Below, in pieces: positions 1 to 64,000 of a stretch of DNA of 64,000 bases. The position numbers and the translations under genes are program-made. The notes under the pieces were generated by a model, which was given only the letters and a program-made list of their open reading frames with translations, did not search any database and was not told the origin of the DNA. This stretch comes from Exiguobacterium marinum DSM 16307 (GTDB lineage: Bacteria > Bacillota > Bacilli > Exiguobacteriales > Exiguobacteriaceae). The stretch covers positions 1,131,662-1,195,661 of the forward strand of contig NZ_KK211189.1 of NCBI RefSeq assembly GCF_000620845.1. The letters run 5' to 3'. The number at the start of each line of letters is the position of its first letter. The stretch's first letter is position 1.

Positions 1-297
1 TTTTACTATGTACGCGACACGGAATATCCGGACAAACAGCTCGTCTCGGCACTGTTTGAATTCGGTACGTTCGGGACTTCAACGAAAGCCTCCATTCGTG
101 AATTTCTCACGATTATCTTAGAAAACCGGCTGTACTTTGAAGGGACGAAAGACCCTGAAGCACGTAACGGGATTCAAAATGAGTTCATGGCAATGTTTTA
201 TCCGGATGATCCGATCTGGCGGGAAGCCGTGTTGCGGGAAGGTGCGACAGCTATCGAAGGCTGTTTAAAAGGAGAGTCACTTTGGCGTGACGCATAG
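1..297 (+). CDS. C-terminal part of an M14-like / DUF2817-type carboxypeptidase-fold protein (partial)
   Basis: The reading frame is open from the first base of the window and ends at TAG 295-297, giving the last 98 residues of a longer protein. The segment FEFGTFG near residue 20, followed by an alpha-helical tail, resembles the C-terminal part of DUF2817 proteins, which are relatives of zinc carboxypeptidases (M14). The zinc ligands would lie upstream of the window, so catalytic competence cannot be judged. About 80 bp separate it from the next gene. The family assignment rests on a short motif only, so treat it as tentative. Confidence 0.55.
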   Translation, partial: FYYVRDTEYPDKQLVSALFEFGTFGTSTKASIREFLTIILENRLYFEGTKDPEARNGIQNEFMAMFYPDDPIWREAVLREGATAIEGCLKGESLWRDA

Positions 298-377
298 TAG
301 GGTTTTTTGGAGTCGGAAACGGGAACAAGAAAGTTGTGAGTGTTTACGCTTAACATTGAAATAGTGGAGGGTTGATG

Positions 378-1178
378 ATGGGATACATTACAGCACACGA
401 TGGCACGAATTTATATGTCGAAGACGTCGGTTCTGGGGAACCGATTGTTTTCTTACACGGTTGGCCAGCGAACAACAACATGTTCGAGTATCAGAAAAAT
501 GCACTCGTGGAGGCAGGATATCGCTATATCGGGATTGACTTCAGAGGATACGGGAAGTCCGATGCCCCGGCAACGGGATATGATTATGAAACGATGGCGT
601 CGGACGTGCACATGGTTGTTTACGGACTTGGCCTGAAAGATTTCACGCTCGTCGGGTTCTCGATGGGCGGGGCGATTGCGGTCCGATATGCGGCAGATTA
701 TAAAGAGGACGGTCTCAAAAAGTTAGTATTAGCTGGAGCCGCGGCGCCAATTTTCACACAACGTTCAGACTATCCATATGGAATGACGACCGATGAAGTC
801 GATGCCTTGATTGAGGATACTCGAGCGGACCGACCGAAGATGCTTGGAGGATTCGGGGAAATCTTCTTCGAGAAAGAACATTCGAAACCGATGCAAAACT
901 GGTTCCACCACCTTGCGCTCGTCGCATCGAGCCATGGTACGATCGCCTCAGCACAGGCGTTACGTGACGAAGATCTACGCGATGCCCTGCCGAAGATTGA
1001 TGTCGAAACGTTGATTATCCATGGGGTACATGACAAAATCTGTCCGTTCGCGTTCGCTGAACAGATGGAACAAGGCATTCCGAACGCACGAATCGAACGT
1101 TTCGAAGAGAGCGGACATGGTACCGTGCTCGACGAACGAGAGAAATTTAACGATACGCTACTACAGTTTGTTCAATAA
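378..1178 (+). CDS. alpha/beta hydrolase, non-heme chloroperoxidase/esterase type
   Basis: A 266-residue soluble alpha/beta hydrolase. The sequence shows the HGW oxyanion segment (27-29), the nucleophile elbow GFSMG with Ser95, Asp219 in the strand GVHD, and His247 in SGHGT, so the catalytic triad is complete. This matches the small esterase/cofactor-free haloperoxidase group; the substrate cannot be predicted. Three in-frame starts (TTG 372, ATG 375, ATG 378) follow the site GGAGGG at 366-371. ATG 378 has the best spacing and is used here. The gene is monocistronic, followed at once by a terminator. Confidence 0.88.
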   Translation: MGYITAHDGTNLYVEDVGSGEPIVFLHGWPANNNMFEYQKNALVEAGYRYIGIDFRGYGKSDAPATGYDYETMASDVHMVVYGLGLKDFTLVGFSMGGAIAVRYAADYKEDGLKKLVLAGAAAPIFTQRSDYPYGMTTDEVDALIEDTRADRPKMLGGFGEIFFEKEHSKPMQNWFHHLALVASSHGTIASAQALRDEDLRDALPKIDVETLIIHGVHDKICPFAFAEQMEQGIPNARIERFEESGHGTVLDEREKFNDTLLQFVQ

Positions 1179-1183
1179 TTTTT

Positions 1184-1205
1184 GGCCTCCTAATGGGGGC
1201 CTTTT
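1184..1205 (+). terminator. Rho-independent terminator after the hydrolase
   Basis: Arms 1184-1190 and 1195-1201 pair over 7 bp (one G-U) around a TAAT loop and are followed by a short T run. It starts six bases after the hydrolase stop codon. Confidence 0.7.
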
Positions 1206-1390
1206 GTATGTTTCGTTGGATAAGAAGCAACTAAAAAGGGTATAAATCAATTGGAGTTCCTTTCCAATTCTTTTGAATCACCGAGATATCGCTGTGACAA
1301 GAATCACGATGTTTTTTTGCGTCGTTATGGAGAAAGGGGGATAAAAATACGACGGGATTGTTCGATTAGTTCAACCTGTCCTACCATTCA

Positions 1391-1399
1391 TGGTACAAT
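1391..1399 (+). promoter_or_regulatory. Extended -10 promoter of the CBS-domain gene
   Basis: TGGTACAAT is an extended -10 element (TGn plus TACAAT), 36 bp before the CBS gene start. A weak -35 (TTCAAC, 1370-1375) lies 18 bp upstream. The assignment is by consensus only. Confidence 0.5.
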
Positions 1400-1434
1400 A
1401 ACGGGGTGGATTAACAGATTGAGGAGAGATTTAA

Positions 1435-1863
1435 ATGAACATCGCTTTCTTTTTATATCCGAAAGAAGACGTCAAATATTTGGACCCCGAATCAACGGTA
1501 CGACAAGCGCTTGAAAAGATGAAACATCATCGATTCACGTCTGTCCCACTCGTTTCGGAGAACGGTTTTTATGCCGGGACGATGACAGAGGGGGATTTAC
1601 TTTGGGCACTTGCAGAACAACTTCGCGGGGAAGAAGACTATGAAAAAGTGCTCCGGACACGTCTAAAAGATATCAAACAACGCGTTCGTTATAAGCCGGT
1701 CTCGATTACGGCGCAAATTGAAGAACTCGTCGATGCGATCACGGACCAAAACTTCGTGCCTGTCGTCGATGACGGAAAATATTTCATCGGCATCATCCGA
1801 CGCCGTGACATCATCGAGTATTACTCGACAAAGTTGAAACAACTCGAGAATGAAGTCCGATAA
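1435..1863 (+). CDS. Tandem CBS-domain protein
   Basis: A 142-residue protein made almost entirely of two CBS motifs (about residues 5-60 and 80-135). The hallmarks are the strand-turn segments FTSVPLV and GTMTEGDLL in the first repeat, and NFVPVVDD and GIIRRRDII in the second. CBS pairs bind adenosine nucleotides and usually act as energy or second-messenger sensors. There is no attached effector domain, so this would act by binding a partner or as a stand-alone sensor. Site GAGGAG at 1421-1426 supports the ATG. It is monocistronic, between its own promoter and a bidirectional terminator. Confidence 0.85.
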   Translation: MNIAFFLYPKEDVKYLDPESTVRQALEKMKHHRFTSVPLVSENGFYAGTMTEGDLLWALAEQLRGEEDYEKVLRTRLKDIKQRVRYKPVSITAQIEELVDAITDQNFVPVVDDGKYFIGIIRRRDIIEYYSTKLKQLENEVR

Positions 1864-1865
1864 TA

Positions 1866-1900
1866 AACAAGCCAGAACCGACTCGCGGTTCTGGCTTGTT
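1866..1900. terminator. Bidirectional terminator between the CBS gene and ltrA
   Basis: A perfect 15-bp stem (1866-1880 with 1886-1900) around ACTCG, with A residues on the left and T residues on the right. It serves both convergent genes. Confidence 0.85.
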
Positions 1901-3010
1901 TTACGTTTCTTCCCGCTTTGTTTTTAAGAACGGGAGTGGGACGATGATTGAAATGTAGTAAATAAACGTGATGACGAGCAACAAGATGATTGCCGGTAAA
2001 TAAGGGCCAATCAGTGGAATGACGAGCAGGACCGCAAGAAACGCGAGTCGCTTCCAAGATAGATTGAAAAATAGTCGATTGAAGTAAATGACACCATATC
2101 CAAACAGGACGATGGCGACATACAGCGTGATACGATGTGCCGAATCGAGTGTCTGCATCGGATCGTGTATGATTGCAATCTTCACGACGGCGAGTAAAAT
2201 GATGCCGAGAAACATCGAGAGGTGTGACCAATAGAATCCGGCCTTAGCTGTCTGATCTCGTTTATCCGTGTGCATGTCATAGAATCGATTTTCTCGTTTT
2301 TCATCGTCTTTCACATAGGAGTACCAGAGTAGAACGGTTAGGGTGAGTGCTAGAATCATCGTCAAGACGACATCGGACGTTAAATCCTCATCAATCGCGG
2401 CTCGACCGGTCGAAGCAATCGTTTCACCAAGGGCAATGACCAAGATGAGATAATGACGCTCAAGGAAGTGCCAGGATGACACTTCGAATTGACCTCTGTT
2501 TTTTTGTACGAGGGGTCCCAATACCGCCACAATCGCGACAATTCCCCATACAATCAGGCGCACATTGCCCTCGAACAGCGAAGCGACAAGGATGATGATG
2601 CTAAACGAGATATTATATGGAACGATGGCGAGCATAGCCTTTTTCGTATCGTCATTACTGTGAAGCAAGAACAATGTTGAATGTACTGCGACGATCACTA
2701 AAAAACCAAGTCCAAAAATAAATCCATCTTGATTGTATGCATTTGGGATCGCAACGGAAATCAACATGAAGCCAATCATTCCGAGCGTCATGAAGATTTG
2801 ATGATTTCTTCTTGTCAGTTTGGTTGTATTCGTCAACCAAATATACCCTTCAAAGATATACCAAATGAGAGCCATGAGAACGAGAACCTCTAAAAACGTA
2901 TGAATAGTGAGATGACGTTCAAGTTTTAAGGTGAGTTGTATGAACGTAAAAACAAATACTAAATCAAAAAACAGTTCGATTTTTTCTACCTTTTCATGAT
3001 GAGGGGGCAT
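1901..3010 (-). CDS. ltrA: Low-temperature-requirement protein A (LtrA family) membrane protein
   Basis: A 369-residue polytopic membrane protein. The N-terminal signature VEKIELFFDLVFVF (residues 8-21) is the defining LtrA motif, and about ten further hydrophobic segments follow. A conserved internal segment with ALGETI lies near residue 195. LtrA was named from a cold-growth phenotype in Listeria; its biochemical role is unknown. The start is preceded by AAAGGAG on the minus strand. It converges on the CBS gene. The intergenic DNA behind its start contains a decayed membrane-protein tail. Confidence 0.85.
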   Translation of the reverse strand: MPPHHEKVEKIELFFDLVFVFTFIQLTLKLERHLTIHTFLEVLVLMALIWYIFEGYIWLTNTTKLTRRNHQIFMTLGMIGFMLISVAIPNAYNQDGFIFGLGFLVIVAVHSTLFLLHSNDDTKKAMLAIVPYNISFSIIILVASLFEGNVRLIVWGIVAIVAVLGPLVQKNRGQFEVSSWHFLERHYLILVIALGETIASTGRAAIDEDLTSDVVLTMILALTLTVLLWYSYVKDDEKRENRFYDMHTDKRDQTAKAGFYWSHLSMFLGIILLAVVKIAIIHDPMQTLDSAHRITLYVAIVLFGYGVIYFNRLFFNLSWKRLAFLAVLLVIPLIGPYLPAIILLLVITFIYYISIIVPLPFLKTKREET

Positions 3011-3039
3011 AGGAGAACTCCTTTTTCATAGATTCATTG

Positions 3040-3258
3040 TTATTTACCCGTCTGCTTCCCGAAAACACCCTTCGTTTTTAAAATGAAGGTGGAAATCAAT
3101 CCAATAATGAGAATTCACATATTGATTAGAATGGTAGGGACTAAAAGTGTCCATGAAAAAACAAAGGGACTTAAAAACAATCCGGTTGAAGTGATGCTAG
3201 ATCATTGGTTGTAGGTAGCAAGTCTCATCATGTGCACTTGAATAGCAATCACGGTCAT
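3040..3258 (-). pseudogene. Decayed C-terminal remnant of a membrane protein
   Basis: Read on the minus strand, one frame from ATG 3258 to TAA 3040 encodes a hydrophobic tail interrupted by two in-frame TGA codons. The pieces are about 18 residues ending in TYNQ, then SSITSTGLFLSPFVFSWTLL and onward to a second TGA, then ILIIGLISTFILKTKG ending in GKQTGK. Two membrane-spanning segments and a positively charged end look like the C-terminus of a transporter. The stops are what single changes of CGA (Arg) and TGG (Trp) would give. No upstream coding part is present. The family is not assigned. This remnant fills most of the otherwise gene-free stretch 3011-3326; I see nothing else in the remainder beyond the ribosome site of the cupin gene. 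Confidence 0.55.
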
Positions 3259-3326
3259 CCACTACAGGTAACCGTTTTTTGTATGGAGAAGTCGGGTAAA
3301 TGGACAGAGACAAGGAGGGAGTTAGG

Positions 3327-3830
3327 ATGGACTTAGTGACCTTTATGTTTACAGATGACGGTTCCATTCCGAATCATCCGGATTATCCGGCGCTCTTGTA
3401 TCGCGGTGTCTTTGATGACCCGAGCGGCATGCGAGAGACGTTCGCCCATAACGAATGGACGAACAGTTGGGTGAACGGGGTGTTCGACTATCATCACTAT
3501 CACAGCAACACGCACGAAGTGTTGGGCGTCATACAAGGTGAAGCGACCCTTCAACTCGGAGGAACGAACGGGGACCTCGTCCGCGTCAGTACGGGTGATG
3601 TCCTCATCTTGCCAGCAGGGACGGGACACCGCCGAATCGAGGCGAGCACAGACTTCCAAGTCGTCGGGGCATATCCGGACGGTCGCGACTATGACACGCT
3701 GACCGGGAAGACGGAAGAACGACCGGACAGCTTGAAGCGAATCGAACGAGTTGAGAAACCGACATTTGACCCTGTCTTCGGGACGACGGGTCCGTTACAT
3801 GAAGCGTGGACAAAGGAGGAAATATCATGA
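3327..3830 (+). CDS. Cupin-domain protein
   Basis: A 167-residue single-cupin protein. The first cupin motif has the histidines HYH and the downstream EVLGVIQG. The second is GDVLILPAGTGH, supplying a further metal-ligand histidine. The barrel probably binds a divalent metal. Cupins of this type are isomerases, dioxygenases or sugar-binding proteins; the substrate is unknown. An upstream ATG at 3300 exists but lies before the strong site AAGGAGGG (3312-3319), so ATG 3327 is the start. The stop overlaps the start of the aldo/keto reductase gene (ATGA), indicating translational coupling and a shared pathway, perhaps of sugar or aldehyde modification. Confidence 0.85.
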   Translation: MDLVTFMFTDDGSIPNHPDYPALLYRGVFDDPSGMRETFAHNEWTNSWVNGVFDYHHYHSNTHEVLGVIQGEATLQLGGTNGDLVRVSTGDVLILPAGTGHRRIEASTDFQVVGAYPDGRDYDTLTGKTEERPDSLKRIERVEKPTFDPVFGTTGPLHEAWTKEEIS

Positions 3831-4720
3831 ATCAACGACTTCCACACTCTTTATTACTTGCAGCATTAAAGCAAAACGTCGTCGAATTGAAAGACGGACG
3901 GGAGATGCGTACACTTGGACAAGGCACGTGGCGTATGGGGGAAGAGGCATCGAAGCACGACGCTGAGGTCGAAGCGCTCCGAACGGGGCTCGACTGTGGG
4001 CTCCATGTCATCGACACGGCAGAGATGTACGGAGAAGGTGAATCCGAGCAGTTAGTCGGTGAAGCCATTCAAGACCGACGCGAGGACGTTTTCCTCGTCT
4101 CGAAGGTGTATCCGTACAATGCGTATGGCGACAAACTCGTCAAAGCATGCGATGCGTCACTCAAACGACTCGGGACGGATTATCTCGATCTTTACTTACT
4201 TCACTGGCGAGGCGACGCCCCGCTTGAGGAAACGATTGCCGGGATGGAGCAACTCAAGGCAGACGGCAAGATTCGGGCATGGGGTGTCTCGAACTTTGAC
4301 GTCGAGGATATGAAAGAGCTTCTCGCATTACCGAACGGTGACCATTGTGCGGTCAACCAAGTACTCTATCATCTCGGTAGCAGAGGGATTGAATATGACT
4401 TGCTTCCTTACATGAAGGAACAAGGCATCCCGGTCATGGCGTACGCCCCGCTCGCTGAAGGAAGTGACGTGAAAAAAGACGTCTTCGAAAATGAGACGGT
4501 CAATCGAATCGCGGAGGTGTATAGTGCCTCGGTCGCGCAAATTTTACTTGCCTGGACGATTCGGAGCGGACATGTGATTGCGATCCCGAAAGCGGGACAG
4601 ACCGAGCACGTCGAAGAGAATGCCGCAGCGCTCTTGCTCGATTTGAGTGAGGAAGATTTCGCGGCGCTCGATGAAGCTTTCCCACCACCGACGACAAAAC
4701 AACCGTTAGATGTCATTTAA
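3827..4720 (+). CDS. Aldo/keto reductase
   Basis: A 297-residue NADPH-dependent oxidoreductase of the TIM-barrel aldo/keto reductase superfamily. The catalytic tetrad is intact: Asp63 and Tyr68 in IDTAEMYGEG, Lys93 in VSKVYP, His126 in LLHWRG. The cofactor-binding IPKAG segment lies near residue 250. Such enzymes reduce aldehydes and ketones, often reactive carbonyls or 2,5-diketogluconate-like sugars. The start ATG 3827 overlaps the cupin stop by four bases and follows AAAGGAGG. A longer GTG-started reading is less likely because it would bury the ribosome site. A terminator follows the stop. Confidence 0.92.
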   Translation: MNQRLPHSLLLAALKQNVVELKDGREMRTLGQGTWRMGEEASKHDAEVEALRTGLDCGLHVIDTAEMYGEGESEQLVGEAIQDRREDVFLVSKVYPYNAYGDKLVKACDASLKRLGTDYLDLYLLHWRGDAPLEETIAGMEQLKADGKIRAWGVSNFDVEDMKELLALPNGDHCAVNQVLYHLGSRGIEYDLLPYMKEQGIPVMAYAPLAEGSDVKKDVFENETVNRIAEVYSASVAQILLAWTIRSGHVIAIPKAGQTEHVEENAAALLLDLSEEDFAALDEAFPPPTTKQPLDVI

Positions 4721-4727
4721 TGATGTG

Positions 4728-4757
4728 AACTGGACCGATCAATGGTCCAGTTTTTCT
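4728..4757 (+). terminator. Terminator of the cupin-reductase operon
   Basis: A 9-bp perfect stem (4728-4736 with 4744-4752) followed by a run of T residues. Confidence 0.85.
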
Positions 4758-4854
4758 TTTGTCGAAATCGATTGTCACGCACATGTTGCGGGTAAATAAA
4801 TGAAGGACTTGCTTGTGTAGAGGAGACTGATACGACAAGGGAGCTGAAAACAGA

Positions 4855-5922
4855 ATGGAACAGACGTTTACCGCGGAAGAGTTCAAAGAGAAGATGTACT
4901 CGAATTTGAAAGTGCGGCCGAGTGATTCGGTTATTTTGATGTGCTCGATTTTTATCGCGTCTATCGGATTAAACATGAACTCGATCCCCATCATTATCGG
5001 GGCGATGTTGATTTCACCTCTCATGACGCCGATTTTAAGTATCGGTCTTGCCCTCTCACTTTATGATATGAAACTGCTACGGGCAGGGATACGTCTGCTT
5101 CTCGTTCAAGTCGCGGTCAGTCTGACGGTCGCTACAATCTATTTCGCGATTTCTCCCATCACGTATGCGAGTAATGAAATCATCGCACGGACCGAACCGA
5201 CGATTTGGGATGTCATCATCGCATTTGCCGGAGGGACTGCAGGGATTATCGGGGCGCAAAAGAAAATGAGCAACAATATCGTCCCGGGTGTCGCTATTGC
5301 GACAGCGCTTATGCCCCCGCTTTGTACGGTCGGGTATTCGATTGCGACACGTAACCTTGATTATTTAATTGGTTCGAGCTATCTCTTTATCATCAACTGT
5401 TCGTTTATCGCGATCGCCACGTTCATCGGGGTCAAGTTCATGGGCATTTCACAGGAATTGACCAAGCAGGATGTGAACCATAAAAAGGTTAATCGTCTTT
5501 TGATCGGACTGTCTGTTCTAATCGTCCTGCCGAGTATTGCTTCCGCGACCACACTCGTACAAGACAGCATCATCCGGACCGGGATCAACAATTTCATCGA
5601 AGAAGAGTTTTCAGACGCCATTATCATCAGTCAGGACTACCAGGAAGATGATGATTTGCTTCTCGTGACGACGACCGGAAAACGGTTGACCGAAGAGGAG
5701 CTTGCCGAAATCGAATCGCGCCTGCCGGACTACGGGCTTCGCACTATTGAACTCTCGGTGACGCAAGTGCCAGATTTGAACGGGTTGTCCGGAGAGAAGG
5801 TGGCCGAGCTGCTTCAAAAATATTTAGAAAGCCGCCTGCAACAGTTCAACTTGTTCGACAGCCGTCAAATCGATTTGGAGGACTTGCCGTTCGAACTGCA
5901 GAACGAAGTCAACCCAAACTAA
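4855..5922 (+). CDS. DUF389 / TIGR00341-family membrane protein
   Basis: A 355-residue protein with an N-terminal membrane block of about six segments (residues 25-240) and a C-terminal soluble domain rich in acidic residues. The signature stretch IIIGAMLISPLMTPILSIG (about residues 45-63) and the repeated small-residue helices are typical of DUF389 proteins, whose function is not established. The ATG is preceded by GGGAG. It is monocistronic and ends in a shared convergent terminator. Confidence 0.85.
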   Translation: MEQTFTAEEFKEKMYSNLKVRPSDSVILMCSIFIASIGLNMNSIPIIIGAMLISPLMTPILSIGLALSLYDMKLLRAGIRLLLVQVAVSLTVATIYFAISPITYASNEIIARTEPTIWDVIIAFAGGTAGIIGAQKKMSNNIVPGVAIATALMPPLCTVGYSIATRNLDYLIGSSYLFIINCSFIAIATFIGVKFMGISQELTKQDVNHKKVNRLLIGLSVLIVLPSIASATTLVQDSIIRTGINNFIEEEFSDAIIISQDYQEDDDLLLVTTTGKRLTEEELAEIESRLPDYGLRTIELSVTQVPDLNGLSGEKVAELLQKYLESRLQQFNLFDSRQIDLEDLPFELQNEVNPN

Positions 5923-5950
5923 AAGACCATCGATTGTTTTCGATGGTCTT
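5923..5950. terminator. Bidirectional terminator between the DUF389 gene and the M3 peptidase
   Basis: A perfect 11-bp stem (5923-5933 with 5940-5950) around TTGTTT, between two convergent genes. Confidence 0.85.
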
Positions 5951-5955
5951 ACTCG

Positions 5956-7650
5956 TTAGTTCGCGAGCGGATGTTTCAAGAGATAGTCTTCGATTTGATC
6001 GATCGTTTCTTTTAACACACCGTCTGCGAATGGAGACTTGAGACCAGCCAGTTCGACGAGTTCGAGGAACGAACGGCTGCCGCCTGCCTGACAAAGTGTG
6101 AGGTAATCGCTCCAAGCCGCTTCGCGGTCTTCATGCATGCGTACCCAGAATCGGAACGCACACACTTGCGCGAGCGTGTAGTCGATATAATAGAACGGGC
6201 TCTGGAAGATGTGACCTTGTTGGTGCCACCATGCGCCCGACTCGAGATAGTCGTTCGTCTCATAATCGCGGTGCGGGAGATAGACCTTCTCTAAATCGCG
6301 CCATGCTTGACGACGCTCGGCTGCTGTCATCTCCGGGTTGCGGTAAACGACGTGTTGGAACTCATCGACGAGCACGCCGTATGGAAGGAACGTCATGCTG
6401 CCGGCCAAGTGGTTAAACTTGTACTTATCCACTTGGTCGCCGAAGAAGAGCTCCATCCATGGCCAACAGAAGAACTCCATCGACATCGAATGGATCTCAC
6501 ACGCCTCGTACGTCGGAAAGGCGTATTCCGGAGTCGTCAAATGACGGCTCTCATACACTTGGAAGGCGTGACCGACTTCATGCGTGAGGACGTCGATATC
6601 CCCGGCAGTTCCATTGAAGTTTGAGAAGATGAACGGAAGTCCTTCAGACGGTAAGTATGTGCAATAGCCACCGCCAGATTTACCTGGTTTCGCCGTCAAA
6701 TCGAGGGCGCCGCGTTCCTGCATGTATTGGAAGAACTCGTCTGTCTCATTTGAGAGCTCACGGTACATCTTGTTCCCACCTTCGATGATGAACGACTCGT
6801 CCCCTTGCGGCGTCGCGTTACCGTCCGGGAAGACGAACGACTCATCGTAGTAATAGAGGTGGTCGACACCGATTCGTTTCGCCTGTTTTTCTTTCAAAGC
6901 GGAAGCGAGCGGGACGATGACGTCACGAACTTGCTTGCGGAAGTTGTCGACCATCGACTCGTCATATCCGACACGTTGCATACGCGCATAGCCGAGCTCG
7001 ACGAACGACGGGAAGCCAAGCGCGTGAGCGATTTCTGTACGCACACGTACAAGTTCGCCGTAAATGCGGTCGAGCTCGTCGCCGTTGTCTGAGAGGTATG
7101 TATAACGGGCGACGGATGCTCCTTTTCGGACATCGCGGTCTGGTGACTGAAGATACGGACCGAACTGTGACAGGTTGAGCGTCTTGCCGTCAAATTCGAT
7201 CTGTGCCGCCGACATGACTTTTTGATAGGTCGTCGCGAGACGGTTCTCTTCTTGCAGTTTCGGGATGTGCGACTCCTCGAACGTCTCGAGCGCACGCTCG
7301 GCGAGAGAAAATAATTGACTGCCCCATTCGGCTTCGAGTTCAGTGCGAAGCTCGTGGTTCGTCAAGACACGGTAGTACACTTGGATTTCTTTCTCGTAGA
7401 CGGGAAGTGCATCGTCAAAGAAAGATTGTTCTTCCTCATAAAAAGTATCGCGTGTATCGACCGAGTGTCGGATCGCGACGAGTTGACTTTGTGTTTCAAA
7501 GTCGTTACGTTCCTTGTTGATTTGGCAAATGAGTTCGTTCGCTTCTTCGAGTGTACTCGCTTGCTGTAATTCGGCAGAATAGTCCGACAATCTGCTGTTC
7601 AGAGCGTCCAAGTCGGGTCGTTCATATGACAATTTTGTGAAAGTCGTCAT
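5956..7650 (-). CDS. M3-family oligoendopeptidase
   Basis: A 564-residue cytoplasmic zinc metallopeptidase. The HExxH motif is HEVGH at residues 357-361, and the downstream helix carrying the third ligand, EIHSMSMEFF, is present about 28 residues later. Length and motif match the M3B oligoendopeptidase group, which cleaves short peptides inside the cell. An upstream ATG at 7665 overlaps the ribosome site GGAGGC, so ATG 7650 is preferred. The gene is monocistronic and convergent with the DUF389 gene. Confidence 0.92.
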   Translation of the reverse strand: MTTFTKLSYERPDLDALNSRLSDYSAELQQASTLEEANELICQINKERNDFETQSQLVAIRHSVDTRDTFYEEEQSFFDDALPVYEKEIQVYYRVLTNHELRTELEAEWGSQLFSLAERALETFEESHIPKLQEENRLATTYQKVMSAAQIEFDGKTLNLSQFGPYLQSPDRDVRKGASVARYTYLSDNGDELDRIYGELVRVRTEIAHALGFPSFVELGYARMQRVGYDESMVDNFRKQVRDVIVPLASALKEKQAKRIGVDHLYYYDESFVFPDGNATPQGDESFIIEGGNKMYRELSNETDEFFQYMQERGALDLTAKPGKSGGGYCTYLPSEGLPFIFSNFNGTAGDIDVLTHEVGHAFQVYESRHLTTPEYAFPTYEACEIHSMSMEFFCWPWMELFFGDQVDKYKFNHLAGSMTFLPYGVLVDEFQHVVYRNPEMTAAERRQAWRDLEKVYLPHRDYETNDYLESGAWWHQQGHIFQSPFYYIDYTLAQVCAFRFWVRMHEDREAAWSDYLTLCQAGGSRSFLELVELAGLKSPFADGVLKETIDQIEDYLLKHPLAN

Positions 7651-7750
7651 TGTAAGCGCCTCCATCGTGTGAAATTTTTACAAAGTGTAAAAAGGGCTTG
7701 CAAAAGCGATTGCACACTCGTATTCTTACGATGTGTAAAACGATTTCGCA

Positions 7751-7784
7751 CTACCTTATTACCACTATACCGTTTATAAGGTAG
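7751..7784. repeat. 9-bp perfect inverted repeat upstream of the EIIA gene
   Basis: CTACCTTAT (7751-7759) and ATAAGGTAG (7776-7784) are exact inverted copies separated by 16 bases, about 75 bp before the EIIA start. The element could be a repressor operator or a leader hairpin. No factor is identified. Confidence 0.5.
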
Positions 7785-7858
7785 GGATTGAAGTTTTAGC
7801 TTTTCGGGTATAAAAGGTAAGACTTCGATTCAATAGAACATGTTGGAGGGATTAAGCT

Positions 7859-8359
7859 ATGGGATTCTTTAAAAAACTATTTGGTGGTAAAGAAGAACAA
7901 CTCAACGCGGTTTCACCGCTTACAGGAAAGGTCATCGACATCACGAACGTACCGGACCAAGTATTCTCGCAAAAAATGATGGGTGACGGAATCGCAATCG
8001 AGCCGACAGAAGGTAAAGTCGTCTCACCGGTTAGCGGAACAATCGCAACAGTATTTCCGACGAAACACGCAATCGGTATCAATGCGGACAACGGTGCGGA
8101 GTACTTGATTCACATCGGTCTTGATACGGTAAACCTTAAAGGCGAAGGCTTCGAGACGCACGTCACAGAAGGACAATCTGTCAAAGCAGGTGACCCGCTC
8201 GTCACGTTCGACCTCGACTTCATCAAAGCGAACGCTCCATCAACAATTACGCCGGTCATCATCACGAACCATGACAGCTTCGGCGTGAACAAACTTGTCG
8301 CAGAAGGCGATACAGTGACAGCTGGATCTTCAGAAGTCGTAGAATTGACTAAGAAATAA
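7859..8359 (+). CDS. crr: PTS glucose-type EIIA domain protein
   Basis: A 166-residue EIIA-Glc protein. It carries the two active-site histidines His70 (TKHAIG) and His85 (IHIGLDT); His85 is by homology the phosphoryl acceptor from HPr. The rest is the canonical beta-sandwich with the MMGDG and FDLDFIKA segments. It stands alone, with no EIIB or EIIC partner, so it probably serves EIIBC proteins that lack their own EIIA. The trehalose EIIBC in this window also has no EIIA and is a natural client. A strong site TGGAGGG precedes the ATG; a terminator follows. Confidence 0.93.
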
Positions 8360-8376
8360 GAAAGCGATTGATCATC

Positions 8377-8408
8377 ACTCGGGAGCTCATGCTTCCGAGT
8401 ATTTTTTT
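8377..8408 (+). terminator. Terminator of the EIIA gene
   Basis: A 10-bp stem with one G-U (8377-8386 with 8391-8400), loop TCAT, then seven T residues. Confidence 0.85.
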
Positions 8409-8453
8409 GTGAATACGGGAATTATAATAAAAGAGAGGAAAGGGGGAAATGAG

Positions 8454-9053
8454 ATGGATGGAAAAAATGCACCGTACCGAGGGTATGGGGACCGGATTCG
8501 AATATTGCGAGAGCGGGCCGGGTTGTCGATTGAAACGCTTGCGGAACGAATCGGCGTGGCACCTTACTTTATTCGTCGCACTGAACTGAGTGAAGTGTAT
8601 CCGACCATGCCTTACATAGAGGCGCTCGCAGAAACTTTACAGATTGATTCGAATTATTTGGCTCGTCACATTTGGACGGGCGAGTCGCTCAAAGTGTTAA
8701 TGCGGGGAAAAGTGCCGGAACTTGAACAGATGAAGCTCGCCTATGAAGAGGCGATGCACGGCAAGTCCGTCGAAGAGATGCAACGGCAGCTCGAGGAGCG
8801 GATGCGCATCTTTGACTTGATGCATGAAGAAGAGTTGCAGCGCCTCTTCGAAGAAGACGAAGAGCCGACGTCTCACCATGCGCTTGAGGCACTAGTTGAT
8901 GCGGTACTCGACCTTGGACGTTCTCATGATTCGATGCGCCACATCGTCCCATTCGCCAGATATGTAGAGCGACTCGTTCCCGAACAATTCTCGGACAACT
9001 CGTTCCAATACGCAGAGTACGGTGTCGTGGACAAATCCTATAAATTGCAATGA
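8454..9053 (+). CDS. XRE-family helix-turn-helix regulator
   Basis: A 199-residue protein with an N-terminal helix-turn-helix of the Cro/CI type (about residues 8-65: IRILRERAGLSIETLAERIG, then PYIEALAETLQI). A long acidic helical C-terminal part (about 85-150, rich in Glu and Arg) may dimerise. No ligand domain is recognised and the targets are unknown. The start at ATG 8454 follows GGGGG. A longer frame from 8409 would begin upstream of this site and is rejected. A TATAAT box sits at 8423-8428, close to the gene. Confidence 0.8.
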   Translation: MDGKNAPYRGYGDRIRILRERAGLSIETLAERIGVAPYFIRRTELSEVYPTMPYIEALAETLQIDSNYLARHIWTGESLKVLMRGKVPELEQMKLAYEEAMHGKSVEEMQRQLEERMRIFDLMHEEELQRLFEEDEEPTSHHALEALVDAVLDLGRSHDSMRHIVPFARYVERLVPEQFSDNSFQYAEYGVVDKSYKLQ

Positions 9054-9087
9054 TCGGTAGGACATCTACAATTTTTGTGGCAACTAA

Positions 9088-9118
9088 AAAAGTGACCAGG
9101 ACATTCCTGGTCACTTTT
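9088..9118. terminator. Bidirectional terminator after the XRE regulator
   Basis: A perfect 13-bp stem (9088-9100 with 9106-9118) around ACATT, flanked by A and T tracts, between convergent genes. Confidence 0.85.
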
Positions 9119-9123
9119 ATGCA

Positions 9124-9549
9124 TCAGCGCATCGGACGCGCTTCGTAGCGTACTTTCGGACGTGTGCCGGCTAGTAAGAAACCGAGCACGATATTCAAGA
9201 TTGTGAGCACCCATCCGACGTAACCGAATGTGTAGGCAAGACTCGCCAGCATCGTCTGCCAGTCGAGCAATGCTGCTGCGTCCCCGCGGAATGTGAAGCG
9301 GATGACGGTGAAGCCAATGAGTGTCGTTGCAGTAATCATGATGCCGATCCATGCGCCACCGAAGCGGGACGTCTGTGAACGTCTGCTGACCGGATACCAA
9401 AACGCGAGCGTACCGATGAACGTACTGCCTGCATACGCAAGCAGAATTTGCCATAACGCATCCGCGTCTAAGAAAACGGTGTAACAGATGAACGTCGTGA
9501 GCGTCGTCATAAACGTAAAGATTAAGGCTGCGAGTAATCGTGATCGCAT
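9124..9549 (-). CDS. Small polytopic membrane protein of unknown function
   Basis: A 141-residue protein with four hydrophobic segments (about residues 5-27, 34-54, 66-88, 100-128) and a basic C-terminus. No family is recognised. Site GAGGAGG precedes the ATG on the minus strand. It lies downstream of the ABC exporter genes on the same strand, about 60 bp away, so co-transcription is possible but nothing else links them. Confidence 0.7.
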   Translation of the reverse strand: MRSRLLAALIFTFMTTLTTFICYTVFLDADALWQILLAYAGSTFIGTLAFWYPVSRRSQTSRFGGAWIGIMITATTLIGFTVIRFTFRGDAAALLDWQTMLASLAYTFGYVGWVLTILNIVLGFLLAGTRPKVRYEARPMR

Positions 9550-9613
9550 AGTTCGTTTTCCTCCTCATTTTGCACATTCTTTAGAGTAAACGAAAACGAA
9601 TTTGCTGTAAACG

Positions 9614-10807
9614 TTATTGACGATTTTGTAATATTTGTCTCCATTGTTTAATGGCGTTCGTACCGTAGAACAAGACACCGCCACGATAGAATTTCGAGCC
9701 GATCCACAATGTGACGCCGATTGTTCCAACCAGTAATCCGATGGAAAGCGCCACTTCCCAAACCGCCACATCGACGAGCATGACCCGAAGGAACATGAGC
9801 ATCGGTGTGAAGAATGGGACGAACGAGAGGATTGTCACGATCGTCGCATCCGGATTGTTCAAACCGAACATTGCGACGAGGAATGCCGCGACGAGGAGCA
9901 TGATGACCGGCATGACCATCTGTTGTGACTCTTCGACTCGACTGACGAGTGAACCGAGGACGGCGAAAAGCGATGCGTATAACAAGTACCCGAGCAAGAA
10001 AAATACGAGTAAATAGATGACGGCCCGTGCGTTCCCGGCGTTCTCGATGACGGTTGATGCCAGCTCACTGCCACTCGCACTCACATAACCGAATCCGAGG
10101 AAGATCCCGATTTGGATGAGGGCGAGCGTCCCGATGGCCGTCACTTTCGCAAGCATATGCGTGACCGGATGGGTCGTCGAGATGATGAGCTCCATAACAC
10201 GTGACGACTTCTCTGTCGTCACCTCTGTCGCAATCATCGACCCATACGTGATGATGGAAATATAAAGGAGCATCAACATGACGTAGACGAGTGCAGAGGA
10301 CGAGAGGAGCTCATCCGAGTTTTCTCCACCGCGTCCGAGGTACGACTCGTCGAGTTGGATCGGTTCGTTGAGAGAAGCTATGACCGCGGGATCGACATCG
10401 GATGACTCAATTAGCTCCGCATTTCGCAACTGTTGCAACGACGTTTGCAAGAGGGCGGTGAATTCCTGCTCCGGACGTTCAGAGATGACGCGGGCATCAT
10501 ATCCGTCAACAAAGGCGACGACACCGTATTCTCCGTCATTAATACCGGCACGAGCCTCTTCCTCGGTGATGTCACTCGTGGCAACATCTTCATAGCCGAG
10601 GGACTGCATCGTATCGACGAGTTCCGTGTTCTCCGAAACGACGAGAGCGCTCGCCTGCTCGGAGTCCTCAAACGTAGACATGATGCGGTCGATGTTCGTG
10701 AACGCGAAAATGAACAGGATCGTCAACGCCGTCGAGATGAGGAATGCCTTCGAACGGACTCTAGATTTGAGTGTGAACGCATAGAGCGGTCCAAAATTAT
10801 GAAACAT
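9614..10807 (-). CDS. ABC-2 type transporter permease (NatB/YhaP type)
   Basis: A 397-residue membrane protein. It has one N-terminal membrane helix (about 18-40), a large extracytoplasmic domain (about 40-180), then five to six helices packed in the C-terminal half, which is the ABC-2 family layout of the NatB/YhaP group. The ATG at 10807 follows AAGGAGG and overlaps the 3' end of the ATPase gene by 11 bp, so the two are translationally coupled. With the ATPase it forms an exporter. NatAB relatives have been linked to sodium extrusion, but the substrate here is unknown. Confidence 0.88.
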   Translation of the reverse strand: MFHNFGPLYAFTLKSRVRSKAFLISTALTILFIFAFTNIDRIMSTFEDSEQASALVVSENTELVDTMQSLGYEDVATSDITEEEARAGINDGEYGVVAFVDGYDARVISERPEQEFTALLQTSLQQLRNAELIESSDVDPAVIASLNEPIQLDESYLGRGGENSDELLSSSALVYVMLMLLYISIITYGSMIATEVTTEKSSRVMELIISTTHPVTHMLAKVTAIGTLALIQIGIFLGFGYVSASGSELASTVIENAGNARAVIYLLVFFLLGYLLYASLFAVLGSLVSRVEESQQMVMPVIMLLVAAFLVAMFGLNNPDATIVTILSFVPFFTPMLMFLRVMLVDVAVWEVALSIGLLVGTIGVTLWIGSKFYRGGVLFYGTNAIKQWRQILQNRQ

Positions 10808-11687
10808 GCTGTCCGACCTCCTTAATAAAGATGTCATTGAGCGATACCGGCTGACGCATGAATGTCTTCACATTCGCCTGATGGCGGACGAGTGTCGACA
10901 GGACGGCGTCGCTGTCTTCGAATGAATGCAGACGAACTAAGTGACCGGACTTGTATGGTTCGATCGCTTCGACGACAGGAAGCGATTCAAGTACTTGAAT
11001 CTGGTCTGTTTCGATGAAAAGGGCCGGCTCAGCGTAGCGTGACTTGATGGTCGGAACGTCGCCGCTCACGACGGCACGTCCGCCTTTTAAGATGCCGACA
11101 TGTTGACACAGTTCTTCGACATGCTCCATTCGATGGCTCGAGAAGACGATGGTCGTCCCGGCGTCACGCAATGCGAGCACCTCACGTTTCAGTATCTCGA
11201 CGTTGACCGGGTCAAGTCCGCTGAACGGTTCGTCTAAGATGACGAGTTCAGGGTTATGGAGCAGGGCGGCCACGAGCTGAATCTTCTGCTGATTCCCTTT
11301 TGAGAGTTGTTCAACGCGCATCGTCTCATACTGGGGAATCTCGAGGCGTTCAAGCCACGACTTGACCGCACGTTTAGCCTCACTTCCACGCATGCCTTTT
11401 AAGCTAGCGAGAAAGACGAGCTGTTCGCGCACTTGTGACTTCGGATATAATCCTCGTTCTTCGGGCAAATAGCCGACGATGCGGTGGTCGACCGCTTTGC
11501 CGTTCCACGTGATATTTCCATCGGTCGGCTTCAAGATGTCGAGAATCATGCGGAACGTCGTCGTCTTGCCGGCACCGTTCGCACCAAGCAATCCAAACAT
11601 TTCACCTTGTGGGACACGAAAGGTGAGATCGTCGACTGCTGTATAGTCACCGAACTCTTTCGTGACTCGTTCGATATGTAATGCCAT
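10797..11687 (-). CDS. ABC transporter ATP-binding protein (NatA/YhaQ type)
   Basis: A 296-residue ATPase. It has Walker A GANGAGKT (residues 35-42), signature LSKGNQQK, Walker B LVILDEPFSGLD and the switch histidine in SSHRMEH. A C-terminal extension of about 80 residues matches the DUF4162-type tail of exporter ATPases. AAGGAGGT lies 9 bp before ATG 11687; the ATG two codons upstream is too close to the site. It is the first gene of a two-gene exporter operon with the overlapping permease. Confidence 0.9.
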   Translation of the reverse strand: MALHIERVTKEFGDYTAVDDLTFRVPQGEMFGLLGANGAGKTTTFRMILDILKPTDGNITWNGKAVDHRIVGYLPEERGLYPKSQVREQLVFLASLKGMRGSEAKRAVKSWLERLEIPQYETMRVEQLSKGNQQKIQLVAALLHNPELVILDEPFSGLDPVNVEILKREVLALRDAGTTIVFSSHRMEHVEELCQHVGILKGGRAVVSGDVPTIKSRYAEPALFIETDQIQVLESLPVVEAIEPYKSGHLVRLHSFEDSDAVLSTLVRHQANVKTFMRQPVSLNDIFIKEVGQHVS

Positions 11688-11768
11688 GTTCATCTACCTC
11701 CTTAAGATGTCTCTTCTCTTATCGTACGCCACTATGAGCAAAAAGTTTCACTTTTTCTGGTCAATGAT

Positions 11769-11788
11769 TTATCTTGAAATCAAGATAA
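11769..11788. promoter_or_regulatory. MhqR-like operator upstream of mhqE-mhqD
   Basis: A perfect 9-bp inverted repeat, TTATCTTGA - AA - TCAAGATAA, ending just before the ribosome site. Its layout (ATCT, TTGA core, AGAT) closely resembles the palindrome recalled for MhqR, the MarR-family quinone sensor of B. subtilis. The overlap with the leader region fits repression. The call is by pattern and by the genes it precedes. Confidence 0.7.
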
Positions 11789-11804
11789 TAAAAGGAGGAT
11801 GACA

Positions 11805-12749
11805 ATGAACACGCAGTCTACAGGGATCCATCACATCTCATCGATGGTACAAGACCCGCAACGCACGCTTGATTTTTATGGAGAAGTCCTCGGTCTCCGC
11901 TTCGTGAAACAGACCGTCAACTTTGATGATCCAGGCACGTATCATCTCTATTTTGGGGATGAGGTCGGCACGCCTGGTACGGTCATCACGTTCTTCCCAA
12001 TCTCAGGGTTAGGGAAAGGGCAGGTCGGGAGCGGACAGGTCGGTGTGACGGCCTATCTCGTGCCGGCAGGAAGTTTACCGTTCTGGGAAGAAAGATTACA
12101 ACAACACGGGATTGCGACCGTCGCCACAGAACGGTTTGATGAGGCGTCTCTGTTGTTCGAGGACCCGGATGGACTCGTCGTCGAACTCGTCGCAAGACCA
12201 AGCTCGAAACAGACACGTTGGGTCGTCGAAGGAATCACAAAGGATGAGGCGATCGTCGGATTCGCCGGCGCGACGTTATTGTCAAAGGATCCGGATGAGA
12301 CCGTTCGTCTGTTGATCGAACTGTTAGGTTTTGAACGGGTCGCAGAAGATGAGGAATGGGTCCGTCTGATCGGGTCAGCCGATTACGCGAACGTCATCGA
12401 TGTGAAGAAGACGATTTTATCGAACGGGGTCCCAGGGACGGGAACGGTTCACCACATCGCTTGGCGCGTTGCGGACGGTGAACAGTATCCGACATGGCAA
12501 GATGCGATCTTTGACCTTGGGCTAAGACCGACCGAGGTGAAGGAACGTAACTATTTCCGCTCCGTCTATTTCCATGATGCCGGACGCATCCTGCACGAAC
12601 TTGCAACGGACGTACCTGGATTCACTGTGGACGAGTCGATCGATTCACTCGGTGAGACGCTTCGTTTGCCATCATGGCTAGAAGAAAAACGGGACCACAT
12701 CTCTCGTACATTGCCAACCATTAAACTACCGAAAGGAGAACGAATATGA
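11805..12749 (+). CDS. mhqE: Ring-cleaving dioxygenase, glyoxalase superfamily (MhqE/MhqO/MhqA type)
   Basis: A 314-residue protein of two vicinal-oxygen-chelate halves. The N-terminal half opens with GIHHIS and continues DFYGEVLGLRFVKQTVNFDDP; the second half has VHHIAWRV and the ligand-bearing ILHELATD. These histidines and glutamates are the metal ligands of the family. Relatives cleave hydroquinone-type rings and are induced by quinones through MhqR. The start ATG 11805 sits 6 bp after AAAGGAGG; an ATG two codons upstream overlaps the site. The next gene overlaps its stop by 4 bp, giving the mhqE-mhqD pair known from B. subtilis. Confidence 0.88.
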   Translation: MNTQSTGIHHISSMVQDPQRTLDFYGEVLGLRFVKQTVNFDDPGTYHLYFGDEVGTPGTVITFFPISGLGKGQVGSGQVGVTAYLVPAGSLPFWEERLQQHGIATVATERFDEASLLFEDPDGLVVELVARPSSKQTRWVVEGITKDEAIVGFAGATLLSKDPDETVRLLIELLGFERVAEDEEWVRLIGSADYANVIDVKKTILSNGVPGTGTVHHIAWRVADGEQYPTWQDAIFDLGLRPTEVKERNYFRSVYFHDAGRILHELATDVPGFTVDESIDSLGETLRLPSWLEEKRDHISRTLPTIKLPKGERI

Positions 12750-13345
12750 TTCATCAATTCATTCAAGGAACGAAAGAGACGACGCTCGTCTTGTTGCACG
12801 GAACAGGAGGAAGCGAGCAAGATTTGATCCCACTCGCGAAAGAATTGTCGACCGAGGCGAACATCTTGACGCTTCGAGGAGATGTCATTGAAAACGGGAT
12901 GTCCCGTTTCTTCCGTCGTCACGCAGAAGGGGTGCTCGACTTAGAAGATTTAAAGAAGCAAACAGAGCGCTTCTTAAGCTTTTTGGACGAGGCAGCGACA
13001 AAATATGGGATTGACCGGGACAAGATGATTCCAATCGGCTATTCAAATGGAGCGAACTTGATTGGCTCGGCACTTTACCGAGCCCCGGCGTTTACCGCAT
13101 CTCTTTTGTTCCATCCGATGGTATCGGACCGCTCGTTGACGCTCCCCGACTTGACAGGGAGGAACGTATTCATCTCAGCGGGAGAGCGTGACCCGATTTG
13201 TCCGAAGGCAGAAACAGAAGAGCTGACAACGACGCTCCGTAGCGCGGGAGCAGACGTCGAGCTCTTCTATCACTCGGGTGGACATGAACTTCGCATGGAA
13301 GAAGTCGAGGCGGCACGGACGTGGATTGCCACTTACCTCGACTAA
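12746..13345 (+). CDS. mhqD: Phospholipase/carboxylesterase-family hydrolase (MhqD type)
   Basis: A 199-residue alpha/beta hydrolase with LLHGTGG near the N-terminus, nucleophile motif GYSNGA (Ser100), the acid in AGERDPICP and His in SGGHEL. Size and motifs match MhqD, a predicted hydrolase of the quinone stress regulon. The ATG overlaps the dioxygenase stop codon (ATGA), so both are made from one transcript under the palindromic operator. The role is inferred: further hydrolysis or detoxification of ring-cleavage or quinone adducts. Confidence 0.87.
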   Translation: MIHQFIQGTKETTLVLLHGTGGSEQDLIPLAKELSTEANILTLRGDVIENGMSRFFRRHAEGVLDLEDLKKQTERFLSFLDEAATKYGIDRDKMIPIGYSNGANLIGSALYRAPAFTASLLFHPMVSDRSLTLPDLTGRNVFISAGERDPICPKAETEELTTTLRSAGADVELFYHSGGHELRMEEVEAARTWIATYLD

Positions 13346-13350
13346 GTCGT

Positions 13351-13839
13351 TCAAGCCATTTTTTTCGGTTTGTTCGGACGAGAGTAGACGACGAGGACAC
13401 CTCGGTCAATCAAATAGGCGGCGAATAAACGTTTCGCTTCCTCAGCACGTACGGTTCGGTCGATTTGGATATACAATCGGCCGAGCTTTTTTTGTGAAGT
13501 GCGCGTGAGTAGCCAAATCGAGTCGAGCGTATACTGCCAAGTTTGGAGTGTGTCACCGCCGATGTATAAGTAGCGGTTTTGAGTGCGCTCAAGCAAATAA
13601 TTGAGCCACCAGACGTCACGGACCAATTTGGCACAGACGCCGAGCACGAACGTGATCCCGAGGAAAGCCATGCTAGACAATACAGGATGAATGGCAGAGA
13701 ACCCATTACGGACCGATTCAAAGGCGACAATGAGTAAGCCGACGGAAAAGATGCTGACGAACCACCAGAACCCGAAATTAGAGAATGAACGTTTCGGATC
13801 GTGTACCATATGATGTCGATTCCGGATGATCGAAGCCAT
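13351..13839 (-). CDS. Membrane protein of unknown function
   Basis: A 162-residue protein with two hydrophobic helices (about residues 20-42 and 50-75), followed by a soluble basic domain containing a GGDTL segment. The architecture resembles small membrane proteins with a PH-like cytoplasmic domain, but no family is confidently recognised. The start at ATG 13839 follows AAAGGAGGTGG. A 32-codon upstream extension would cross the ribosome site and is rejected. Only five bases separate its stop from that of mhqD on the other strand. Confidence 0.7.
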   Translation of the reverse strand: MASIIRNRHHMVHDPKRSFSNFGFWWFVSIFSVGLLIVAFESVRNGFSAIHPVLSSMAFLGITFVLGVCAKLVRDVWWLNYLLERTQNRYLYIGGDTLQTWQYTLDSIWLLTRTSQKKLGRLYIQIDRTVRAEEAKRLFAAYLIDRGVLVVYSRPNKPKKMA

Positions 13840-14030
13840 TCTCTCCACCTCCTTTATTAGAATATTCTGAATATTTAGTAACACCACTATACTATACTGT
13901 ACCCAATCCCGTCTATTTGAATACGCATAGAACATGTTGAATCTTGAGGTTTTTTTGACGTTTCGGCTTGCATTCAGCGAATTGTGGGAATGATGACAGT
14001 GAAGACATGAAAATTTTGTTGAAACGTAAT

Positions 14031-14058
14031 TTCACTCTGCGTGGGAATCGATTATGAT
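14031..14058 (+). promoter_or_regulatory. Putative SigA promoter of the DUF6155-like gene
   Basis: TTCACT (14031-14036), a 16-bp spacer and TATGAT (14053-14058), 33 bp before the GTG start. Assigned by consensus only. Confidence 0.4.
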
Positions 14059-14090
14059 AGGTAAGGGAAATTTTGATGAGGTGATATGAA

Positions 14091-14645
14091 GTGAAGAAGA
14101 TGAAGGTCGGAGAACTGAGAAATGAGTTGAAATCATTTACTCAAGAGGAACTGATTGAACTCGTCGTCAGTCTTTATAAACAACACGCCGAGGTGAAGAC
14201 GACGTTGAATGGTTATTTCATCGAAGAATTTGAAGGGGATGTCATGAATCAGCTCAGACGTGACATCGTAAGTTTAGGAGAACGTGCCTCATACGGTTCA
14301 AACAATTTGACACTCCTAAAGAAAGGGGCTGCCATCGTCAAACAGGCAGAATATTTCAAGGAACCAGCCTTCACGGAAGGCGTACGGATTTTTTATTTGA
14401 TTTATTTTAGCCCTTACGTTGAACAGATGGGTGAGTTGCTAAAGGTGAGTGCCCCGAAAGAGCTCGAAGTCTATTTCAAAGAGTTTGATAAGCTACTTAA
14501 GCGAATGAAGGAAGATCCTTATACGCTCTATTTAATAAAAGATCAAGTTGATGAGTTGCTCAATGAGATCCCGATTCATGAACGTGAACAAATCCTTGCA
14601 TTTTGGGAGCGTCAAAAAGCATGGGCAAAAGAAAATATCGATTAG
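14091..14645 (+). CDS. DUF6155-like helical protein
   Basis: A 184-residue, charged, mostly helical soluble protein. The opening KVGELRNELKSFTQEELIEL resembles DUF6155 proteins, whose function is unknown. The GTG at 14091 is preceded by GAGGTGAT at good spacing; an internal ATG at 14100 is a possible alternative. The acyltransferase gene starts 18 bp after the stop, so the two are probably co-transcribed, although no functional link is evident. Confidence 0.65.
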   Translation: MKKMKVGELRNELKSFTQEELIELVVSLYKQHAEVKTTLNGYFIEEFEGDVMNQLRRDIVSLGERASYGSNNLTLLKKGAAIVKQAEYFKEPAFTEGVRIFYLIYFSPYVEQMGELLKVSAPKELEVYFKEFDKLLKRMKEDPYTLYLIKDQVDELLNEIPIHEREQILAFWERQKAWAKENID

Positions 14646-14663
14646 AGAACTAGAGGGAATGTT

Positions 14664-15719
14664 ATGAGAAATTATTGGTATGACAATATTAAAGGTGTGC
14701 TCGTCCTGCTCGTCGTGTTCGGCCACTTATTGACCGATGTTCGCGGTGTTTACGATGACATCCTTCCAAAGTGGGTATATCTGTTCTTATATACGTTCCA
14801 CATGCCGCTATTCATCATGCTCAGCGGTTACTTTTATCGAGAGAACCGTTATTTGCGTGTGATCCAGTTGTTCGTCGTCTATGTTATTTGGCAAGTCATT
14901 CTAGGGTCATGGTTCGCCTTCACAGAAGGGATTTCCATATTCTCGCTCGAGAATCCAGGACTGAATCTCTTGAAACCGTACTGGGCGCTCTGGTATTTGA
15001 TGGCAATTATCTTCTGGTACATTATTACTCCGTACGTGACACAATTGAAAGGATACGTGTTGTACGCACTCTTGTTTGCGCTTCTTTTCGGATTTCAAGC
15101 CGAGGCGACGGGCTACTTCGCATTAAGGAAAGTCATCATGTTCTATCCGTTCTTTTTAATCGGCAACTGGATGTCCGAACGAAATACGCTCAACTTCTTT
15201 GAATTGCCGAAACGGGCAGAGCAACGGAACCGTTACCGGATTGGTGGGGCAATCGTATTTTTCACGCTTACGGTCGGGCTCTTGATCTCAATGCGTGTCC
15301 AACAATCCGATACGTTCTATCATATCGGGAATTTGTTCAAGTTCCGTTTCGCTTATGACACGGCCGTGCCTGAAGCGATGTGGGGTGGACCGTTCGCCTT
15401 TTTGATCGTCTACACGGTATCGTTACTCATGTCAATCAGTTTCGCACTCATCATTCCTGGTCGAAGACTCCCGATTTTCTCGCGTGCCGGACGATATAGC
15501 TTGTACGTGTATCTCGTTCACGTGTTCTTTGTTGTCGCTTGGAAAGCGTTCGTACCGGCAGGATTCATGCCGACATCTTGGCAACAATTACTCGTCTTGT
15601 TTGGAGTCGCTTTCGTGATGGTCCTTGTAATTATCAGTCCGCCGATGGTCCGTCTCTTGCGTCCCCTCGTCGAAATCGACGTGAAGCGGATACAGAATAC
15701 GAAAGGTTTAAAAGGGTAA
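14664..15719 (+). CDS. Membrane acyltransferase (acyltransferase 3 / fucose 4-O-acetylase type)
   Basis: A 351-residue protein with about ten membrane helices. The N-terminal YDNIKGVLVLLVVFGHL, carrying the catalytic-type histidine, and the following FHMPLFIMLSGYF are the acyltransferase-3 signatures. These enzymes move acetyl groups across the membrane onto extracellular sugars of wall or capsule polymers. The acceptor is unknown, but tagO and an LCP ligase lie within a few kilobases. GAGGGAATG-type spacing supports the start. Confidence 0.88.
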   Translation: MRNYWYDNIKGVLVLLVVFGHLLTDVRGVYDDILPKWVYLFLYTFHMPLFIMLSGYFYRENRYLRVIQLFVVYVIWQVILGSWFAFTEGISIFSLENPGLNLLKPYWALWYLMAIIFWYIITPYVTQLKGYVLYALLFALLFGFQAEATGYFALRKVIMFYPFFLIGNWMSERNTLNFFELPKRAEQRNRYRIGGAIVFFTLTVGLLISMRVQQSDTFYHIGNLFKFRFAYDTAVPEAMWGGPFAFLIVYTVSLLMSISFALIIPGRRLPIFSRAGRYSLYVYLVHVFFVVAWKAFVPAGFMPTSWQQLLVLFGVAFVMVLVIISPPMVRLLRPLVEIDVKRIQNTKGLKG

Positions 15720-15794
15720 AGTCTTTTCTAAATGCTTCATTTCCGCTACACTTTATAGAGAAGAAACGAAATTAGAGTTAAGGAAGTGACCCTT

Positions 15795-16130
15795 ATGCCG
15801 TATGAAAATGGAATGCACAGCACAGAAGGCGACGTGAACGTATCGCGTCACGTCGTTGAAATGATTGCCGCAGTCGCAGTTAAAGAAACGAAACACGTAT
15901 CTTTCACACAAGAAGATACGAAGTTGTCAGAGCGTTCGCTCATGAAGCATGTGAAAGTGGACGAGTCAGAAGAAGGTATCACCATCAACTTGTCGCTTTA
16001 TATCGCCTACGGGCAATCGATCATTAAGACGGTGACATCGGTTCAAGAGCGCATCACACAGGACATGGACACGATGCTTGCGATGACACCACGTTCCGTC
16101 AACGTGAAAGTCGTCGGGATTCAGCTGTAA
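15795..16130 (+). CDS. Asp23/Gls24-family envelope stress protein
   Basis: A 111-residue protein with the Asp23/Gls24 pattern: VNVSRHVVEMIAAVAVKE at the start, a central GITINLSLYIAYG strand pair, and a C-terminal VNVKVVGIQL strand. Members are anchored near the membrane and respond to alkaline or wall stress. ATG 15795 is chosen over GTG 15786 because it has better spacing to AAGGAAG. It is monocistronic, with a terminator directly after the stop. Confidence 0.82.
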   Translation: MPYENGMHSTEGDVNVSRHVVEMIAAVAVKETKHVSFTQEDTKLSERSLMKHVKVDESEEGITINLSLYIAYGQSIIKTVTSVQERITQDMDTMLAMTPRSVNVKVVGIQL

Positions 16131-16136
16131 TCAGGA

Positions 16137-16166
16137 GAGGGGAGCCTTGAAGCTCTCCTCTTTTTT
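16137..16166 (+). terminator. Terminator of the Asp23-family gene
   Basis: A 9-bp stem with one G-U (16137-16145 with 16152-16160), loop CTTGAA, then six T residues. Confidence 0.85.
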
Positions 16167-16183
16167 GATTTTTGCGAAATCGG

Positions 16184-16213
16184 TTGCATCAAGAGAACGT
16201 TTTCATTTATAAT
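16184..16213 (+). promoter_or_regulatory. SigA promoter of pgmB with overlapping cre-like site
   Basis: TTGCAT (16184-16189), an 18-bp spacer and TATAAT (16208-16213). Within the spacer, 16192-16205 matches the CcpA cre consensus TGWAANCGNTNWCA at 12 of 14 positions, which would place CcpA over the promoter and give glucose repression. Confidence 0.6.
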
Positions 16214-16227
16214 AGAAATCGAACAAG

Positions 16228-16241
16228 TGCAACCGTTTGCA
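16228..16241. promoter_or_regulatory. LacI/MalR-type operator downstream of the pgmB promoter
   Basis: TGCAACCGTTTGCA is a near-perfect palindrome centred on CG, the classic LacI/GalR-family operator shape, placed just after the expected transcription start. A sugar-responsive repressor such as MalR is a reasonable guess; no such gene is in the window. Confidence 0.55.
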
Positions 16242-16330
16242 TCATTGACCAAACGTGCAACGGGTACTTGTCAAGTTCCCTAAATGTAGTCTGACGACAC
16301 AAGCATTTGAAGGAAAGGCGGAAAGCAAGT

Positions 16331-16996
16331 ATGTCAACGATTGAAGCAGTGATTTTCGATTTAGATGGTGTCATTACTGACACGGCAGAGTACCATTACC
16401 TCGCTTGGAAGCAACTCGGAGAAGAGCTCGGAATTCCTTTTGACCGCGAATTCAACGAAACACTCAAAGGAGTGAGTCGGACCGAGTCGCTTGAGCGGAT
16501 CCTTACGCTCGGCGGGAAACAGGACGATTTTACACCGGAAGAGAAGGACGGACTCGCACAAAAGAAAAACGAGCATTACGTTGAACTCATTCAACATATC
16601 TCATCAGACGATCTTCTTCCTGGCATTGTTTCATTCCTCGATGAAATTAAAGAGGCGGGACTTAAAATCGGAATGGCTTCAGCTTCAAAGAACGCATTTG
16701 CGGTCGTTGACGCACTAGGTGTCCGTCATTACTTCGATCATATTGTCGATGCAGCAACTGTCGCCCAGTCGAAACCACACCCCGAAGTGTTTTTGAAGGC
16801 CGCTTCTGCCCTTGGCGTGAAACCCGAACTCGCCATTGGCGTTGAAGATGCGGCTGCCGGCGTAACTGCAATCAAAGCGGCAAATATGTTTGCTGTCGCC
16901 GTTGGAGAAGAATCGATGCTTGGTCATGCAGACCTCATCGTTACCTCTACTGACGAACTTTCACTCGAACGCATTCTCGAACGTGTTCACGTGTAA
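16331..16996 (+). CDS. pgmB: Beta-phosphoglucomutase (HAD superfamily)
   Basis: A 221-residue HAD phosphatase-fold mutase. The catalytic motif is FDLDGVITDTA with nucleophile Asp9 and acid/base Asp11; the cap segment has LKGVSRTESLERIL; later come the Ser of ASASKN, Lys of QSKPHPE and acidic GVEDAAAG. These match beta-phosphoglucomutase, which converts beta-glucose 1-phosphate from maltose or trehalose phosphorolysis to glucose 6-phosphate. No phosphorylase gene is adjacent. ATG 16331 is preferred over an upstream TTG. The promoter carries LacI-type and cre-like sites, consistent with sugar control. Confidence 0.88.
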   Translation: MSTIEAVIFDLDGVITDTAEYHYLAWKQLGEELGIPFDREFNETLKGVSRTESLERILTLGGKQDDFTPEEKDGLAQKKNEHYVELIQHISSDDLLPGIVSFLDEIKEAGLKIGMASASKNAFAVVDALGVRHYFDHIVDAATVAQSKPHPEVFLKAASALGVKPELAIGVEDAAAGVTAIKAANMFAVAVGEESMLGHADLIVTSTDELSLERILERVHV

Positions 16997-17019
16997 ATGA
17001 CTACAATCATCTTCCGTGA

Positions 17020-17053
17020 GACGGCGACTGCCCCGAACAGTCGCCGTCTTTTT
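17020..17053 (+). terminator. Terminator of pgmB
   Basis: A perfect 11-bp stem (17020-17030 with 17038-17048) and a T run. Confidence 0.88.
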
Positions 17054-17213
17054 TGAGTCAAAAGTCCTAAATAGACAATTTTGCCCAAAAAGTGATGACA
17101 AACACATTACAAATCCGTTACACTTTTATAGAAGATATAGAGGGATTATTAGGAATTCTTGATTTAAAATAGGGAATTTCTCATTATAATTGGATGTAGA
17201 AGGGGATTTGTGT

Positions 17214-17621
17214 ATGGAATCTACGAATGTCAACGAGCATATTTATCGAGAATTGATGGAAATCGAAGAATCATATCGTCAGTTACAGCGACGTGCTGAA
17301 TATTTGATTGCAGAATTGAGTCGAGAACGAGAAGAAAAAGACTCAACGTCTGATGCGTCTAAACGCCTACGACCACGACGTGTCAATCAACGATATCCTC
17401 TTGAAGTATATGTTCATCAAGTAACCGACCTTTTAAAGGAACGTCAAACGATGAGCGTGCGTGATATTCAGATGGAGCTTGAACTTCGCTACCGTCATCA
17501 CATCAGCAATATTTACCAATTGATGGTGAAAATTGAAGGCGTGAATCCAGAGATCAAAAAGATCGGGCGCGGTCTTTATACATACGAACCAAAAGAAGAA
17601 GTTGCCGCGACACTTTCATAA
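17214..17621 (+). CDS. Coiled-coil plus winged-helix-like protein of unknown function
   Basis: A 135-residue basic protein. Residues about 5-45 are heptad-like and strongly charged, predicting a coiled coil. A basic linker with RLRPRR follows. Residues about 65-128 (VTDLLKERQTMSVRDIQMEL to IKKIGRGLYTY) read like a winged helix. This could be a small DNA-binding or structural protein; no family is recognised. ATG 17214 follows AGAAGGGG. A TATAAT box lies at 17185-17190. A longer TTG-started reading overlaps that box and is rejected. Confidence 0.65.
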   Translation: MESTNVNEHIYRELMEIEESYRQLQRRAEYLIAELSREREEKDSTSDASKRLRPRRVNQRYPLEVYVHQVTDLLKERQTMSVRDIQMELELRYRHHISNIYQLMVKIEGVNPEIKKIGRGLYTYEPKEEVAATLS

Positions 17622-17627
17622 TGTACA

Positions 17628-17657
17628 GCCGATGGGGCACGCCCCATCGGCTTTTGT
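17628..17657 (+). terminator. Terminator before tagO
   Basis: A perfect 10-bp GC-rich stem (17628-17637 with 17642-17651) followed by TTTTGTT. Confidence 0.85.
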
Positions 17658-17694
17658 TGTAAACGGACTGATATCAAACCATCGATTCAAAATA

Positions 17695-17703
17695 TGATAT
17701 AAT
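17695..17703 (+). promoter_or_regulatory. Extended -10 promoter of tagO
   Basis: TGATATAAT, an extended -10 with perfect hexamer, 42 bp before the tagO start. No clear -35 is seen. Confidence 0.5.
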
Positions 17704-17744
17704 TCGCCAGAGTCTTATTTTTTTGAGAGAGGAACTGTCGGCCC

Positions 17745-18797
17745 ATGTTATGGATTGCCATGTTGGTCAGTTTTGTGATGGCCATCTTGATTACACCGCT
17801 CGTTCGCCGATTCGCATTTTTTATAGGTGCGGTCGATCATCCGAACGCACGAAAAGTACATTTACGGACGATGCCACGTATCGGTGGTCTCGCGATTTTT
17901 ATCGCATTCTTCATCGGCTATGCCTTGTTACTTCCGACAAGCCGCTATAACGACGCCATCTTGATCGGGGCCGTTGTCATTCTCCTTACAGGACTGATTG
18001 ATGACCGGTTCCAGTTGTCGGCTCGCGTGAAGCTGATGGGGCAAATGATTGCGACGGTCATCGTCTTGAACTCGGGGATGCGCATCGAACTCGTCAATCT
18101 TCCGTTTGATCAGCAACTATATCTCGGGTCATGGAGTATTCCGGTCACGGTCCTTTGGTTGATTGGGATCACCAATGCGATCAACTTGATCGATGGGCTC
18201 GATGGGCTCGCCGCAGGTGTGTCGAGCATCGCCCTCGGAACGATTGCTGTATTGGCAATCATTCAAGGGAACGTCTACTTGACGATGATGGCATTGCTGC
18301 TACTTGCAAGTACGCTCGGTTTTCTCGTCCACAACTTTTATCCGGCAAAGATTTTTATGGGAGATACGGGAGCCTTATTTCTCGGATATATGCTTGCTGT
18401 CTTCTCGCTCATCGGTTTTAAGAACGTAACCTTGTTCTCACTCGTCGTCCCGGTCTTGTTACTTGGGTTACCCATCTCGGATACGATTTTTGCGATTGTA
18501 CGTCGACTCGTCCAAGGTCGACCGCCGATGTCACCGGATAAATCACATATGCACCACCAGTTGATCGACATGGGCTTCACGACACGTCAAGCTGTCTTGC
18601 TCATGTACGGAATGACCTTATTCTTTGGGATCTCGTCAATCTTGTTTGCCAAGACAACGATGCTTGGCGCCGTCATCACATTTATCGTAGTCTTGATTGT
18701 CATCGAATTGATTGTTGAATCGACAGAATTAATTCATCCCAATTATAAACCGATTATCCGCACGTCACGGCGACTACTTGGTCGCTCGAGAACATAA
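17745..18797 (+). CDS. tagO: Undecaprenyl-phosphate N-acetylglucosaminyl 1-phosphate transferase
   Basis: A 350-residue polytopic membrane enzyme of the MraY/WecA family. Catalytic segments are present: GLIDDRF after the third helix, NAINLIDGLDGLAAG with the conserved Asp residues, FMGDTGAL, and the cytoplasmic HMHHQLID histidine loop. It starts wall teichoic acid or a related polymer by linking GlcNAc-phosphate to the lipid carrier. The convergent LCP-family gene, which attaches such polymers to peptidoglycan, supports this role. Confidence 0.93.
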   Translation: MLWIAMLVSFVMAILITPLVRRFAFFIGAVDHPNARKVHLRTMPRIGGLAIFIAFFIGYALLLPTSRYNDAILIGAVVILLTGLIDDRFQLSARVKLMGQMIATVIVLNSGMRIELVNLPFDQQLYLGSWSIPVTVLWLIGITNAINLIDGLDGLAAGVSSIALGTIAVLAIIQGNVYLTMMALLLLASTLGFLVHNFYPAKIFMGDTGALFLGYMLAVFSLIGFKNVTLFSLVVPVLLLGLPISDTIFAIVRRLVQGRPPMSPDKSHMHHQLIDMGFTTRQAVLLMYGMTLFFGISSILFAKTTMLGAVITFIVVLIVIELIVESTELIHPNYKPIIRTSRRLLGRSRT

Positions 18798-18839
18798 AAC
18801 AACCATGAGTGGTCGCTTAGCGATACTCATGGTTGTTTT
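18796..18839. terminator. Bidirectional terminator between tagO and the LCP gene
   Basis: A perfect 15-bp stem (18796-18810 with 18825-18839) with flanking A and T runs. It overlaps the end of the tagO stop codon. Confidence 0.85.
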
Positions 18840-19846
18840 TAGTACGTCGTTGTCTCAGTCATGGAGTCGTCTGTTTCATCTGTTTCCGGTTCGTCTGCGG
18901 TGACAGGCATCCCCAGTTCGGTTTGGAGGAGGGCTTGTGCATCACGAAGGTCGGTGGGGTCGAGTTCATAATAATAGACACCGTTCAACGTCAAGTCGGT
19001 CCCTTCAAGCGTTTCACGATTGAAAGACTTGAGAGATTTTACATAAGGTTGGAGTTGCGAGGCTTCCGATAATGACATATTCGTTCGGATGTTCTCGCCG
19101 ACTGCGTTCATGATCCGGTTCAACTTCGTGAAAGAGTTGATTGTCGTCGCCTCGTTGATGATGGCCTCAATCACTTGTTGCTGTCGACCTGCTCGGCCGA
19201 TGTCACCGGCAGGATCTTGTTTTCGCATACGAGCGTATGCGAGTGCCTCTTTTCCGTTTAGGACTTGGACGCCCGGTTCTAACTCGACGTTTCCGGTCGC
19301 TTGTCCTGAAATCGGTATGAGTACGTCGATTTCAACACCGCCGACCGCATCGACCAAATCTTCGATGCCATCGAAGTTGATGGTCGCATAGTAGTCGATT
19401 GGGATGTCGAGCAAGTTCTCGACGGTCGAAATCGTCGCGTCGATACCACCGTAAGCGTAAGCGTGGTTAATCTTGTCTTTAAAAGGGTCGTTGTCGTCGA
19501 TGATGATATCGACGTACGAGTCGCGAGGGATACTGACGAGCGTCACTTGGCGCGACTCTTTGTTGAACGTCGCCACCATCAAGGAGTCACTTCGTCCTTC
19601 CTCGAGCGAGGCGCCGCCATCGACCCCTGCTAGTAGGACGGAGAAGTGGTCTTTCGTCAAGTCGATGGTTTCTTCACGACGCTCTGACTTGTCGCCGCGC
19701 TCCAACTCCTTGTTCGTATTTTCGGCGGTTTCATTCGCTTTGAAGACAAAATACCCGAAAGCGGAACCACCGATTAGCAATACGACACCCAACACGATGA
19801 GGACGACTTTCCAAGGTGATTTTTTCTTGCGTGGGGGTGTGTCCAT
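18839..19846 (-). CDS. LytR-CpsA-Psr (LCP) family wall-polymer ligase
   Basis: A 335-residue protein with a short basic cytoplasmic tail (RKKKSPWK), one membrane helix (about 13-33) and an extracellular LCP domain. The domain shows GVDGGA, RSDSLMVAT, SIPRDSYVDI and the later AYARMRKQDPAGDIGRAGRQ, which bind the polyprenyl-phosphate and pyrophosphate groups. It transfers teichoic acid or another polymer from lipid carrier to peptidoglycan. It lies tail to tail with tagO and is probably co-transcribed with the IMPACT-family gene 41 bp upstream. Confidence 0.92.
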   Translation of the reverse strand: MDTPPRKKKSPWKVVLIVLGVVLLIGGSAFGYFVFKANETAENTNKELERGDKSERREETIDLTKDHFSVLLAGVDGGASLEEGRSDSLMVATFNKESRQVTLVSIPRDSYVDIIIDDNDPFKDKINHAYAYGGIDATISTVENLLDIPIDYYATINFDGIEDLVDAVGGVEIDVLIPISGQATGNVELEPGVQVLNGKEALAYARMRKQDPAGDIGRAGRQQQVIEAIINEATTINSFTKLNRIMNAVGENIRTNMSLSEASQLQPYVKSLKSFNRETLEGTDLTLNGVYYYELDPTDLRDAQALLQTELGMPVTADEPETDETDDSMTETTTY

Positions 19847-19887
19847 GTTGTTTCCTCATTTCAGTTGTTTCTTTTAGTATAGGTGTT

Positions 19888-20529
19888 TCAACGTTTGAAA
19901 TCACGTTCGATGATGCGTTTATCGTTGGTTTGTAGCTTACCTTGACCATTTGTTATATCCGTCATCCAAGCGAGCGCCTTATCTGTCTCTTCCACGGGTA
20001 CTGAGACATGAAACGTGACCAGGTCGGCGTAGACGATGTCATCGAGCAAGTATGTGGACTGTCTCAACTCATGTTCGACTTTGCCGATCCATGTATAGTC
20101 GACAGTGAGTGTCAATTGTTGCATCTGCAAGCGCTCGACGATTCCGATCACGTCTAACCCTTCGCTAACGGTCCCACCATACGCCCGAATGAGACCGCCA
20201 CCGCCTAACTTTATTCCGCCAAAGTATCGCGTGACGACGACGACTGTGTCTTTTAGATGTCGTTTACGCAATACTTCGAGCATCGGCAAGCCCGCTGTAC
20301 CGCTCGGTTCACCATCGTCATTTGCTTTTTGATGCTCGTTCCTTTCACCGATGATGTAAGCTGAACAATTGTGGTTCGCATTCCAATGCTCTTTTTTGAT
20401 GCTTTGAATGAACGCTTGGGCCTCTTCTTCGGATTCGACACGTTTGAAGTGAGCGATAAATTTTGATTTTTGAATAAGGACTTCGTATGTTCCACTTTGT
20501 TTTATAGTATAATTTGACTCAGTAGACAT
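19888..20529 (-). CDS. yvyE: YigZ/IMPACT-family protein (YvyE)
   Basis: A 213-residue protein with the UPF0029 N-terminal domain: KSKFIAHF, ANHNCSAYIIG, DDGEPSGTAGLPML and VTRYFGGIKLGGGGLIRAYG, then a DUF1949-type C-terminal ferredoxin-like domain. The family is linked to translation regulation in eukaryotes; the bacterial role is unclear. In B. subtilis yvyE neighbours degS, and here it is divergent from degS with 178 bp between, so the position is conserved. Confidence 0.9.
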   Translation of the reverse strand: MSTESNYTIKQSGTYEVLIQKSKFIAHFKRVESEEEAQAFIQSIKKEHWNANHNCSAYIIGERNEHQKANDDGEPSGTAGLPMLEVLRKRHLKDTVVVVTRYFGGIKLGGGGLIRAYGGTVSEGLDVIGIVERLQMQQLTLTVDYTWIGKVEHELRQSTYLLDDIVYADLVTFHVSVPVEETDKALAWMTDITNGQGKLQTNDKRIIERDFKR

Positions 20530-20707
20530 TTCTGAAAATTCTCCTTTCTATTTTTAAATATTTTTTTTAGAATTCAAGTAGGCACATACGCTTTACATAG
20601 CGAATGGGTTTATAGAAGATCTATCATTACCGCTGTAAACCTGATTTCAAACGACGATATATAAGGATAGATGAGGATTAACTACCGAACTATTAGGGGA
20701 TGGCATC

Positions 20708-21832
20708 GTGAATCATATTACCGATCGGACAGCTTTAGAACATATCATAACAAATATGATTGAAACGGTGACGGAAAGTAAAGAGGAAATCGTCCGTATA
20801 ACCGAAAGTTCAGCAACTGAATATTCAGCAATTCAAAATGAGTTGAAAGAATTGACGGATAAAATCGAGTTCTACATCGAGGAGTCCGATCGACTCGACA
20901 GACTCGTAAAAGCTGCAAAGTCAAAGCTCGTTCAAGTCAGCAAGAAGTTTCATATACATAGTGAGCAAGAAATACGCGATGCGTACGAACGAGCGAATCA
21001 AATGCAACTTGAACGGTTTCTCGTTCAAAAAGAAGAAATGGCGGCCCAGCAGCGTCGTAACGATTTAGAGCGCCGTTTACTCATCTTAGAGGACACGATT
21101 GAACGTGCCGAAAAATTGATTGGTCGTGTTAGCGTCGTCTTGAACTTTTTACGAGACGACCTGCAGCAAGAGTATTCGGACATGATGAAAAAACAAGAGA
21201 TGGCCCTCGGTGTATTCGAAGCAGCCGAGCGCGAACGACGCCATCTTGCCCGCGAGATGCACGACGGTCCAGCGCAATCGCTTGCCCATATTTTGATTCG
21301 TGCCGATTTGATCGAAAAGACGTTTGACAAACGAGGGAAAGACGAGGCATTTGCCGAATTACATGAACTGAAAAAGTTGATTCGTGGCGCACTCGTCGAT
21401 GTCCGTCGCTTGATTTATGATTTACGTCCGATGTCACTTGATGATTTAGGTTTTTTGCCGACGCTCGAGCGCTATCTCCATCAAACAGAGGAGTATACGG
21501 CCATTAAGACGCGTCTTAACTATCGTGGGTCACGCGCACGTTTGCCTGAGAAGCTAGAAATCAACGTATTCCGTCTCGTGCAAGAAGCGGTACAAAATGC
21601 GATTAAGCATGCTAAGACGTCAGAGATTATCGTCAATGTCGAACAGGGGAGCGATGTGATCCATCTTCATGTCCGTGACTATGGTATCGGGTTTGAACCA
21701 AGCACGATTGGCGAAGAATCATTTGGGATTGTCGGGATGCGCGAACGAATTGAATTGGTGAACGGGAGTATCACCATCGACTCGGAAGTCGGCAAGGGGA
21801 CAGTTGTCCGCATGTCGATTCCGATTCCGTGA
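20708..21832 (+). CDS. degS: Sensor histidine kinase DegS
   Basis: A 374-residue soluble histidine kinase. A long coiled-coil sensor region (about 1-170) is followed by the HisKA_3 motif [13 protein letters not shown] with phospho-acceptor His185, and by an HATPase domain with NAIKHA, DYGIGF and [14 protein letters not shown]. There is no membrane segment, as expected for DegS. It phosphorylates DegU to control exoenzymes, motility and competence. degU starts 22 bp after its stop. Confidence 0.95.
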
Positions 21833-21854
21833 GAGAACAAGGGGGAAGACAAAC

Positions 21855-22547
21855 ATGGATTTGACACAGACACGCATAGCAATCGTGGATGATCACGAAC
21901 TGTTCCGCGAGGGATTGAAGCGGATTTTTGATTTAGAGGATGAATTTGAGGTTGTCGCAGAAGGGCGGACGGGTCGCGAAGCAGTTCGCATTGCAGGTGA
22001 GCAGAAACCGGAGATTCTGATTATGGATATCAACATGCCGGACATGAATGGGATTGAGGCGACGAAGCAACTCTCACTCCTTTCGCCGGAGACACGTGTC
22101 CTCATCCTCTCGATTCACGATGATGAGTCGTATATCACGCATGCGCTCGAAGCGGGCGCCTCTGGGTTCTTGCTAAAAGAAGTGGCATCGACAGAGCTGA
22201 TTTCAGCGGTTCGTGCCGTCGCTCGGGATGGGGCTTATCTTCATCCGAAAGTGACGACGAACGTTTTAAAAGAGTACCGTCGTCTCTTACAATTCAAAGG
22301 AGAACAAGCGGGTCGTGGGGTCGAGAGTCGAACAGATGACCCTGTGTATCAACTGTTGTCACGTCGTGAGGTCGAGGTATTACACCTTCTCGCTGATGGC
22401 CGATCGAACCGGGATATCAGTGACATGCTCTTTATTAGTGAGAAGACGGTCAAAAACCACGTCTCCTCCGTCCTTCGTAAAATGGACGTGAACGACCGTA
22501 CACAAGCCGTCGTGGATGCGATTCGTCGGGGTTGGGTCGAGATTTGA
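21855..22547 (+). CDS. degU: Response regulator DegU
   Basis: A 230-residue NarL-type regulator. The receiver domain has the acidic pair DDHE (12-15), phospho-acceptor Asp58 in [11 protein letters not shown], and KEVAS with the conserved Lys. The C-terminal LuxR-type helix-turn-helix runs from [15 protein letters not shown] to [15 protein letters not shown]. The ATG follows GGGGGA; a longer frame reaching into degS is rejected. Paired with DegS, it controls motility, competence and secreted enzymes in relatives, all of which have genes nearby here. Confidence 0.95.
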
Positions 22548-22642
22548 GCGTCACCGATGCTTTACTTCGTTTTTGTGTTACAATATGGAATGGAATCCTA
22601 ACATAATTGGAAAAATGAAACGACGTAAAGTGAGGATATAGT

Positions 22643-23491
22643 ATGGGAAACATTGCGATTTTAACCGACAGTACCGCCTACTTGTCGGATGATTTTTTGG
22701 CGCGACATGACGTCCATGTCGCACCACTCAGTGTCATCTTCGATGGCGCGTCGTACCGTGAGTCGATTGATATGTCGACCGAGGCGTTTTATGAGCGTAT
22801 CGAGGCGGGCAATTTACCGACGACGTCGCAGCCGGTCATCGGTGAGACGGTCGAGTTGATCGAGAACTTGTCGGATGATGTGACGGACGTGATCGCCATC
22901 ACACTCTCGAGTGGCATTAGCGGAACGTACCAGGCGATGATTGCGATAAATAATATGGTAGATGTAACCGTTCATGCTTTTGATTCGGAGATCTCATGTA
23001 TGCCGCAAGCGTTTCTTGTCGAAGAGGCATTGCACCTCCGTGACAATGGTGCGACACCGGAAGAAATCATCGCGCGACTCGAGACGGTTCGTGATTCGAT
23101 TCGCGCATACTTTGTCGTAGATGACCTCGATCATTTACAGCGTGGTGGACGGTTGAGCGCGGCGCAAGCACTCGTCGGTTCGTTCTTACAAATCAAACCG
23201 GTTCTTCACTTTCAAGATAAATCAATCGTCCCGTTTGAAAAGATTCGGACGTATAAGAAAGCAGTACGACGAATCGAAGAAATGATGGATGAGTCGATTG
23301 TCGGAGATGGCGAAGGATATTGCATCGGAATCATCCATGCCAATTGTCCGGAACGTCAGGCGGACGAAATCGCTTCGATGAAGCAGAAGTTCCCAAAAGC
23401 ACACATCTCGGGAAGCCATTTCGGTCCTGTCATCGGGACGCACCTTGGACCTGGTGCAATCGGCATCACTTGGTATCGTCGCGAATGGTAA
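22643..23491 (+). CDS. DegV-family fatty-acid-binding protein (FakB type)
   Basis: A 282-residue two-domain protein. The N-terminal ILTDSTAYL and TLSSGISGTYQA, and the C-terminal HFGPVIGTHLGPGAIG, are the lipid-binding signatures of DegV/FakB. These proteins present a fatty acid to the kinase FakA for phosphorylation. Its place after degU is conserved in B. subtilis (yviA). An extended -10 (TGTTACAAT, about 22576-22584) suggests its own promoter. It ends in a terminator before the trehalose genes. Confidence 0.92.
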   Translation: MGNIAILTDSTAYLSDDFLARHDVHVAPLSVIFDGASYRESIDMSTEAFYERIEAGNLPTTSQPVIGETVELIENLSDDVTDVIAITLSSGISGTYQAMIAINNMVDVTVHAFDSEISCMPQAFLVEEALHLRDNGATPEEIIARLETVRDSIRAYFVVDDLDHLQRGGRLSAAQALVGSFLQIKPVLHFQDKSIVPFEKIRTYKKAVRRIEEMMDESIVGDGEGYCIGIIHANCPERQADEIASMKQKFPKAHISGSHFGPVIGTHLGPGAIGITWYRREW

Positions 23492-23494
23492 TAG

Positions 23495-23520
23495 AGACGA
23501 CCGTCTAAGGTCGTCTTTTT
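23495..23520 (+). terminator. Terminator after the degV-family gene
   Basis: An 8-bp stem (23495-23502 with 23509-23516) followed by T residues. It overlaps the upstream region of treR. Confidence 0.78.
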
Positions 23521-23539
23521 CAATGGAGGAGGGAATGTG

Positions 23540-24247
23540 ATGGCGAAATATCGCCAAATATTTGAGCGTCTGGCAGAAGAAATGCGTAACGGCACGAGAC
23601 CGGCAGACTCAAAACTCCCATCTGAGACAGAGTTGATGTATCAATTCGAAGCCAGTCGGGGGACAGTCCGTAAGGCACTCGATCTGTTGCAGGAGAACGG
23701 GTACGTAAGGAAGCATCACGGGAAAGGCGTATTCGTGTTGAAGCGGGATCAAATCGAGTTTCAATTCAACGGCATCGTCAGTTTCTCGGAAATATATGCA
23801 AGTATGTTAGGTCGTTCCATCCAAACCCACGTCGCCTCGTTCGAAGAGATGGAGGCCCCGCCCTGGCTCGCCGAACGAATGAACCTGACACCGGGGACTC
23901 ACGTGTTTCGCATTGAACGGGTCCGAAACTTTGATGGGGAGAACGTGATTTTAGACATCAATTATTTTGTCAAAGACCTCGTTCCGGGATTGACAGAAGA
24001 GATTGCAGCCCGTTCCATTTATGGATACATCGAACGGGAACTCGATCAACAAATCAGTTATGCCAAACGGAAGATTGCGGCCGAGGACGTGACGGAACTT
24101 GATCGAGAGCGACTCGACTTGCATGACTATGAATACGTCATCGTCATCACGAACGATACGTTCTTATATGAAGGGCAACAATTTGAATATACGGAGTCGC
24201 GCCACCGATTGGACAAGTTCCAGTTCAGTGACGTCGCCCGTCGGTAA
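23540..24247 (+). CDS. treR: GntR-family trehalose operon repressor TreR
   Basis: A 235-residue regulator with an N-terminal GntR winged helix (KLPSETELMYQFEASRGTVRKALDLL) and a C-terminal UTRA ligand domain. The UTRA domain includes FRIERVRNFDGENVILDINYF and RSIYGYIERELDQQISYAK. By homology it senses trehalose 6-phosphate and releases operators before treP. It is separated from treP by its own terminator and by two identical palindromes that are its probable binding sites. ATG 23540 has better spacing to AGGAGGG than GTG 23537. Confidence 0.92.
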   Translation: MAKYRQIFERLAEEMRNGTRPADSKLPSETELMYQFEASRGTVRKALDLLQENGYVRKHHGKGVFVLKRDQIEFQFNGIVSFSEIYASMLGRSIQTHVASFEEMEAPPWLAERMNLTPGTHVFRIERVRNFDGENVILDINYFVKDLVPGLTEEIAARSIYGYIERELDQQISYAKRKIAAEDVTELDRERLDLHDYEYVIVITNDTFLYEGQQFEYTESRHRLDKFQFSDVARR

Positions 24248-24275
24248 ACCTCTTTCGAATAGAAGGAGGTTTTTT
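24247..24275 (+). terminator. Terminator of treR
   Basis: A 10-bp stem with one wobble (24247-24256 with 24262-24271) followed by T residues. It isolates treR from the treP promoter. Confidence 0.78.
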
Positions 24276-24337
24276 GTTTGAACGAGTGCGAGCAAGGGAA
24301 TTTTTTACATGAATATTTGTCGAATGACGTTCATCAA

Positions 24338-24355
24338 AACTTATATAGATAAGTT
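24338..24355. promoter_or_regulatory. TreR-like operator, copy 1
   Basis: AACTTATATAGATAAGTT, an imperfect palindrome, ends one base before the treP -35 box. An identical copy follows 26 bp downstream. Size and ACTT...AAGT ends match TreR operators of Bacilli. Confidence 0.75.
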
Positions 24356-24356
24356 G

Positions 24357-24386
24357 TTGACTTAACTTATATAGATAAGTTATACT
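24357..24386 (+). promoter_or_regulatory. SigA promoter of treP-treA
   Basis: TTGACT (24357-24362), 18-bp spacer, TATACT (24381-24386). The first operator abuts the -35 and the second fills the spacer. Confidence 0.75.
24364..24381. promoter_or_regulatory. TreR-like operator, copy 2
   Basis: Exact second copy of the 18-bp palindrome at 24338-24355, lying in the promoter spacer. Two sites 26 bp apart suit cooperative dimers. Confidence 0.75.
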
Positions 24387-24401
24387 TTGTTTGTAATCAT
24401 A

Positions 24402-24415
24402 AGTAACCGTTTTCA
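24402..24415 (+). promoter_or_regulatory. CcpA cre site downstream of the treP promoter
   Basis: Bases 24402-24415 match TGWAANCGNTNWCA at 13 of 14 positions. The place, about 10 bp after the expected start of transcription, fits a CcpA roadblock giving catabolite repression. Confidence 0.7.
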
Positions 24416-24448
24416 TAAGCAGTTTTCAAACAAAGGAGGACTATGAAC

Positions 24449-25897
24449 ATGAAGGCAGACTATCGTCAAATTGCCGCAGACATTTTAGAAGCAATCGGTG
24501 GCAAAGATAATGTAGACAAGGCAGCTCACTGTGTGACACGTCTTCGTCTCTCCCTCAAAGACCAGTCGAAAGTCGATGAGGCACGTGTGAAAGAAATCGA
24601 TCTCGTCAAAGGGGCGTTCGAGAACTCTGGCGTGTATCAAATCGTCATCGGAGCCGGTGATGTCGATCGCGTCTATGCTGAATTTATCAAGCTCGCCGGT
24701 CTTGAGGCGGCAACGGTCGCCGAGGTCAAATCTGCAGGTGGCAAAAAAATGAATCCGCTTCAAAAACTCGTCAAAGTCTTCTCTGACGTCTTTATGCCAA
24801 TCATTCCAGCCATCATCGTAGCCGGTCTCCTCATGGGGATCAACAACCTACTCGCTTCAGAAGGTCTCTTCATCGAAGGGCAGACGCTCATCGAGGCATA
24901 TCCGAACTTACAAGGACTTTGGGATCTCATCAACATGATGGCGAATACGTCATTCGTCTTCTTACCGGCACTCGTCGGATGGTCGGCGACGAAACGATTC
25001 GGTGGTAGCGAAGTACTCGGGATCGTCATGGGTCTCTTGCTCGTTCACCCGGACCTCTTGAACGCATGGGGCTACGGGACAGCAGCACTTGAAGGCGAAG
25101 TACCAACGTTTGATATCCTAGGACTTTTCGAAATTGAGAAAGTCGGCTACCAAGGTCAAATCTTGCCGGTCCTCGCCGCTGCATATATTTTGAGTCAAAT
25201 CGAGATGTTCTTGAAAAAACGTGTGCCGAACGCGATTCAGCTCTTGGTCGTTCCGATCACGACAATCGTCGTCACTGGATTCCTCGCACTCGCAATCGTT
25301 GGACCGATCACTCGTGGAATCGGTAACTTGATCGCAACAGGACTTGTCAACACGTTTGAAGCCGTACCGGTCGTCGGGGCACTCCTCTTCGGGTTGTTCT
25401 ACGCACCGCTCGTTGTCACAGGGATGCACCACTTATTCATCGCCATCGACCTTCAGTTGATCGCGGATACAGGCGGTACATTCATCTGGCCGATGATCGC
25501 CCTCTCAAACATCGCGCAAGGTTCTGCCGCACTCGCTATGTTCTTCGTTTACAAGCACAATGCGAAACAAAAGAGTATGGCATCGACTTCAGCGATCTCT
25601 GCATACTTCGGTATCACAGAGCCGGCCATGTTCGGGGTCAACTTGCCGAATAAATTCCCGTTCTACTCAGCGATGATCGGGTCGGCAATCGCGGCAATCT
25701 TCATCACATTGAATGACGTTCAAGCGATCGCCATCGGTGTTGGGGGACTCCCAGGATTCCTCTCGATCTTCACAGATAAAATCCTTCTCTTCATCGTCGG
25801 CATGTTCATCGCGATCATCGTACCGTTCGCGCTCACGTTCGTCTTGTCGAAACGCTACATGAAGAAGGGTGAAATCGAAGAAAACAAAGTCGCATAA
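24449..25897 (+). CDS. treP: PTS trehalose-specific EIIBC component
   Basis: A 482-residue membrane permease. The EIIB domain has the phosphocysteine Cys28 in AAHCVTRLRL. It is followed by an EIIC domain of about ten helices with the GITEPAMFGVN signature. There is no EIIA domain, so phosphate must come from a separate EIIA such as the one at 7859-8359. It imports trehalose as trehalose 6-phosphate. ATG 24449 sits 9 bp after GGAGG; the ATG at 24443 is only 3 bp from it. It is the first gene of the treP-treA operon. Confidence 0.93.
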   Translation: MKADYRQIAADILEAIGGKDNVDKAAHCVTRLRLSLKDQSKVDEARVKEIDLVKGAFENSGVYQIVIGAGDVDRVYAEFIKLAGLEAATVAEVKSAGGKKMNPLQKLVKVFSDVFMPIIPAIIVAGLLMGINNLLASEGLFIEGQTLIEAYPNLQGLWDLINMMANTSFVFLPALVGWSATKRFGGSEVLGIVMGLLLVHPDLLNAWGYGTAALEGEVPTFDILGLFEIEKVGYQGQILPVLAAAYILSQIEMFLKKRVPNAIQLLVVPITTIVVTGFLALAIVGPITRGIGNLIATGLVNTFEAVPVVGALLFGLFYAPLVVTGMHHLFIAIDLQLIADTGGTFIWPMIALSNIAQGSAALAMFFVYKHNAKQKSMASTSAISAYFGITEPAMFGVNLPNKFPFYSAMIGSAIAAIFITLNDVQAIAIGVGGLPGFLSIFTDKILLFIVGMFIAIIVPFALTFVLSKRYMKKGEIEENKVA

Positions 25898-25978
25898 GAA
25901 ATGATTCGGGAGGGAGGGACGGCAGTTCTTCCCTCTTTCTTATTGAAATGAAAACTCTTACAAAAGGAGATGTCGTCT

Positions 25979-27613
25979 ATGACACAGAAAAATTGGCGCA
26001 AATCAGTCGTCTATCAAATTTACCCGAAAAGCTTTTACAGTCCGGAAGGGAATGCGACCGGATCGATTAAAGGGGTGACGGCGAAGCTAGATTACTTGGC
26101 AGAGCTCGGCATCGAATACATTTGGATGACGCCTGTCTATCAGTCACCTCAACACGATAACGGCTATGACGTAAGTGATTACTATGCCGTTGACCCGTCG
26201 TACGGCACGATGGAAGACCTCGACGAACTGATCCGTGAGGCGGAGGCGCGGGGCATCGGCCTCATGATGGACATCGTCGTCAATCACTCGTCGACCGAAC
26301 ATGTTTGGTTCCAAAAATCATTGTCGGGAGACGAACGGTACCGAGACTATTATATTTGGCGCGATGAACCGACGAACTGGGAGTCGAAGTTCGGTGGGAA
26401 CGCGTGGGAATATGATGAAAAGAGCGGACAATACTATCTCCACTTGTTCGATGTGACACAAGCCGACTTAAATTGGGAGAACGAACAGATGCGCGAGGAC
26501 GTCTATGAAATGATGCGTTTTTGGCGCGGAAAAGGAATCAAAGGATTCCGTCTCGACGTCATCAACCTGATTTCAAAAGAGCAGGACTTCCCGGAAGACG
26601 AGTCGGATGGGCGGAAGTTCTATACGGACGGTCCACGCATCCATGAATATTTGAAAGAGATGAACCGTGAAGTGTTTGACGGTCATGACGTCATCACGGT
26701 CGGGGAGATGTCGTCGACGACGCTCGATCACTGCGTACGGTATTCAAACCCGGACGAGAACGAGCTCAGTATGACGTTCAGCTTCCACCACTTGAAAGTC
26801 GATTATCCGAACGGTGAGAAGTTCGTCGCCTCCCCGTTTGACTTCATTCAGTTGAAAGACATCATGTCGACGTGGCAACGCGGGATGCACGGAAAAGGGT
26901 GGAACGCCATCTTCTGGTGTAACCACGACCAGCCACGCGTCGTCAGCCGTTTCGGGAACGACACGAATCACCGTATCGAGAGTGCCAAAATGCTCGCTAC
27001 GGTACTTCACGGACTCCAAGGGACGCCATACATCTATCAAGGAGAAGAAATCGGGATGACGAATCCTGGCTTTGACTCGCTTGACGAGTATCGAGACATC
27101 GAGACGCTCAATAACTATAAATTGAAGCGTGAGGAAGGCGTGTCACATGAAGACATGATGGCAGCCATCAAACAGAAGTCACGCGACAACTCGCGGACGC
27201 CGATGCAGTGGGATGCGACGACGCATGCCGGCTTCACGAATGGTACCCCGTGGATCAACGTGGCGCCGAACTATAAAGACGTGAACGTCGAAGCGGCATT
27301 ACATGATAAAAACTCGGTATTCTACCACTACAAGAATTTGATTGCGTTACGAAAAGAACTTGACGTCTTGACGGACGGGGACTACACGCTCCTCACCCCT
27401 GATTCGCTAGACGTTTGGGCATATACACGGAAGACCGACCGCGAGGAGCTCCTCGTTGTCGCAAACTTCTATGGAACCGAAACGACGTACACGATTCCGG
27501 AAGGGTTCGAGCGGGTGAACGTCGTCAGTCACAACTACGACGTGCCTGAGCTCGACGGGACGACATTGTCCCTCCGCCCGTACGAGGCGATCATGTTCTA
27601 CAAACAGAAATAA
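25979..27613 (+). CDS. treA: Trehalose-6-phosphate hydrolase (GH13)
   Basis: A 544-residue alpha-amylase-superfamily enzyme. The barrel motifs are visible: MDIVVNHSS, FRLDVINL with nucleophile Asp193, GEMSS with acid/base Glu243, and CNHDQPR with Asp317. It splits trehalose 6-phosphate into glucose and glucose 6-phosphate in the cytoplasm. It lies 81 bp after treP with a possible hairpin between, and shares the TreR/CcpA-controlled promoter. ATG 25979 is chosen because an ATG three codons earlier overlaps the ribosome site. Confidence 0.94.
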   Translation: MTQKNWRKSVVYQIYPKSFYSPEGNATGSIKGVTAKLDYLAELGIEYIWMTPVYQSPQHDNGYDVSDYYAVDPSYGTMEDLDELIREAEARGIGLMMDIVVNHSSTEHVWFQKSLSGDERYRDYYIWRDEPTNWESKFGGNAWEYDEKSGQYYLHLFDVTQADLNWENEQMREDVYEMMRFWRGKGIKGFRLDVINLISKEQDFPEDESDGRKFYTDGPRIHEYLKEMNREVFDGHDVITVGEMSSTTLDHCVRYSNPDENELSMTFSFHHLKVDYPNGEKFVASPFDFIQLKDIMSTWQRGMHGKGWNAIFWCNHDQPRVVSRFGNDTNHRIESAKMLATVLHGLQGTPYIYQGEEIGMTNPGFDSLDEYRDIETLNNYKLKREEGVSHEDMMAAIKQKSRDNSRTPMQWDATTHAGFTNGTPWINVAPNYKDVNVEAALHDKNSVFYHYKNLIALRKELDVLTDGDYTLLTPDSLDVWAYTRKTDREELLVVANFYGTETTYTIPEGFERVNVVSHNYDVPELDGTTLSLRPYEAIMFYKQK

Positions 27614-27616
27614 CAG

Positions 27617-27651
27617 ATAGGACCTGACTTTTTTGTCGGGTCCTATTTGTG
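27617..27651 (+). terminator. Terminator of the trehalose operon
   Basis: A 12-bp stem with one G-U (27617-27628 with 27635-27646), T-rich loop and T-rich tail. Confidence 0.8.
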
Positions 27652-27734
27652 TGAAGGAGATAAGTTGTGCTATATAAGTCGAGTCGCATTCACGTATCCA
27701 TTTTGGTAACGTGAGGTCAAAAAGGAGTTCGATT

Positions 27735-28892
27735 ATGGGAGAAATCATTATCGCTCCGACAGGAAAACGGGCCATCCGCTTTGGCATTTGCCAACGCTGT
27801 CTCAGCACGAACGTCCGGACGTTCACCTGTCATCACGGATCGTGTGCCTATTGTCGAAATTGTCTTTATCTCGGGCGTGTCTGTCGTTGTGATTATCTAG
27901 AAGAACGAGACATCGCGACCTTGGCTGAAACGACCGAATTGACGATGCCGTTCGAGCTCGCCCCTGCCCAAACGCGTGTCGCTAGTCAACTGCTCACGTG
28001 GTGGGATGAACGAAAGACGGGACTCGTGCATGCGGTATGCGGGGCCGGGAAGACGGAGATGACGTTCCCGGTGATCGAACGGGTCGTCAATGAAGGGAAG
28101 CGGGTATTGATCGTGTCACCTCGGCGGGACGTTGCCATTGAATGGGTAGAACGATTAGAACATGCGTTCACTGTCCCCGTCACGAGAAGATACGGGGGCG
28201 GGGAGAAAGCATCCATCGGAATGATCACCGTGGTGACCGCGCCGTTACTCATGAATCTACGTCACGTATTCGACTATGTGCTCGTCGATGAATCCGATGC
28301 CTTCCCGTTTGCCTTTGACGTGGCCTTGTGGAATACGATACGACGGGCCGGGAGAGGTGTCTTCTTGTTCATTACGGCGACCCCGACCATGTGGCAAAAG
28401 ACATTTCCGACGATTCATCTCTCTCGGCGTTATCACGGGTTTGATTTGCCTGTCCCGACTCTCGTCAAGCAATCGGATGAACGCATTCTAGACTTTTGTC
28501 AGCGACATATATCCAAACCGCGTCTCTTGTTCGTCCCGACGAAGCCGGACCTCGAACGCTATGAAGCGCAGTTACGAGAAACGGGAGTGACATGCCGCAC
28601 CGTATCCGCTGACACGGAGGAACGGCTCGAGACGCTCGATTGGCTTCAAGAGACGAAAGGTGTGGTCCTCGCGACCTCAATTTGGGAGCGGGGGATGACG
28701 GTGCGGGACGTGCAGGTCGCGGTGATTGAGAGCGAGCATCGGCTCTTTACGACACGCGGACTCATTCAAATGGCAGGACGGGCGGGGCGAAAACCGGACG
28801 CACCGACAGGAGAGGTCTGTTTCTTTTACGAGGAGCGCACGTTCCGTCAAGATCAAGCCATCCGGGCAATTAAGGAGGCGAATCGGCGATGA
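27735..28892 (+). CDS. comFA: DNA uptake ATPase ComFA
   Basis: A 385-residue superfamily-2 helicase-like ATPase. An N-terminal cysteine-rich zinc region has CQRCLS and CAYCRNC. It is followed by Walker A CGAGKTEM, motif II VDESDAF, motif III TATPT and motif VI QMAGRAGRK. ComFA drives single-stranded DNA through the competence channel at the cytoplasmic face. ATG 27735 follows AAAGGAG. Its stop overlaps the comFC start by 4 bp. comFB, which lies between the two in B. subtilis, is missing. Confidence 0.95.
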   Translation: MGEIIIAPTGKRAIRFGICQRCLSTNVRTFTCHHGSCAYCRNCLYLGRVCRCDYLEERDIATLAETTELTMPFELAPAQTRVASQLLTWWDERKTGLVHAVCGAGKTEMTFPVIERVVNEGKRVLIVSPRRDVAIEWVERLEHAFTVPVTRRYGGGEKASIGMITVVTAPLLMNLRHVFDYVLVDESDAFPFAFDVALWNTIRRAGRGVFLFITATPTMWQKTFPTIHLSRRYHGFDLPVPTLVKQSDERILDFCQRHISKPRLLFVPTKPDLERYEAQLRETGVTCRTVSADTEERLETLDWLQETKGVVLATSIWERGMTVRDVQVAVIESEHRLFTTRGLIQMAGRAGRKPDAPTGEVCFFYEERTFRQDQAIRAIKEANRR

Positions 28893-29557
28893 AGTGTCTT
28901 CTTTGTCACGAGCCGATGAAGGTCCCGTGGACGCCAGCTACACTTTGGCGGAAGGACTGGGTGTGCCCAGCTTGTGAGACGAAACTCACGCCGCTCGGGA
29001 CAGGTTGCCCACGTTGCGGTCAACCGAATGAGACCGGTGAGACGTGTGCGGACTGTATCCGTTGGCTTGCGCTCGGATTAGATTTGACCGTTCGTTGTCT
29101 GTACGCATATGATGAGGCGGGGATTGACTGGCTGCACCGTTTCAAATTCAGCGGAGATGTCGTGATTGCAGCATCGGTGGCGCCGACATTACGCTCATTA
29201 CGTACACCGGGTGTAACCTACGTTCCGATTCCGCTGAGTGAAGAGCGACTTCAGACGCGTCGCTTCAATCAGGCAGAGGTGCTGGCCCGATACATCGGTC
29301 CGACGCGACAACTTCTCGAAAAATCAGAGGTTTCAAGTCAACGTGAACTCGGGAAAGAAGGAAGACGACACCGAACGAATCCTTTCACTGTACCGACTTC
29401 AGTGAAATGTGGGAAAATTATTCTTGTAGACGACGTCTATACGACGGGGACAACGCTTCATCAGGCGGCATTTTCGTTACGTCAGGCAGGTGCGACAGAA
29501 GTTTCTGCGATTTGCTTATTTCGGGCGCTAAACAAATCGAAATCGCGTCCGATATAA
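28889..29557 (+). CDS. comFC: Competence protein ComFC (phosphoribosyltransferase-like)
   Basis: A 222-residue protein with an N-terminal double zinc-ribbon (CLLCHEPM, CPACETKL, CPRCGQP, CADC). The phosphoribosyltransferase-fold domain ends in ILVDDVYTTGTTL, the PRPP-loop signature. The segment YVPIPLSEERLQTRRFNQAE is the ComFC/GntX hallmark. It is required for transformation in relatives, working with ComFA. It is translationally coupled to comFA, and 18 bp separate it from yvyF, so it may read into the flagellar genes. Confidence 0.94.
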   Translation: MKCLLCHEPMKVPWTPATLWRKDWVCPACETKLTPLGTGCPRCGQPNETGETCADCIRWLALGLDLTVRCLYAYDEAGIDWLHRFKFSGDVVIAASVAPTLRSLRTPGVTYVPIPLSEERLQTRRFNQAEVLARYIGPTRQLLEKSEVSSQRELGKEGRRHRTNPFTVPTSVKCGKIILVDDVYTTGTTLHQAAFSLRQAGATEVSAICLFRALNKSKSRPI

Positions 29558-29575
29558 AGAGCAGAGGTGAAACCA

Positions 29576-29962
29576 ATGGATGCAGCAACTTGCCAAATGT
29601 GTGGACGCTTATTTATGAAACAGAGCCGTTCACCGTACTGTCCATCATGTAGTGAGGTTGACTTCCAAAACTTTTTGAAAGTCCGCGACTTCATTCGTGA
29701 GCCAGCCAACAAACAGACGACCATCGGAGCCCTCGTCGAAGCGACAGGTGTATCTGAACTTGATATCACGCGATATATCCATGAAGGACGCTTGATTATC
29801 AAGGACAATCCGGCGCTTGCGATCCGCTGCGTTCGTTGTGGTCAACCGACGAACGAAGGGAAAGTTTGTTCGAACTGCCAGAGAGATATGCAGAAGGAAC
29901 TGTCCAGTCTACAGGATAGCTTGACGAAACAATCAAGTATCCGCACTTATCGTTTGGATTAA
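29576..29962 (+). CDS. yvyF: Flagellar operon zinc-finger protein (YvyF / TIGR03826)
   Basis: A 128-residue protein with CQMCGRLF and CPSC near the N-terminus, a MerR-like helix-turn-helix segment (TIGALVEATGVSELDITRYI), and a second zinc pair CVRCG and CSNC. The family sits upstream of flgM in many Bacilli and is thought to be regulatory. ATG 29576 has better spacing to AGAGGTGA than GTG 29567. It is followed by flgM 23 bp later. Confidence 0.9.
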   Translation: MDAATCQMCGRLFMKQSRSPYCPSCSEVDFQNFLKVRDFIREPANKQTTIGALVEATGVSELDITRYIHEGRLIIKDNPALAIRCVRCGQPTNEGKVCSNCQRDMQKELSSLQDSLTKQSSIRTYRLD

Positions 29963-29985
29963 CATCATGAAGAGGGGGAAGACGC

Positions 29986-30237
29986 ATGCGCATCGATTCA
30001 GCCAAGTGGGTACATTTACCAAACACTTATGAAAAGAAAACGCAAGTCGAGCCGAAGCCCGCGCCATCTAGCCAAACGGACCAATTGTCAATTTCGGCGG
30101 AAGCCCGCGCCCGGTTTGAAGAACCGGTGAAACATCCGGACCGTCTCGCTAAAATCGATGCTTTGAAAGCAGAGATTGATGCGGGCACGTATTCACGGGA
30201 CGCGCGCGACATCGCTAAACGCTTTCTACAAGGATGA
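29986..30237 (+). CDS. flgM: Anti-sigma-D factor FlgM
   Basis: An 83-residue protein with a disordered N-terminus and the SigD-binding C-terminal helices (RLAKIDALKAEIDAGTYS, then DIAKRFL). It holds SigD inactive until the hook is finished. SigD-type promoters before hag and flaG in this window are its indirect targets. A strong hairpin terminator follows before flgN, an unusual break in this operon. Confidence 0.9.
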   Translation: MRIDSAKWVHLPNTYEKKTQVEPKPAPSSQTDQLSISAEARARFEEPVKHPDRLAKIDALKAEIDAGTYSRDARDIAKRFLQG

Positions 30238-30287
30238 ATGGAAGCGAGGTCCGTTTGAGGCCTTCGCACTAAATAACACGGCACGGA

Positions 30288-30334
30288 AGCTGACTAAATA
30301 AGGGGCACCCCTTTCTTTAGTCGGCTCTTTTTTT
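30288..30334 (+). terminator. Terminator between flgM and flgN
   Basis: Long interrupted stem: AGCTGACTAAA pairs with TTTAGTCGGCT and AGGGG pairs with CCCCTT across a CA loop (30288-30326), then seven or eight T residues. The flgN ribosome site follows immediately. Confidence 0.72.
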
Positions 30335-30351
30335 GAAAAAAGGAGAGACTC

Positions 30352-30708
30352 ATGCTCACATTACATAAACGTTTACTCGAATTGGCCTACGCAAAAGAAC
30401 AGCTTCTCATTGAGAACGACATGGCGGCATTTAGCACGCTCGTCAAAGAAGAAGCGAAACTCGTCCGACAAATTTCACAAAAAGAAGCGGAACGACTTCA
30501 AGGGACGTATGAATTGGACGATGAAGAGATAGAGGAATTGAGACCGGTCTTGTTCGAGTTGAAGCGACAGAACGAATTGAACGCGACACTGCTCGAACAA
30601 TCGCTTCGTTATATTACCTGGCATTTGGACATGATCATGCCGGAAGCAGATGATTTCACATACGGACAACAGGCGTTTGAAACACGCTCGTTCAGCCGTG
30701 ACGTTTAA
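30352..30708 (+). CDS. flgN: Flagellar chaperone FlgN
   Basis: A 118-residue helical protein with the FlgN pattern: LLELAYAKEQLLIENDMAAFSTLVKEE and a C-terminal amphipathic helix with LNATLLEQSLRYITWHLDM. It binds the C-termini of FlgK and FlgL and delivers them to the export gate; both clients follow. AAAGGAGAG precedes the ATG directly after the terminator. Confidence 0.85.
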   Translation: MLTLHKRLLELAYAKEQLLIENDMAAFSTLVKEEAKLVRQISQKEAERLQGTYELDDEEIEELRPVLFELKRQNELNATLLEQSLRYITWHLDMIMPEADDFTYGQQAFETRSFSRDV

Positions 30709-30720
30709 GGAGGAAGTGGA

Positions 30721-32211
30721 ATGGGTTCAACATTTATGGGATTAGAGACGGCGCGCCGCAGTCTCTCGACACACCAATGGGCGCTTCAGGCGACCGGGAA
30801 TAACGTGGCGAACGCCTCAAACCCTGGCTATTCACGACAACGGCTCACACTCGGGATGACCGAGCAGCTCTCGGTCAATTTCGGGGGGACGAAAGCCGGA
30901 CAATTCGGGACCGGGGTACGCGGGGAGACACTCGCCCGGATTCGCGATCTCATGATTGACCAACAGTATCGTGACGAGTCGGTGAAGAACGCATTCTATG
31001 CGACGAAAGAAGCGGCATTCGGCCGGATGGAAGACATCATCAACGAACCTTCAGAGAACGGACTCGCCAAGTCACTTGACATGTTTTGGGCGTCACTCCA
31101 AGATTTATCGGTCAACCCGGACGATACGGGTGCGCGAAGCGTGGTTCGGCAACGAGCATTGACGTTGGCACAGACATTTAACTATATGTCGTCTTCATTA
31201 TCAAAAGTACAGGATGACTTAAAGACGGAAGCGGGCGTCGTCACGAAAAAAATCAACGACTTGTTGACAAAAATCGGTGACGTCAACCGTCAAATCGGAG
31301 ACGCGGAGCCACTTGGTGTCTTACCGAACGAATTATATGACGAACGTGACCGCTATATGGATGAGTTGTCCCAATATATCGAGTTCGAGCGCGTACCCGT
31401 TGATTATTTGAACGGAGAGACACGCGGTAACTCGCAACGTGTTGCTGAAGGGCGAGTTGATATTCGCGTTAATATTGGTGGCACTGAAGTGAAACTTGTC
31501 GACGGTTTAACAAGTGGGGTCGGTAAGATTGAAGATATGACGCTAACGAATGCCGCTGGGGGAACATCTACGCTTACATTTAATGACTTGCCGAACGGGA
31601 AGTGGAAAGCACTTGTCGATATGTATGGTACGTCTACAGGCACAGAAGCCCATGATGGCTCCTTCACGAAAATGCTCGCAGATCTGGATGAAATGGCGAA
31701 TGTTTTCGCTTCAGCATTTAATACGGCTCATGGCACAAATAAAGATGCAGATGGGGTTGCAGGTCGAACTGACTTTTTCGTAGGGATGACGAGCGCTTCG
31801 ACGATTACTGTAAACGATGATTTCATGAAGAACTTAGATTTGATTGCCGCATCAAAAGATGGAAACATCGGGGACGGAAGTGGTGCTCTCGAACTTGCCC
31901 AATTGAAAGAAAGCGCGCTCAGCTTTTCTGGTTCGGTTACGACCTCAACCTCGATCGGCAAGTACTATCAAAACGTCATCGGGAACATGGCTGTCGAGGC
32001 GAGCCAGAACGGAAACCTCGCCAAGAGTACATTCGCCCTATTGAGCAGTTCAGACCAGCGTCGCCAGTCGGTGAGCGCGGTCTCGCTCGACGAAGAGATG
32101 ACGATGATGATCCAGTATCAGCACGCTTATAATGCGGCGGCACGTAACATCACGGCCGTCGATGAAATGTTAGACAAAATCATTAACGGCATGGGTGTCG
32201 TAGGGAGGTAA
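30721..32211 (+). CDS. flgK: Flagellar hook-associated protein 1 FlgK
   Basis: A 496-residue hook-filament junction protein. The N-terminal rod signature (LETARRSLSTHQWALQATGN, NVANASNPGYSRQR) and C-terminal helix (NLDEEM-like VSLDEEMTMMIQYQHAYNAA) are conserved. The central region, about residues 240-400, uses more A and T than the flanks, as expected for the variable surface domain. It forms the first junction ring and is a FlgN client. The operon is flgN-flgK-flgL. Confidence 0.94.
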   Translation: MGSTFMGLETARRSLSTHQWALQATGNNVANASNPGYSRQRLTLGMTEQLSVNFGGTKAGQFGTGVRGETLARIRDLMIDQQYRDESVKNAFYATKEAAFGRMEDIINEPSENGLAKSLDMFWASLQDLSVNPDDTGARSVVRQRALTLAQTFNYMSSSLSKVQDDLKTEAGVVTKKINDLLTKIGDVNRQIGDAEPLGVLPNELYDERDRYMDELSQYIEFERVPVDYLNGETRGNSQRVAEGRVDIRVNIGGTEVKLVDGLTSGVGKIEDMTLTNAAGGTSTLTFNDLPNGKWKALVDMYGTSTGTEAHDGSFTKMLADLDEMANVFASAFNTAHGTNKDADGVAGRTDFFVGMTSASTITVNDDFMKNLDLIAASKDGNIGDGSGALELAQLKESALSFSGSVTTSTSIGKYYQNVIGNMAVEASQNGNLAKSTFALLSSSDQRRQSVSAVSLDEEMTMMIQYQHAYNAAARNITAVDEMLDKIINGMGVVGR

Positions 32212-32217
32212 TGACTG

Positions 32218-33159
32218 ATGCGTGTCACACAGACGATGCTCACACAGACGAACTTGAAGCATTTATCAAGTAGCTATAACACACTCGCTCGCGTCCAGGA
32301 ACAACTTATCAGCGGGAAACGGATTCAAAAAGCATCAGAGGACCCGGTCGTCGCGATGCAAGGGATCCGGTACCGGACGGAGGTGCGTGAAGTCGATCAA
32401 TTCCGTCGTAACGTCAGCGAGGCGACAAGTTGGATGGACTTGACGGACTCGACGCTAAACGAAGTGACGGAAGCCGTCAAGCGAATTCGCGAATTGACGA
32501 CGCAAGCGGCGAACGATACGTATGAATCTTCACAACGCGCCATCATCAAGAGTGAGGTCGACCAATTGATTGAACATATCGGCTCCCTCGCAAATTCGAA
32601 AGCGGGCGAGAAGTATATTTATAACGGAACGAAAACAGACCAACCGTTGATCGATATCGATAATCTTAAAGCGTACCTTGCTGATTCGAGTGCTACAGCA
32701 GACGTGAATACGATTTATACGGACGTTGCGGGAGCCCCGACAACGACTGGGAAAATCGAGTTCGAGGTGTCAAAAGGTATCAAAGTGCAAGTGAACATGC
32801 AACCGGAGACAATCTTTGGGAAAGAACTTTTCGAAGGTCTTCACAAATTGACGACGATGTTGAATGATCCAGCGACAGGCGGCGCCGACCTATCGGCTGA
32901 ACTCGACACGCTCGACACACTCGGTCAGAGCTTAATCACAGAACGCGCCGAACTCGGTGCCCGGGCGAACCGTTTGGAACTTGTAGATAATCGCTTGCAG
33001 GATCATGAAATCATTGCAAAAACGATCATGTCTGACAACGAAGATATCGATGTGGAGAAAGTCATCATGGAACTGAAGTCACATGAGACGGTCCACCGTG
33101 CAGCACTCTCTGCAGGTGCCCGCATCATCCAACCGACGCTCCTAGACTTTCTCCGGTAA
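32218..33159 (+). CDS. flgL: Flagellar hook-associated protein 3 FlgL
   Basis: A 313-residue flagellin-like junction protein. The N-terminus MRVTQTMLTQTNLKHLSSSY and ISGKRIQKASEDPVVAM are diagnostic. A coiled-coil C-terminus carries LGARANRLELVDNRLQDHE. It sits between FlgK and the filament. It is separated from flgK by 6 bp and from yviE by 6 bp. Confidence 0.93.
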   Translation: MRVTQTMLTQTNLKHLSSSYNTLARVQEQLISGKRIQKASEDPVVAMQGIRYRTEVREVDQFRRNVSEATSWMDLTDSTLNEVTEAVKRIRELTTQAANDTYESSQRAIIKSEVDQLIEHIGSLANSKAGEKYIYNGTKTDQPLIDIDNLKAYLADSSATADVNTIYTDVAGAPTTTGKIEFEVSKGIKVQVNMQPETIFGKELFEGLHKLTTMLNDPATGGADLSAELDTLDTLGQSLITERAELGARANRLELVDNRLQDHEIIAKTIMSDNEDIDVEKVIMELKSHETVHRAALSAGARIIQPTLLDFLR

Positions 33160-33165
33160 GCGATC

Positions 33166-33741
33166 ATGAATCTCGCAAGACTTGAGATGCGGCAGACACA
33201 TGCCGCGATCCAGATGACTTCGAATCGTCCCGTACTCGAGATGCGTCAAGGGCGGGCCGATCTTTCCATCCAGCAAGGGAAAGCCGAGATGACGCAACAG
33301 ACGATACCGGGGAAGCTCGAGGTCGATTCATCGGTGGCGAGAAGCGAGAGCAACTTGAAAGGTGCGCTTGAACTCGGGAAATATCTCGGTCAGATGGGAG
33401 AGCAAGGTGCCCGTGAGGCGATGGCGAACATCGCCCGGGACGGGGACCGTCTCATGCGCATCGAGAACGGGAATCCGATCCCATCGATGGCAGCGGAGAA
33501 AGTGAACGACCCATACCCGATCGTCGAGATGGGCTATATGCCGAAATCGATTGACCGTGTCAAGTTGACGTATACGCCGGCGGATGTGAAAATCGAGTGG
33601 AATATCACGCCACCCCAAATTGATGTATCCCTTACACCGACGGATATCTCGTTTACGCCATGGACGACGGACATCTCGCTCCGTCAACAGGCGTCACTCG
33701 AAATATGGCCAATCGGTGGGATGTATGATGAAACGCGTTGA
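33166..33741 (+). CDS. yviE: DUF6470 flagellar-locus protein (YviE)
   Basis: A 191-residue protein in the position of B. subtilis yviE, between flgL and fliW. Its N-terminus repeats the pattern LEMRQ (residues about 4-8 and 24-28). The C-terminus has repeated IxxTPxDI-like strands (TYTPADVKIEW, SLTPTDISFTP). It has no signal peptide or membrane helix. Function unknown; conserved position suggests a flagellar role. Confidence 0.85.
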   Translation: MNLARLEMRQTHAAIQMTSNRPVLEMRQGRADLSIQQGKAEMTQQTIPGKLEVDSSVARSESNLKGALELGKYLGQMGEQGAREAMANIARDGDRLMRIENGNPIPSMAAEKVNDPYPIVEMGYMPKSIDRVKLTYTPADVKIEWNITPPQIDVSLTPTDISFTPWTTDISLRQQASLEIWPIGGMYDETR

Positions 33742-33756
33742 AAGTGAGGACAATCC

Positions 33757-34194
33757 ATGTTCATTGAAACAGATTACTTTGGCAAGGTTGAAATAAATGA
33801 AGCGGAGACGATCACGTTCGTCAGTGAGATTCCAGGATTCCCGGATTCGAAGACGTTCGTCTTGATTCCGTATGGTGAAGAGTTGCCGTTCTGGTCGCTT
33901 CAATCGATTGAGGAACAGGCTTGCGCGTTCGTCGTGACGAATCCGTTCTGGCATAAGTCGGACTATGCGTTCGAGTTGTCAGACGGTGCGAAAGACCAAC
34001 TTGGAATCGAAGAAGCGGAACACGTATCGGTCTACTCCGTCGTCACGCTCCGTGAGCCGTTCGAGTCGTCGACTCTCAATTTGAAGGCACCGATCGTCAT
34101 CGAGACGAAAGAACGTCGCGGGAAACAGGTCATTCTAGACGACGCCTTTCCGGCACGCTATCCGCTCGGCGGAACGAAAACGGAGGTGCGCTGA
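33757..34194 (+). CDS. fliW: Flagellar assembly factor FliW
   Basis: A 145-residue protein with [18 protein letters not shown] and [10 protein letters not shown] near the N-terminus, and the later [21 protein letters not shown], all typical of FliW. It binds CsrA and is displaced by flagellin, so flagellin translation is tied to filament assembly. The stop shares a base with the csrA start (TGATG), giving tight coupling. Confidence 0.94.
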
Positions 34195-34421
34195 TGCTCG
34201 TATTGAAACGGAAGCAAGGTGAGGCGATCCATATCGGGGACGATGTGACGCTCACGGTGCTCGCGATCGAAGGTGACCAAGTGAAGCTCGGCATCGATGC
34301 CCCGCGTCATATCGATATTCACCGTCATGAAGTGTACATTCAAATGCAGGAAGAGAACGAGTCGGCAAGAAACAGCGCTAACTTGATGAAGCAAATGATT
34401 AACAAGCAGTCGGAAGCGTGA
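34194..34421 (+). CDS. csrA: RNA-binding translational regulator CsrA
   Basis: A 75-residue Csr[21 protein letters not shown], the central KLGIDAP and the binding segment VHRHEVY-like [14 protein letters not shown] are present. It represses hag by covering its ribosome site, where GGA motifs are seen (41187-41302), and is antagonised by FliW. It is the last gene of the flgM-side operon. The stop codon lies in the loop of the terminator hairpin. Confidence 0.95.
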
Positions 34422-34436
34422 GCTTTCGACTTTTTT
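34409..34436 (+). terminator. Terminator overlapping the end of csrA
   Basis: GTCGGAAGC (34409-34417) pairs with GCTTTCGAC (34422-34430), one wobble. The four-base loop GTGA contains the csrA TGA. Six T residues follow. Confidence 0.8.
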
Positions 34437-34457
34437 GATGAAATCGATAAGTGGTGA

Positions 34458-34487
34458 ATGACATTTCTTGATGAGTTGGGATAGGAT
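34458..34487 (+). promoter_or_regulatory. Putative SigA promoter of the diguanylate cyclase gene
   Basis: ATGACA (34458-34463), 18-bp spacer, TAGGAT (34482-34487). It would start transcription near 34494, which fits the GTG start at 34516. Confidence 0.4.
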
Positions 34488-34515
34488 AGAAACGGGAAGG
34501 GAAGGAGGAGAATTG

Positions 34516-35571
34516 GTGGGAGCGGTTATTAATCAATTTGTCATCAACATTAGTCTCATCTTTTTATTCATGTCGCTTACATTCTATGTGATGCGGACGG
34601 TCTTGCCGATTCAACGAACTTCTCCATTATTTGTCCGATTTTGGTTCGGGGTGTCGAATGGACTGACGGCGATTCTCCTGACGATCAATGCCATCGAACT
34701 CGGTGAGGCACGTATTGATCTCCGCCTCATCCCGATTGCGCTATCAGCGACCTACGCTGGGCCATTCGGGGCGATTGTCACGCTCGGACTTATCTTTATC
34801 GGACGTATGACGATCCATGGGATGAGTGCCCCGTTCGTTGACGCCATTCTCATGTTTATCGTCTTTTTCTTATTTTCTTTAGTGGTTTCCCGCGTGCTCA
34901 TTAATCGGGTGAAAGGATACGCCGTCTACATCGGATTTGGTGCGTTACTCGTTTTGATCCAGGTGACGGGTAGTGTCGGGACAGGTGTATTTTTTAACGT
35001 GTTTGTCCCTTACTTTCTCATGTTATCGCTTGGTGCCTGGCTCTGTTATTGGGCGGCGAAAAAGCTTGAGACCCATCTATGGATGTTCCTTTTACATACA
35101 CACCGGGCGACCATTGATGAATTGACGGGACTGCCGAATCGGTACCGAACACTCGAACAGATGAATGACTTAGAGATGTCCGGCAAACCTTGGACGCTAC
35201 TTGTCATCGATGTCGATCATTTTAAACAGTTGAATGATACATATGGGCATTTGGCCGGCGATGCGGCGCTTCGTCATATTGGACAGACGTTAGAACGGAA
35301 TTGCCCCCCGTCAGGATTTGTCGGAAGATACGGTGGAGAAGAGTTCTTGCTTGTGATTGAGGGAAGTGAGGATGCGAAAGAAGTGGCGGAAGAGCTTGTT
35401 CAGACCGTGCGTCACACGATTTTTGAATGTCAAGGAGAGGTCATTCCGATGACCATCTCGATTGGTGCAGCCGTCGCAGGACATGAATCGAGTATGGTCG
35501 TGTTCGAACGTGCGGATGAAGCCTTGTATGTAGCGAAGCGAAGTGGTCGAGATCAGGTAAGGTTCGCCTAA
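34516..35571 (+). CDS. Membrane-bound diguanylate cyclase (5TM plus GGDEF)
   Basis: A 351-residue protein. Five to six membrane helices (about residues 5-190) of the 5TM-Lyt type precede a GGDEF domain. The active site is RYGGEEF, with DELTGLPNRY and VDVDHFKQLNDTYGH upstream, so synthesis of cyclic di-GMP is expected. No RxxD inhibitory site is seen five residues before GGEEF (the segment is SGFVG). GTG 34516 follows GGAGGAG. Upstream starts at 34468 and 34471 precede that site and the likely transcription start. It sits between csrA and hag, so a motility role is plausible. Confidence 0.88.
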   Translation: MGAVINQFVINISLIFLFMSLTFYVMRTVLPIQRTSPLFVRFWFGVSNGLTAILLTINAIELGEARIDLRLIPIALSATYAGPFGAIVTLGLIFIGRMTIHGMSAPFVDAILMFIVFFLFSLVVSRVLINRVKGYAVYIGFGALLVLIQVTGSVGTGVFFNVFVPYFLMLSLGAWLCYWAAKKLETHLWMFLLHTHRATIDELTGLPNRYRTLEQMNDLEMSGKPWTLLVIDVDHFKQLNDTYGHLAGDAALRHIGQTLERNCPPSGFVGRYGGEEFLLVIEGSEDAKEVAEELVQTVRHTIFECQGEVIPMTISIGAAVAGHESSMVVFERADEALYVAKRSGRDQVRFA

Positions 35572-35572
35572 A

Positions 35573-35622
35573 AAATCCCCTATAACCGTTGGCAAATCCT
35601 GTCCAGCGGTTATAGGGGATTT
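35573..35622. terminator. Bidirectional terminator after the cyclase gene
   Basis: A perfect 16-bp stem (35573-35588 with 35607-35622) around an 18-base loop, with A and T flanks. Confidence 0.85.
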
Positions 35623-35627
35623 CACGT

Positions 35628-36542
35628 TTAGTGAATATTCTTTTTCTTGAACTGTCCGCCTCGGACGTCGTGAATGTTACCGATAGCAAGAAAAGCTTTC
35701 TCGTCATAGTCATCGAGGATATCTTTCAGCTTCGTCTCCTCGAGTCGGCTGATGACGGTGAAGACGACTTTCTTTCCGTCTCCGGTATAGGCACCTTCTC
35801 CATGCAGATACGTCACGCCCCGACCGAGCCGGTCCATAATCGCTTGGCCGATTTCTTCAGGTGCCGTCGTAATGATCCACGCCGCTTTCGACTGATCAAT
35901 CCCTTCTAAGACGACATCGATTGTTTTAAAAGCGATAAAATACGTGAGGAGCGAGTACATGGCCCGGTCCCAGCTGAAGACGAAACCGGCTGTCCCGAGA
36001 ATGAAGATGTTGAAGAACATGACGATCTCACCGACCGAGAACGGTAAGCGGTTCGTAAAAGAGACGGCAAGAATCTCTGTCCCATCGAGTGAACCTCCTG
36101 CACGGATGACGAGCCCGATCCCGGCCCCGAGTAAAAAGCCACCGAAAACGGTCGACAACAAGAGGTCGTCGGTGAATGGCTTGATGTCATGAAGGACGAT
36201 GGTGAAGGCCGACATGAGCAAGATTGCCGTCAATGTGACGACGGCGAACGTCTTCCCGATTTGTCGATACCCGAAATAGATGAACGGCAAGTTGAAGAGG
36301 ACGAGCCAGATGGCGAGTTTCGTCTCGGTCAAATACGAGACGATAATCGAGACGCCGACGATCCCTCCGTCGATGATTTGGTTCGGAACGAGGAAGGCCT
36401 CCAAACCGACCGCGAAGACGAGGGAGCCGAGCAGTAAGAGGACGACTTTCGCAAACAGTTCGGATGCCTTGATCGGATTATGTTCGCGCCTTAAGCGCTG
36501 CACTTCCTCCGGTGTTGGGGAAGGCATGGGTGTACGCTGCAT
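35628..36542 (-). CDS. YitT-family membrane protein (DUF161 plus DUF2179)
   Basis: A 304-residue protein with five to six membrane helices in the first 215 residues (VPNQIIDGGIVGVSIIVSYL, GAGIGLVIRAGGSLDGTEIL). A C-terminal soluble DUF2179 domain follows (RGVTYLHGEGAYTGDGKKVVF). The substrate is unknown. A second member of the family is at 59854-60711, and the two share the same layout. AAAGGGGG precedes the ATG on the minus strand. It converges with the diguanylate cyclase. Confidence 0.9.
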   Translation of the reverse strand: MQRTPMPSPTPEEVQRLRREHNPIKASELFAKVVLLLLGSLVFAVGLEAFLVPNQIIDGGIVGVSIIVSYLTETKLAIWLVLFNLPFIYFGYRQIGKTFAVVTLTAILLMSAFTIVLHDIKPFTDDLLLSTVFGGFLLGAGIGLVIRAGGSLDGTEILAVSFTNRLPFSVGEIVMFFNIFILGTAGFVFSWDRAMYSLLTYFIAFKTIDVVLEGIDQSKAAWIITTAPEEIGQAIMDRLGRGVTYLHGEGAYTGDGKKVVFTVISRLEETKLKDILDDYDEKAFLAIGNIHDVRGGQFKKKNIH

Positions 36543-36666
36543 ACGGGGTGCCCCCTTTCCATTTTCTTTAAGTATAGCAAACCTTCAAGGCATGTGAGCC
36601 GTCAAGGCAGGAAATCTGACATGGAAAGTGGAATGAGTCGATGCAAGAGAAAGGGGAAGATGGAGA

Positions 36667-36954
36667 ATGTACGCACTGATTGGCAAGCTCGTCACGAAAG
36701 CGGGGCAACGCGACAGACTCGTGGCGATTTTATCGGAAGCAGCGCGTGAGATGGAGGCGACTTCGGACTGTGAATCGTATCGGGTCCACGTGTCGCTTGA
36801 CGAGGCAGACACGGTTTTCGTATATGAAGTGTGGCGGAGTGAGGATGCGCATGCGGCGTCGTTGTCGCTTGCTGAAGTGAGGGCGTATATCGACCAGGCG
36901 AAGCCAATCCTCGAGCGGATGGAGCGGATCGCCGCGCTCGAACTACGGTCATGA
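36667..36954 (+). CDS. Antibiotic biosynthesis monooxygenase (ABM) domain protein
   Basis: A 95-residue ferredoxin-like protein: the opening ALIGKLVTKAGQRDRLVAIL, a central CESYRVHVS, and VFVYEVWRSEDAHAASL are the ABM pattern. Members are small dimeric cofactor-free monooxygenases or quinone- and heme-related enzymes. The substrate is unknown. GGGGAAGATGGAG precedes the ATG. It is monocistronic. Confidence 0.82.
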   Translation: MYALIGKLVTKAGQRDRLVAILSEAAREMEATSDCESYRVHVSLDEADTVFVYEVWRSEDAHAASLSLAEVRAYIDQAKPILERMERIAALELRS

Positions 36955-36972
36955 CAGAGGGTGAATGACGAG

Positions 36973-36999
36973 ACGGATGGCTGAAAGCTGTCCGTTTTT
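36973..36999 (+). terminator. Terminator of the ABM gene
   Basis: An imperfect stem (ACGGA with TCCGT plus GCT with AGC) followed by TTTTTA. Confidence 0.55.
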
Positions 37000-37035
37000 A
37001 TTGTAAGGGGAATCAGCAATTCGAAAAGAGACATG

Positions 37036-37068
37036 AAAAATCCCCTCGTTCATTAGAAACGAGGGGAT
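37036..37068 (-). terminator. Minus-strand terminator of the 37074-37571 gene
   Basis: A perfect 11-bp stem (37040-37050 with 37058-37068). The run of A residues at 37036-37040 reads as T on the minus strand. Confidence 0.85.
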
Positions 37069-37073
37069 GGTCA

Positions 37074-37571
37074 TCAACTTGTTGTCAAACTGCCTTTGAC
37101 TTTATCGTAGAAGTCATCCATCATACCGGTACGGCTACCGAGTTGGCAGATGAGTTCAAGTGTTTCTTTATAAAATTTCTTGACGAGCCCTTTGTTTTTG
37201 ACGCCGTCCATCGATGCGAGCGTCTGATCGAGATTCTCTAAAATCTCTTTGATTTGTGCGTCCGAGTCCGGTTTGACGACCGTCATATTTTCGGGGATGC
37301 TGACGACCTTCTCTTGACCTTGGTGGCGGAACGATGCGCCGAAGCCGAGGTTCTCGATGAAGAGGTGCGGCATCACTTTTTGACCGAAGAAATGCTTGTG
37401 CCAGTCAGATGCTTTCATCGTGTCCATATCTTGCTTGAACGTAGATGCTGTCGAGACGTATTGTTTAAACAAATCCGTCATGAATTTCTCGATGACCGGG
37501 ATTTGCAGGGCGAAGACGTTTTTCAGGAGTGCGTCGAGCTGGGCGCGCGTCAAAGTAGTTTCGTTAGACAT
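37074..37571 (-). CDS. Soluble helical protein of unknown function
   Basis: A 165-residue protein with no membrane segment or recognised motif. It is helix-rich with two halves: ARAQLDALLKNVFALQIPVI-like N-terminus and ILENLDQTLASMDGVKNKGLV. It may form bundles. GAGGAAC-type site precedes the ATG on the minus strand. It is monocistronic with a strong terminator. No function can be suggested. Confidence 0.65.
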   Translation of the reverse strand: MSNETTLTRAQLDALLKNVFALQIPVIEKFMTDLFKQYVSTASTFKQDMDTMKASDWHKHFFGQKVMPHLFIENLGFGASFRHQGQEKVVSIPENMTVVKPDSDAQIKEILENLDQTLASMDGVKNKGLVKKFYKETLELICQLGSRTGMMDDFYDKVKGSLTTS

Positions 37572-37727
37572 GTCAGTTCCTCTTTTCTATAGTACGTTAT
37601 TACCATCGTATGGGATTGGCGGACAGTCGTCAATGTAAGGGGAAACATTTTTTCAGAATATTTAATGAAAAGTCATCGACTTATGGGATAATCAAGTGAA
37701 GACATTAACAAGTAGGGAGTGGTTCTT

Positions 37728-38213
37728 GTGAACAAATCGATGAAGTGGGCGCTCGCGCTCGGTGTGACCGGTGCGTTGGTGGCGACGGTCGGTGTCGTCT
37801 CGTCCCGGGGGCGGACGGAGGACACGACTCAGACGATCCGTGACCGTGAGCTCGGTTACGAGATCATTTTGCCATCGAAGATTGTCTCGGCGATCGAGCG
37901 GGGTGACGTCTATATCGAGAAGGCACAGGACGTTGTCGACATCGGGGACACGAAGAGCTACGGCACGTTCGATTTATACTATAACGTCGAGGACGGGGAA
38001 GACCAACTGTTGTTCCACCTAGATTTGATCGACCGTGAGTTGACAGAAGAGACGTTCGCGACAGAGGTCGGCTACGGCAACTACCTCGGAACGAACGATA
38101 AGACGTTCTTCTGGGTCGAACCGACCGAGGCCGTCCCGGGTGCCGAGGCACATACGGACGAGATTGCCGAGTTGATCGAGACCCTTCCTGAGCTAGAGTT
38201 TCGGACGTTATAA
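37728..38213 (+). CDS. Membrane-anchored or secreted protein of unknown function
   Basis: A 161-residue protein with a basic start (VNKSMK) and a hydrophobic helix (residues about 6-25: WALALGVTGALVATVGVVS), then an acidic extracytoplasmic domain. There is no lipobox cysteine and no clear signal peptidase site, so an uncleaved anchor is likely. GTG 37728 lies 9 bp after AGGGAG. The small membrane protein gene that follows begins 15 bp later and may be co-expressed. No family recognised. Confidence 0.65.
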   Translation: MNKSMKWALALGVTGALVATVGVVSSRGRTEDTTQTIRDRELGYEIILPSKIVSAIERGDVYIEKAQDVVDIGDTKSYGTFDLYYNVEDGEDQLLFHLDLIDRELTEETFATEVGYGNYLGTNDKTFFWVEPTEAVPGAEAHTDEIAELIETLPELEFRTL

Positions 38214-38228
38214 GGAACGGGTGGTCGT

Positions 38229-38408
38229 GTGCGAACGAGAGAAAGGGATTATACGGAGGGATTGATTGTAGCCCTTCTGTTTATCGTTGCTGTGTATGTG
38301 TTTGATTTACCGAAACAAGAAAGCTGGATCATCTTGGCTATCGTGATCGTCATCTCGGTCACGATGCGAGAAGTGACGTATCTTTTTCAGAATGAAGGGA
38401 ATGACTGA
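38229..38408 (+). CDS. Small two-helix membrane protein (59 residues)
   Basis: A short frame from GTG 38229 to TGA 38406-38408. It encodes a charged N-terminus (RTRERDYTE), a first hydrophobic helix (LIVALLFIVAVYVF), a short linker with DLPKQES, and a second helix (WIILAIVIVISVT). It ends with EVTYLFQNEGND. The hydrophobic pattern, spacing to the upstream gene and a terminator just after the stop support it as a real gene. The ribosome site is weak. Function unknown. Confidence 0.6.
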   Translation: MRTRERDYTEGLIVALLFIVAVYVFDLPKQESWIILAIVIVISVTMREVTYLFQNEGND

Positions 38409-38409
38409 G

Positions 38410-38436
38410 AGCCCGCTCGCTACGGCGGGCTTTTTC
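38410..38436 (+). terminator. Terminator after the small membrane protein gene
   Basis: A 7-bp GC-rich stem (38410-38416 with 38425-38431) and a T run. Confidence 0.78.
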
Positions 38437-38468
38437 CTTTGTGCTACAATACAAATGAGGTGATATGA

Positions 38469-39296
38469 ATGAATTGGACAGTAGAAGAAGTAAGACAGGC
38501 AGATGACGTCACGGCGTTAGAACAGGCGGTCAACTCGAATGACAAGATTGATGTCAAAGTAGGACATGAGTCGGTCGGACAGAACGACTATGCGGTATAT
38601 GACGGGGAGACGCTCGTCGGCTATCTCATGCTCTTCCCGTATCTTCCGAACGAATATGAGGTGAACGCGCTCGTCCATCCGGAATACCGGAAGCAAGGTG
38701 TCTTCACGGCACTTCTCGAGACGGCGAAACAGGACGCGAAATTGAACGGTTGCGAAGCGTTCACGTTCGTCATCGACCGGAACTCGGCATCTGGAAAGGC
38801 AGTGCTCGACCATCTTCAGGCGGCATACCAGTTCTCGGAATACAATCTCGTCTTGAAAAAGGCGGAGCTTTTCTTGAAGCCGGACGAGGTATCGCTACGT
38901 GAGGCGACAGCAGACGACCGTCCGCTCATCATCGCGACGCTCAGCGAGGCGTTCGGTGACCCGGTCGATGTGACGGAAAATATCTATCAACAAATCGACA
39001 CGCCAGATCGCGTGACGTACATCGGCGAGGTTGACGGAAAGCCAGTCGGGATCATCCGTGCCCTGCTCACAGGGGATGACGCGGCAAGTATCCATGCGTT
39101 CGGGGTCAAAGCAGGTGAGCAAGGCAAAGGCTACGGCACGAAAATGTTGAAACAGATGGTGCAACAACTGTTCCGCATGGGTCGAACGAAAGTCGAGCTC
39201 GATGTCGAGACGGAAAACAAGGCGGCGCTCGAGATTTATAAGCGTGCCGGTTTTGCGGAAAATGGCGGCTATGAGTTTTATATGATCGAATTATGA
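38469..39296 (+). CDS. Tandem GNAT acetyltransferase
   Basis: A 275-residue protein with two GNAT-like halves. The first has VNALVHPEYRKQGVFTALL (acetyl-CoA loop region about 70-90). The second has FGVKAGEQGKGYGTKML (Q-G-x-G-x-G-type loop) and ENKAALEIYKRAGF near the C-terminus. The acceptor is unknown. GAGGTGAT precedes the ATG. The following membrane protein gene begins 10 bp after the stop and shares its GAGGTGA site with the stop region, so the two are likely co-translated. Confidence 0.88.
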   Translation: MNWTVEEVRQADDVTALEQAVNSNDKIDVKVGHESVGQNDYAVYDGETLVGYLMLFPYLPNEYEVNALVHPEYRKQGVFTALLETAKQDAKLNGCEAFTFVIDRNSASGKAVLDHLQAAYQFSEYNLVLKKAELFLKPDEVSLREATADDRPLIIATLSEAFGDPVDVTENIYQQIDTPDRVTYIGEVDGKPVGIIRALLTGDDAASIHAFGVKAGEQGKGYGTKMLKQMVQQLFRMGRTKVELDVETENKAALEIYKRAGFAENGGYEFYMIEL

Positions 39297-39306
39297 GGTG
39301 AACCAC

Positions 39307-39630
39307 ATGGTAAAAAATCTAAAATGGCTCGGCGCGGCGTTTGAAGCATTTCTCGGAATCCCACTTCTCGGTGGTCTGTTTATCATCAGTATGGGGTACT
39401 CCCCCCTCGGGTTCATGTTCGTGTACCACGTGATCGTATTGATTCTGTCGTTCAGTCGACTGAATCGATTCTCGTACGGGGCGGCGGTCGGCATTGCGGC
39501 GTCAGTCCTCGGCTTTATCCCGTTTGTCGGGATGATGCTACACTGGGCAGCAGCGATCACACTCGCGATTGATGCGGCGACGACACCACGACGTATGATG
39601 CATGTCGAACGTGACGATGAAGCATTTTGA
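39307..39630 (+). CDS. Small membrane protein of unknown function
   Basis: A 107-residue protein with three hydrophobic helices (about 8-30, 33-50, 55-88) and a charged C-terminus (HVERDDEAF). ATG 39307 is preferred over GTG 39298, which lies within the ribosome site. Probably co-transcribed with the acetyltransferase. No family recognised. Confidence 0.7.
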   Translation: MVKNLKWLGAAFEAFLGIPLLGGLFIISMGYSPLGFMFVYHVIVLILSFSRLNRFSYGAAVGIAASVLGFIPFVGMMLHWAAAITLAIDAATTPRRMMHVERDDEAF

Positions 39631-39634
39631 CGAA

Positions 39635-39661
39635 ACGTACTCCTTGACGGGGTGCGTTTTT
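39635..39661 (+). terminator. Terminator before the chemoreceptor gene
   Basis: A 9-bp stem with three wobble pairs (39635-39643 with 39649-39657) and a T run. Confidence 0.65.
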
Positions 39662-39752
39662 TCATTGACCAAACGTTCAACTGAAAACGCTATACATTCT
39701 TTGGAAAATGGACGATATAGTAAGTGATGAACACAATGAGGAGGAACAAACA

Positions 39753-41045
39753 GTGAAAGTATTTAAAAACTTTACGACGCAATTGCTCGCGTGGATTTTG
39801 GTCACATCCTTTATCACGGGCGGAGCGGTCGGCTACATCACCCTATTACTCTTGACGGAACTCGAGATGGAACAAGGTCAGGTCATGCTCGTCGGTACGG
39901 TTGCGGCGTTACTCATCTCGTCACTCGGCGGCATCGTCATCTACTTGATTGCCCGTCGACCACTGAAAGCGGTCGAAATGGCATCTGAAAAAGCCGTCGA
40001 AGTCGGAAACGGCGACTTGACGGTGCACTTCGCAGACGAGAAGACGACGGATCGTTCAGAAATGGGACGTTTACTCTTGTCGATGGACAACATGGTCGAA
40101 CACCTTCGGGAACAAGGCACGAACATGCGTTACACGGCAGACCAATTGACTGGTTCGGCACAAGAGATTGCAGCTTCCGTTCAAGAAGGGAACGTTGCCG
40201 GCGAAAGTATTCGTTCTGCGATGGATTCTCTCAACAAAATGTTAGAAGACAACGTCAGTGCGACGTATAATTCGATGGACTTGCTCGGAGCGGTCGCGCG
40301 TACGATGGAGAGTATCCGCCAAGAGATGTCATCGGCGCTTGATTCGGCGAGCGAGATGCAACAGGAAGCAGAGAGCGGGAAGGGTCTTGCCTCGTCTTCC
40401 GTCAACGCGATGCATGCGATTGCTGGGAAAGTGGAGCAATCATCAACACTTAACAGCCAGTTGACGGAAATGACAGGCGAAATCTCACGGATCACGGATG
40501 TCATCAGTGACATCTCGGCACAGACGAACTTGCTTGCCTTGAACGCATCGATCGAAGCGGCACGTGCCGGTGAGCATGGTCGTGGATTCGCCGTCGTTGC
40601 GGCAGAAGTGAAAAAGCTCGCGGAACAAACAGCGAATTCGACTCAAGAAATCACGGATCTCATCGTCGACGTGAAGCGTCTCGTTGGCGATACATCGTCT
40701 TCAATGGCGAACGTCAAAGCAGAAGTAGAGACAGGCGTCGGCTTAGTTGAAAAAGCGGGTGGTGCGTTCGCGTCGATCCACAACTCAGCGAATGAAGTGT
40801 ACAGCCATGTCCATTCGGTCGATTCCCTCTTAGATGAGTCACGCGGTCAAATCGATTCGGTCGTGACAAACTCGGCAGGCATCGTTGGCATGGTCGAAGA
40901 AGCATCACGTTATGCGAATGAAGTGACGTCAGCGGCGAGCCAGCAAGCGGCAAGCCTTGGTGAAGTGAACGGGGCGATGTCAGAGCTCGTTCGGGTTGCG
41001 GAGAGTTTGCAGAATGAGACGGAACAGATGAAGGTGGAAGTGTAA
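39753..41045 (+). CDS. Methyl-accepting chemotaxis protein
   Basis: A 430-residue receptor. Two N-terminal membrane helices (about 10-30 and 38-60) enclose almost no extracytoplasmic loop, so it probably senses a cytoplasmic or membrane signal. A HAMP domain follows ([20 protein letters not shown]), then a signalling domain whose hairpin tip reads [30 protein letters not shown] 39753 follows GAGGAGG; a frame from 39708 begins before that site. It is monocistronic, placed just upstream of hag. Confidence 0.92.
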
Positions 41046-41050
41046 GTTAG

Positions 41051-41102
41051 AATAGCTCACTCGAGTTGGTCATCAAAAGCCGACGAGAGTGGGCTATTTT
41101 TA
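41051..41102 (+). terminator. Terminator of the chemoreceptor gene
   Basis: A 12-bp stem with one wobble (41051-41062 with 41087-41098) and a T run. Confidence 0.75.
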
Positions 41103-41152
41103 TGCAATTTGAAGATTTCTATTCAAAACGTGTAACTTTTTTCGAAAAAGAC

Positions 41153-41179
41153 TAAACAGATAGGAACGCACTCCGATAT
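41153..41179 (+). promoter_or_regulatory. SigD promoter of hag
   Basis: TAAA (41153-41156), exactly 15 bases, then TCCGATAT (41172-41179). This matches the SigD consensus TAAA-N15-GCCGATAT at 11 of 12 positions. Transcription would start near 41187. Confidence 0.88.
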
Positions 41180-41186
41180 AGAGTAT

Positions 41187-41302
41187 GGAAACGATAAAAC
41201 GTTCCAAAAAAATGTAAGGTGAGGGGCCGGCCTAAACCTTGCATGCTCGGACAAATGGATTTGGAAGAGCGGAAAAACTCAAACCTATGGAGGGAAATTA
41301 CA
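41187..41302 (+). promoter_or_regulatory. hag leader with CsrA-type GGA motifs
   Basis: The predicted 116-base leader has GGA at 41187, 41249, 41257, 41263, 41271, 41289 and 41293. The last two form the ribosome site GGAGGGA. The perfect palindrome GGCCGGCC lies at 41225-41232. CsrA and its antagonist FliW are encoded upstream, so translational control as in B. subtilis is expected. Confidence 0.65.
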
Positions 41303-42547
41303 ATGATTATTAACCACAACCTTAACTCAATGAACGCACACCGTAACATGTCATTCAATACAGCACAAACAGGCAAAGCGATGGAGAAATTGTCTTCAGG
41401 TCTTCGTATCAACCGTGCTGGAGATGACGCAGCTGGTCTTGCAATCTCTGAGAAAATGCGCGGGCAAATTCGCGGTTTAGATCAGGCAACGCGTAACTCA
41501 CAAGATGGAATTTCACTTATTCAAACAGGTGAAGGTGCATTGAACGAAACACATTCAATTCTTCAACGCATGCGTGAACTCTCAGTTCAATCAGCGAACG
41601 ATACAAACACAACTCAAGACCGTTCTAACATCCAAGATGAAATGAAACAACTTGGAACTGAAGTTGATCGTATTGCTAACCAAACTGAATTCAACACTAA
41701 AAAACTTTTAAATGGAGCAATGGGATCTGCACAGGCAACTGCAACAGGTACAATTGTGAATAATAGTGGTCTTGACGCTGCAGCGGCTGACGGTACAGTC
41801 TTAAACGTACTTACAGACAAAGCTGGAAATAACCTTGGGTTACAAACTGGTGACGTAATTACGGCCTCATGGTCTGTTAACGGAACTCAACAAACAGCTA
41901 CCTTTACAATTGCAGATGCAGCTGTTGATACAATGGCAGCGATCAATACTGCTATTGCAGGAAATGCAACTGTGACAACTGCAGCTACGGCATCAGGTGC
42001 AACTACAATTACGGCTGCAACTGGTGGATCTGTTGGGCAAATCAATGGCTTTGCAATCGAGGTTAAATCTGCAACTGGCGAACGTAAAGAAGCAGCTTCA
42101 AATGCCCTTTCAAACTTTGAAGTAGGCACTGAAGCGAAAGATGTTCGTAACGATGGATCAGCTACATTCCATATCGGTGCAAACAATGGTCAAACAATCA
42201 ACCTTTCAATTTCTGATATGCGTGCATCTACACTTGGTGTTAAAGATTTACAAGTTGGTACACAGTCACAAGCTGAAACAGCAGTTAAAGTAATTGATCA
42301 AGCTATACAAAAAGTTTCGGTTGAACGTTCAAAACTTGGTTCGGTACAGAACCGTCTTGAGCACACAATTAACAACTTGAGTACTTCTGCTGAAAACCTT
42401 CAAGCTGCTGAATCACGTGTACGTGATGTAGACATGGCAAAAGAGATGATGAACTTTACGAAGAACAACATCCTTAACCAAGCTGCACAGGCTATGATGG
42501 CGCAATCGAATCAGCAACCGCAAGCGGTTCTTCAATTGCTTCGTTAA
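41303..42547 (+). CDS. hag: Flagellin Hag
   Basis: A 414-residue flagellin. The conserved N-terminal D0/D1 part (MIINHNLNSMNAHRNMSFN, GLRINRAGDDAAGLAISEKM) and C-terminal part (VRDVDMAKEMMNFTKNNILN, QQPQAVLQLLR) are complete. The middle (about 145-290) is Ala/Thr-rich, the surface D2/D3 domain, longer than in B. subtilis. Codons are A/T-rich compared with neighbours. ATG 41303 follows GGAGGGA; a longer GTG reading is rejected. It is driven by SigD and followed by a homing endonuclease gene on the other strand. Confidence 0.95.
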   Translation: MIINHNLNSMNAHRNMSFNTAQTGKAMEKLSSGLRINRAGDDAAGLAISEKMRGQIRGLDQATRNSQDGISLIQTGEGALNETHSILQRMRELSVQSANDTNTTQDRSNIQDEMKQLGTEVDRIANQTEFNTKKLLNGAMGSAQATATGTIVNNSGLDAAAADGTVLNVLTDKAGNNLGLQTGDVITASWSVNGTQQTATFTIADAAVDTMAAINTAIAGNATVTTAATASGATTITAATGGSVGQINGFAIEVKSATGERKEAASNALSNFEVGTEAKDVRNDGSATFHIGANNGQTINLSISDMRASTLGVKDLQVGTQSQAETAVKVIDQAIQKVSVERSKLGSVQNRLEHTINNLSTSAENLQAAESRVRDVDMAKEMMNFTKNNILNQAAQAMMAQSNQQPQAVLQLLR

Positions 42548-42568
42548 TCGGCTCTATAATATGATTTT

Positions 42569-42606
42569 TAACACCCGCATCCTGGAAGGGAACGCGGGTG
42601 TTTTTT
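42569..42606 (+). terminator. Terminator of hag
   Basis: A perfect 9-bp stem (42569-42577 with 42593-42601) followed by T residues. Confidence 0.85.
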
Positions 42607-43477
42607 AACTTACATACACAACTTGTTCTTCTTTTAATCGGTTCTTCTTAATATCTTGCCACTTGTATACGACAGACCAATAGCTACGTCCTAGTATATC
42701 TGCAATTTCTTGATCTGAAATTCCTTTTAATTTTGAAGTCACAATCAGTTCGATTTCTTCCTCCGAATAATCGTTTTTAGGTTTTGATGTGATGACAATC
42801 ATATCTGGATTCGCTTCTTTCTCCAACTGCAAGCGATGTTCCCAATCTAGCTTCCATGCCATAGAAGGTATTTTCTCACTGTATGAAGCAGTAAAGTCTA
42901 AGAATTTTAGAGCAACTTCCGTCTTTTGAATACGGAGAATGAAATTGTGACCATCATTTCTTCGACTTAGCACAAAACGATGTCCAAATGTTTTTTCGAT
43001 GAATTGACTTAAGTAATTTAATTCAGAAGGATGAAATGCTTGCAAGTAGAGTGCGATATGAGGAGTTAAAATCATTTGTTGCTTTTTTGAACGGGTTGAG
43101 CGCGTGACACACAGACTGCCATCATCTAAATAGAGTGCTAGTAAAAAAACTGGATCCGTACATTCTTCAAGTAAATGAAGGGGGATGCTTTTCTTACCTC
43201 CGATATAAAGTTCTGCTCGAAGCCAAGTGAAAAGTTCATCAAAACGTGAGGTGAGAGAAGCGCTTGTTCCGTTATTGTTTTTGATGATACTCGAAAAAAT
43301 TCGTGGAGCGCTGTTTAATTTCCATTCACGATATTCGAGTTGCTTGATTGAAAAATGTTCTCCATATCTTAAATTCGCATTTGGATATTTCTTTTTAGAA
43401 ATTCCGATGTGTCCATCTCCCAATAAAGTCCCCATTAATAAACTCTTCTCAAAAGTCGTCAATTCTTCCCATTTCAT
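42605..43477 (-). CDS. Free-standing LAGLIDADG homing endonuclease
   Basis: A 290-residue protein with two LAGLIDADG motifs: LLMGTLLGDGHI (residues 13-24, catalytic Asp21) and FLLALYLDDGSL (111-122, Asp118 or Asp119). The signatures of the LAGLIDADG_2 type follow: KSIPLHLL before motif 2, and IPSMAWKLDW near residue 205. The C-terminal 50 residues (SEEEIELIVTSKLKGISDQEIADILGRS) form a helix-turn-helix-like DNA-binding extension. It is AT-richer than its neighbours, has its own weak promoter (TTGAAA with an AT-rich -10) and AGAGAGG site, and lies tail to tail with hag. It is not inside an intron or intein. Confidence 0.85.
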   Translation of the reverse strand: MKWEELTTFEKSLLMGTLLGDGHIGISKKKYPNANLRYGEHFSIKQLEYREWKLNSAPRIFSSIIKNNNGTSASLTSRFDELFTWLRAELYIGGKKSIPLHLLEECTDPVFLLALYLDDGSLCVTRSTRSKKQQMILTPHIALYLQAFHPSELNYLSQFIEKTFGHRFVLSRRNDGHNFILRIQKTEVALKFLDFTASYSEKIPSMAWKLDWEHRLQLEKEANPDMIVITSKPKNDYSEEEIELIVTSKLKGISDQEIADILGRSYWSVVYKWQDIKKNRLKEEQVVYVS

Positions 43478-43592
43478 CGCTTTTTATCCTCTCTTAAGGG
43501 AATGTACGTTCTTATATTAAATACCCAATTTAAATAATCGAATTTCAATTCAAAAGAAAATAATTATGAACAATCATTGAACAAGTTTCCAT

Positions 43593-43619
43593 TGAACTTC
43601 TTTCCTAACTTGCCGATAT
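43593..43619 (+). promoter_or_regulatory. SigD promoter of flaG-fliD-fliS-fliT
   Basis: TGAA (43593-43596), 15 bases, GCCGATAT (43612-43619). The -10 is a perfect SigD match and the -35 matches three of four. It lies 36 bp before flaG. Confidence 0.85.
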
Positions 43620-43654
43620 TAAGATAGAGAAGAACAAATAAGGAGTAGACCAAC

Positions 43655-44011
43655 ATGAACCCGACCATTTCAGAAGTCCGGCTTCACCTACCTTCTTCCG
43701 TCTTGCCGTATGAACAAACGAAAAACGTGTTCGTCGAAGCGAATCAAGCGAAACTCGCCGACGAAGGCATCGTCATTCTTCCGACGCCTCAACACGTTAC
43801 CAAGCTAGAGGCGGCCGTCGAGAAGGCGAATCAAATACTGGAACAACAGCGTACAGGCTTAAAATTTATGAAGCATGAAAAATTGAACGACTACTATATT
43901 CAAATCGTGGATACGAACAACGAAGTGATCCGCGAAATCCCAAGCAAAAAATCCCTCGATTTCTTTGCAGCGTTCATGGAGTTCAATCATCTCTTTGACG
44001 AACGGGTATAA
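43655..44011 (+). CDS. flaG: FlaG family protein
   Basis: A 118-residue protein. The C-terminal half has the FlaG pattern: LKFMKHEKLNDYYIQIVDTNNEVIREIPSKKSLDF. The N-terminal half is a less conserved helical region. FlaG affects filament length in relatives. It is the first gene behind a SigD promoter and is followed by fliD 12 bp later. Confidence 0.9.
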   Translation: MNPTISEVRLHLPSSVLPYEQTKNVFVEANQAKLADEGIVILPTPQHVTKLEAAVEKANQILEQQRTGLKFMKHEKLNDYYIQIVDTNNEVIREIPSKKSLDFFAAFMEFNHLFDERV

Positions 44012-44023
44012 AGGAGGATTTTC

Positions 44024-45718
44024 ATGACGACACCTATCCGATTTGGCGGACTCGCCAGTGGAATCGATACGGATACGATTATTAAGCAATTGATGCAGGC
44101 TGAACGTGCGCCGGTTGATAAACTTGAACAGAAAAAACAAACGACAGAATGGAAGCGCGATGCATATCGCGAAATCAACCGCTCACTCATGACGTTACGA
44201 AATAGCGCGGTCGACTTGATGTTCAGCCGAAACTTCTATGCGAAGACGTCTAGCTCGTCGGATGAGTCGAAAATCAGCGTGACTGCCGGACCTTCAAGTG
44301 GAAATAGCGCGGTTCGGATCGACTCGGTTACACAGTTGGCCAGTTCGGCGACGACTATTTTAGATGCTGTCGATCGTAACGGACAAAAGTTGACGAGTAC
44401 AACAAAATTATCAGACATGAATGGATTTGTTGCCGGACAAAAGCGTGTCATTCAAGAGACGGCTGGAACCGAGTTAACGATTCCGAAAGATTTGGACTTT
44501 TCGACAGTCGTCTTAAAAGATGCTGCAGGAAATGTTTTAAATGCTGCTGACTTCGCGTATGACGCGACGACTGGAAAAGTCACCGCTACCAATACAACGA
44601 ACTATCCTGGTGGAGTTATTCCAAAAGATGTTTCTACTTCGTTCTCCTCTGGGACTGGCTTTGAAATTCAGTACAAATCTAGTACAGCCGGGACGTATCA
44701 AAAGATTGAATTAGGTGCGGACGCAACGGTACAAGATTTGATGAGTCAGTTAAATAGTAAAGAGACAGGACTCTCTGCTTTCTTTGAATCGTCTACCGGA
44801 AAAATCTCTTTGTCGACGAAAGAGACCGGGGCAACTTCTACTATTCAATTTGACACCAACTTCAAATCTGCCTTTAGTATGGGGACGGTTGTTCCGACTG
44901 GACAAAATGCGAAGTTTAAAGTGAATGGGATTGAAGTCGAACGTGCTTCGAACACGACGACGATTGACAATATGACGTTGACACTGAAATCATCTTTCCT
45001 CGAAACAGGAGGACCCGTCACACTATCGGCCGCTACCGACACCCAAAAAATCTTTGACAACATCAAAGGTTTCGTCGATAAATACAATGAGACGATTGAT
45101 CTCATGAACAAGAAGACACGCGAAGAGCGTTTCCGTTCATTCGCACCGCTCACGCAGGCACAGCGTGATGAGTTGTCTGAAGATGAGATCAAGAAGTGGG
45201 AAGAGAAAGCGATGAGCGGGATGCTCCGTGGCGACACGATTCTTCGTGGGACGATGGACACGCTTCGTAGCAAATGGTCGGGCGCAACATCTACTACGAA
45301 TGATTTAGACATGTCTCGCTTGTTCCAGATTGGGCTCTCGACCGGTTCAGACTTCACGAACGGTGGAAAGATTGAGCTGAATGAAGAGAAGTTAAAAGCA
45401 GCCATCGAGAAAGACCCGGAACAAGTGTACAAGCTCTTCACGGATGAAGAGACGGGACTTCTTCCTCAAATCCGCGACGCCGCAAAAGACTCACGTGAGA
45501 CGATTACGCGAATCGCCGGTGCGGACGGGGCTGGTGCTCCGACGTATTCAATGGGTCGCGAAATGACACAGATGGATACGCGAATCCAGCGACTGAACGA
45601 TTTACTCATCGATAAAGAAAACGCCTACTACCGTCGCTTCGCGGCGATGGAAACGGCGATGAACCAGGCGAACTCGCAAGCCGCTTCACTTCAACAGTTT
45701 TTAGGCGGCGGAATGTAA
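44024..45718 (+). CDS. fliD: Flagellar filament cap protein FliD
   Basis: A 564-residue cap protein. The N-terminus (IRFGGLASGIDTDTIIKQLM, RAPVDKLEQKKQTTEWKRDA) and the C-terminal helical region (MDTRIQRLNDLLIDKENAYYRRFAAMETAM) are conserved. The centre (about 130-320) is variable and surface-exposed. It caps the filament and folds flagellin subunits at the tip. AAAGGAGG precedes the ATG. Confidence 0.95.
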   Translation: MTTPIRFGGLASGIDTDTIIKQLMQAERAPVDKLEQKKQTTEWKRDAYREINRSLMTLRNSAVDLMFSRNFYAKTSSSSDESKISVTAGPSSGNSAVRIDSVTQLASSATTILDAVDRNGQKLTSTTKLSDMNGFVAGQKRVIQETAGTELTIPKDLDFSTVVLKDAAGNVLNAADFAYDATTGKVTATNTTNYPGGVIPKDVSTSFSSGTGFEIQYKSSTAGTYQKIELGADATVQDLMSQLNSKETGLSAFFESSTGKISLSTKETGATSTIQFDTNFKSAFSMGTVVPTGQNAKFKVNGIEVERASNTTTIDNMTLTLKSSFLETGGPVTLSAATDTQKIFDNIKGFVDKYNETIDLMNKKTREERFRSFAPLTQAQRDELSEDEIKKWEEKAMSGMLRGDTILRGTMDTLRSKWSGATSTTNDLDMSRLFQIGLSTGSDFTNGGKIELNEEKLKAAIEKDPEQVYKLFTDEETGLLPQIRDAAKDSRETITRIAGADGAGAPTYSMGREMTQMDTRIQRLNDLLIDKENAYYRRFAAMETAMNQANSQAASLQQFLGGGM

Positions 45719-45732
45719 GAGGAGGAATTTAA

Positions 45733-46107
45733 ATGGTGGCTAATCCATATGCAGCTTATCAAAACAATGCGGTCACGACCGCGAACCCACAGGAACTGAC
45801 GCTTATGCTTTATGACGGGGCGCTCAAGTTCATGCGCCTCGCCAAGCTTGCGATCGACCAGGGCAATCCTGATTTAAAGAACATCAACATCCAAAAGACG
45901 CAAGCCATCTTCCAAGAGCTTCGTCTCACACTCAATAAAGACATCGCTATTTCAGCGAATTTAGACTCGCTCTATGACTACATGTGGCGTCGTCTCGTCG
46001 ATGCGAACGTCAAGAACGACACGACCATTCTCGACGAAGTGCTCGACTTCACGACGGAACTCCGTGACACGTGGAAGGAAGCGATGAAACTCGCGAAGCA
46101 GTCATGA
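45733..46107 (+). CDS. fliS: Flagellin chaperone FliS
   Basis: A 124-residue four-helix protein with NPYAAYQNNAVTTANPQELTLMLYDGALKFM and the later LYDYMWRRLVDANVKND, the FliS hallmarks. It binds the C-terminus of Hag and prevents early polymerisation. Its stop overlaps the start of fliT (ATGA). A second FliS-like gene is at 51672-52052. Confidence 0.95.
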   Translation: MVANPYAAYQNNAVTTANPQELTLMLYDGALKFMRLAKLAIDQGNPDLKNINIQKTQAIFQELRLTLNKDIAISANLDSLYDYMWRRLVDANVKNDTTILDEVLDFTTELRDTWKEAMKLAKQS

Positions 46108-46457
46108 GACCAATCGATGAGATTATCTTAAAGACACAGCGCTTAAAAGAGTTGCTGGCGAAAGTCCCAGAAGAGCCGACGTATGACACGTGGATGGAAC
46201 AAATCCATGAGCTCTTGGACGACCGGGAACAATTGCTCGCGGCGCACGGTCCTGACTTGGAAAAAGCCGATCAGACGGTCCTTCGGCAGCTCGTTGACGA
46301 CAGTCAAAAGATTGCCCGTCTCATTGAAGCCGAACATCAGCGTCTCGGGATGACGCTCGGGACGGCCCGGATGGAACGGAAGACGGTCAAGTCGTACGTC
46401 GATCCATATGAAGACGTGGATTCCAACTTTTCCGGTCTATTCGACCAACAGACATAA
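46104..46457 (+). CDS. fliT: FliT-like flagellar chaperone
   Basis: A 117-residue helical protein directly after fliS, where fliT lies in relatives. Helices such as ILKTQRLKELLAKVP and WMEQIHELLDDREQLLAA fit the family, but sequence conservation is low, so the assignment rests largely on position. ATG 46104 overlaps the fliS stop. An upstream GTG lies inside fliS and is rejected. Confidence 0.75.
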   Translation: MRPIDEIILKTQRLKELLAKVPEEPTYDTWMEQIHELLDDREQLLAAHGPDLEKADQTVLRQLVDDSQKIARLIEAEHQRLGMTLGTARMERKTVKSYVDPYEDVDSNFSGLFDQQT

Positions 46458-46458
46458 C

Positions 46459-46488
46459 AAAGCTCGAAGGCATGCGCCTTCGAGCTTT
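46459..46488. terminator. Bidirectional terminator after fliT
   Basis: A perfect 13-bp stem (46459-46471 with 46476-46488) around ATGC, between convergent genes. Confidence 0.85.
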
Positions 46489-46492
46489 TGTG

Positions 46493-46870
46493 TTAAGAGG
46501 CTTTGACTTGGCGTCGCATCCGAATGATGAAATAAGAAGCGGTAAACAAGATGAGACCACTTACCGTAAAGTTTAAGTAGAGACGTGTAGCATCTTGAAG
46601 CGACGTGACTGGTGTAGCTCCACCGAACCAAAGGAGTGGTAGGATCGTCACGTGCATGACGCTCCAGTGAATGAAAATTTGCTTTTTGAACGACCACTGC
46701 GGGACTTCGTAAATGACACTTGTGAGCCCGAGAAAGAAAGCGACTCCTGCGTAGACAAGCATTCCGTGTACGCCGTCCATATTTCCTGACCATCCTTGGT
46801 AGAGCGCGAGGATCGCGAACGGAAGCGACCATAAGAGGCTCCGTACGAACCCTTTCTTTAATAATTGCAT
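46493..46870 (-). CDS. DUF3021-type small membrane protein
   Basis: A 125-residue protein with four membrane helices, a basic N-terminus (LLKKGFVRSLL) and a basic C-terminus (RMRRQVKAS). Layout and size match DUF3021, often found beside LytTR regulators, but none is adjacent here. ATG 46870 lies 9 bp after AAGGG; an ATG three codons upstream overlaps that site. Confidence 0.65.
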   Translation of the reverse strand: MQLLKKGFVRSLLWSLPFAILALYQGWSGNMDGVHGMLVYAGVAFFLGLTSVIYEVPQWSFKKQIFIHWSVMHVTILPLLWFGGATPVTSLQDATRLYLNFTVSGLILFTASYFIIRMRRQVKAS

Positions 46871-47029
46871 ATGTACCATCCCTTCATTGAATCGTTATGG
46901 ATATATACGAACATCATGCAAAAAGGTTTCGGATAAAAAGCGAGGATGAAATGACGTCTGTTTTCCGCTATAATCGGGTAAATATCAATGTAGCCGTTGC
47001 TTCTTTTCTGGAAAGAGGAGGGAAACGAG

Positions 47030-47215
47030 ATGCGTGAGAAAGAGTCCAAACCGGTATCGTCACGGAAACGCCGTTATTTCGTCTATGGTCCAGAGGGAGC
47101 GTACGATGAGTATGTGGAGCGTGACCCGAAGCTCGAGGCATACGTCGAGGATGACATGCCAATCGAGGAGCGTCCCGACCCATATGAGGAAGAAGAGCTG
47201 AAATCAAGAGGATAA
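47030..47215 (+). CDS. Small highly charged protein of unknown function
   Basis: A 61-residue hydrophilic protein. The first 16 residues are basic (KPVSSRKRRYF); the remainder is strongly acidic with EDDMPIEERPDPYEEEEL. It has no hydrophobic segment and looks largely disordered. AGAGGAGGG precedes the ATG and a terminator follows, which supports it as a gene. No family recognised. Confidence 0.6.
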   Translation: MREKESKPVSSRKRRYFVYGPEGAYDEYVERDPKLEAYVEDDMPIEERPDPYEEEELKSRG

Positions 47216-47223
47216 GTATATGT

Positions 47224-47257
47224 GTCAAGGTTCGATTTTGGACCTTGACTTTTATTT
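47224..47257 (+). terminator. Terminator of the small charged protein gene
   Basis: A 10-bp stem with one wobble (47224-47233 with 47240-47249) followed by TTTTATTTT. Confidence 0.75.
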
Positions 47258-47350
47258 TGCCTGGAACTTTTTCTTACATCGGTGTTGCTTGCCAATTCGT
47301 TATATTCTTCTTAACCACAACACTTGGATTTTGGAAAGGGAGAGATGAAG

Positions 47351-47977
47351 ATGAACATGAAACGATTTGGCTTACTGGTGGCGGTACCGCTCACACTACT
47401 CGTCGGATGTGGGGAAGCAGATGAACTGAAGACGACAGCGACGGACACGGAAGAAGTGGCAGAGGCGGAAGCGAGTGCGTCTGAAGAAAAGACCGCTGAA
47501 GAGACGGACGTCCAAGAAAGTGAACTCGGCACGAACAAGATCTACATGAAGAATAAGGCACTTACGATCACGGAGACGATGGGACCGATTCAGTTCGCAA
47601 TCGACAAGGTACAGACGTCACGCTTGCAGGTGAATGAGGTGTATCGTGATTCATTTGATGGAGCTGAAGAAGTGACGGTGGTCGCCATGAATGTGATTGC
47701 AGAGAATACTGTCGACGACGCGATTAGTTTTTACCCGGATCAAGGTACGATTGTCACAAACACCGGAGAGCAGGTCGAGGCAGACCTCTTTTTCTCGGAT
47801 GACGTCGGTGGAGAATTTTTAGGGAAGGTGAAGAAGGAAGGCAATGTTCTCTTCTTCGTCAAAGCAAAACCAGAAGAGTTGACTGAAGTAAAATTTTTCA
47901 CGAGTGGACCTTCGAACGAAGCGTTTGAGAGAGTGGCAGAAGAGCGATACGAATTCACCATCAACGTAACAAAATGA
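47351..47977 (+). CDS. Lipoprotein with DUF4352-like domain, copy 1
   Basis: A 208-residue lipoprotein. The signal peptide (MKRFGLLVAVPLTLLVGC) ends in lipobox LVGC. An acidic low-complexity linker (about 20-55) leads to a beta-rich domain with GPIQFAIDKVQTSRLQV, VIAENTVDD, TNTGEQVEAD and DDVGGEFLGKVKKEGNVLFFV. The domain resembles DUF4352, an immunoglobulin-like fold on secreted Firmicute proteins. It is a close paralogue of the gene at 48136. Starts at 47345, 47351 and 47357 are all possible; 47351 has good spacing to AAGGGAG. Confidence 0.8.
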   Translation: MNMKRFGLLVAVPLTLLVGCGEADELKTTATDTEEVAEAEASASEEKTAEETDVQESELGTNKIYMKNKALTITETMGPIQFAIDKVQTSRLQVNEVYRDSFDGAEEVTVVAMNVIAENTVDDAISFYPDQGTIVTNTGEQVEADLFFSDDVGGEFLGKVKKEGNVLFFVKAKPEELTEVKFFTSGPSNEAFERVAEERYEFTINVTK

Positions 47978-47983
47978 GAATAG

Positions 47984-48012
47984 GCGTGCCGAGAGATATC
48001 GGCACGCTTTTT
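47984..48012 (+). terminator. Terminator of lipoprotein copy 1
   Basis: A perfect 9-bp stem (47984-47992 with 47999-48007) and T run. Confidence 0.85.
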
Positions 48013-48135
48013 GTATGGTCATTGGAAAATAAGTGTTTGAATTATCATAAATGATATGTTTTTTTCTAATTTGATGGGTACATATTCAATATAAGTCATT
48101 GACCGACGAGATTTTCGAATAGGAGGGAACGTGTC

Positions 48136-48804
48136 ATGAAGGTTCGACATGGGTTATTCGTTTTGCCTCTCGTATTTCTGATTGGATGTGGGGAAACGGA
48201 TGAGGCGACGACTTCTGAAACTACCGAGCAGACCGAACAGACAACAGAAGAAGAAACCACTTCCTCACCAGAAGGAAGTGAATCGAGTAAAGGTGAAGAT
48301 ACGTCAGAAGGGATTGGTGGCTCTGAAGAATTTGAAGTAGAAGAGGATGAAATCGGAGTCAGCCAGATTTATATGAAGAATCGCAACCTAGGTATTGAAG
48401 AAAAGATTGGCCCAATCATTTTCCAAATCGATAAAGTACAAACACTCCGATTACAGGTCTCTTCTGATTTTCGTTTCATGTTCGATGATAAAAAAGAAGT
48501 GACCATTGTCTCTTTCAACGTAATTGTCGAGAATACGAGTGACGACACGGTCTCATTTCATCCAAATCAGGCACGGCTCGTCACGAATACAGGAGAACAA
48601 GTAGACGCTGATATGATTATTTCAGAGGACGTTGGAGGAGAATTTTTAGGTAAAGTGAAGAAAGAGGGTGGGGTACTCTTTCATGTGGACTCGATGCCAA
48701 AAGAATTGACCGAGGTGCGTTTTGTCGTAGAAGGCCCTTATAACGATCAATTCAACACAATCGCGGAAGACCGTTACGAATATCCGATTGATGTCACGAA
48801 ATGA
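48136..48804 (+). CDS. Lipoprotein with DUF4352-like domain, copy 2
   Basis: A 222-residue lipoprotein with lipobox LIGC at the end of its signal peptide. The Ser/Thr/Glu-rich linker (about 20-65) is longer than in copy 1. The globular domain aligns with copy 1 throughout: QIYMKNRNLGIEEKIGPI, NTGEQVDAD, EDVGGEFLGKVKKEG and the end DVTK. It arose by tandem duplication, with 158 bp between the genes and a terminator after each. Role unknown; an extracellular ligand-binding or wall-associated protein is likely. Confidence 0.8.
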   Translation: MKVRHGLFVLPLVFLIGCGETDEATTSETTEQTEQTTEEETTSSPEGSESSKGEDTSEGIGGSEEFEVEEDEIGVSQIYMKNRNLGIEEKIGPIIFQIDKVQTLRLQVSSDFRFMFDDKKEVTIVSFNVIVENTSDDTVSFHPNQARLVTNTGEQVDADMIISEDVGGEFLGKVKKEGGVLFHVDSMPKELTEVRFVVEGPYNDQFNTIAEDRYEYPIDVTK

Positions 48805-48808
48805 AAAA

Positions 48809-48839
48809 GAAGCATGTCAATCCATCGTTGGCATGCTTC
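48809..48839. terminator. Terminator of lipoprotein copy 2
   Basis: A 12-bp stem with one wobble (48809-48820 with 48828-48839). It probably also serves the convergent DinB-like gene. Confidence 0.8.
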
Positions 48840-48847
48840 CTTTGAAC

Positions 48848-49348
48848 TCACTTCCGCTGATGTGGTAGCGGGATCGACAAGACGTCCCAGTCGCTTCCTG
48901 CAAATAGCTTCGATAAATAGACGATCTGTCCGACGTGATACCCGTAATGCGACACTTGTCGCTCGATCGCATCAATCACGGAATGGGCTTCCCCTCGAAT
49001 CATCACGTCCTTCCCAAGGTCATCTGGTGTCAGATCGGCTAGGACGTCGTCTAACAGCTGCCAGCGCTCGTCCCACACCTGCATCAGTTCGTCCCGGGAC
49101 AGTTGTTGGTCCTCGAACTCGGCGTCGCGATTACGGTCCGGCTTCTCACCATCCGTCGTCAAAAAATCGGTCCAGCGCGACTTCATGTTATTCGCCATGT
49201 GCTGGATGATCAGGGCGAGGGAGAGCGTATCGGGTGCAAGAGTCTTGTGCAGGTCCTCGTCACTCACTTGGACGAGCGCACGCTCGGCGAGTTGTTTCTG
49301 ACTTTTGAATGTGGCACGTACGGTGTCGAGATATTGCGTTTCAAACAT
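48848..49348 (-). CDS. DinB-superfamily protein (DUF1572 type)
   Basis: A 166-residue four-helix DinB-like protein. Metal-ligand histidines are seen in LIIQHMANNM and SHYGYHVGQIVY. Members bind a divalent metal and some act as thiol S-transferases; the substrate is unknown. ATG 49348 follows AAGGAGGA. A 16-codon extension upstream overlaps this site and is rejected. It converges with the lipoprotein gene. Confidence 0.82.
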   Translation of the reverse strand: MFETQYLDTVRATFKSQKQLAERALVQVSDEDLHKTLAPDTLSLALIIQHMANNMKSRWTDFLTTDGEKPDRNRDAEFEDQQLSRDELMQVWDERWQLLDDVLADLTPDDLGKDVMIRGEAHSVIDAIERQVSHYGYHVGQIVYLSKLFAGSDWDVLSIPLPHQRK

Positions 49349-49605
49349 GAAAGATTCCTCCTTATCGTATGTATCTGCTTTGACTATACCCGACATGCAT
49401 CCCGGTCAAAAACTATAGTAATATTATAAAATAAGCGTTATACTAATCTTATCGTGCAAGACGCCACCGCGTAGTCGGCATGAGGGTGCCTTGTTTTGGT
49501 TTTCACGTGAGTCATGTCGCGTGGTCTCTTTTCGGTTTGAAGGTTCACCCATCAATGGTGTCGATTGCGTTTGTCCGAGAGTGGATGAGCGCGATTTTTT
49601 TGTAT
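49349..49605. other. Gene-free stretch upstream of the DinB-like gene
   Basis: No convincing gene is seen. Near the DinB gene a minus-strand promoter is possible (TTGACC then TATAGT with a 15-bp spacer). Farther out, about 49440-49520, the DNA is unusually GC-rich and carries short complementary arms (GGCA with TGCC). Frames on both strands are open but lack ribosome sites. It may be a repeated element or a structured RNA. Confidence 0.3.
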
Positions 49606-49637
49606 GCAAAAAGTGTGAGACACGAAGTCCCACACTT
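49606..49637 (-). terminator. Minus-strand terminator of the DUF2225 operon
   Basis: Arms 49611-49617 and 49631-49637 pair (AAGTGTG with CACACTT), with A residues on the left that read as T on the minus strand. It starts five bases after the DUF2225 stop. Confidence 0.72.
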
Positions 49638-49641
49638 CTCG

Positions 49642-50307
49642 TTATGTATGCTCCAACCGAAAATCTTCCCAATGCTCGCGGGCCTGATTCCGGATTCGCT
49701 CTGATACTTCCTTACTGCTGAGAAGAATCCCGTACCAGCGACGCGCATCTTCGTAGTAGTCGAGTGCGGCCGACAAATCGGCAATCCGTAGCATAAGTTG
49801 GTCGTACGGTAATCCGGTCCGAATCGGGTCCGTATACGCTTCCTGCACCTCATTGTATTTATCGAGTGTTCGCTGCATCCATTCCTTCTCAGACGCCGTA
49901 TCTTCAATTAATCGGTACATCCATACGATCCGCATCCCGAGCATGGCGACGACAGACGGTTTTTGTCCGCTCAATTGGGCCGTCATGACCGCGAACTTAT
50001 ACAAGAGAATCACGTGTTCAGGTGTACGGTCACCTTTCAATACATCCGCATTTACTTGATTAAAGTAGTGTGTCTCGAGCGCTTCCCGGTTGTGTTTTCG
50101 CACCTTATCGAACGAGTCATGGAAGACAAGATGACAGTAATCACAGACGGAAGGTTCGTACAAATACGGGTTCGGTCCGTCATACGTCGTGTATCCGTCC
50201 TTCTCGACTTCGAGCGGACGAATGTGACGCGACAAGACGCGGTTCGTCTTACTTTCCTGTAAACAATACGGACATTTGACTTTCTTCAAAAACAAATGTT
50301 CTGCCAT
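49642..50307 (-). CDS. DUF2225 protein
   Basis: A 221-residue protein. Two zinc-binding cysteine pairs, CPYC (residues 12-15) and CDYC (about 55-58), flank a segment with SRHIRPLEVEKDGYTTYDG. The remainder is TPR-like helical. DUF2225 proteins are common in Firmicutes and have no known function. It is the last gene of the minus-strand comK-side flagellar cluster, 9 bp after the YaaR gene. Confidence 0.85.
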   Translation of the reverse strand: MAEHLFLKKVKCPYCLQESKTNRVLSRHIRPLEVEKDGYTTYDGPNPYLYEPSVCDYCHLVFHDSFDKVRKHNREALETHYFNQVNADVLKGDRTPEHVILLYKFAVMTAQLSGQKPSVVAMLGMRIVWMYRLIEDTASEKEWMQRTLDKYNEVQEAYTDPIRTGLPYDQLMLRIADLSAALDYYEDARRWYGILLSSKEVSERIRNQAREHWEDFRLEHT

Positions 50308-50316
50308 TTCGACACC

Positions 50317-50760
50317 TCACACATAGACGTTGACGAGCAGTCCTCGAATCTCACCGACCTGGTCGAGAAGGGAGAGGCGAGAGGCTTCTCCCGAGATGAC
50401 CTGATCCGTCAGCGCGAGGAGTTTTTGGTCGACTTGTTCGACGACCTTATAAATCTTCGCACGGCCGCGGCGATTGAATCCGCGTTTGTCCTCGAGACGG
50501 AGTGCCGCGTCAACGGCCTCTTTCATAAAGTCTTTAATCAGCTGTTTGTATTCGGCGAGCGCCTCGACGGTCTGACTCTCGGCGAGCAGTTCTCCTTGTT
50601 CATGGATCGCGGCGATTTGACGCTGGAAGCGTTCATGTTCACGGTCTTCGCGCTTTTGACCGATTACGTTTTGGAAGGAGACGCCCGGTTCGACTTCGGG
50701 GCGTTTTGCCTTACTTGAGCCGAGGAGCGATTGCGTCTCCATGATGCGACGAATGTCCAT
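50317..50760 (-). CDS. YaaR-family protein (DUF327)
   Basis: A 147-residue helical protein matching YaaR: QGELLAESQTVEALAEYKQLIKDFMKEAV, KRGFNRRGRAKIYKVVEQVD and the C-terminal SLLDQVGEIRGLLVNVYV. The function is unknown. It follows the second flagellin by 25 bp and precedes the DUF2225 gene, so it is probably part of the same transcript. Confidence 0.85.
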   Translation of the reverse strand: MDIRRIMETQSLLGSSKAKRPEVEPGVSFQNVIGQKREDREHERFQRQIAAIHEQGELLAESQTVEALAEYKQLIKDFMKEAVDAALRLEDKRGFNRRGRAKIYKVVEQVDQKLLALTDQVISGEASRLSLLDQVGEIRGLLVNVYV

Positions 50761-50785
50761 ATGGGCAACCGTCCTTTCTAATAGG

Positions 50786-51688
50786 TTAGTTCAATAATTG
50801 TAACACGCCTTGCGGCAATGCGTTCGACTGGGCAATCATTGCCATGCCGGACTGGTTCAAGATGTTTAGACGGGCGAAGTCCATCATTTCACGGGCCATA
50901 TCGGCATCACGGATTCGTGACTCAGACGCCGTCAAGTTCTCTGAACCGATGGCGACGACGCTGACGTTTGCCTCGAGCCGGTTTTGGATGGCCCCAAGTT
51001 TCGAACGTTCGAGCGAGACCTTGTTGATGGCCGCATCAAATTTCGCGATTGCTTCTCCCGCTTTGTCTGGCGTCAACACGCTCAGCGCGTAGTATGTTTC
51101 AGACGCTGTCGCCTGATCATTGTCGTGATCGACGGCAGGAAGTTCTCCGCCACCTGCTGACGTCGTCGTAATGTCGAGCGCATGCGCCCGCATGTCTTCG
51201 ACGTTCAAGATGACGGCCTCGTTATTACCGGCACCGATTTGGAAGAATAACGTGCTCTTGCCTTCTTTGTATTCCCCGTTCATGATTTTCTTCGAGTTGA
51301 ATTCGGTTGTTTCCGCGATTCGCGTCACTTCGGCAGTCAACGCGTTGATTTCTTCCTGGACAGCTTTGGCGTCGTCCTCACTGAGCGTCCCGTTCGCCGC
51401 TTGGACGGACAGTTCTCGCATCCGTTGGAGAAGGGCGTGTGTCTCGTTCATCCCACCTTCAAGCGTCTGTGTGAGCGAGATGCTGTCGAGCGTGTTGCGT
51501 TCTGCCATCGAAAGCGAGTCGAGGCGCATTCGCATCTTCTCGGAGATGGCGAGACCTGCCGCATCGTCAGACGCCTTGTTGATCCGAACCCCACTCGAGA
51601 GACGATCCATCGTCTTTTTCATCGAGGCTTGGTTCAGGGAAAGGGAAGTATAGGCTTTTAATGCTTGAACGTTATTGGTAATTTTCAT
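50786..51688 (-). CDS. Second flagellin (short form)
   Basis: A 300-residue flagellin paralogue. D0/D1 regions are intact: MKITNNVQALKAYTSLSLNQ, GVRINKASDDAAGLAISEKM at the N-terminus, and RIRDADMAREMMDFARLNIL and LPQGVLQLLN at the C-terminus. The central insert is only about 60 residues (Asp/Ala/Thr-rich near AVDHDNDQA), so the filament surface would be small. GGAGGAAA precedes ATG 51688, which lies inside the end of the second fliS gene (17-bp overlap). No SigD promoter was found next to it; it seems to be read from the upstream fliK-like gene. Confidence 0.92.
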   Translation of the reverse strand: MKITNNVQALKAYTSLSLNQASMKKTMDRLSSGVRINKASDDAAGLAISEKMRMRLDSLSMAERNTLDSISLTQTLEGGMNETHALLQRMRELSVQAANGTLSEDDAKAVQEEINALTAEVTRIAETTEFNSKKIMNGEYKEGKSTLFFQIGAGNNEAVILNVEDMRAHALDITTTSAGGGELPAVDHDNDQATASETYYALSVLTPDKAGEAIAKFDAAINKVSLERSKLGAIQNRLEANVSVVAIGSENLTASESRIRDADMAREMMDFARLNILNQSGMAMIAQSNALPQGVLQLLN

Positions 51689-52052
51689 AGCGGTTTCCTC
51701 CAGTCGGGGCAAGTTGGGTTTTAGCACGCTCCATCGCTTCGCTCCACGTTTGATCGAGATCGCTTGCGAGCGTATGTAGTTCGGCGATTTTTTGCTTGTC
51801 CTGATCGATGATCGCTTCGACACTGGCGTTCGCCATGTAGAGATAAATTTCATCGAGTTGTGCCGCGATAATCCCACCGCCATCATGGAGTCCTTGATGG
51901 AGCTTGACTAACAGCTCACGGGCTTGACGAAGGTGGCGATTCCGTTCCGCAATCGTCGAGTCTTGGGCACGTTTGTAATGATAAACGAGCGCGTGTAACA
52001 TCGCCTGCGTCAGTTCTTCAGGCCTCATTTCATATAGCTGGGTTGAATTCAT
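51672..52052 (-). CDS. Second FliS-like flagellin chaperone
   Basis: A 126-residue FliS paralogue: YEMRPEELTQAMLHALVYHYKRA at the N-terminus, RQARELLVKLHQGLHDGGG, and LDEIYLYMANASVEAIIDQD. It differs strongly from the main FliS and is directly coupled to the second flagellin, which is the probable client. Its start overlaps the end of the FlhB-like gene by 4 bp (ATGA). Confidence 0.85.
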   Translation of the reverse strand: MNSTQLYEMRPEELTQAMLHALVYHYKRAQDSTIAERNRHLRQARELLVKLHQGLHDGGGIIAAQLDEIYLYMANASVEAIIDQDKQKIAELHTLASDLDQTWSEAMERAKTQLAPTGGNRYENYQ

Positions 52053-52339
52053 CTTTGGTCTCCTTTGATTGAATCAAGTTCTTCTATTAACAACAACACT
52101 TCTGCCATCACGTCATATAGCTGGGGTGGGATGGCGTCCCCTAAGTCAAGGTCGAGCAGATGTCCGAGCAAGGAATGGTCGTTCTCGACCGCCACGCCTC
52201 GGGCACGTGCTTCCTGTAAAATCTTTTCCGCGACGGCACCGGTCCCGCGGGCGACGACGACGGGCGCTTTGTCCGTCGACTCGTCATAGCGGACGACCGC
52301 GGCCGTCTTTCGTTTCGTCAAATCCATGCGTTGGTACAT
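52049..52339 (-). CDS. FlhB C-terminal-domain-like protein (YlqH type)
   Basis: A 96-residue protein matching the cytoplasmic C-terminal domain of FlhB after its cleavage site: TAAVVRYD, KAPVVVARGTGAVAEKILQEARARGV and the final AIPPQLYDVMAEVLLLIEEL. The NPTH autocleavage motif and the membrane part are absent. YlqH-like proteins can replace the cleaved FlhB-C fragment in relatives. It stands between the fliK-like and fliS-like genes, all overlapping or within 10 bp. Confidence 0.88.
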   Translation of the reverse strand: MYQRMDLTKRKTAAVVRYDESTDKAPVVVARGTGAVAEKILQEARARGVAVENDHSLLGHLLDLDLGDAIPPQLYDVMAEVLLLIEELDSIKGDQR

Positions 52340-52348
52340 CGGGACCTC

Positions 52349-54070
52349 CTAAATTCTAAAGTCATAACCGGTAGTCGGTGCCACCTTCGGTTCTTCGGTG
52401 ACACGTTCGGCTTTCGTGAGCGGTTTGAACTGGGTCGTCACACTCTTATATCCAATCGTCTCGAGCGTCTGTTCAATCTTTCCAAGAAGTGGACGGGCGA
52501 TTTGCTCGACCGTCGCATCGTCGTGTTCGAGCGTGAGTCGGAGGTTCCGATCTTTCGCTTCAAGCTTGACGCCGATTTCTCCGAGGCGCGGTGTCTCTAA
52601 ACGGATGTAGAGGACGCTATTCTCCCAGTCGACGACGTCTCCTGCTTCCCGGTTTTGGATATGGACGTGGATGCCGGTGTCAATCTCTTGTACTTTAGCC
52701 GGTAGGGCGAACAAGAGCTGATGGAGCTGACCACCATCGAGGCGATTGAGCGTCTGTTGTACTTGGAAGAACGAGGCGAGTCGTTGTGCCTCGGGGTTCG
52801 TCGTATCCGCTCGTACTGACAAAGCCGATGCCGGCGCGTTAGAGGTCGTATGTGCAAGTTGTTGGGCCTGGACGCGTTGCGTCACTTCCTGCACGTGTCG
52901 ACCAGACAGCGTCGAGTCGAGTTTGAGCGGAGCAACGGAAGGGATTTCTCCGGCGCGTGTCGCCCCGTGCGGGATATATTCGATGCGCACTTGGTTCGGA
53001 GCGTATCGGAAGTCGTTCAACGTCGCCCGTACTTCTTTGACGAGTGTCGCACTTTCTTGTGGCTTAGTCGCAAGTAAAGATAAAGCGAGGTCGAGCTTGG
53101 CCGTCATGGTGACGAGCTGCTTCTCTTGAGTGATATCGGTATGAAGTAGGGCGTCCGTCTTTTGGACGAGTTGCGTCAAACGGGTCGATACGGTCTCGAG
53201 GGCAGGGCGTGCCGCATGCGGGTTCGTCTCAATCAACGCGGCGACTTGTCCGAGTTGTTTCGTCACCGTTGCCTGTTCGCTTCGGAAATTGTTCGTCACC
53301 GTCGCGAGATGGCTCGTCACTTCCTTCACCATGACCTGTCGTCCGTTGACGAGAGGGAGCGTCATCGGTTCAGAACGCTCCATCTTCGGCGGTGCAGGCA
53401 GGTCGCGGATGGTACGGTCGACCGTATCTGGTGTCGGTATGACGCGTTCGCTCACGGGACGTGATAGGTTGACGAGCTCGACGTACCGCTCTTTTTGCGG
53501 GTACGGGGCGTTCTGTGCCGGTGGTGTAAGCTGTTGTCTCGCTTCATTCAAGGAGAGGACAGCGATCTCCCGTGCCATCTCACGAGGGAGGACTTGCGTG
53601 TCGAGCGTCTTCAAATGAAGGATGACGTCTCGCATGTCCCCTTTGAATGCCGTTTCGAGAAGGCGCACCGTATCCTCGTTCATCGGTAAGCGTCCGGATT
53701 GTAGCAGTCGACTGACCGCGCTTCGCACTTCCGGTGGAAGGGAAGCGAGGAGCGTCTGGATCTTCGCGTCAAGCTTTGACGACGCGGAAGCAGGTGGCGC
53801 GGATTCAAGCGTCTCTTCCTTTTGGGGAATGACGGTTGCCATCAACATGCCATCCTGTTCGGCAAGCGTCACGTGGAACGGGTTCGTTTTTGGAAGCCCA
53901 TCTTTGAATGTGACCTCGACTTCTTCACCGTTGATTTTGACGATTGCGGAGTCGGGGCCGGTCTGTTTGACGAGTTCGGCCTTATACGTCCGGTTCGTCT
54001 GAATGCCTGGTAAGACCGAACTGACAGCGGTCGCTTGGGCTTGAATTTGCATGTTTGTCACCTCGACCAT
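52349..54070 (-). CDS. FliK-like hook-length control protein (YlqG type)
   Basis: A 573-residue protein. The N-terminal 100 residues form a beta-rich domain (AELVKQTGPDSAIVKINGEE), then a long Pro/Gln/Thr-rich middle, then a C-terminal domain with VLYIRLETPRLGEIGVKLEA, RLTLEHDDATVEQIARPLL and the end of the fold. This resembles the FliK substrate-switch domain. With the FlhB-C-like protein next to it, it forms the two sides of the export switch. Two starts are possible: 54070 (AAGAGGT) and 54052 (GAGGTGA). A terminator lies before it, after comK. Confidence 0.82.
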   Translation of the reverse strand: MVEVTNMQIQAQATAVSSVLPGIQTNRTYKAELVKQTGPDSAIVKINGEEVEVTFKDGLPKTNPFHVTLAEQDGMLMATVIPQKEETLESAPPASASSKLDAKIQTLLASLPPEVRSAVSRLLQSGRLPMNEDTVRLLETAFKGDMRDVILHLKTLDTQVLPREMAREIAVLSLNEARQQLTPPAQNAPYPQKERYVELVNLSRPVSERVIPTPDTVDRTIRDLPAPPKMERSEPMTLPLVNGRQVMVKEVTSHLATVTNNFRSEQATVTKQLGQVAALIETNPHAARPALETVSTRLTQLVQKTDALLHTDITQEKQLVTMTAKLDLALSLLATKPQESATLVKEVRATLNDFRYAPNQVRIEYIPHGATRAGEIPSVAPLKLDSTLSGRHVQEVTQRVQAQQLAHTTSNAPASALSVRADTTNPEAQRLASFFQVQQTLNRLDGGQLHQLLFALPAKVQEIDTGIHVHIQNREAGDVVDWENSVLYIRLETPRLGEIGVKLEAKDRNLRLTLEHDDATVEQIARPLLGKIEQTLETIGYKSVTTQFKPLTKAERVTEEPKVAPTTGYDFRI

Positions 54071-54108
54071 AATATCGACCTCTTTTTAAAAAAATGAAGC
54101 GAACAATA

Positions 54109-54140
54109 GAAAAAAACCTTCCGTCTTTTCGACGGAAGGT
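54109..54140 (-). terminator. Minus-strand terminator of comK
   Basis: A perfect 10-bp stem (54116-54125 with 54131-54140) with seven A residues at 54109-54115, read as T on the minus strand. It lies between comK and the fliK-like gene. Confidence 0.85.
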
Positions 54141-54143
54141 GAG

Positions 54144-54638
54144 TCATGATTCGAGCACGGGGCCCGCATTCATTTGTTGGAACCGGGCGACGAGTTCGCC
54201 TGTCGCTTTTAGCTGGTTCCGAAGGACGTACGGTGTTGCGTTCGTTTGGATTTGATGTCCATTCGTTGTGAGGAGTAGCCCGTTTGGCTCTTCCTCGATG
54301 TTCAGTATGTCTCGAATATGGGACCAAGCATACCATTCACAATCGTCTCGCTTCGGAGACTTCGTCGGGAAGAAGACGAGTCCGGTTGTCGGTTCGATCA
54401 CGACAGGGACTTTCCCTTTTACGCCGGCGACGCGTTTGGCGATGAAGATTCTTTCCTCGATCGAGCTGTTGTACTGGCGGCAAGATAGTTGCAACAACTG
54501 GTACGGCCGGAGCGGGGTTGAAATCTCGGTGCCATCCTCGAGAATGATCCGTGACTGCTTCATGATATCAAAGCAAGGGAGAATCGCCACGGTTCGCTTT
54601 GTGATGCGATATTTTTCCTCAGAATAGTAGGAGCGCAT
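54144..54638 (-). CDS. comK: Competence transcription factor ComK
   Basis: A 164-residue ComK. Conserved stretches include TVAILP, PLRPYQLLQLSCRQYNSS, KVPVVIEPTTGLVFFPTKS and CEWYAWSHIRDI. It is shorter at the C-terminus than B. subtilis ComK (192). ComK is the master activator of DNA-uptake genes such as comFA and comFC in this window. GAGGAGG lies 12 bp before ATG 54638; the in-frame ATG at 54650 abuts that site. Transcription is divergent from csp. A terminator separates it from the flagellar-type genes downstream. Confidence 0.88.
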   Translation of the reverse strand: MRSYYSEEKYRITKRTVAILPCFDIMKQSRIILEDGTEISTPLRPYQLLQLSCRQYNSSIEERIFIAKRVAGVKGKVPVVIEPTTGLVFFPTKSPKRDDCEWYAWSHIRDILNIEEEPNGLLLTTNGHQIQTNATPYVLRNQLKATGELVARFQQMNAGPVLES

Positions 54639-54824
54639 ACGCTGCACCATCCTCCTCGTATTAGATTTTCAGGATCGGCTAAAGACAAACGGCACAAACC
54701 TAAATCATCCCTTCAATGATATATCACAAAAAATGTAAATTCAATAAGGCAATATGAAAAGTAGGGAAATATAATTCCAATGAAAGCCAAATGACGAAAC
54801 GTTTACAATAATTTGAGAAATTGT

Positions 54825-54853
54825 TTGTCACGCTTCCAAGAAGGTGGTAAGAT
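54825..54853 (+). promoter_or_regulatory. SigA promoter of csp
   Basis: TTGTCA (54825-54830), 17-bp spacer, TAAGAT (54848-54853) preceded by TGG, an extended -10. Transcription starts near 54860, and a small hairpin AGAGG-ACAAA-CCTCT (54861-54875) is at the 5' end. Confidence 0.7.
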
Positions 54854-54909
54854 TAGCCGTAGAGGACAAACCTCTGTATTCTCCAATGGTGAAAGGAATG
54901 GATTTACAC

Positions 54910-55107
54910 ATGGTAGGTAAAGTAAAATGGTTTAACTCAGAAAAAGGTTTTGGATTCATCGAAGTTGAAGGCGGCAAAGACGTGTTCGTACACTTCTCAG
55001 CAATCCAATCTGAAGGTTACAAATCACTTGACGAAGGTCAAGAAGTAGAGTTTGAAATCGTTGATGGCGAGCGCGGCCCACAAGCGGCTAACGTTACAAA
55101 ATTATAA
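54910..55107 (+). CDS. Cold-shock protein (CspA/CspB family)
   Basis: A 65-residue CSD protein with both RNA-binding motifs: [16 protein letters not shown] (RNP1) and [10 protein letters not shown] (RNP2), and the end [10 protein letters not shown]. It is an RNA chaperone in the cytoplasm. The start at ATG 54910 is the family's usual one; the ATG at 54898 is too close to AAAGGA. Codon use is A/T-rich, typical of high expression. It is divergent from comK. Confidence 0.95.
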
Positions 55108-55119
55108 TTTCAAACCACG

Positions 55120-55150
55120 AAGCCGGTTCCCTTGGGAACCGGCTTTTTAT
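55120..55150 (+). terminator. Terminator of csp
   Basis: A perfect 12-bp stem (55120-55131 with 55134-55145) with a two-base gap and T run. Confidence 0.82.
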
Positions 55151-55268
55151 TTTGTCTATATAATTTAAAAAGGCGTTTAAAAATGACTAGAATGGGTATT
55201 TTCTTTCTATACCTTTCGCTCGTTCTAGGAAATGTTACATTAGGAACAAAATTGTCATTATTTTCTGA

Positions 55269-55306
55269 TGATAACGTTTTCAAATATAGCGATTTCGGGG
55301 TATAAT
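55269..55306 (+). promoter_or_regulatory. Promoter region of hpf with cre-like site and possible SigB elements
   Basis: Bases 55269-55282 match the CcpA cre consensus at 13 of 14 positions. GTTTTC (55276-55281) and GGGTAT (55298-55303) resemble SigB elements with a 16-bp spacer, one longer than ideal. TATAAT at 55301-55306 gives a SigA -10. The stretch 55108-55411 has no gene: it holds the csp terminator, this promoter, and a leader of about 100 bases. Confidence 0.45.
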
Positions 55307-55411
55307 ATTAATGAGCCACCTGATTCCACTTTCTTTTTAGAAACGAAGCAGGAGATTCCGTCTCGTTTGACGAATCAATGGTTCAAGCGGTTATTTTAAG
55401 GAGGAGTTCAG

Positions 55412-55975
55412 ATGATTTATAACATTCGCGGCGAAAACATTGAGGTCACACCAGCAATCAAAGACTATGTCGAGAAAAAGCTGGAGAAGTTGACTCGGTA
55501 TTTCACAACTCCTACGGATGCACAGACGGCTTACGTCAACTTGAAAGTGTATAATGAGAAACAAAAAGTGGAAGTGACGATCCCGATGCCGAACTTGTTG
55601 CTCCGTGCCGAGGACATCAACCTCGACATGTATGCGGCAATCGACCTCGTCGTCGATAAATTGGAACGTCAAATCCGTAAACACAAAACGAAGCTCAACC
55701 GTAAAGGACGCGGAAAAGAAGGTGGCGTCGGCGAGTACTTCAAGTCCCTCGAAGGAATTGATGATGCATCGGCCGTCTACGATGAGGACGAGGCAGAACT
55801 CGAACTCGTACGGACGAAACGTTTCACATTGAAACCGATGGACACGGAAGAGGCGATTCTTCAAATGGACATGCTCGGTCACAGCTTCTTCGTCTTCTCT
55901 GACGCAGAAACGGGCAACACGAACGTCGTCTACCGTCGTAAAGATGGAAAGTACGGCTTGATCGAACCTGAATAA
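55412..55975 (+). CDS. hpf: Long-form ribosome hibernation promoting factor
   Basis: A 187-residue protein. The N-terminal ribosome-binding domain begins MIYNIRGENIEVTPAIKDYV and includes EKLTRYF. A linker (about 100-125) leads to the C-terminal dimerisation domain (RTKRFTLKPMDTEEAILQMDMLGHSFFVF). It joins 70S ribosomes into inactive 100S dimers in starvation. AAGGAGGAG precedes the ATG. Its place before secA is the same as B. subtilis yvyD. Confidence 0.95.
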   Translation: MIYNIRGENIEVTPAIKDYVEKKLEKLTRYFTTPTDAQTAYVNLKVYNEKQKVEVTIPMPNLLLRAEDINLDMYAAIDLVVDKLERQIRKHKTKLNRKGRGKEGGVGEYFKSLEGIDDASAVYDEDEAELELVRTKRFTLKPMDTEEAILQMDMLGHSFFVFSDAETGNTNVVYRRKDGKYGLIEPE

Positions 55976-55990
55976 TGAACTTGACCTTAC

Positions 55991-56021
55991 ACGACCCTCC
56001 GGCTTCGGGGGGTCGTTTCAT
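55991..56021 (+). terminator. Terminator of hpf
   Basis: A 10-bp stem with one wobble (55991-56000 with 56007-56016) followed by TTCATTTT. Confidence 0.72.
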
Positions 56022-56114
56022 TTTGCCTTTCCTTGAAAGGTGGCACCACTTCGGTTAAACTGTACATTAGGGAAAAAACATGCATTTTTTAGTGAATGCA
56101 GAGGAGATATGAGT

Positions 56115-58637
56115 ATGGCGAACTTTTTGAAAGAGTTATTTGCTCCACAGAAACGAGTGTTGAAAAAAGCAGAGAAAGCGGCCGACTTGATCGAGTCGTT
56201 CGCCGAACCAACCAAAGCATTGTCAGACGAACAGCTTCAGGCGAAGACAGAAGAGTTCCGAGCCCGTCTCGATAAAGGCGAAACGCTCGACGACATCTTG
56301 CCAGAGGCGTTTGCGGTCTGTCGTGAGGCATCAGAGCGCGTGCTCGGGATGCGTCACTACCCGGTCCAACTTATCGGGGGCTATGTGCTCCATAACGGTG
56401 ACATCGCCGAAATGAAAACAGGTGAAGGGAAGACGCTCGTCGCGACACTTCCTGTCTATTTGAATGCGCTCACGGGCCGTGGCGTACACGTCGTAACGGT
56501 CAACGAATATTTGGCAAAACGAGATAAAGAACTCATGGAACCGCTCTATTTCGCTCTCGGTCTTTCGGTCGGTCTCAACGTGTCGAACATGGACCGCGTC
56601 GAAAAACAAGCGGCTTACAATTGTGATATCACGTACTCGACGAACAACGAGCTCGGATTCGACTACCTCCGTGACAATATGGTCCTTTATAAGGAAGACC
56701 GTGTTCAACGTGAGCTCTATTATACGATCGTCGATGAAGTCGACTCGATTCTCGTCGATGAGGCGCGTACCCCGCTCATCATCTCGGGATCGGCACAAAA
56801 ATCGACCGAGCTCTACACACGTGCGGATGCGTTTGTCCGTACATTGAAAGAAGAAGAGGATTACACGGTCGACGTGAAGACGAAATCAGTCCTCTTGACG
56901 GACCAAGGGGTCGACCTCGCCGAGAAGTTCTTCGGTATCGATAACCTGTTCGCCATCGAACACGTCGCGGTCAACCACCATGTTGGGCTCGCGCTTCGTG
57001 CGAATGCGGTCATGCACCACGATATCGACTATATGGTGCGTGACGGACAAGTCATGATCATCGACCAGTTCACAGGGCGTGTTATGGATGGACGCCGCTA
57101 CTCGGAAGGTCTTCACCAAGCGATCGAGGCAAAAGAAGGCGTCGAGATTCAACGCGAATCGATGACGCTCGCAACAATCACGTATCAGAACTACTTCCGT
57201 ATGTATGAGAAGCTTGCCGGGATGACCGGTACGGCGAAGACAGAGGAAGAGGAGTTTCGTAATATCTACAACATGCAAGTCGTGACGATCCCGACGAACA
57301 AACCGATTCTTCGCGACGATAAGTCGGACCTCATCTTCAAATCGATGGAAGGGAAGTTCAAAGCCGTCGTCGAAGAGATCTCTTCAGTTCACACGACAGG
57401 ACAACCGATCCTTGTCGGTACGGTCGCCGTCGAGACTTCAGAATATTTGAGCAAGCTCTTGACGAAGAAGAAGATTCGTCACGATGTCTTGAATGCGAAA
57501 AACCACGCGCGTGAGGCAGAAATCATCGAGAATGCTGGTCAAAAAGGGTCGGTCACGATCGCGACGAACATGGCCGGTCGTGGTACGGATATCAAGCTCG
57601 GAGAAGGCGTCGTCGACCTCGGTGGTCTCTACATCATCGGGACAGAGCGTCACGAGTCACGCCGGATTGACAATCAGCTCCGTGGTCGTTCAGGTCGTCA
57701 AGGGGACCCGGGTAAATCCCAGTTCTACTTGTCACTCGAAGATGAGCTCATGCGTCGTTTCGGGACGGACAGCCTCCAAAGCATGATGGAACGTCTCGGT
57801 ATGGATGACACACAACCGATTGAGAGCCGCATGGTCTCAAAAGCGGTCGAATCGGCTCAGAAACGCGTCGAAGGAAACAACTACGATGCGCGTAAACAGC
57901 TTCTCGGTTACGATAACGTCATGGCCGACCAGCGGAAGGTCATGTACAAGGACCGTGCGAGCATTCTCGAGAACGAGTCGGTCACGGATATCGTCCGTTC
58001 GATGATGGCCCAGACGGTCGAACTCGGAGTCGGGCAATATACGCCGATCGAACTCGTACCGGAAGAGTGGAACATCGACGAGCTCGCGCACTGGTCAAAC
58101 CAGACGCTCGCGCTTGAAAAACCGGTCGAAGGCAAAGACTTCTACGGAAAAGAACGGGAAGAAATCGTTGAACTCCTCATGGAACGTGTGAACGAGCAGT
58201 ATGAAGCAAAACGTGAACTCGCACCACCTGAGCGCTTCAACGAATTCGAAAAAATCATCGTACTCCGTGCCGTTGACTCGCACTGGATGTCCCATATCGA
58301 TCATATGGATCAGTTGCGTCAAGGGATTCATCTCCGCGCTTACGGGCAGAACGATCCGCTCCGTGAGTACCAAGCGGAAGGGATTAGCATGTTTGACGCG
58401 ATGAACGCGGCGATTTCAGAAGAAGTGACAGGCTTCGTGCTTCGTGCCGAAGTCGGGGACAACCTCCGACGTGAGAAAGTCGTCGAAGAGGAAGTTGCCG
58501 TCTCTGGAAAGGACGATGCACCAGTCAAGAAAAAACCGGTCCGTCGTTCGAAAGAAGAGAGTATCGGCCGGAACGATCCGTGCTGGTGTGGCTCTGGTAA
58601 GAAGTTCAAGAACTGTCATGGTAGACAACAGGCTTAA
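56115..58637 (+). CDS. secA: Preprotein translocase ATPase SecA
   Basis: An 840-residue motor. It has Walker [12 protein letters not shown], motif [19 protein letters not shown], the second-domain [14 protein letters not shown] and [13 protein letters not shown], and the C-terminal zinc segment [14 protein letters not shown]. It drives proteins through SecYEG. ATG 56115 sits 8 bp after GAGGAG, and the ATG two codons earlier is too close. It is followed by prfB with a hairpin between, as in relatives. Confidence 0.97.
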
Positions 58638-58645
58638 TTATTGAA

Positions 58646-58668
58646 GAGGCGGGTCCGCTCGCCTCTTT
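58646..58668 (+). terminator. Short hairpin between secA and prfB
   Basis: GAGGCG (58646-58651) pairs with CGCCTC (58660-58665) around an eight-base loop, then TTTCC. This is a weak terminator or attenuator; the prfB ribosome site follows. Confidence 0.5.
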
Positions 58669-58691
58669 CCTACGGAAAGGTGAATCACACT

Positions 58692-59792
58692 ATGGAAATT
58701 TCAGATATTCGGAACGAACTTGAGGCAATGGCGAAGCGCCTTGAAAATTATAGAGCTTCTCTCAACTTGACGGAGAAGGAAGCGCGCATCGCCGAACTCG
58801 AGAATGAGATGACGTACCCTGACTTTTGGGACAACCAAGAGAAGGCACAGAAAGTCATCGATGAGTCAAACGGGCTCAAAGCGATGGTCGACAAATATCA
58901 AGACCTCGCAAGCAAACATGAGGACGGCGAAGTGACGCTTGAACTCATCAAGGAAGAGCCGGAAGCAGAGATGCAAGAAGAGCTCGGAGAAACGATTCAA
59001 GCGCTCAAAAAAGAGTTCGATGACTTCGAACTCGAAATCCTCTTGAACGGACCGTACGATGCGAACAATGCAATCCTTGAATTGCACCCGGGTGCGGGCG
59101 GTACTGAGTCACAAGACTGGGCATCGATGCTCCTTCGCATGTACCAACGTTTCGCCGATAAACAAGGCTGGAAAGTCGAGACGGTCGATTACCTTCCGGG
59201 TGAGGAAGCTGGTGTCAAATCTGTCACGCTTCGCATCATCGGACACAACGCTTACGGTTACTTGAAAGCGGAAAAAGGGATTCACCGTTTAGTCCGAATC
59301 TCTCCGTTTGACTCGTCGGGTCGTCGCCACACGTCGTTCGTTTCATGTGACGTCATGCCGGAGTTCGATGACGACATTGAGATCGAAGTACGGACAGAAG
59401 ACCTCCGCGTTGACACATACCGCGCGTCAGGTGCCGGTGGACAGCACATCAACACGACAGACTCGGCTGTCCGGATTACGCACGTGCCGACGGGCGTCGT
59501 TGTCTCGTGTCAGACCGAACGCTCACAAATCAAGAACCGTGAATCGGCGATGAAGATGTTGAAAGCGAAATTGTACCAACGTGAACTCGACGAGCAGCAA
59601 CGCAAACTCGACGAAATCCGTGGCGAGAAGACGGATATCGGTTGGGGTAGCCAAATCCGTTCGTACGTCTTTCATCCGTATTCGATGGTCAAAGATCACC
59701 GGACGAACCACGAAGTCGGAAATACAAGTGGTGTCATGGACGGCGACGTCATGCCGTTCATCGATGCTTACCTTCGTAAAACAAATATGTGA
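58692..59792 (+). CDS. prfB: Peptide chain release factor 2, no programmed frameshift
   Basis: A 366-residue RF2. The stop-codon recognition motif SPF is in [15 protein letters not shown]. The catalytic GGQ is in [16 protein letters not shown]. Most bacterial prfB genes need a +1 shift at an in-frame TGA about codon 25. Here the homologous stretch [12 protein letters not shown] (codons about 21-32) is encoded without a break, with no TGA and no upstream Shine-Dalgarno-like stimulator. AAAGGTGA precedes ATG 58692; a longer frame from 58641 overlaps the hairpin and is rejected. Confidence 0.95.
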
Positions 59793-59853
59793 TGCATGTG
59801 GCTCAAAGACACCTGTCTTTGGGCCATGTTGTGTGTAAAGGAGAAATTCTTTA

Positions 59854-60711
59854 ATGAAGCAAATCGTCAAAGACTATCTGTATTTGTTGACCGGTTCGGT
59901 GTTCGTCGCCTCGGCCTTCAGCTTATTTCTATTGCCGAACAATTTGGCGTCAGGTGGGGTGAGTGGGATATCGGTTATCACGTATGAACTGTTCGGGATT
60001 TCACCGGGGGCATTTCAGCTCGTGGCGAACGTACTACTTCTCATCATTGGGTGGACCATCCTCGGTCTCGGATTCGGGGTGAAGTCGCTCGTCGGCTCCA
60101 TCTTCTTACCGGGTGTCATTCTTTTCTATGAAGCGATCGATGCAGGGGCTGCCGTGAACGACACGCTCCTCGCCGCCATATTTGGCGGTGTCGGTGTTGG
60201 AGTCGGGCTAGGACTCATCTTCCGGGGACGTGCCTCGACAGGTGGAATGGACTTGATTGCGCAAATCTTACATAAGTTCACGCACATCCCGCTTTATTTA
60301 TGTATCGCGCTCCTCGACGGCATGGTCGTCTTGACCGCCGCCCTCACGTTCTCGTTCTCGACCGGACTTTATGCACTGATCGCCCTATTCATCACGGTCA
60401 AGATGATCGACTTCGTCCAGCTCGGATTCACGCAGGACAAGATGGCCTATATCATCTCGGAGAAGCGGGACTTCATCGTCCGTGCCGTCTTTGAGGAGCT
60501 CGATCGTGGAGCGACCGAGATTCAAGCAATCGGGGCTTATTCTCGTCTCGATCGTCCGATGCTCATGATCGTCGTCCGTCAGAGCGAGGTGAGTCGTCTG
60601 AAAGAGATCATTCGTCGGATTGACCCCGATGCGTTCCTCGTCTTCAGTGAGGCACATGAGGTGCTCGGACAAGGGTTCACGTCGGACAAACGCTATATCA
60701 ACGTTCCATAA
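59854..60711 (+). CDS. YitT-family membrane protein (DUF161 plus DUF2179; YvjA position)
   Basis: A 285-residue protein with six membrane helices (LPNNLASGGVSGISVITYEL, GVGLGLIFRGRASTGGMDLIAQ) and a C-terminal DUF2179 domain (VFEELDRGATEIQAIGAYSR). Close in layout to the gene at 35628-36542. Genes of this family lie near prfB and cccB in B. subtilis too. Substrate unknown. AAGGAG precedes the ATG. Confidence 0.9.
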   Translation: MKQIVKDYLYLLTGSVFVASAFSLFLLPNNLASGGVSGISVITYELFGISPGAFQLVANVLLLIIGWTILGLGFGVKSLVGSIFLPGVILFYEAIDAGAAVNDTLLAAIFGGVGVGVGLGLIFRGRASTGGMDLIAQILHKFTHIPLYLCIALLDGMVVLTAALTFSFSTGLYALIALFITVKMIDFVQLGFTQDKMAYIISEKRDFIVRAVFEELDRGATEIQAIGAYSRLDRPMLMIVVRQSEVSRLKEIIRRIDPDAFLVFSEAHEVLGQGFTSDKRYINVP

Positions 60712-60819
60712 GTTGTGGAATCTTTGTGTACTTTTCGTGAGATTAGGTTAGAAAGTATACGTGAAAGGCTATAATGGTAAATGTAGGTCATTTCTACAAC
60801 TTAGGAGGGGAACGTGGTT

Positions 60820-61155
60820 ATGAAAAAATGGATGATGGCGATTGGCCTTGGTGCCATGCTGACACTCGGCGCATGTGGCGGCGGTGAAGAGGAAGATACG
60901 TCGAGCAACGGGGATTCGGGCTCGAACACGGCATCGGTTGACGCGGAAGCGGTGTACGCACAAAACTGTGCGGCATGTCACGGTGCGAACCTTGAAGGAA
61001 TGAGTGGTCCGTCACTCGAGCAAGTCGGCGCTAATCTGTCGGCAGAAGATATTGAGAACGTCATTCGTAACGGTCAAGGTGCAATGCCTGCGAACGTCAT
61101 TGAAAAAGACGAAGAAATCACGGCGGTTGCTGCTTGGCTCGCTGAAAAAAAATAA
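60820..61155 (+). CDS. cccB: Lipid-anchored cytochrome c-551
   Basis: A 111-residue lipoprotein cytochrome. The signal peptide ends in lipobox LGAC. A Gly/Asp/Ser-rich linker (about 20-40) leads to a class I cytochrome c domain with heme site CAACH, and the axial methionine in GAMPAN. It carries electrons on the outer face of the membrane. A TATAAT box is at 60770-60775. ATG 60820 has better spacing to AGGAGGGG than GTG 60814. Confidence 0.94.
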   Translation: MKKWMMAIGLGAMLTLGACGGGEEEDTSSNGDSGSNTASVDAEAVYAQNCAACHGANLEGMSGPSLEQVGANLSAEDIENVIRNGQGAMPANVIEKDEEITAVAAWLAEKK

Positions 61156-61163
61156 GATAGGCA

Positions 61164-61199
61164 CCACAGGAATAGCGTTGACTATCCTGTGGTTTTTTT
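61164..61199 (+). terminator. Terminator of cccB
   Basis: A stem of about 11 bp with one bulge (61164-61175 with 61181-61192) followed by seven T residues. Confidence 0.82.
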
Positions 61200-61208
61200 G
61201 ATTAATTG

Positions 61209-61236
61209 TTGCAATTTTCTGTTTTATTGGTATGGT
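61209..61236 (+). promoter_or_regulatory. SigA promoter of the BCCT transporter gene
   Basis: TTGCAA (61209-61214), 16-bp spacer, TATGGT (61231-61236) preceded by TGG as an extended -10. Confidence 0.5.
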
Positions 61237-61263
61237 AATAAGAGATTACAGAAATGGAGTGAT

Positions 61264-62874
61264 ATGGTTTTGAGGACAAAATTAATAGACTGGCCAACAT
61301 TTATTGGATCAGTGATCTTACTGTTAGCAGTGACGTTACCTCTTATTTTCTTCCCGGAAACAGGTAAGGCTTTAGTCGGGATGGCAAATGAGTATATGAC
61401 ATCAAACTTTGGAATATTATACTTAGCGCTTGGGCTTGGCGCATTCGGATTTTTGATCTACGTTGCCTTCAGTAAGAACGGTCACATTAAGTTGGGCGAC
61501 GAAGATGAGGAACCTGAATTTAGTACTTTTTCATGGGCGGCGATGTTGTTCGCTGCTGGGATTGGGTCAAGTATTCTTTACTGGTCGGTGATTGAATGGG
61601 TTTACTATTACGAAGGACCACCGTTTGGTCTCACACCAGAATCAACAGAAGCCATTCAATGGTCGACGGCATATGGCATGTTTCACTGGGGACCGATTGC
61701 GTGGGCGATTTATGCGCTGCCTGCACTCCCGATTGCGTATTTCTATTATGTACGACGCATATCCGTGTTGAAGGTGAGTGAAGCGGTCCGTCCGATTCTC
61801 GGTGATCGTTCAGACGGTCCACTTGGAAAAGTGATTGATATTTTATTCATCTTCGGTCTTCTTGGAGGCGCAGGGACAACACTCGCCCTCGGTACGCCGA
61901 TGATTGCCGAAGGAATCAGTGAATTGACGGGAATCCCTGTATCACTCGGGATGAAAGCAGTGATTATGCTAGTCTGTACGGTTATTTTTGCAGTTAGTTC
62001 TTATGCTGGATTGAATAAAGGAATCAAATTACTAAGTGACTTGAACATTTGGCTTGCATTAGGAATTTTAACATTTGTATTTGTATTTGGACCGACACGC
62101 TTTATCTTAGAGACAACATTCAACGGTGTTGGGATTGTTATGGATAATTTCTTCCGAATGGCGACGTGGATGGAGCCATTTGGTGATTTTGGTGGCTTTA
62201 CTTCAACGGGATTCCCTGAGTCGTGGACTGTATTCTACTGGGCATGGTGGCTTGTCTATGCTCCATTCGTCGGATTATTCGTGGCACGGATCTCACGTGG
62301 TCGGACGATTCGTGGCATGATCATCGGAACGATGGTCTATGGGACGTTTGGGTGTGTACTGTTTTTCGGAGTTCTCGGAAATTATGGACTATACCTTCAC
62401 CTAAGTGGAACATTCGATGTCATCTCATATATGGCTACTTACGGACCGGCCCCGACAATCATTGCGATTATTAGTCAATTGCCATTTGGAAGTGCGGTAG
62501 TTGGGGTGTTCACTGTCCTCGCCATTATCTTCTTAGCGACGACGTTCGATTCTTCGTCATATATTTTGGCATCAGTCACTCAAAAGCATGTGGAAGATGA
62601 ACCACTCGTATGGAATCGATTGTTTTGGGCATTCGCACTATCGATCATGCCTCTCACACTCATGTTCCTCGGAGGACTTGAAACTTTACAAACAGCAAGT
62701 ATTGTCGGTGGTTTCCCCCTCATATTTATCATGATTTTACTCGGATGGTCGTTTATGCGTGTCTCAAGCAGTGATATCCGGGCGCAAGATGAATATGAGT
62801 CACCGACGATTCATATTCAGTACCGAAAGAAAAAGCGTACCCCGTTCGATGTATTGAAAGACAAGGCAGATTGA
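61264..62874 (+). CDS. BCCT-family betaine/choline/carnitine transporter
   Basis: A 536-residue protein with twelve membrane helices. The BCCT signatures are seen: AAMLFAAGIGSSILYWSVIEW with the conserved glycines, the substrate-box tryptophans in WTVFYWAWWLVYAPFVGLFVARISRGRTIR, and DSSSYILASVT. It imports a compatible solute such as glycine betaine, probably with sodium, for osmotic protection. The specific substrate is not assigned. ATG 61264 is close to GGAGTGAT. An upstream start in the terminator region is rejected. Confidence 0.92.
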   Translation: MVLRTKLIDWPTFIGSVILLLAVTLPLIFFPETGKALVGMANEYMTSNFGILYLALGLGAFGFLIYVAFSKNGHIKLGDEDEEPEFSTFSWAAMLFAAGIGSSILYWSVIEWVYYYEGPPFGLTPESTEAIQWSTAYGMFHWGPIAWAIYALPALPIAYFYYVRRISVLKVSEAVRPILGDRSDGPLGKVIDILFIFGLLGGAGTTLALGTPMIAEGISELTGIPVSLGMKAVIMLVCTVIFAVSSYAGLNKGIKLLSDLNIWLALGILTFVFVFGPTRFILETTFNGVGIVMDNFFRMATWMEPFGDFGGFTSTGFPESWTVFYWAWWLVYAPFVGLFVARISRGRTIRGMIIGTMVYGTFGCVLFFGVLGNYGLYLHLSGTFDVISYMATYGPAPTIIAIISQLPFGSAVVGVFTVLAIIFLATTFDSSSYILASVTQKHVEDEPLVWNRLFWAFALSIMPLTLMFLGGLETLQTASIVGGFPLIFIMILLGWSFMRVSSSDIRAQDEYESPTIHIQYRKKKRTPFDVLKDKAD

Positions 62875-62902
62875 TAGAAGAAAATATCTGTATAGTGAAC
62901 CG

Positions 62903-62950
62903 CCCCATAGAAGTTGGACATGAACATCCAGCTTCTACGGGGTGTTTTTT
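62903..62950 (+). terminator. Terminator of the BCCT gene
   Basis: A 16-bp stem with one mismatch and one wobble (62903-62918 with 62927-62942), then six T residues. A role as part of the left end of the following IS605-type element cannot be excluded. Confidence 0.75.
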
Positions 62951-63071
62951 ATCAAAATTATGCGAGAATACTCCCGCTTCTAAACGTTAAGGACAGTGCT
63001 TGCGTGAAAGTGGGAGATGAATCGCCAGCCTCTCTTTCGGGTAAAATATCTTCAAAAGGGGTGAACGTCAC

Positions 63072-64000
63072 ATGGTGAAGCACAAGGGCTATAAATTCCG
63101 GATCTATCCGACGAAGGAACAGGAGGTCCTGATTGCCAAGACGATCGGCTGTTCCCGGTTCGTGTTCAACCATTTCCTGTCGAAATGGGACGTGGCCCAT
63201 GAAGCGAATGGCAAGGGACTGTCGTATGATGCCTGCTCGAAAGAACTTCCCATACTCAAGCAAGAATTCAGTTGGTTGACGGAAGTGGACAGCACGGCCG
63301 TCCAGAACAGTGTCAAACACCTGGCCGACGCGTATAAGAAGTTCTTCAAGAAGGAGGAAAATCATCCCCGTTTCAAGTCGAAGCGAAACCCCGTCCAATC
63401 CTATACGGCGAACATCCAAGGGAAGTCCCAGCTCCCCGAGGTCTCGATCGTCGGGAACAAGCTCAAACTCCCCAAGCTGAAATGGGTGCGTTTCGCCAAC
63501 TCGAGACACGTCGAGGGTCGCATCCTGAACGCCACGATCCGACGAACAGCTTCGGGTAAATATTTCGTCTCCCTTCTCGCAGAGCAGGAGATCGGTGAAC
63601 TGCCGAAGACCGGTTCATCGGTCGGCGTCGACGTCGGGCTGAAGAACTTTGCCATTCTATCGGACGGCACATTCTACAAGAACGACCGTTACTTCCGCAC
63701 CCTCGAGAAGAAACTGGCGCGGGAGCAACGCAAGTTGTCCCGTCGTCAGCGCATCGCCCTGAACAAGAAAGTGAGACTTTCCGAGGCGAAGAACTACCAG
63801 AAGCAGAAGCGGAAGGTCGCACGCATCCATGAGAAAATCGCCAACAGACGCACCGACTTCCTGCACAAGGTGTCGACCGAGATCGTCAAAAACCACGACG
63901 TCATCGGCATCGAGACCCTGCAGGTGAAGGACATGCAGAAGAACCGCAAGTTGAGCAAGTCGATCTCCGAGGTCAGCTGGTCGGAGTTCTTTCGCATGCT
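63072..64000 (+). CDS. tnpB: TnpB RNA-guided nuclease of an IS200/IS605-family element (3' end outside window)
   Basis: An open frame from ATG 63072 to the window edge, 309 codons. The opening KHKGYKFRIYPTKEQ and the FVFNHFL segment are the OrfB/TnpB N-terminal pattern. The RuvC nuclease domain has Asp187 in VGVDVGLKNFAI and Glu281 in IGIETLQVKDM. A basic helix between them (EKKLAREQRKLSRRQR) matches the family. The zinc finger, third catalytic residue and guide RNA lie beyond the window. AGGGGTGA precedes the ATG. No tnpA is seen upstream, so a tnpB-only element is possible. It is GC-richer than hag and its neighbours. Confidence 0.93.
   Translation, partial: MVKHKGYKFRIYPTKEQEVLIAKTIGCSRFVFNHFLSKWDVAHEANGKGLSYDACSKELPILKQEFSWLTEVDSTAVQNSVKHLADAYKKFFKKEENHPRFKSKRNPVQSYTANIQGKSQLPEVSIVGNKLKLPKLKWVRFANSRHVEGRILNATIRRTASGKYFVSLLAEQEIGELPKTGSSVGVDVGLKNFAILSDGTFYKNDRYFRTLEKKLAREQRKLSRRQRIALNKKVRLSEAKNYQKQKRKVARIHEKIANRRTDFLHKVSTEIVKNHDVIGIETLQVKDMQKNRKLSKSISEVSWSEFFRM

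Follow-up and report, generated by a model that had tools for sequence, protein, structure and literature searches.

The gene lying between hag and flaG in Exiguobacterium marinum DSM 16307 is likely a free-standing LAGLIDADG endonuclease from a family that resides beside hag, putatively aimed at the 3′ end of hag, in a lineage whose own hag intron was probably lost. We studied it within the window, by which we mean the whole 64,000-nucleotide stretch of DNA that was analysed (Table 1). The endonuclease most likely recognizes the conserved 3′ end of hag at the position where relatives carry an intron (between MLA and QANQQ); a hag allele without the element would be cut and then repaired from a donor, and the repair would copy the endonuclease gene, part of the adjacent hag sequence, and, from donors that have it, the intron. 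Endonuclease and intron would be linked partners in collaborative homing throughout most of the family, and in the window's branch the intron was probably lost while the endonuclease persists alone.

Table 1. Features of the window at and around the endonuclease gene, numbered from the first letter of the window.
Feature	Position	Strand	Basis or remark
LAGLIDADG_2 homing endonuclease gene (HEG type A), 290 aa plus stop	42605..43477	-	ORF, Pfam, alignment, AlphaFold2 model
First LAGLIDADG motif, LLMGTLLGDG, residues 13-22	43412..43441	-	Alignment
Second LAGLIDADG motif, FLLALYLDDG, residues 111-120	43118..43147	-	Alignment; DDG aligned with the DDG of I-SceI
C-terminal HTH-like helices, residues 239-279 (predicted)	42641..42763	-	AlphaFold2 model, PHROG
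hag, flagellin, 414 aa, no intron	41303..42547	+	ATG at 41303, stop ends at 42547
flaG, flanking gene	43655..44011	+	
hag terminator-like hairpin (AACACCCGC...GCGGGTGTT, then Ts)	42570..42602	+	Read by eye
Place in hag matching the intron insertion site of relatives (site 2)	42500..42519	+	Junction 42502/42503, between GCG and CAATCG; two mismatches to GCT followed directly by CAAGCNAAYCARCARCC

The endonuclease ORF starts with ATG, is intact, and runs convergently with hag, and its stop codon (42605–42607) falls inside the T run that follows the hag hairpin. A sequence-only reading of this DNA had described a LAGLIDADG gene with two motifs on the opposite strand after hag, and the ORF, the Pfam match, and the structural model bear this out. 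The gene is present as a single copy, and a search for further copies in the same genome found none. To our knowledge, B. subtilis has no gene of this kind between hag and flaG. The nearest named relatives come from Exiguobacterium, plus one from Peribacillus simplex. The gene is free-standing: it is open and lies outside any intron or intein, and alleles without it exist. The group I intron family RF00028 had no match anywhere in the window, and none at its hag with E values up to 1. An intein was rejected because the gene is intergenic on the other strand and the hag ORF is uninterrupted. The window's hag has one tail only, with no duplicated tail across an element, and the absence of the intron means that the window lacks the collaborative-homing arrangement of an intron with an adjoining endonuclease gene. 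Elsewhere in the window, a second ORF (50786–51886, minus strand) has an end that matches the flagellin C terminus at 59% identity, and a cspA thermoregulator RNA was detected at 54816–55149 on the plus strand (89.5 bits).

The assignment of the protein rests on several comparisons. Pfam LAGLIDADG_2 (PF03161) matched residues 12 to 188, spanning both motifs, with an E value of 1e-18 and 68.3 bits against a cut-off of 25, and PHROG returned a LAGLIDADG homing endonuclease at 9e-9. Residues D21, D118, and D119 are invariant across 13 aligned relatives, and the acidic residues closing each motif are those we take to be catalytic. The AlphaFold2 model (pLDDT 88.8, pTM 0.78) predicts a monomeric fold that contains both motifs, each closed by an acidic residue. 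Its best structural matches in the PDB were I-WcaI and I-SceI (E 3e-9), with 18 to 20% identity in the five best matches, and sequence comparison with solved structures gave chance-level matches only (best E 0.39). Unlike I-SceI and I-WcaI, the window protein carries an additional HTH-like region at its C terminus, made up of three predicted helices (residues 239–250, 255–262, and 266–279) with weak PHROG HTH matches (best 0.0011), in agreement with the HTH-like extension that had been proposed from the sequence. Within the endonuclease clade, pN was 0.12 to 0.28 versus a pS of 0.67 to 0.88 (near saturation) in ten pairs, indicating purifying selection.

Comparing hag–flaG intervals, an approach also suggested by the sequence-only reading, revealed alleles both with and without the gene. 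All 38 genomes of our order sample, 19 from each of two genera (g1 and g2), were examined at this interval. Intron and endonuclease gene occur together in 13 genomes (ten open genes, a frameshifted one in G004, and remnants in G001 and G033), seven have the intron with no trace of the endonuclease gene, six have the endonuclease without an intron, and 12 have neither. Among the six, the gene is open in the window, G002, G006, and G010 and broken in the other two: in G018 it has two stops and is split between contigs, and in G015 a 50-residue remnant is left. As a side observation, about 8 kb of glycosylation-type genes separate hag from flaG in G009 (L035 1153–8973), where the three proteins scanned gave Pfam matches to MptE-like, polysaccharide synthesis, and NeuB families; the hag–flaG distance is similar in four more endonuclease-free genomes.

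Linkage to hag extends well beyond the order. In a class sample of 398 genomes (match threshold E up to 1e-8), 35 genomes had a match and the gene adjoins hag in 34 of them; in the exception, G216, it lies among genes judged by eye to be phage-like. In a phylum sample, also of 398 genomes, ten matched besides the window's own, and eight of these ten further genomes have hag within the same stretch of about 9 kb. The two exceptions are G441, with no hag on its 8.4-kb contig, and G455, where the gene lies among phage-like genes. In G493 and G695, hag is 2.4 to 2.8 kb from the endonuclease gene and no intron is visible. The gene is therefore not scattered over many unrelated loci, and the link to flagellin that had been proposed holds up. 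We considered a phage or plasmid source for the endonuclease and rejected it because 50,697 phage records yielded only two weak matches (27% identity), 72,556 plasmid records yielded none, and no match was confirmed in the viral contigs searched.

The introns of the family are group I introns at the 3′ end of hag, detected by RF00028 at 75 to 88 bits in 20 of the 38 genomes of the order. The intron at what we call site 2 sits in the last hag codons, between MLA and QANQQ; site 1 lies between RDVD and MAKEMM, and some hag genes carry introns at both. Splice junctions were set by hand, with the 5′ junction directly after GCT and the 3′ junction between G and CAAGC; P1 is GCUC/GGGC, with a U.G pair at the splice site. 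With these junctions the reading frame continues across the joined exons for all 20 introns of the order, as it does for all 18 Bacillota introns from outside the order that fit the motif; the other seven of these 25 loci did not fit it and were dropped (G138, G151, G038, G506, G603, G673, and G728). A second full, stop-terminated flagellin tail stands at the 5′ end of 36 of the 38 parsed introns, with short tails instead in G059 and G070 (QLLVA and QFEQVA, each followed by a stop), and the flagellin tail is duplicated in all 20 intron alleles of the order.

Given this stop-terminated copy at the intron's 5′ end, hag mRNA would encode the full flagellin whether or not it is spliced, and both forms may be translated. 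In the 14 g2 introns, ten codons of the in-intron tail vary and all of the changes are synonymous, including those in the stop codon (pS 0.344, pN 0); in the six g1 introns, four codons vary in protein sequence (pS 0.47, pN 0.10). Judging by this variation, and by the pN of 0 in g2, selection appears to keep the unspliced hag mRNA coding for flagellin. G027 and G031 are near-identical and form a clean empty/filled pair for the intron, and introns also occur with no neighboring endonuclease gene (e.g., G207, G128, G200, G345, G251, G366, G267, G274, G084, and G358). Separately, a hairpin of eight pairs (at least seven paired) spans the exon-2 stop codon in all 20 intron alleles of the order (L028–L062), as well as in the empty G027; the two genera differ in it by compensatory changes, and it was not seen at the window's hag.

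The endonucleases fall into two types that pair with the two intron sites. Type B comprises weak relatives in G224, G298, G327, and G337, which group with 100/100 support, G224 and G327 on long branches. G224, G337, and G327 have an intron at site 1 only, and G298 has both; G327 lies at a contig end, where the motif and the tail were used to call its site, and two stops interrupt its gene close to the 3′ end. Type A genes accompany site 2 only in 15 genomes and both sites in seven (frameshifted in G070), five are open without any intron (the window, G002, G006, G010, and G361), and no type A gene with site 1 only was seen among the loci examined. Among genomes with a single intron, all 15 with type A (one of the genes frameshifted) have the intron at site 2, and all three with type B (one of the genes with two stops) have it at site 1, giving a p value of 0.0012 when relatedness is ignored. 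Remnants of type B lie beside an intronless hag in G320 and on another contig in G138. In g73 (L103, L104–L107), five proteins of about 650 aa are fusions of B and A, and the B half lacks the motif acids in all five. Also, G090 has a LAGLIDADG ORF inside its hag intron in sense orientation (L098 4004–4732), with a type A remnant downstream on the other strand; the ORF looks like an endonuclease that entered the intron.

With hag-linked endonucleases, introns, and a type B that pairs with an intron site of its own, the family looks like a chromosomal form of collaborative homing, in which a free-standing endonuclease is combined with an intron at its presumed target. The suggestion that the window's nuclease was a relative of a flagellin intron or intein was right in part: it appears to be the stand-alone relative of an intron-linked system, the intron being a group I intron in the hag tail, and no intein was seen.

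We looked at the presumed target through the sequence that is formed when the exons are joined. This joined site, GCTCAAGCNAAYCARCARCC, is found in seven of the 12 genomes with neither element and in none of the 26 with either (p 6e-5), and a reversed-pattern control gave 0 everywhere. In 20 of the 26 genomes the intron itself splits the joined site, and the independent part of the comparison consists of the six endonuclease-only genomes (0/6 versus 7/12, p 0.038), a weak contrast among related genomes in which two of the six genes are broken or remnants. A changed codon before the site, which might make endonuclease-only alleles resistant, shows the same distribution (GCT in 0/6 endonuclease-only genomes versus 7/12), but gene-free relatives share changes there, GCT also being missing in the endonuclease-free G005, G008, and G017. 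The nearest match to the joined site in the window is hag itself, with two mismatches, and this site 2 position would be the target of the endonuclease.

The sequence around the intron is also graded in its divergence. Among g2 intron alleles, the synonymous difference in hag drops as the site is approached, from 0.605 to 0.096, with values of 0.030 for exon 2 and 0.625 for flaG; no drop was seen in four empty genomes or in the endonuclease-only genomes, and it is weak in g1. In these alleles of g2, the sister genus of the window's g1, pS is 0.03 to 0.10 in the flanking exons versus 0.34 in the in-intron tail. We rejected co-conversion as the full explanation of the conserved exon flanks, since the tail within the intron has diverged more than they have.

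The window's clade (G000, G010, G002, G006, and G018; 100/100) lies among intron-linked type A clades in the endonuclease tree, which was rooted on type B and in which several forks among type A clades are open. Given this nesting, loss of the intron in the window's branch is the simpler reading. A trace of the lost intron was sought in the window's hag tail and not found: one diagnostic position near the 5′ end is of the in-intron type, and the rest are mostly exon-2-like or mixed, so a deletion between two tails is unsupported by these positions. The endonuclease tree joins G000 and G010 (100/97), a grouping rejected on secA (p-AU 4e-52), and the SecA tree requires at least ten changes of endonuclease state and at least 12 of intron state, remnants being counted as present. 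Endonuclease pS exceeds secA pS in 19 of 22 pairs, which argues that exchange of the endonuclease would be old or from unsampled lineages and not very recent between most of these genomes.

We weighed three other accounts of the gene. The protein could be a maturase that helps the hag intron to splice, and not an enzyme that cuts DNA. LAGLIDADG maturases exist (PMC3984707), the gene adjoins an intron in 13 of the order's 38 genomes if a frameshifted gene and two remnants are included, and the missing motif acids in the type B half of all five fusion proteins suggest that some of the family's domains may serve a different function. We nonetheless find this account improbable: four genes of the window's branch and the G361 gene are open although no intron is there, and in seven genomes of the order the intron is found but no trace of the gene. 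Little credence is likewise due to domestication, in which the protein, once a homing endonuclease, would have become a DNA-binding regulator of hag or flaG that acts through its HTH. Such a regulator would fit the HTH-like C terminus, the purifying selection, and the fixed place beside hag, and WhiA is a known regulator derived from a LAGLIDADG protein (PMC3984707), but the distribution is patchy (19 of the 38 related genomes have the gene or a remnant, and the SecA tree requires the changes of state given above), the motif acids are kept, and several genomes have broken copies.

The pairing of types A and B with the two intron sites and the repeated presence beside hag across Bacillota similarly make it unlikely that the gene is an ordinary selfish free-standing endonuclease whose target is intergenic or elsewhere and whose address at hag is historical, even though the gene lies outside hag, the target in hag is a presumed one, and members of the broader family occur in phages. 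An endonuclease aimed at the 3′ end of hag is the reading we prefer, and we compared it with known systems.

In the collaborative homing described for phages (T3/T7-like phages, cyanophage F-CphI, ICP1 terminase), a free-standing endonuclease gene lies beside an intron without one of its own, and in two of these systems the endonuclease targets the site of intron insertion (PMC3984707, PMC10448857). The hag family resembles them in having a free-standing gene beside an intron that lacks its own, and differs in that its systems are chromosomal, its proteins are LAGLIDADG_2, it has two pairs of site and type, its target is presumed, and the window has no intron. Temperature-dependent group I introns have been reported in flagellin genes of Geobacillus and thermophilic Bacillus (Hayakawa and Ishizuka 2009, 2012, via PMC3984707 and PMC4853749). 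These too are group I introns in a Bacillota flagellin gene, but the accounts of them in the citing papers mention no endonuclease and the window's hag is without an intron. In Geobacillus, edn1 and edn2 are LAGLIDADG genes of the flaA2–flaG region considered a possible cause of glycosylation-gene loss (PMC5109656); their likeness to the window's gene is one of position between flagellin and flaG, and the word intron is absent from the main text of that paper. Both elements, introns in flagellin genes and a LAGLIDADG gene located between flagellin and flaG, have thus been published for Geobacillus, and in the open-access literature searched we found no paper joining a flagellin intron with a neighboring endonuclease. 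The double tail has a counterpart in fungal mitochondrial mobile ORFs, endonuclease elements that bring a second copy of the 3′ end of the host gene (PMC3630166). The carboxy-terminal duplication is as in hag intron alleles, but in hag the extra tail is inside a group I intron, the endonuclease gene is outside it on the other strand, and the window has one tail.

More broadly, and with confidence that is about evenly divided, we propose that Bacillota flagellin genes host a three-part homing system made up of a linked endonuclease, an intron at its target, and a recoded, stop-terminated tail in the first loop of the intron, which would leave the host protein whole whether the intron is spliced or not. 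The pairs A/site 2 and B/site 1 would share the gene tail, with their endonucleases fused in one genus, and the window would be a case of an endonuclease that outlived its intron. If true, a well-known bacterial surface gene has long hosted a two-part homing system that, in the literature we read, is known from phages, and the flagellin introns and the endonuclease gene near flaG in Geobacillus are explained together. The 38 genomes, in five states, would offer natural replicates of gain, loss, and decay, and a chance to test whether an intron does no harm even when it stays unspliced, as its own copy of the host gene's tail comes along.

Two further observations concern the hag genes themselves. 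The first bears on the earlier suggestion that the nuclease may drive gene conversion of hag and so aid surface-domain exchange: in g1, the window's genus, an intact endonuclease goes with a long hag in eight of eight genomes versus one of 11 without, by a length threshold chosen after seeing the data; no such trend was found in the sister genus. Beside an intact endonuclease, the g1 hag encodes 363 to 517 aa (six measured), with open frames of 459 and 480 in two, and without one it encodes at most 296 aa in ten of 11, G004 being the exception. In G025 (L044, L191), secA groups with g2, but the resemblance of hag and flaG is to g1 (flaG 87% to the window), a pattern suggesting that the hag–flaG region was exchanged between the genera.
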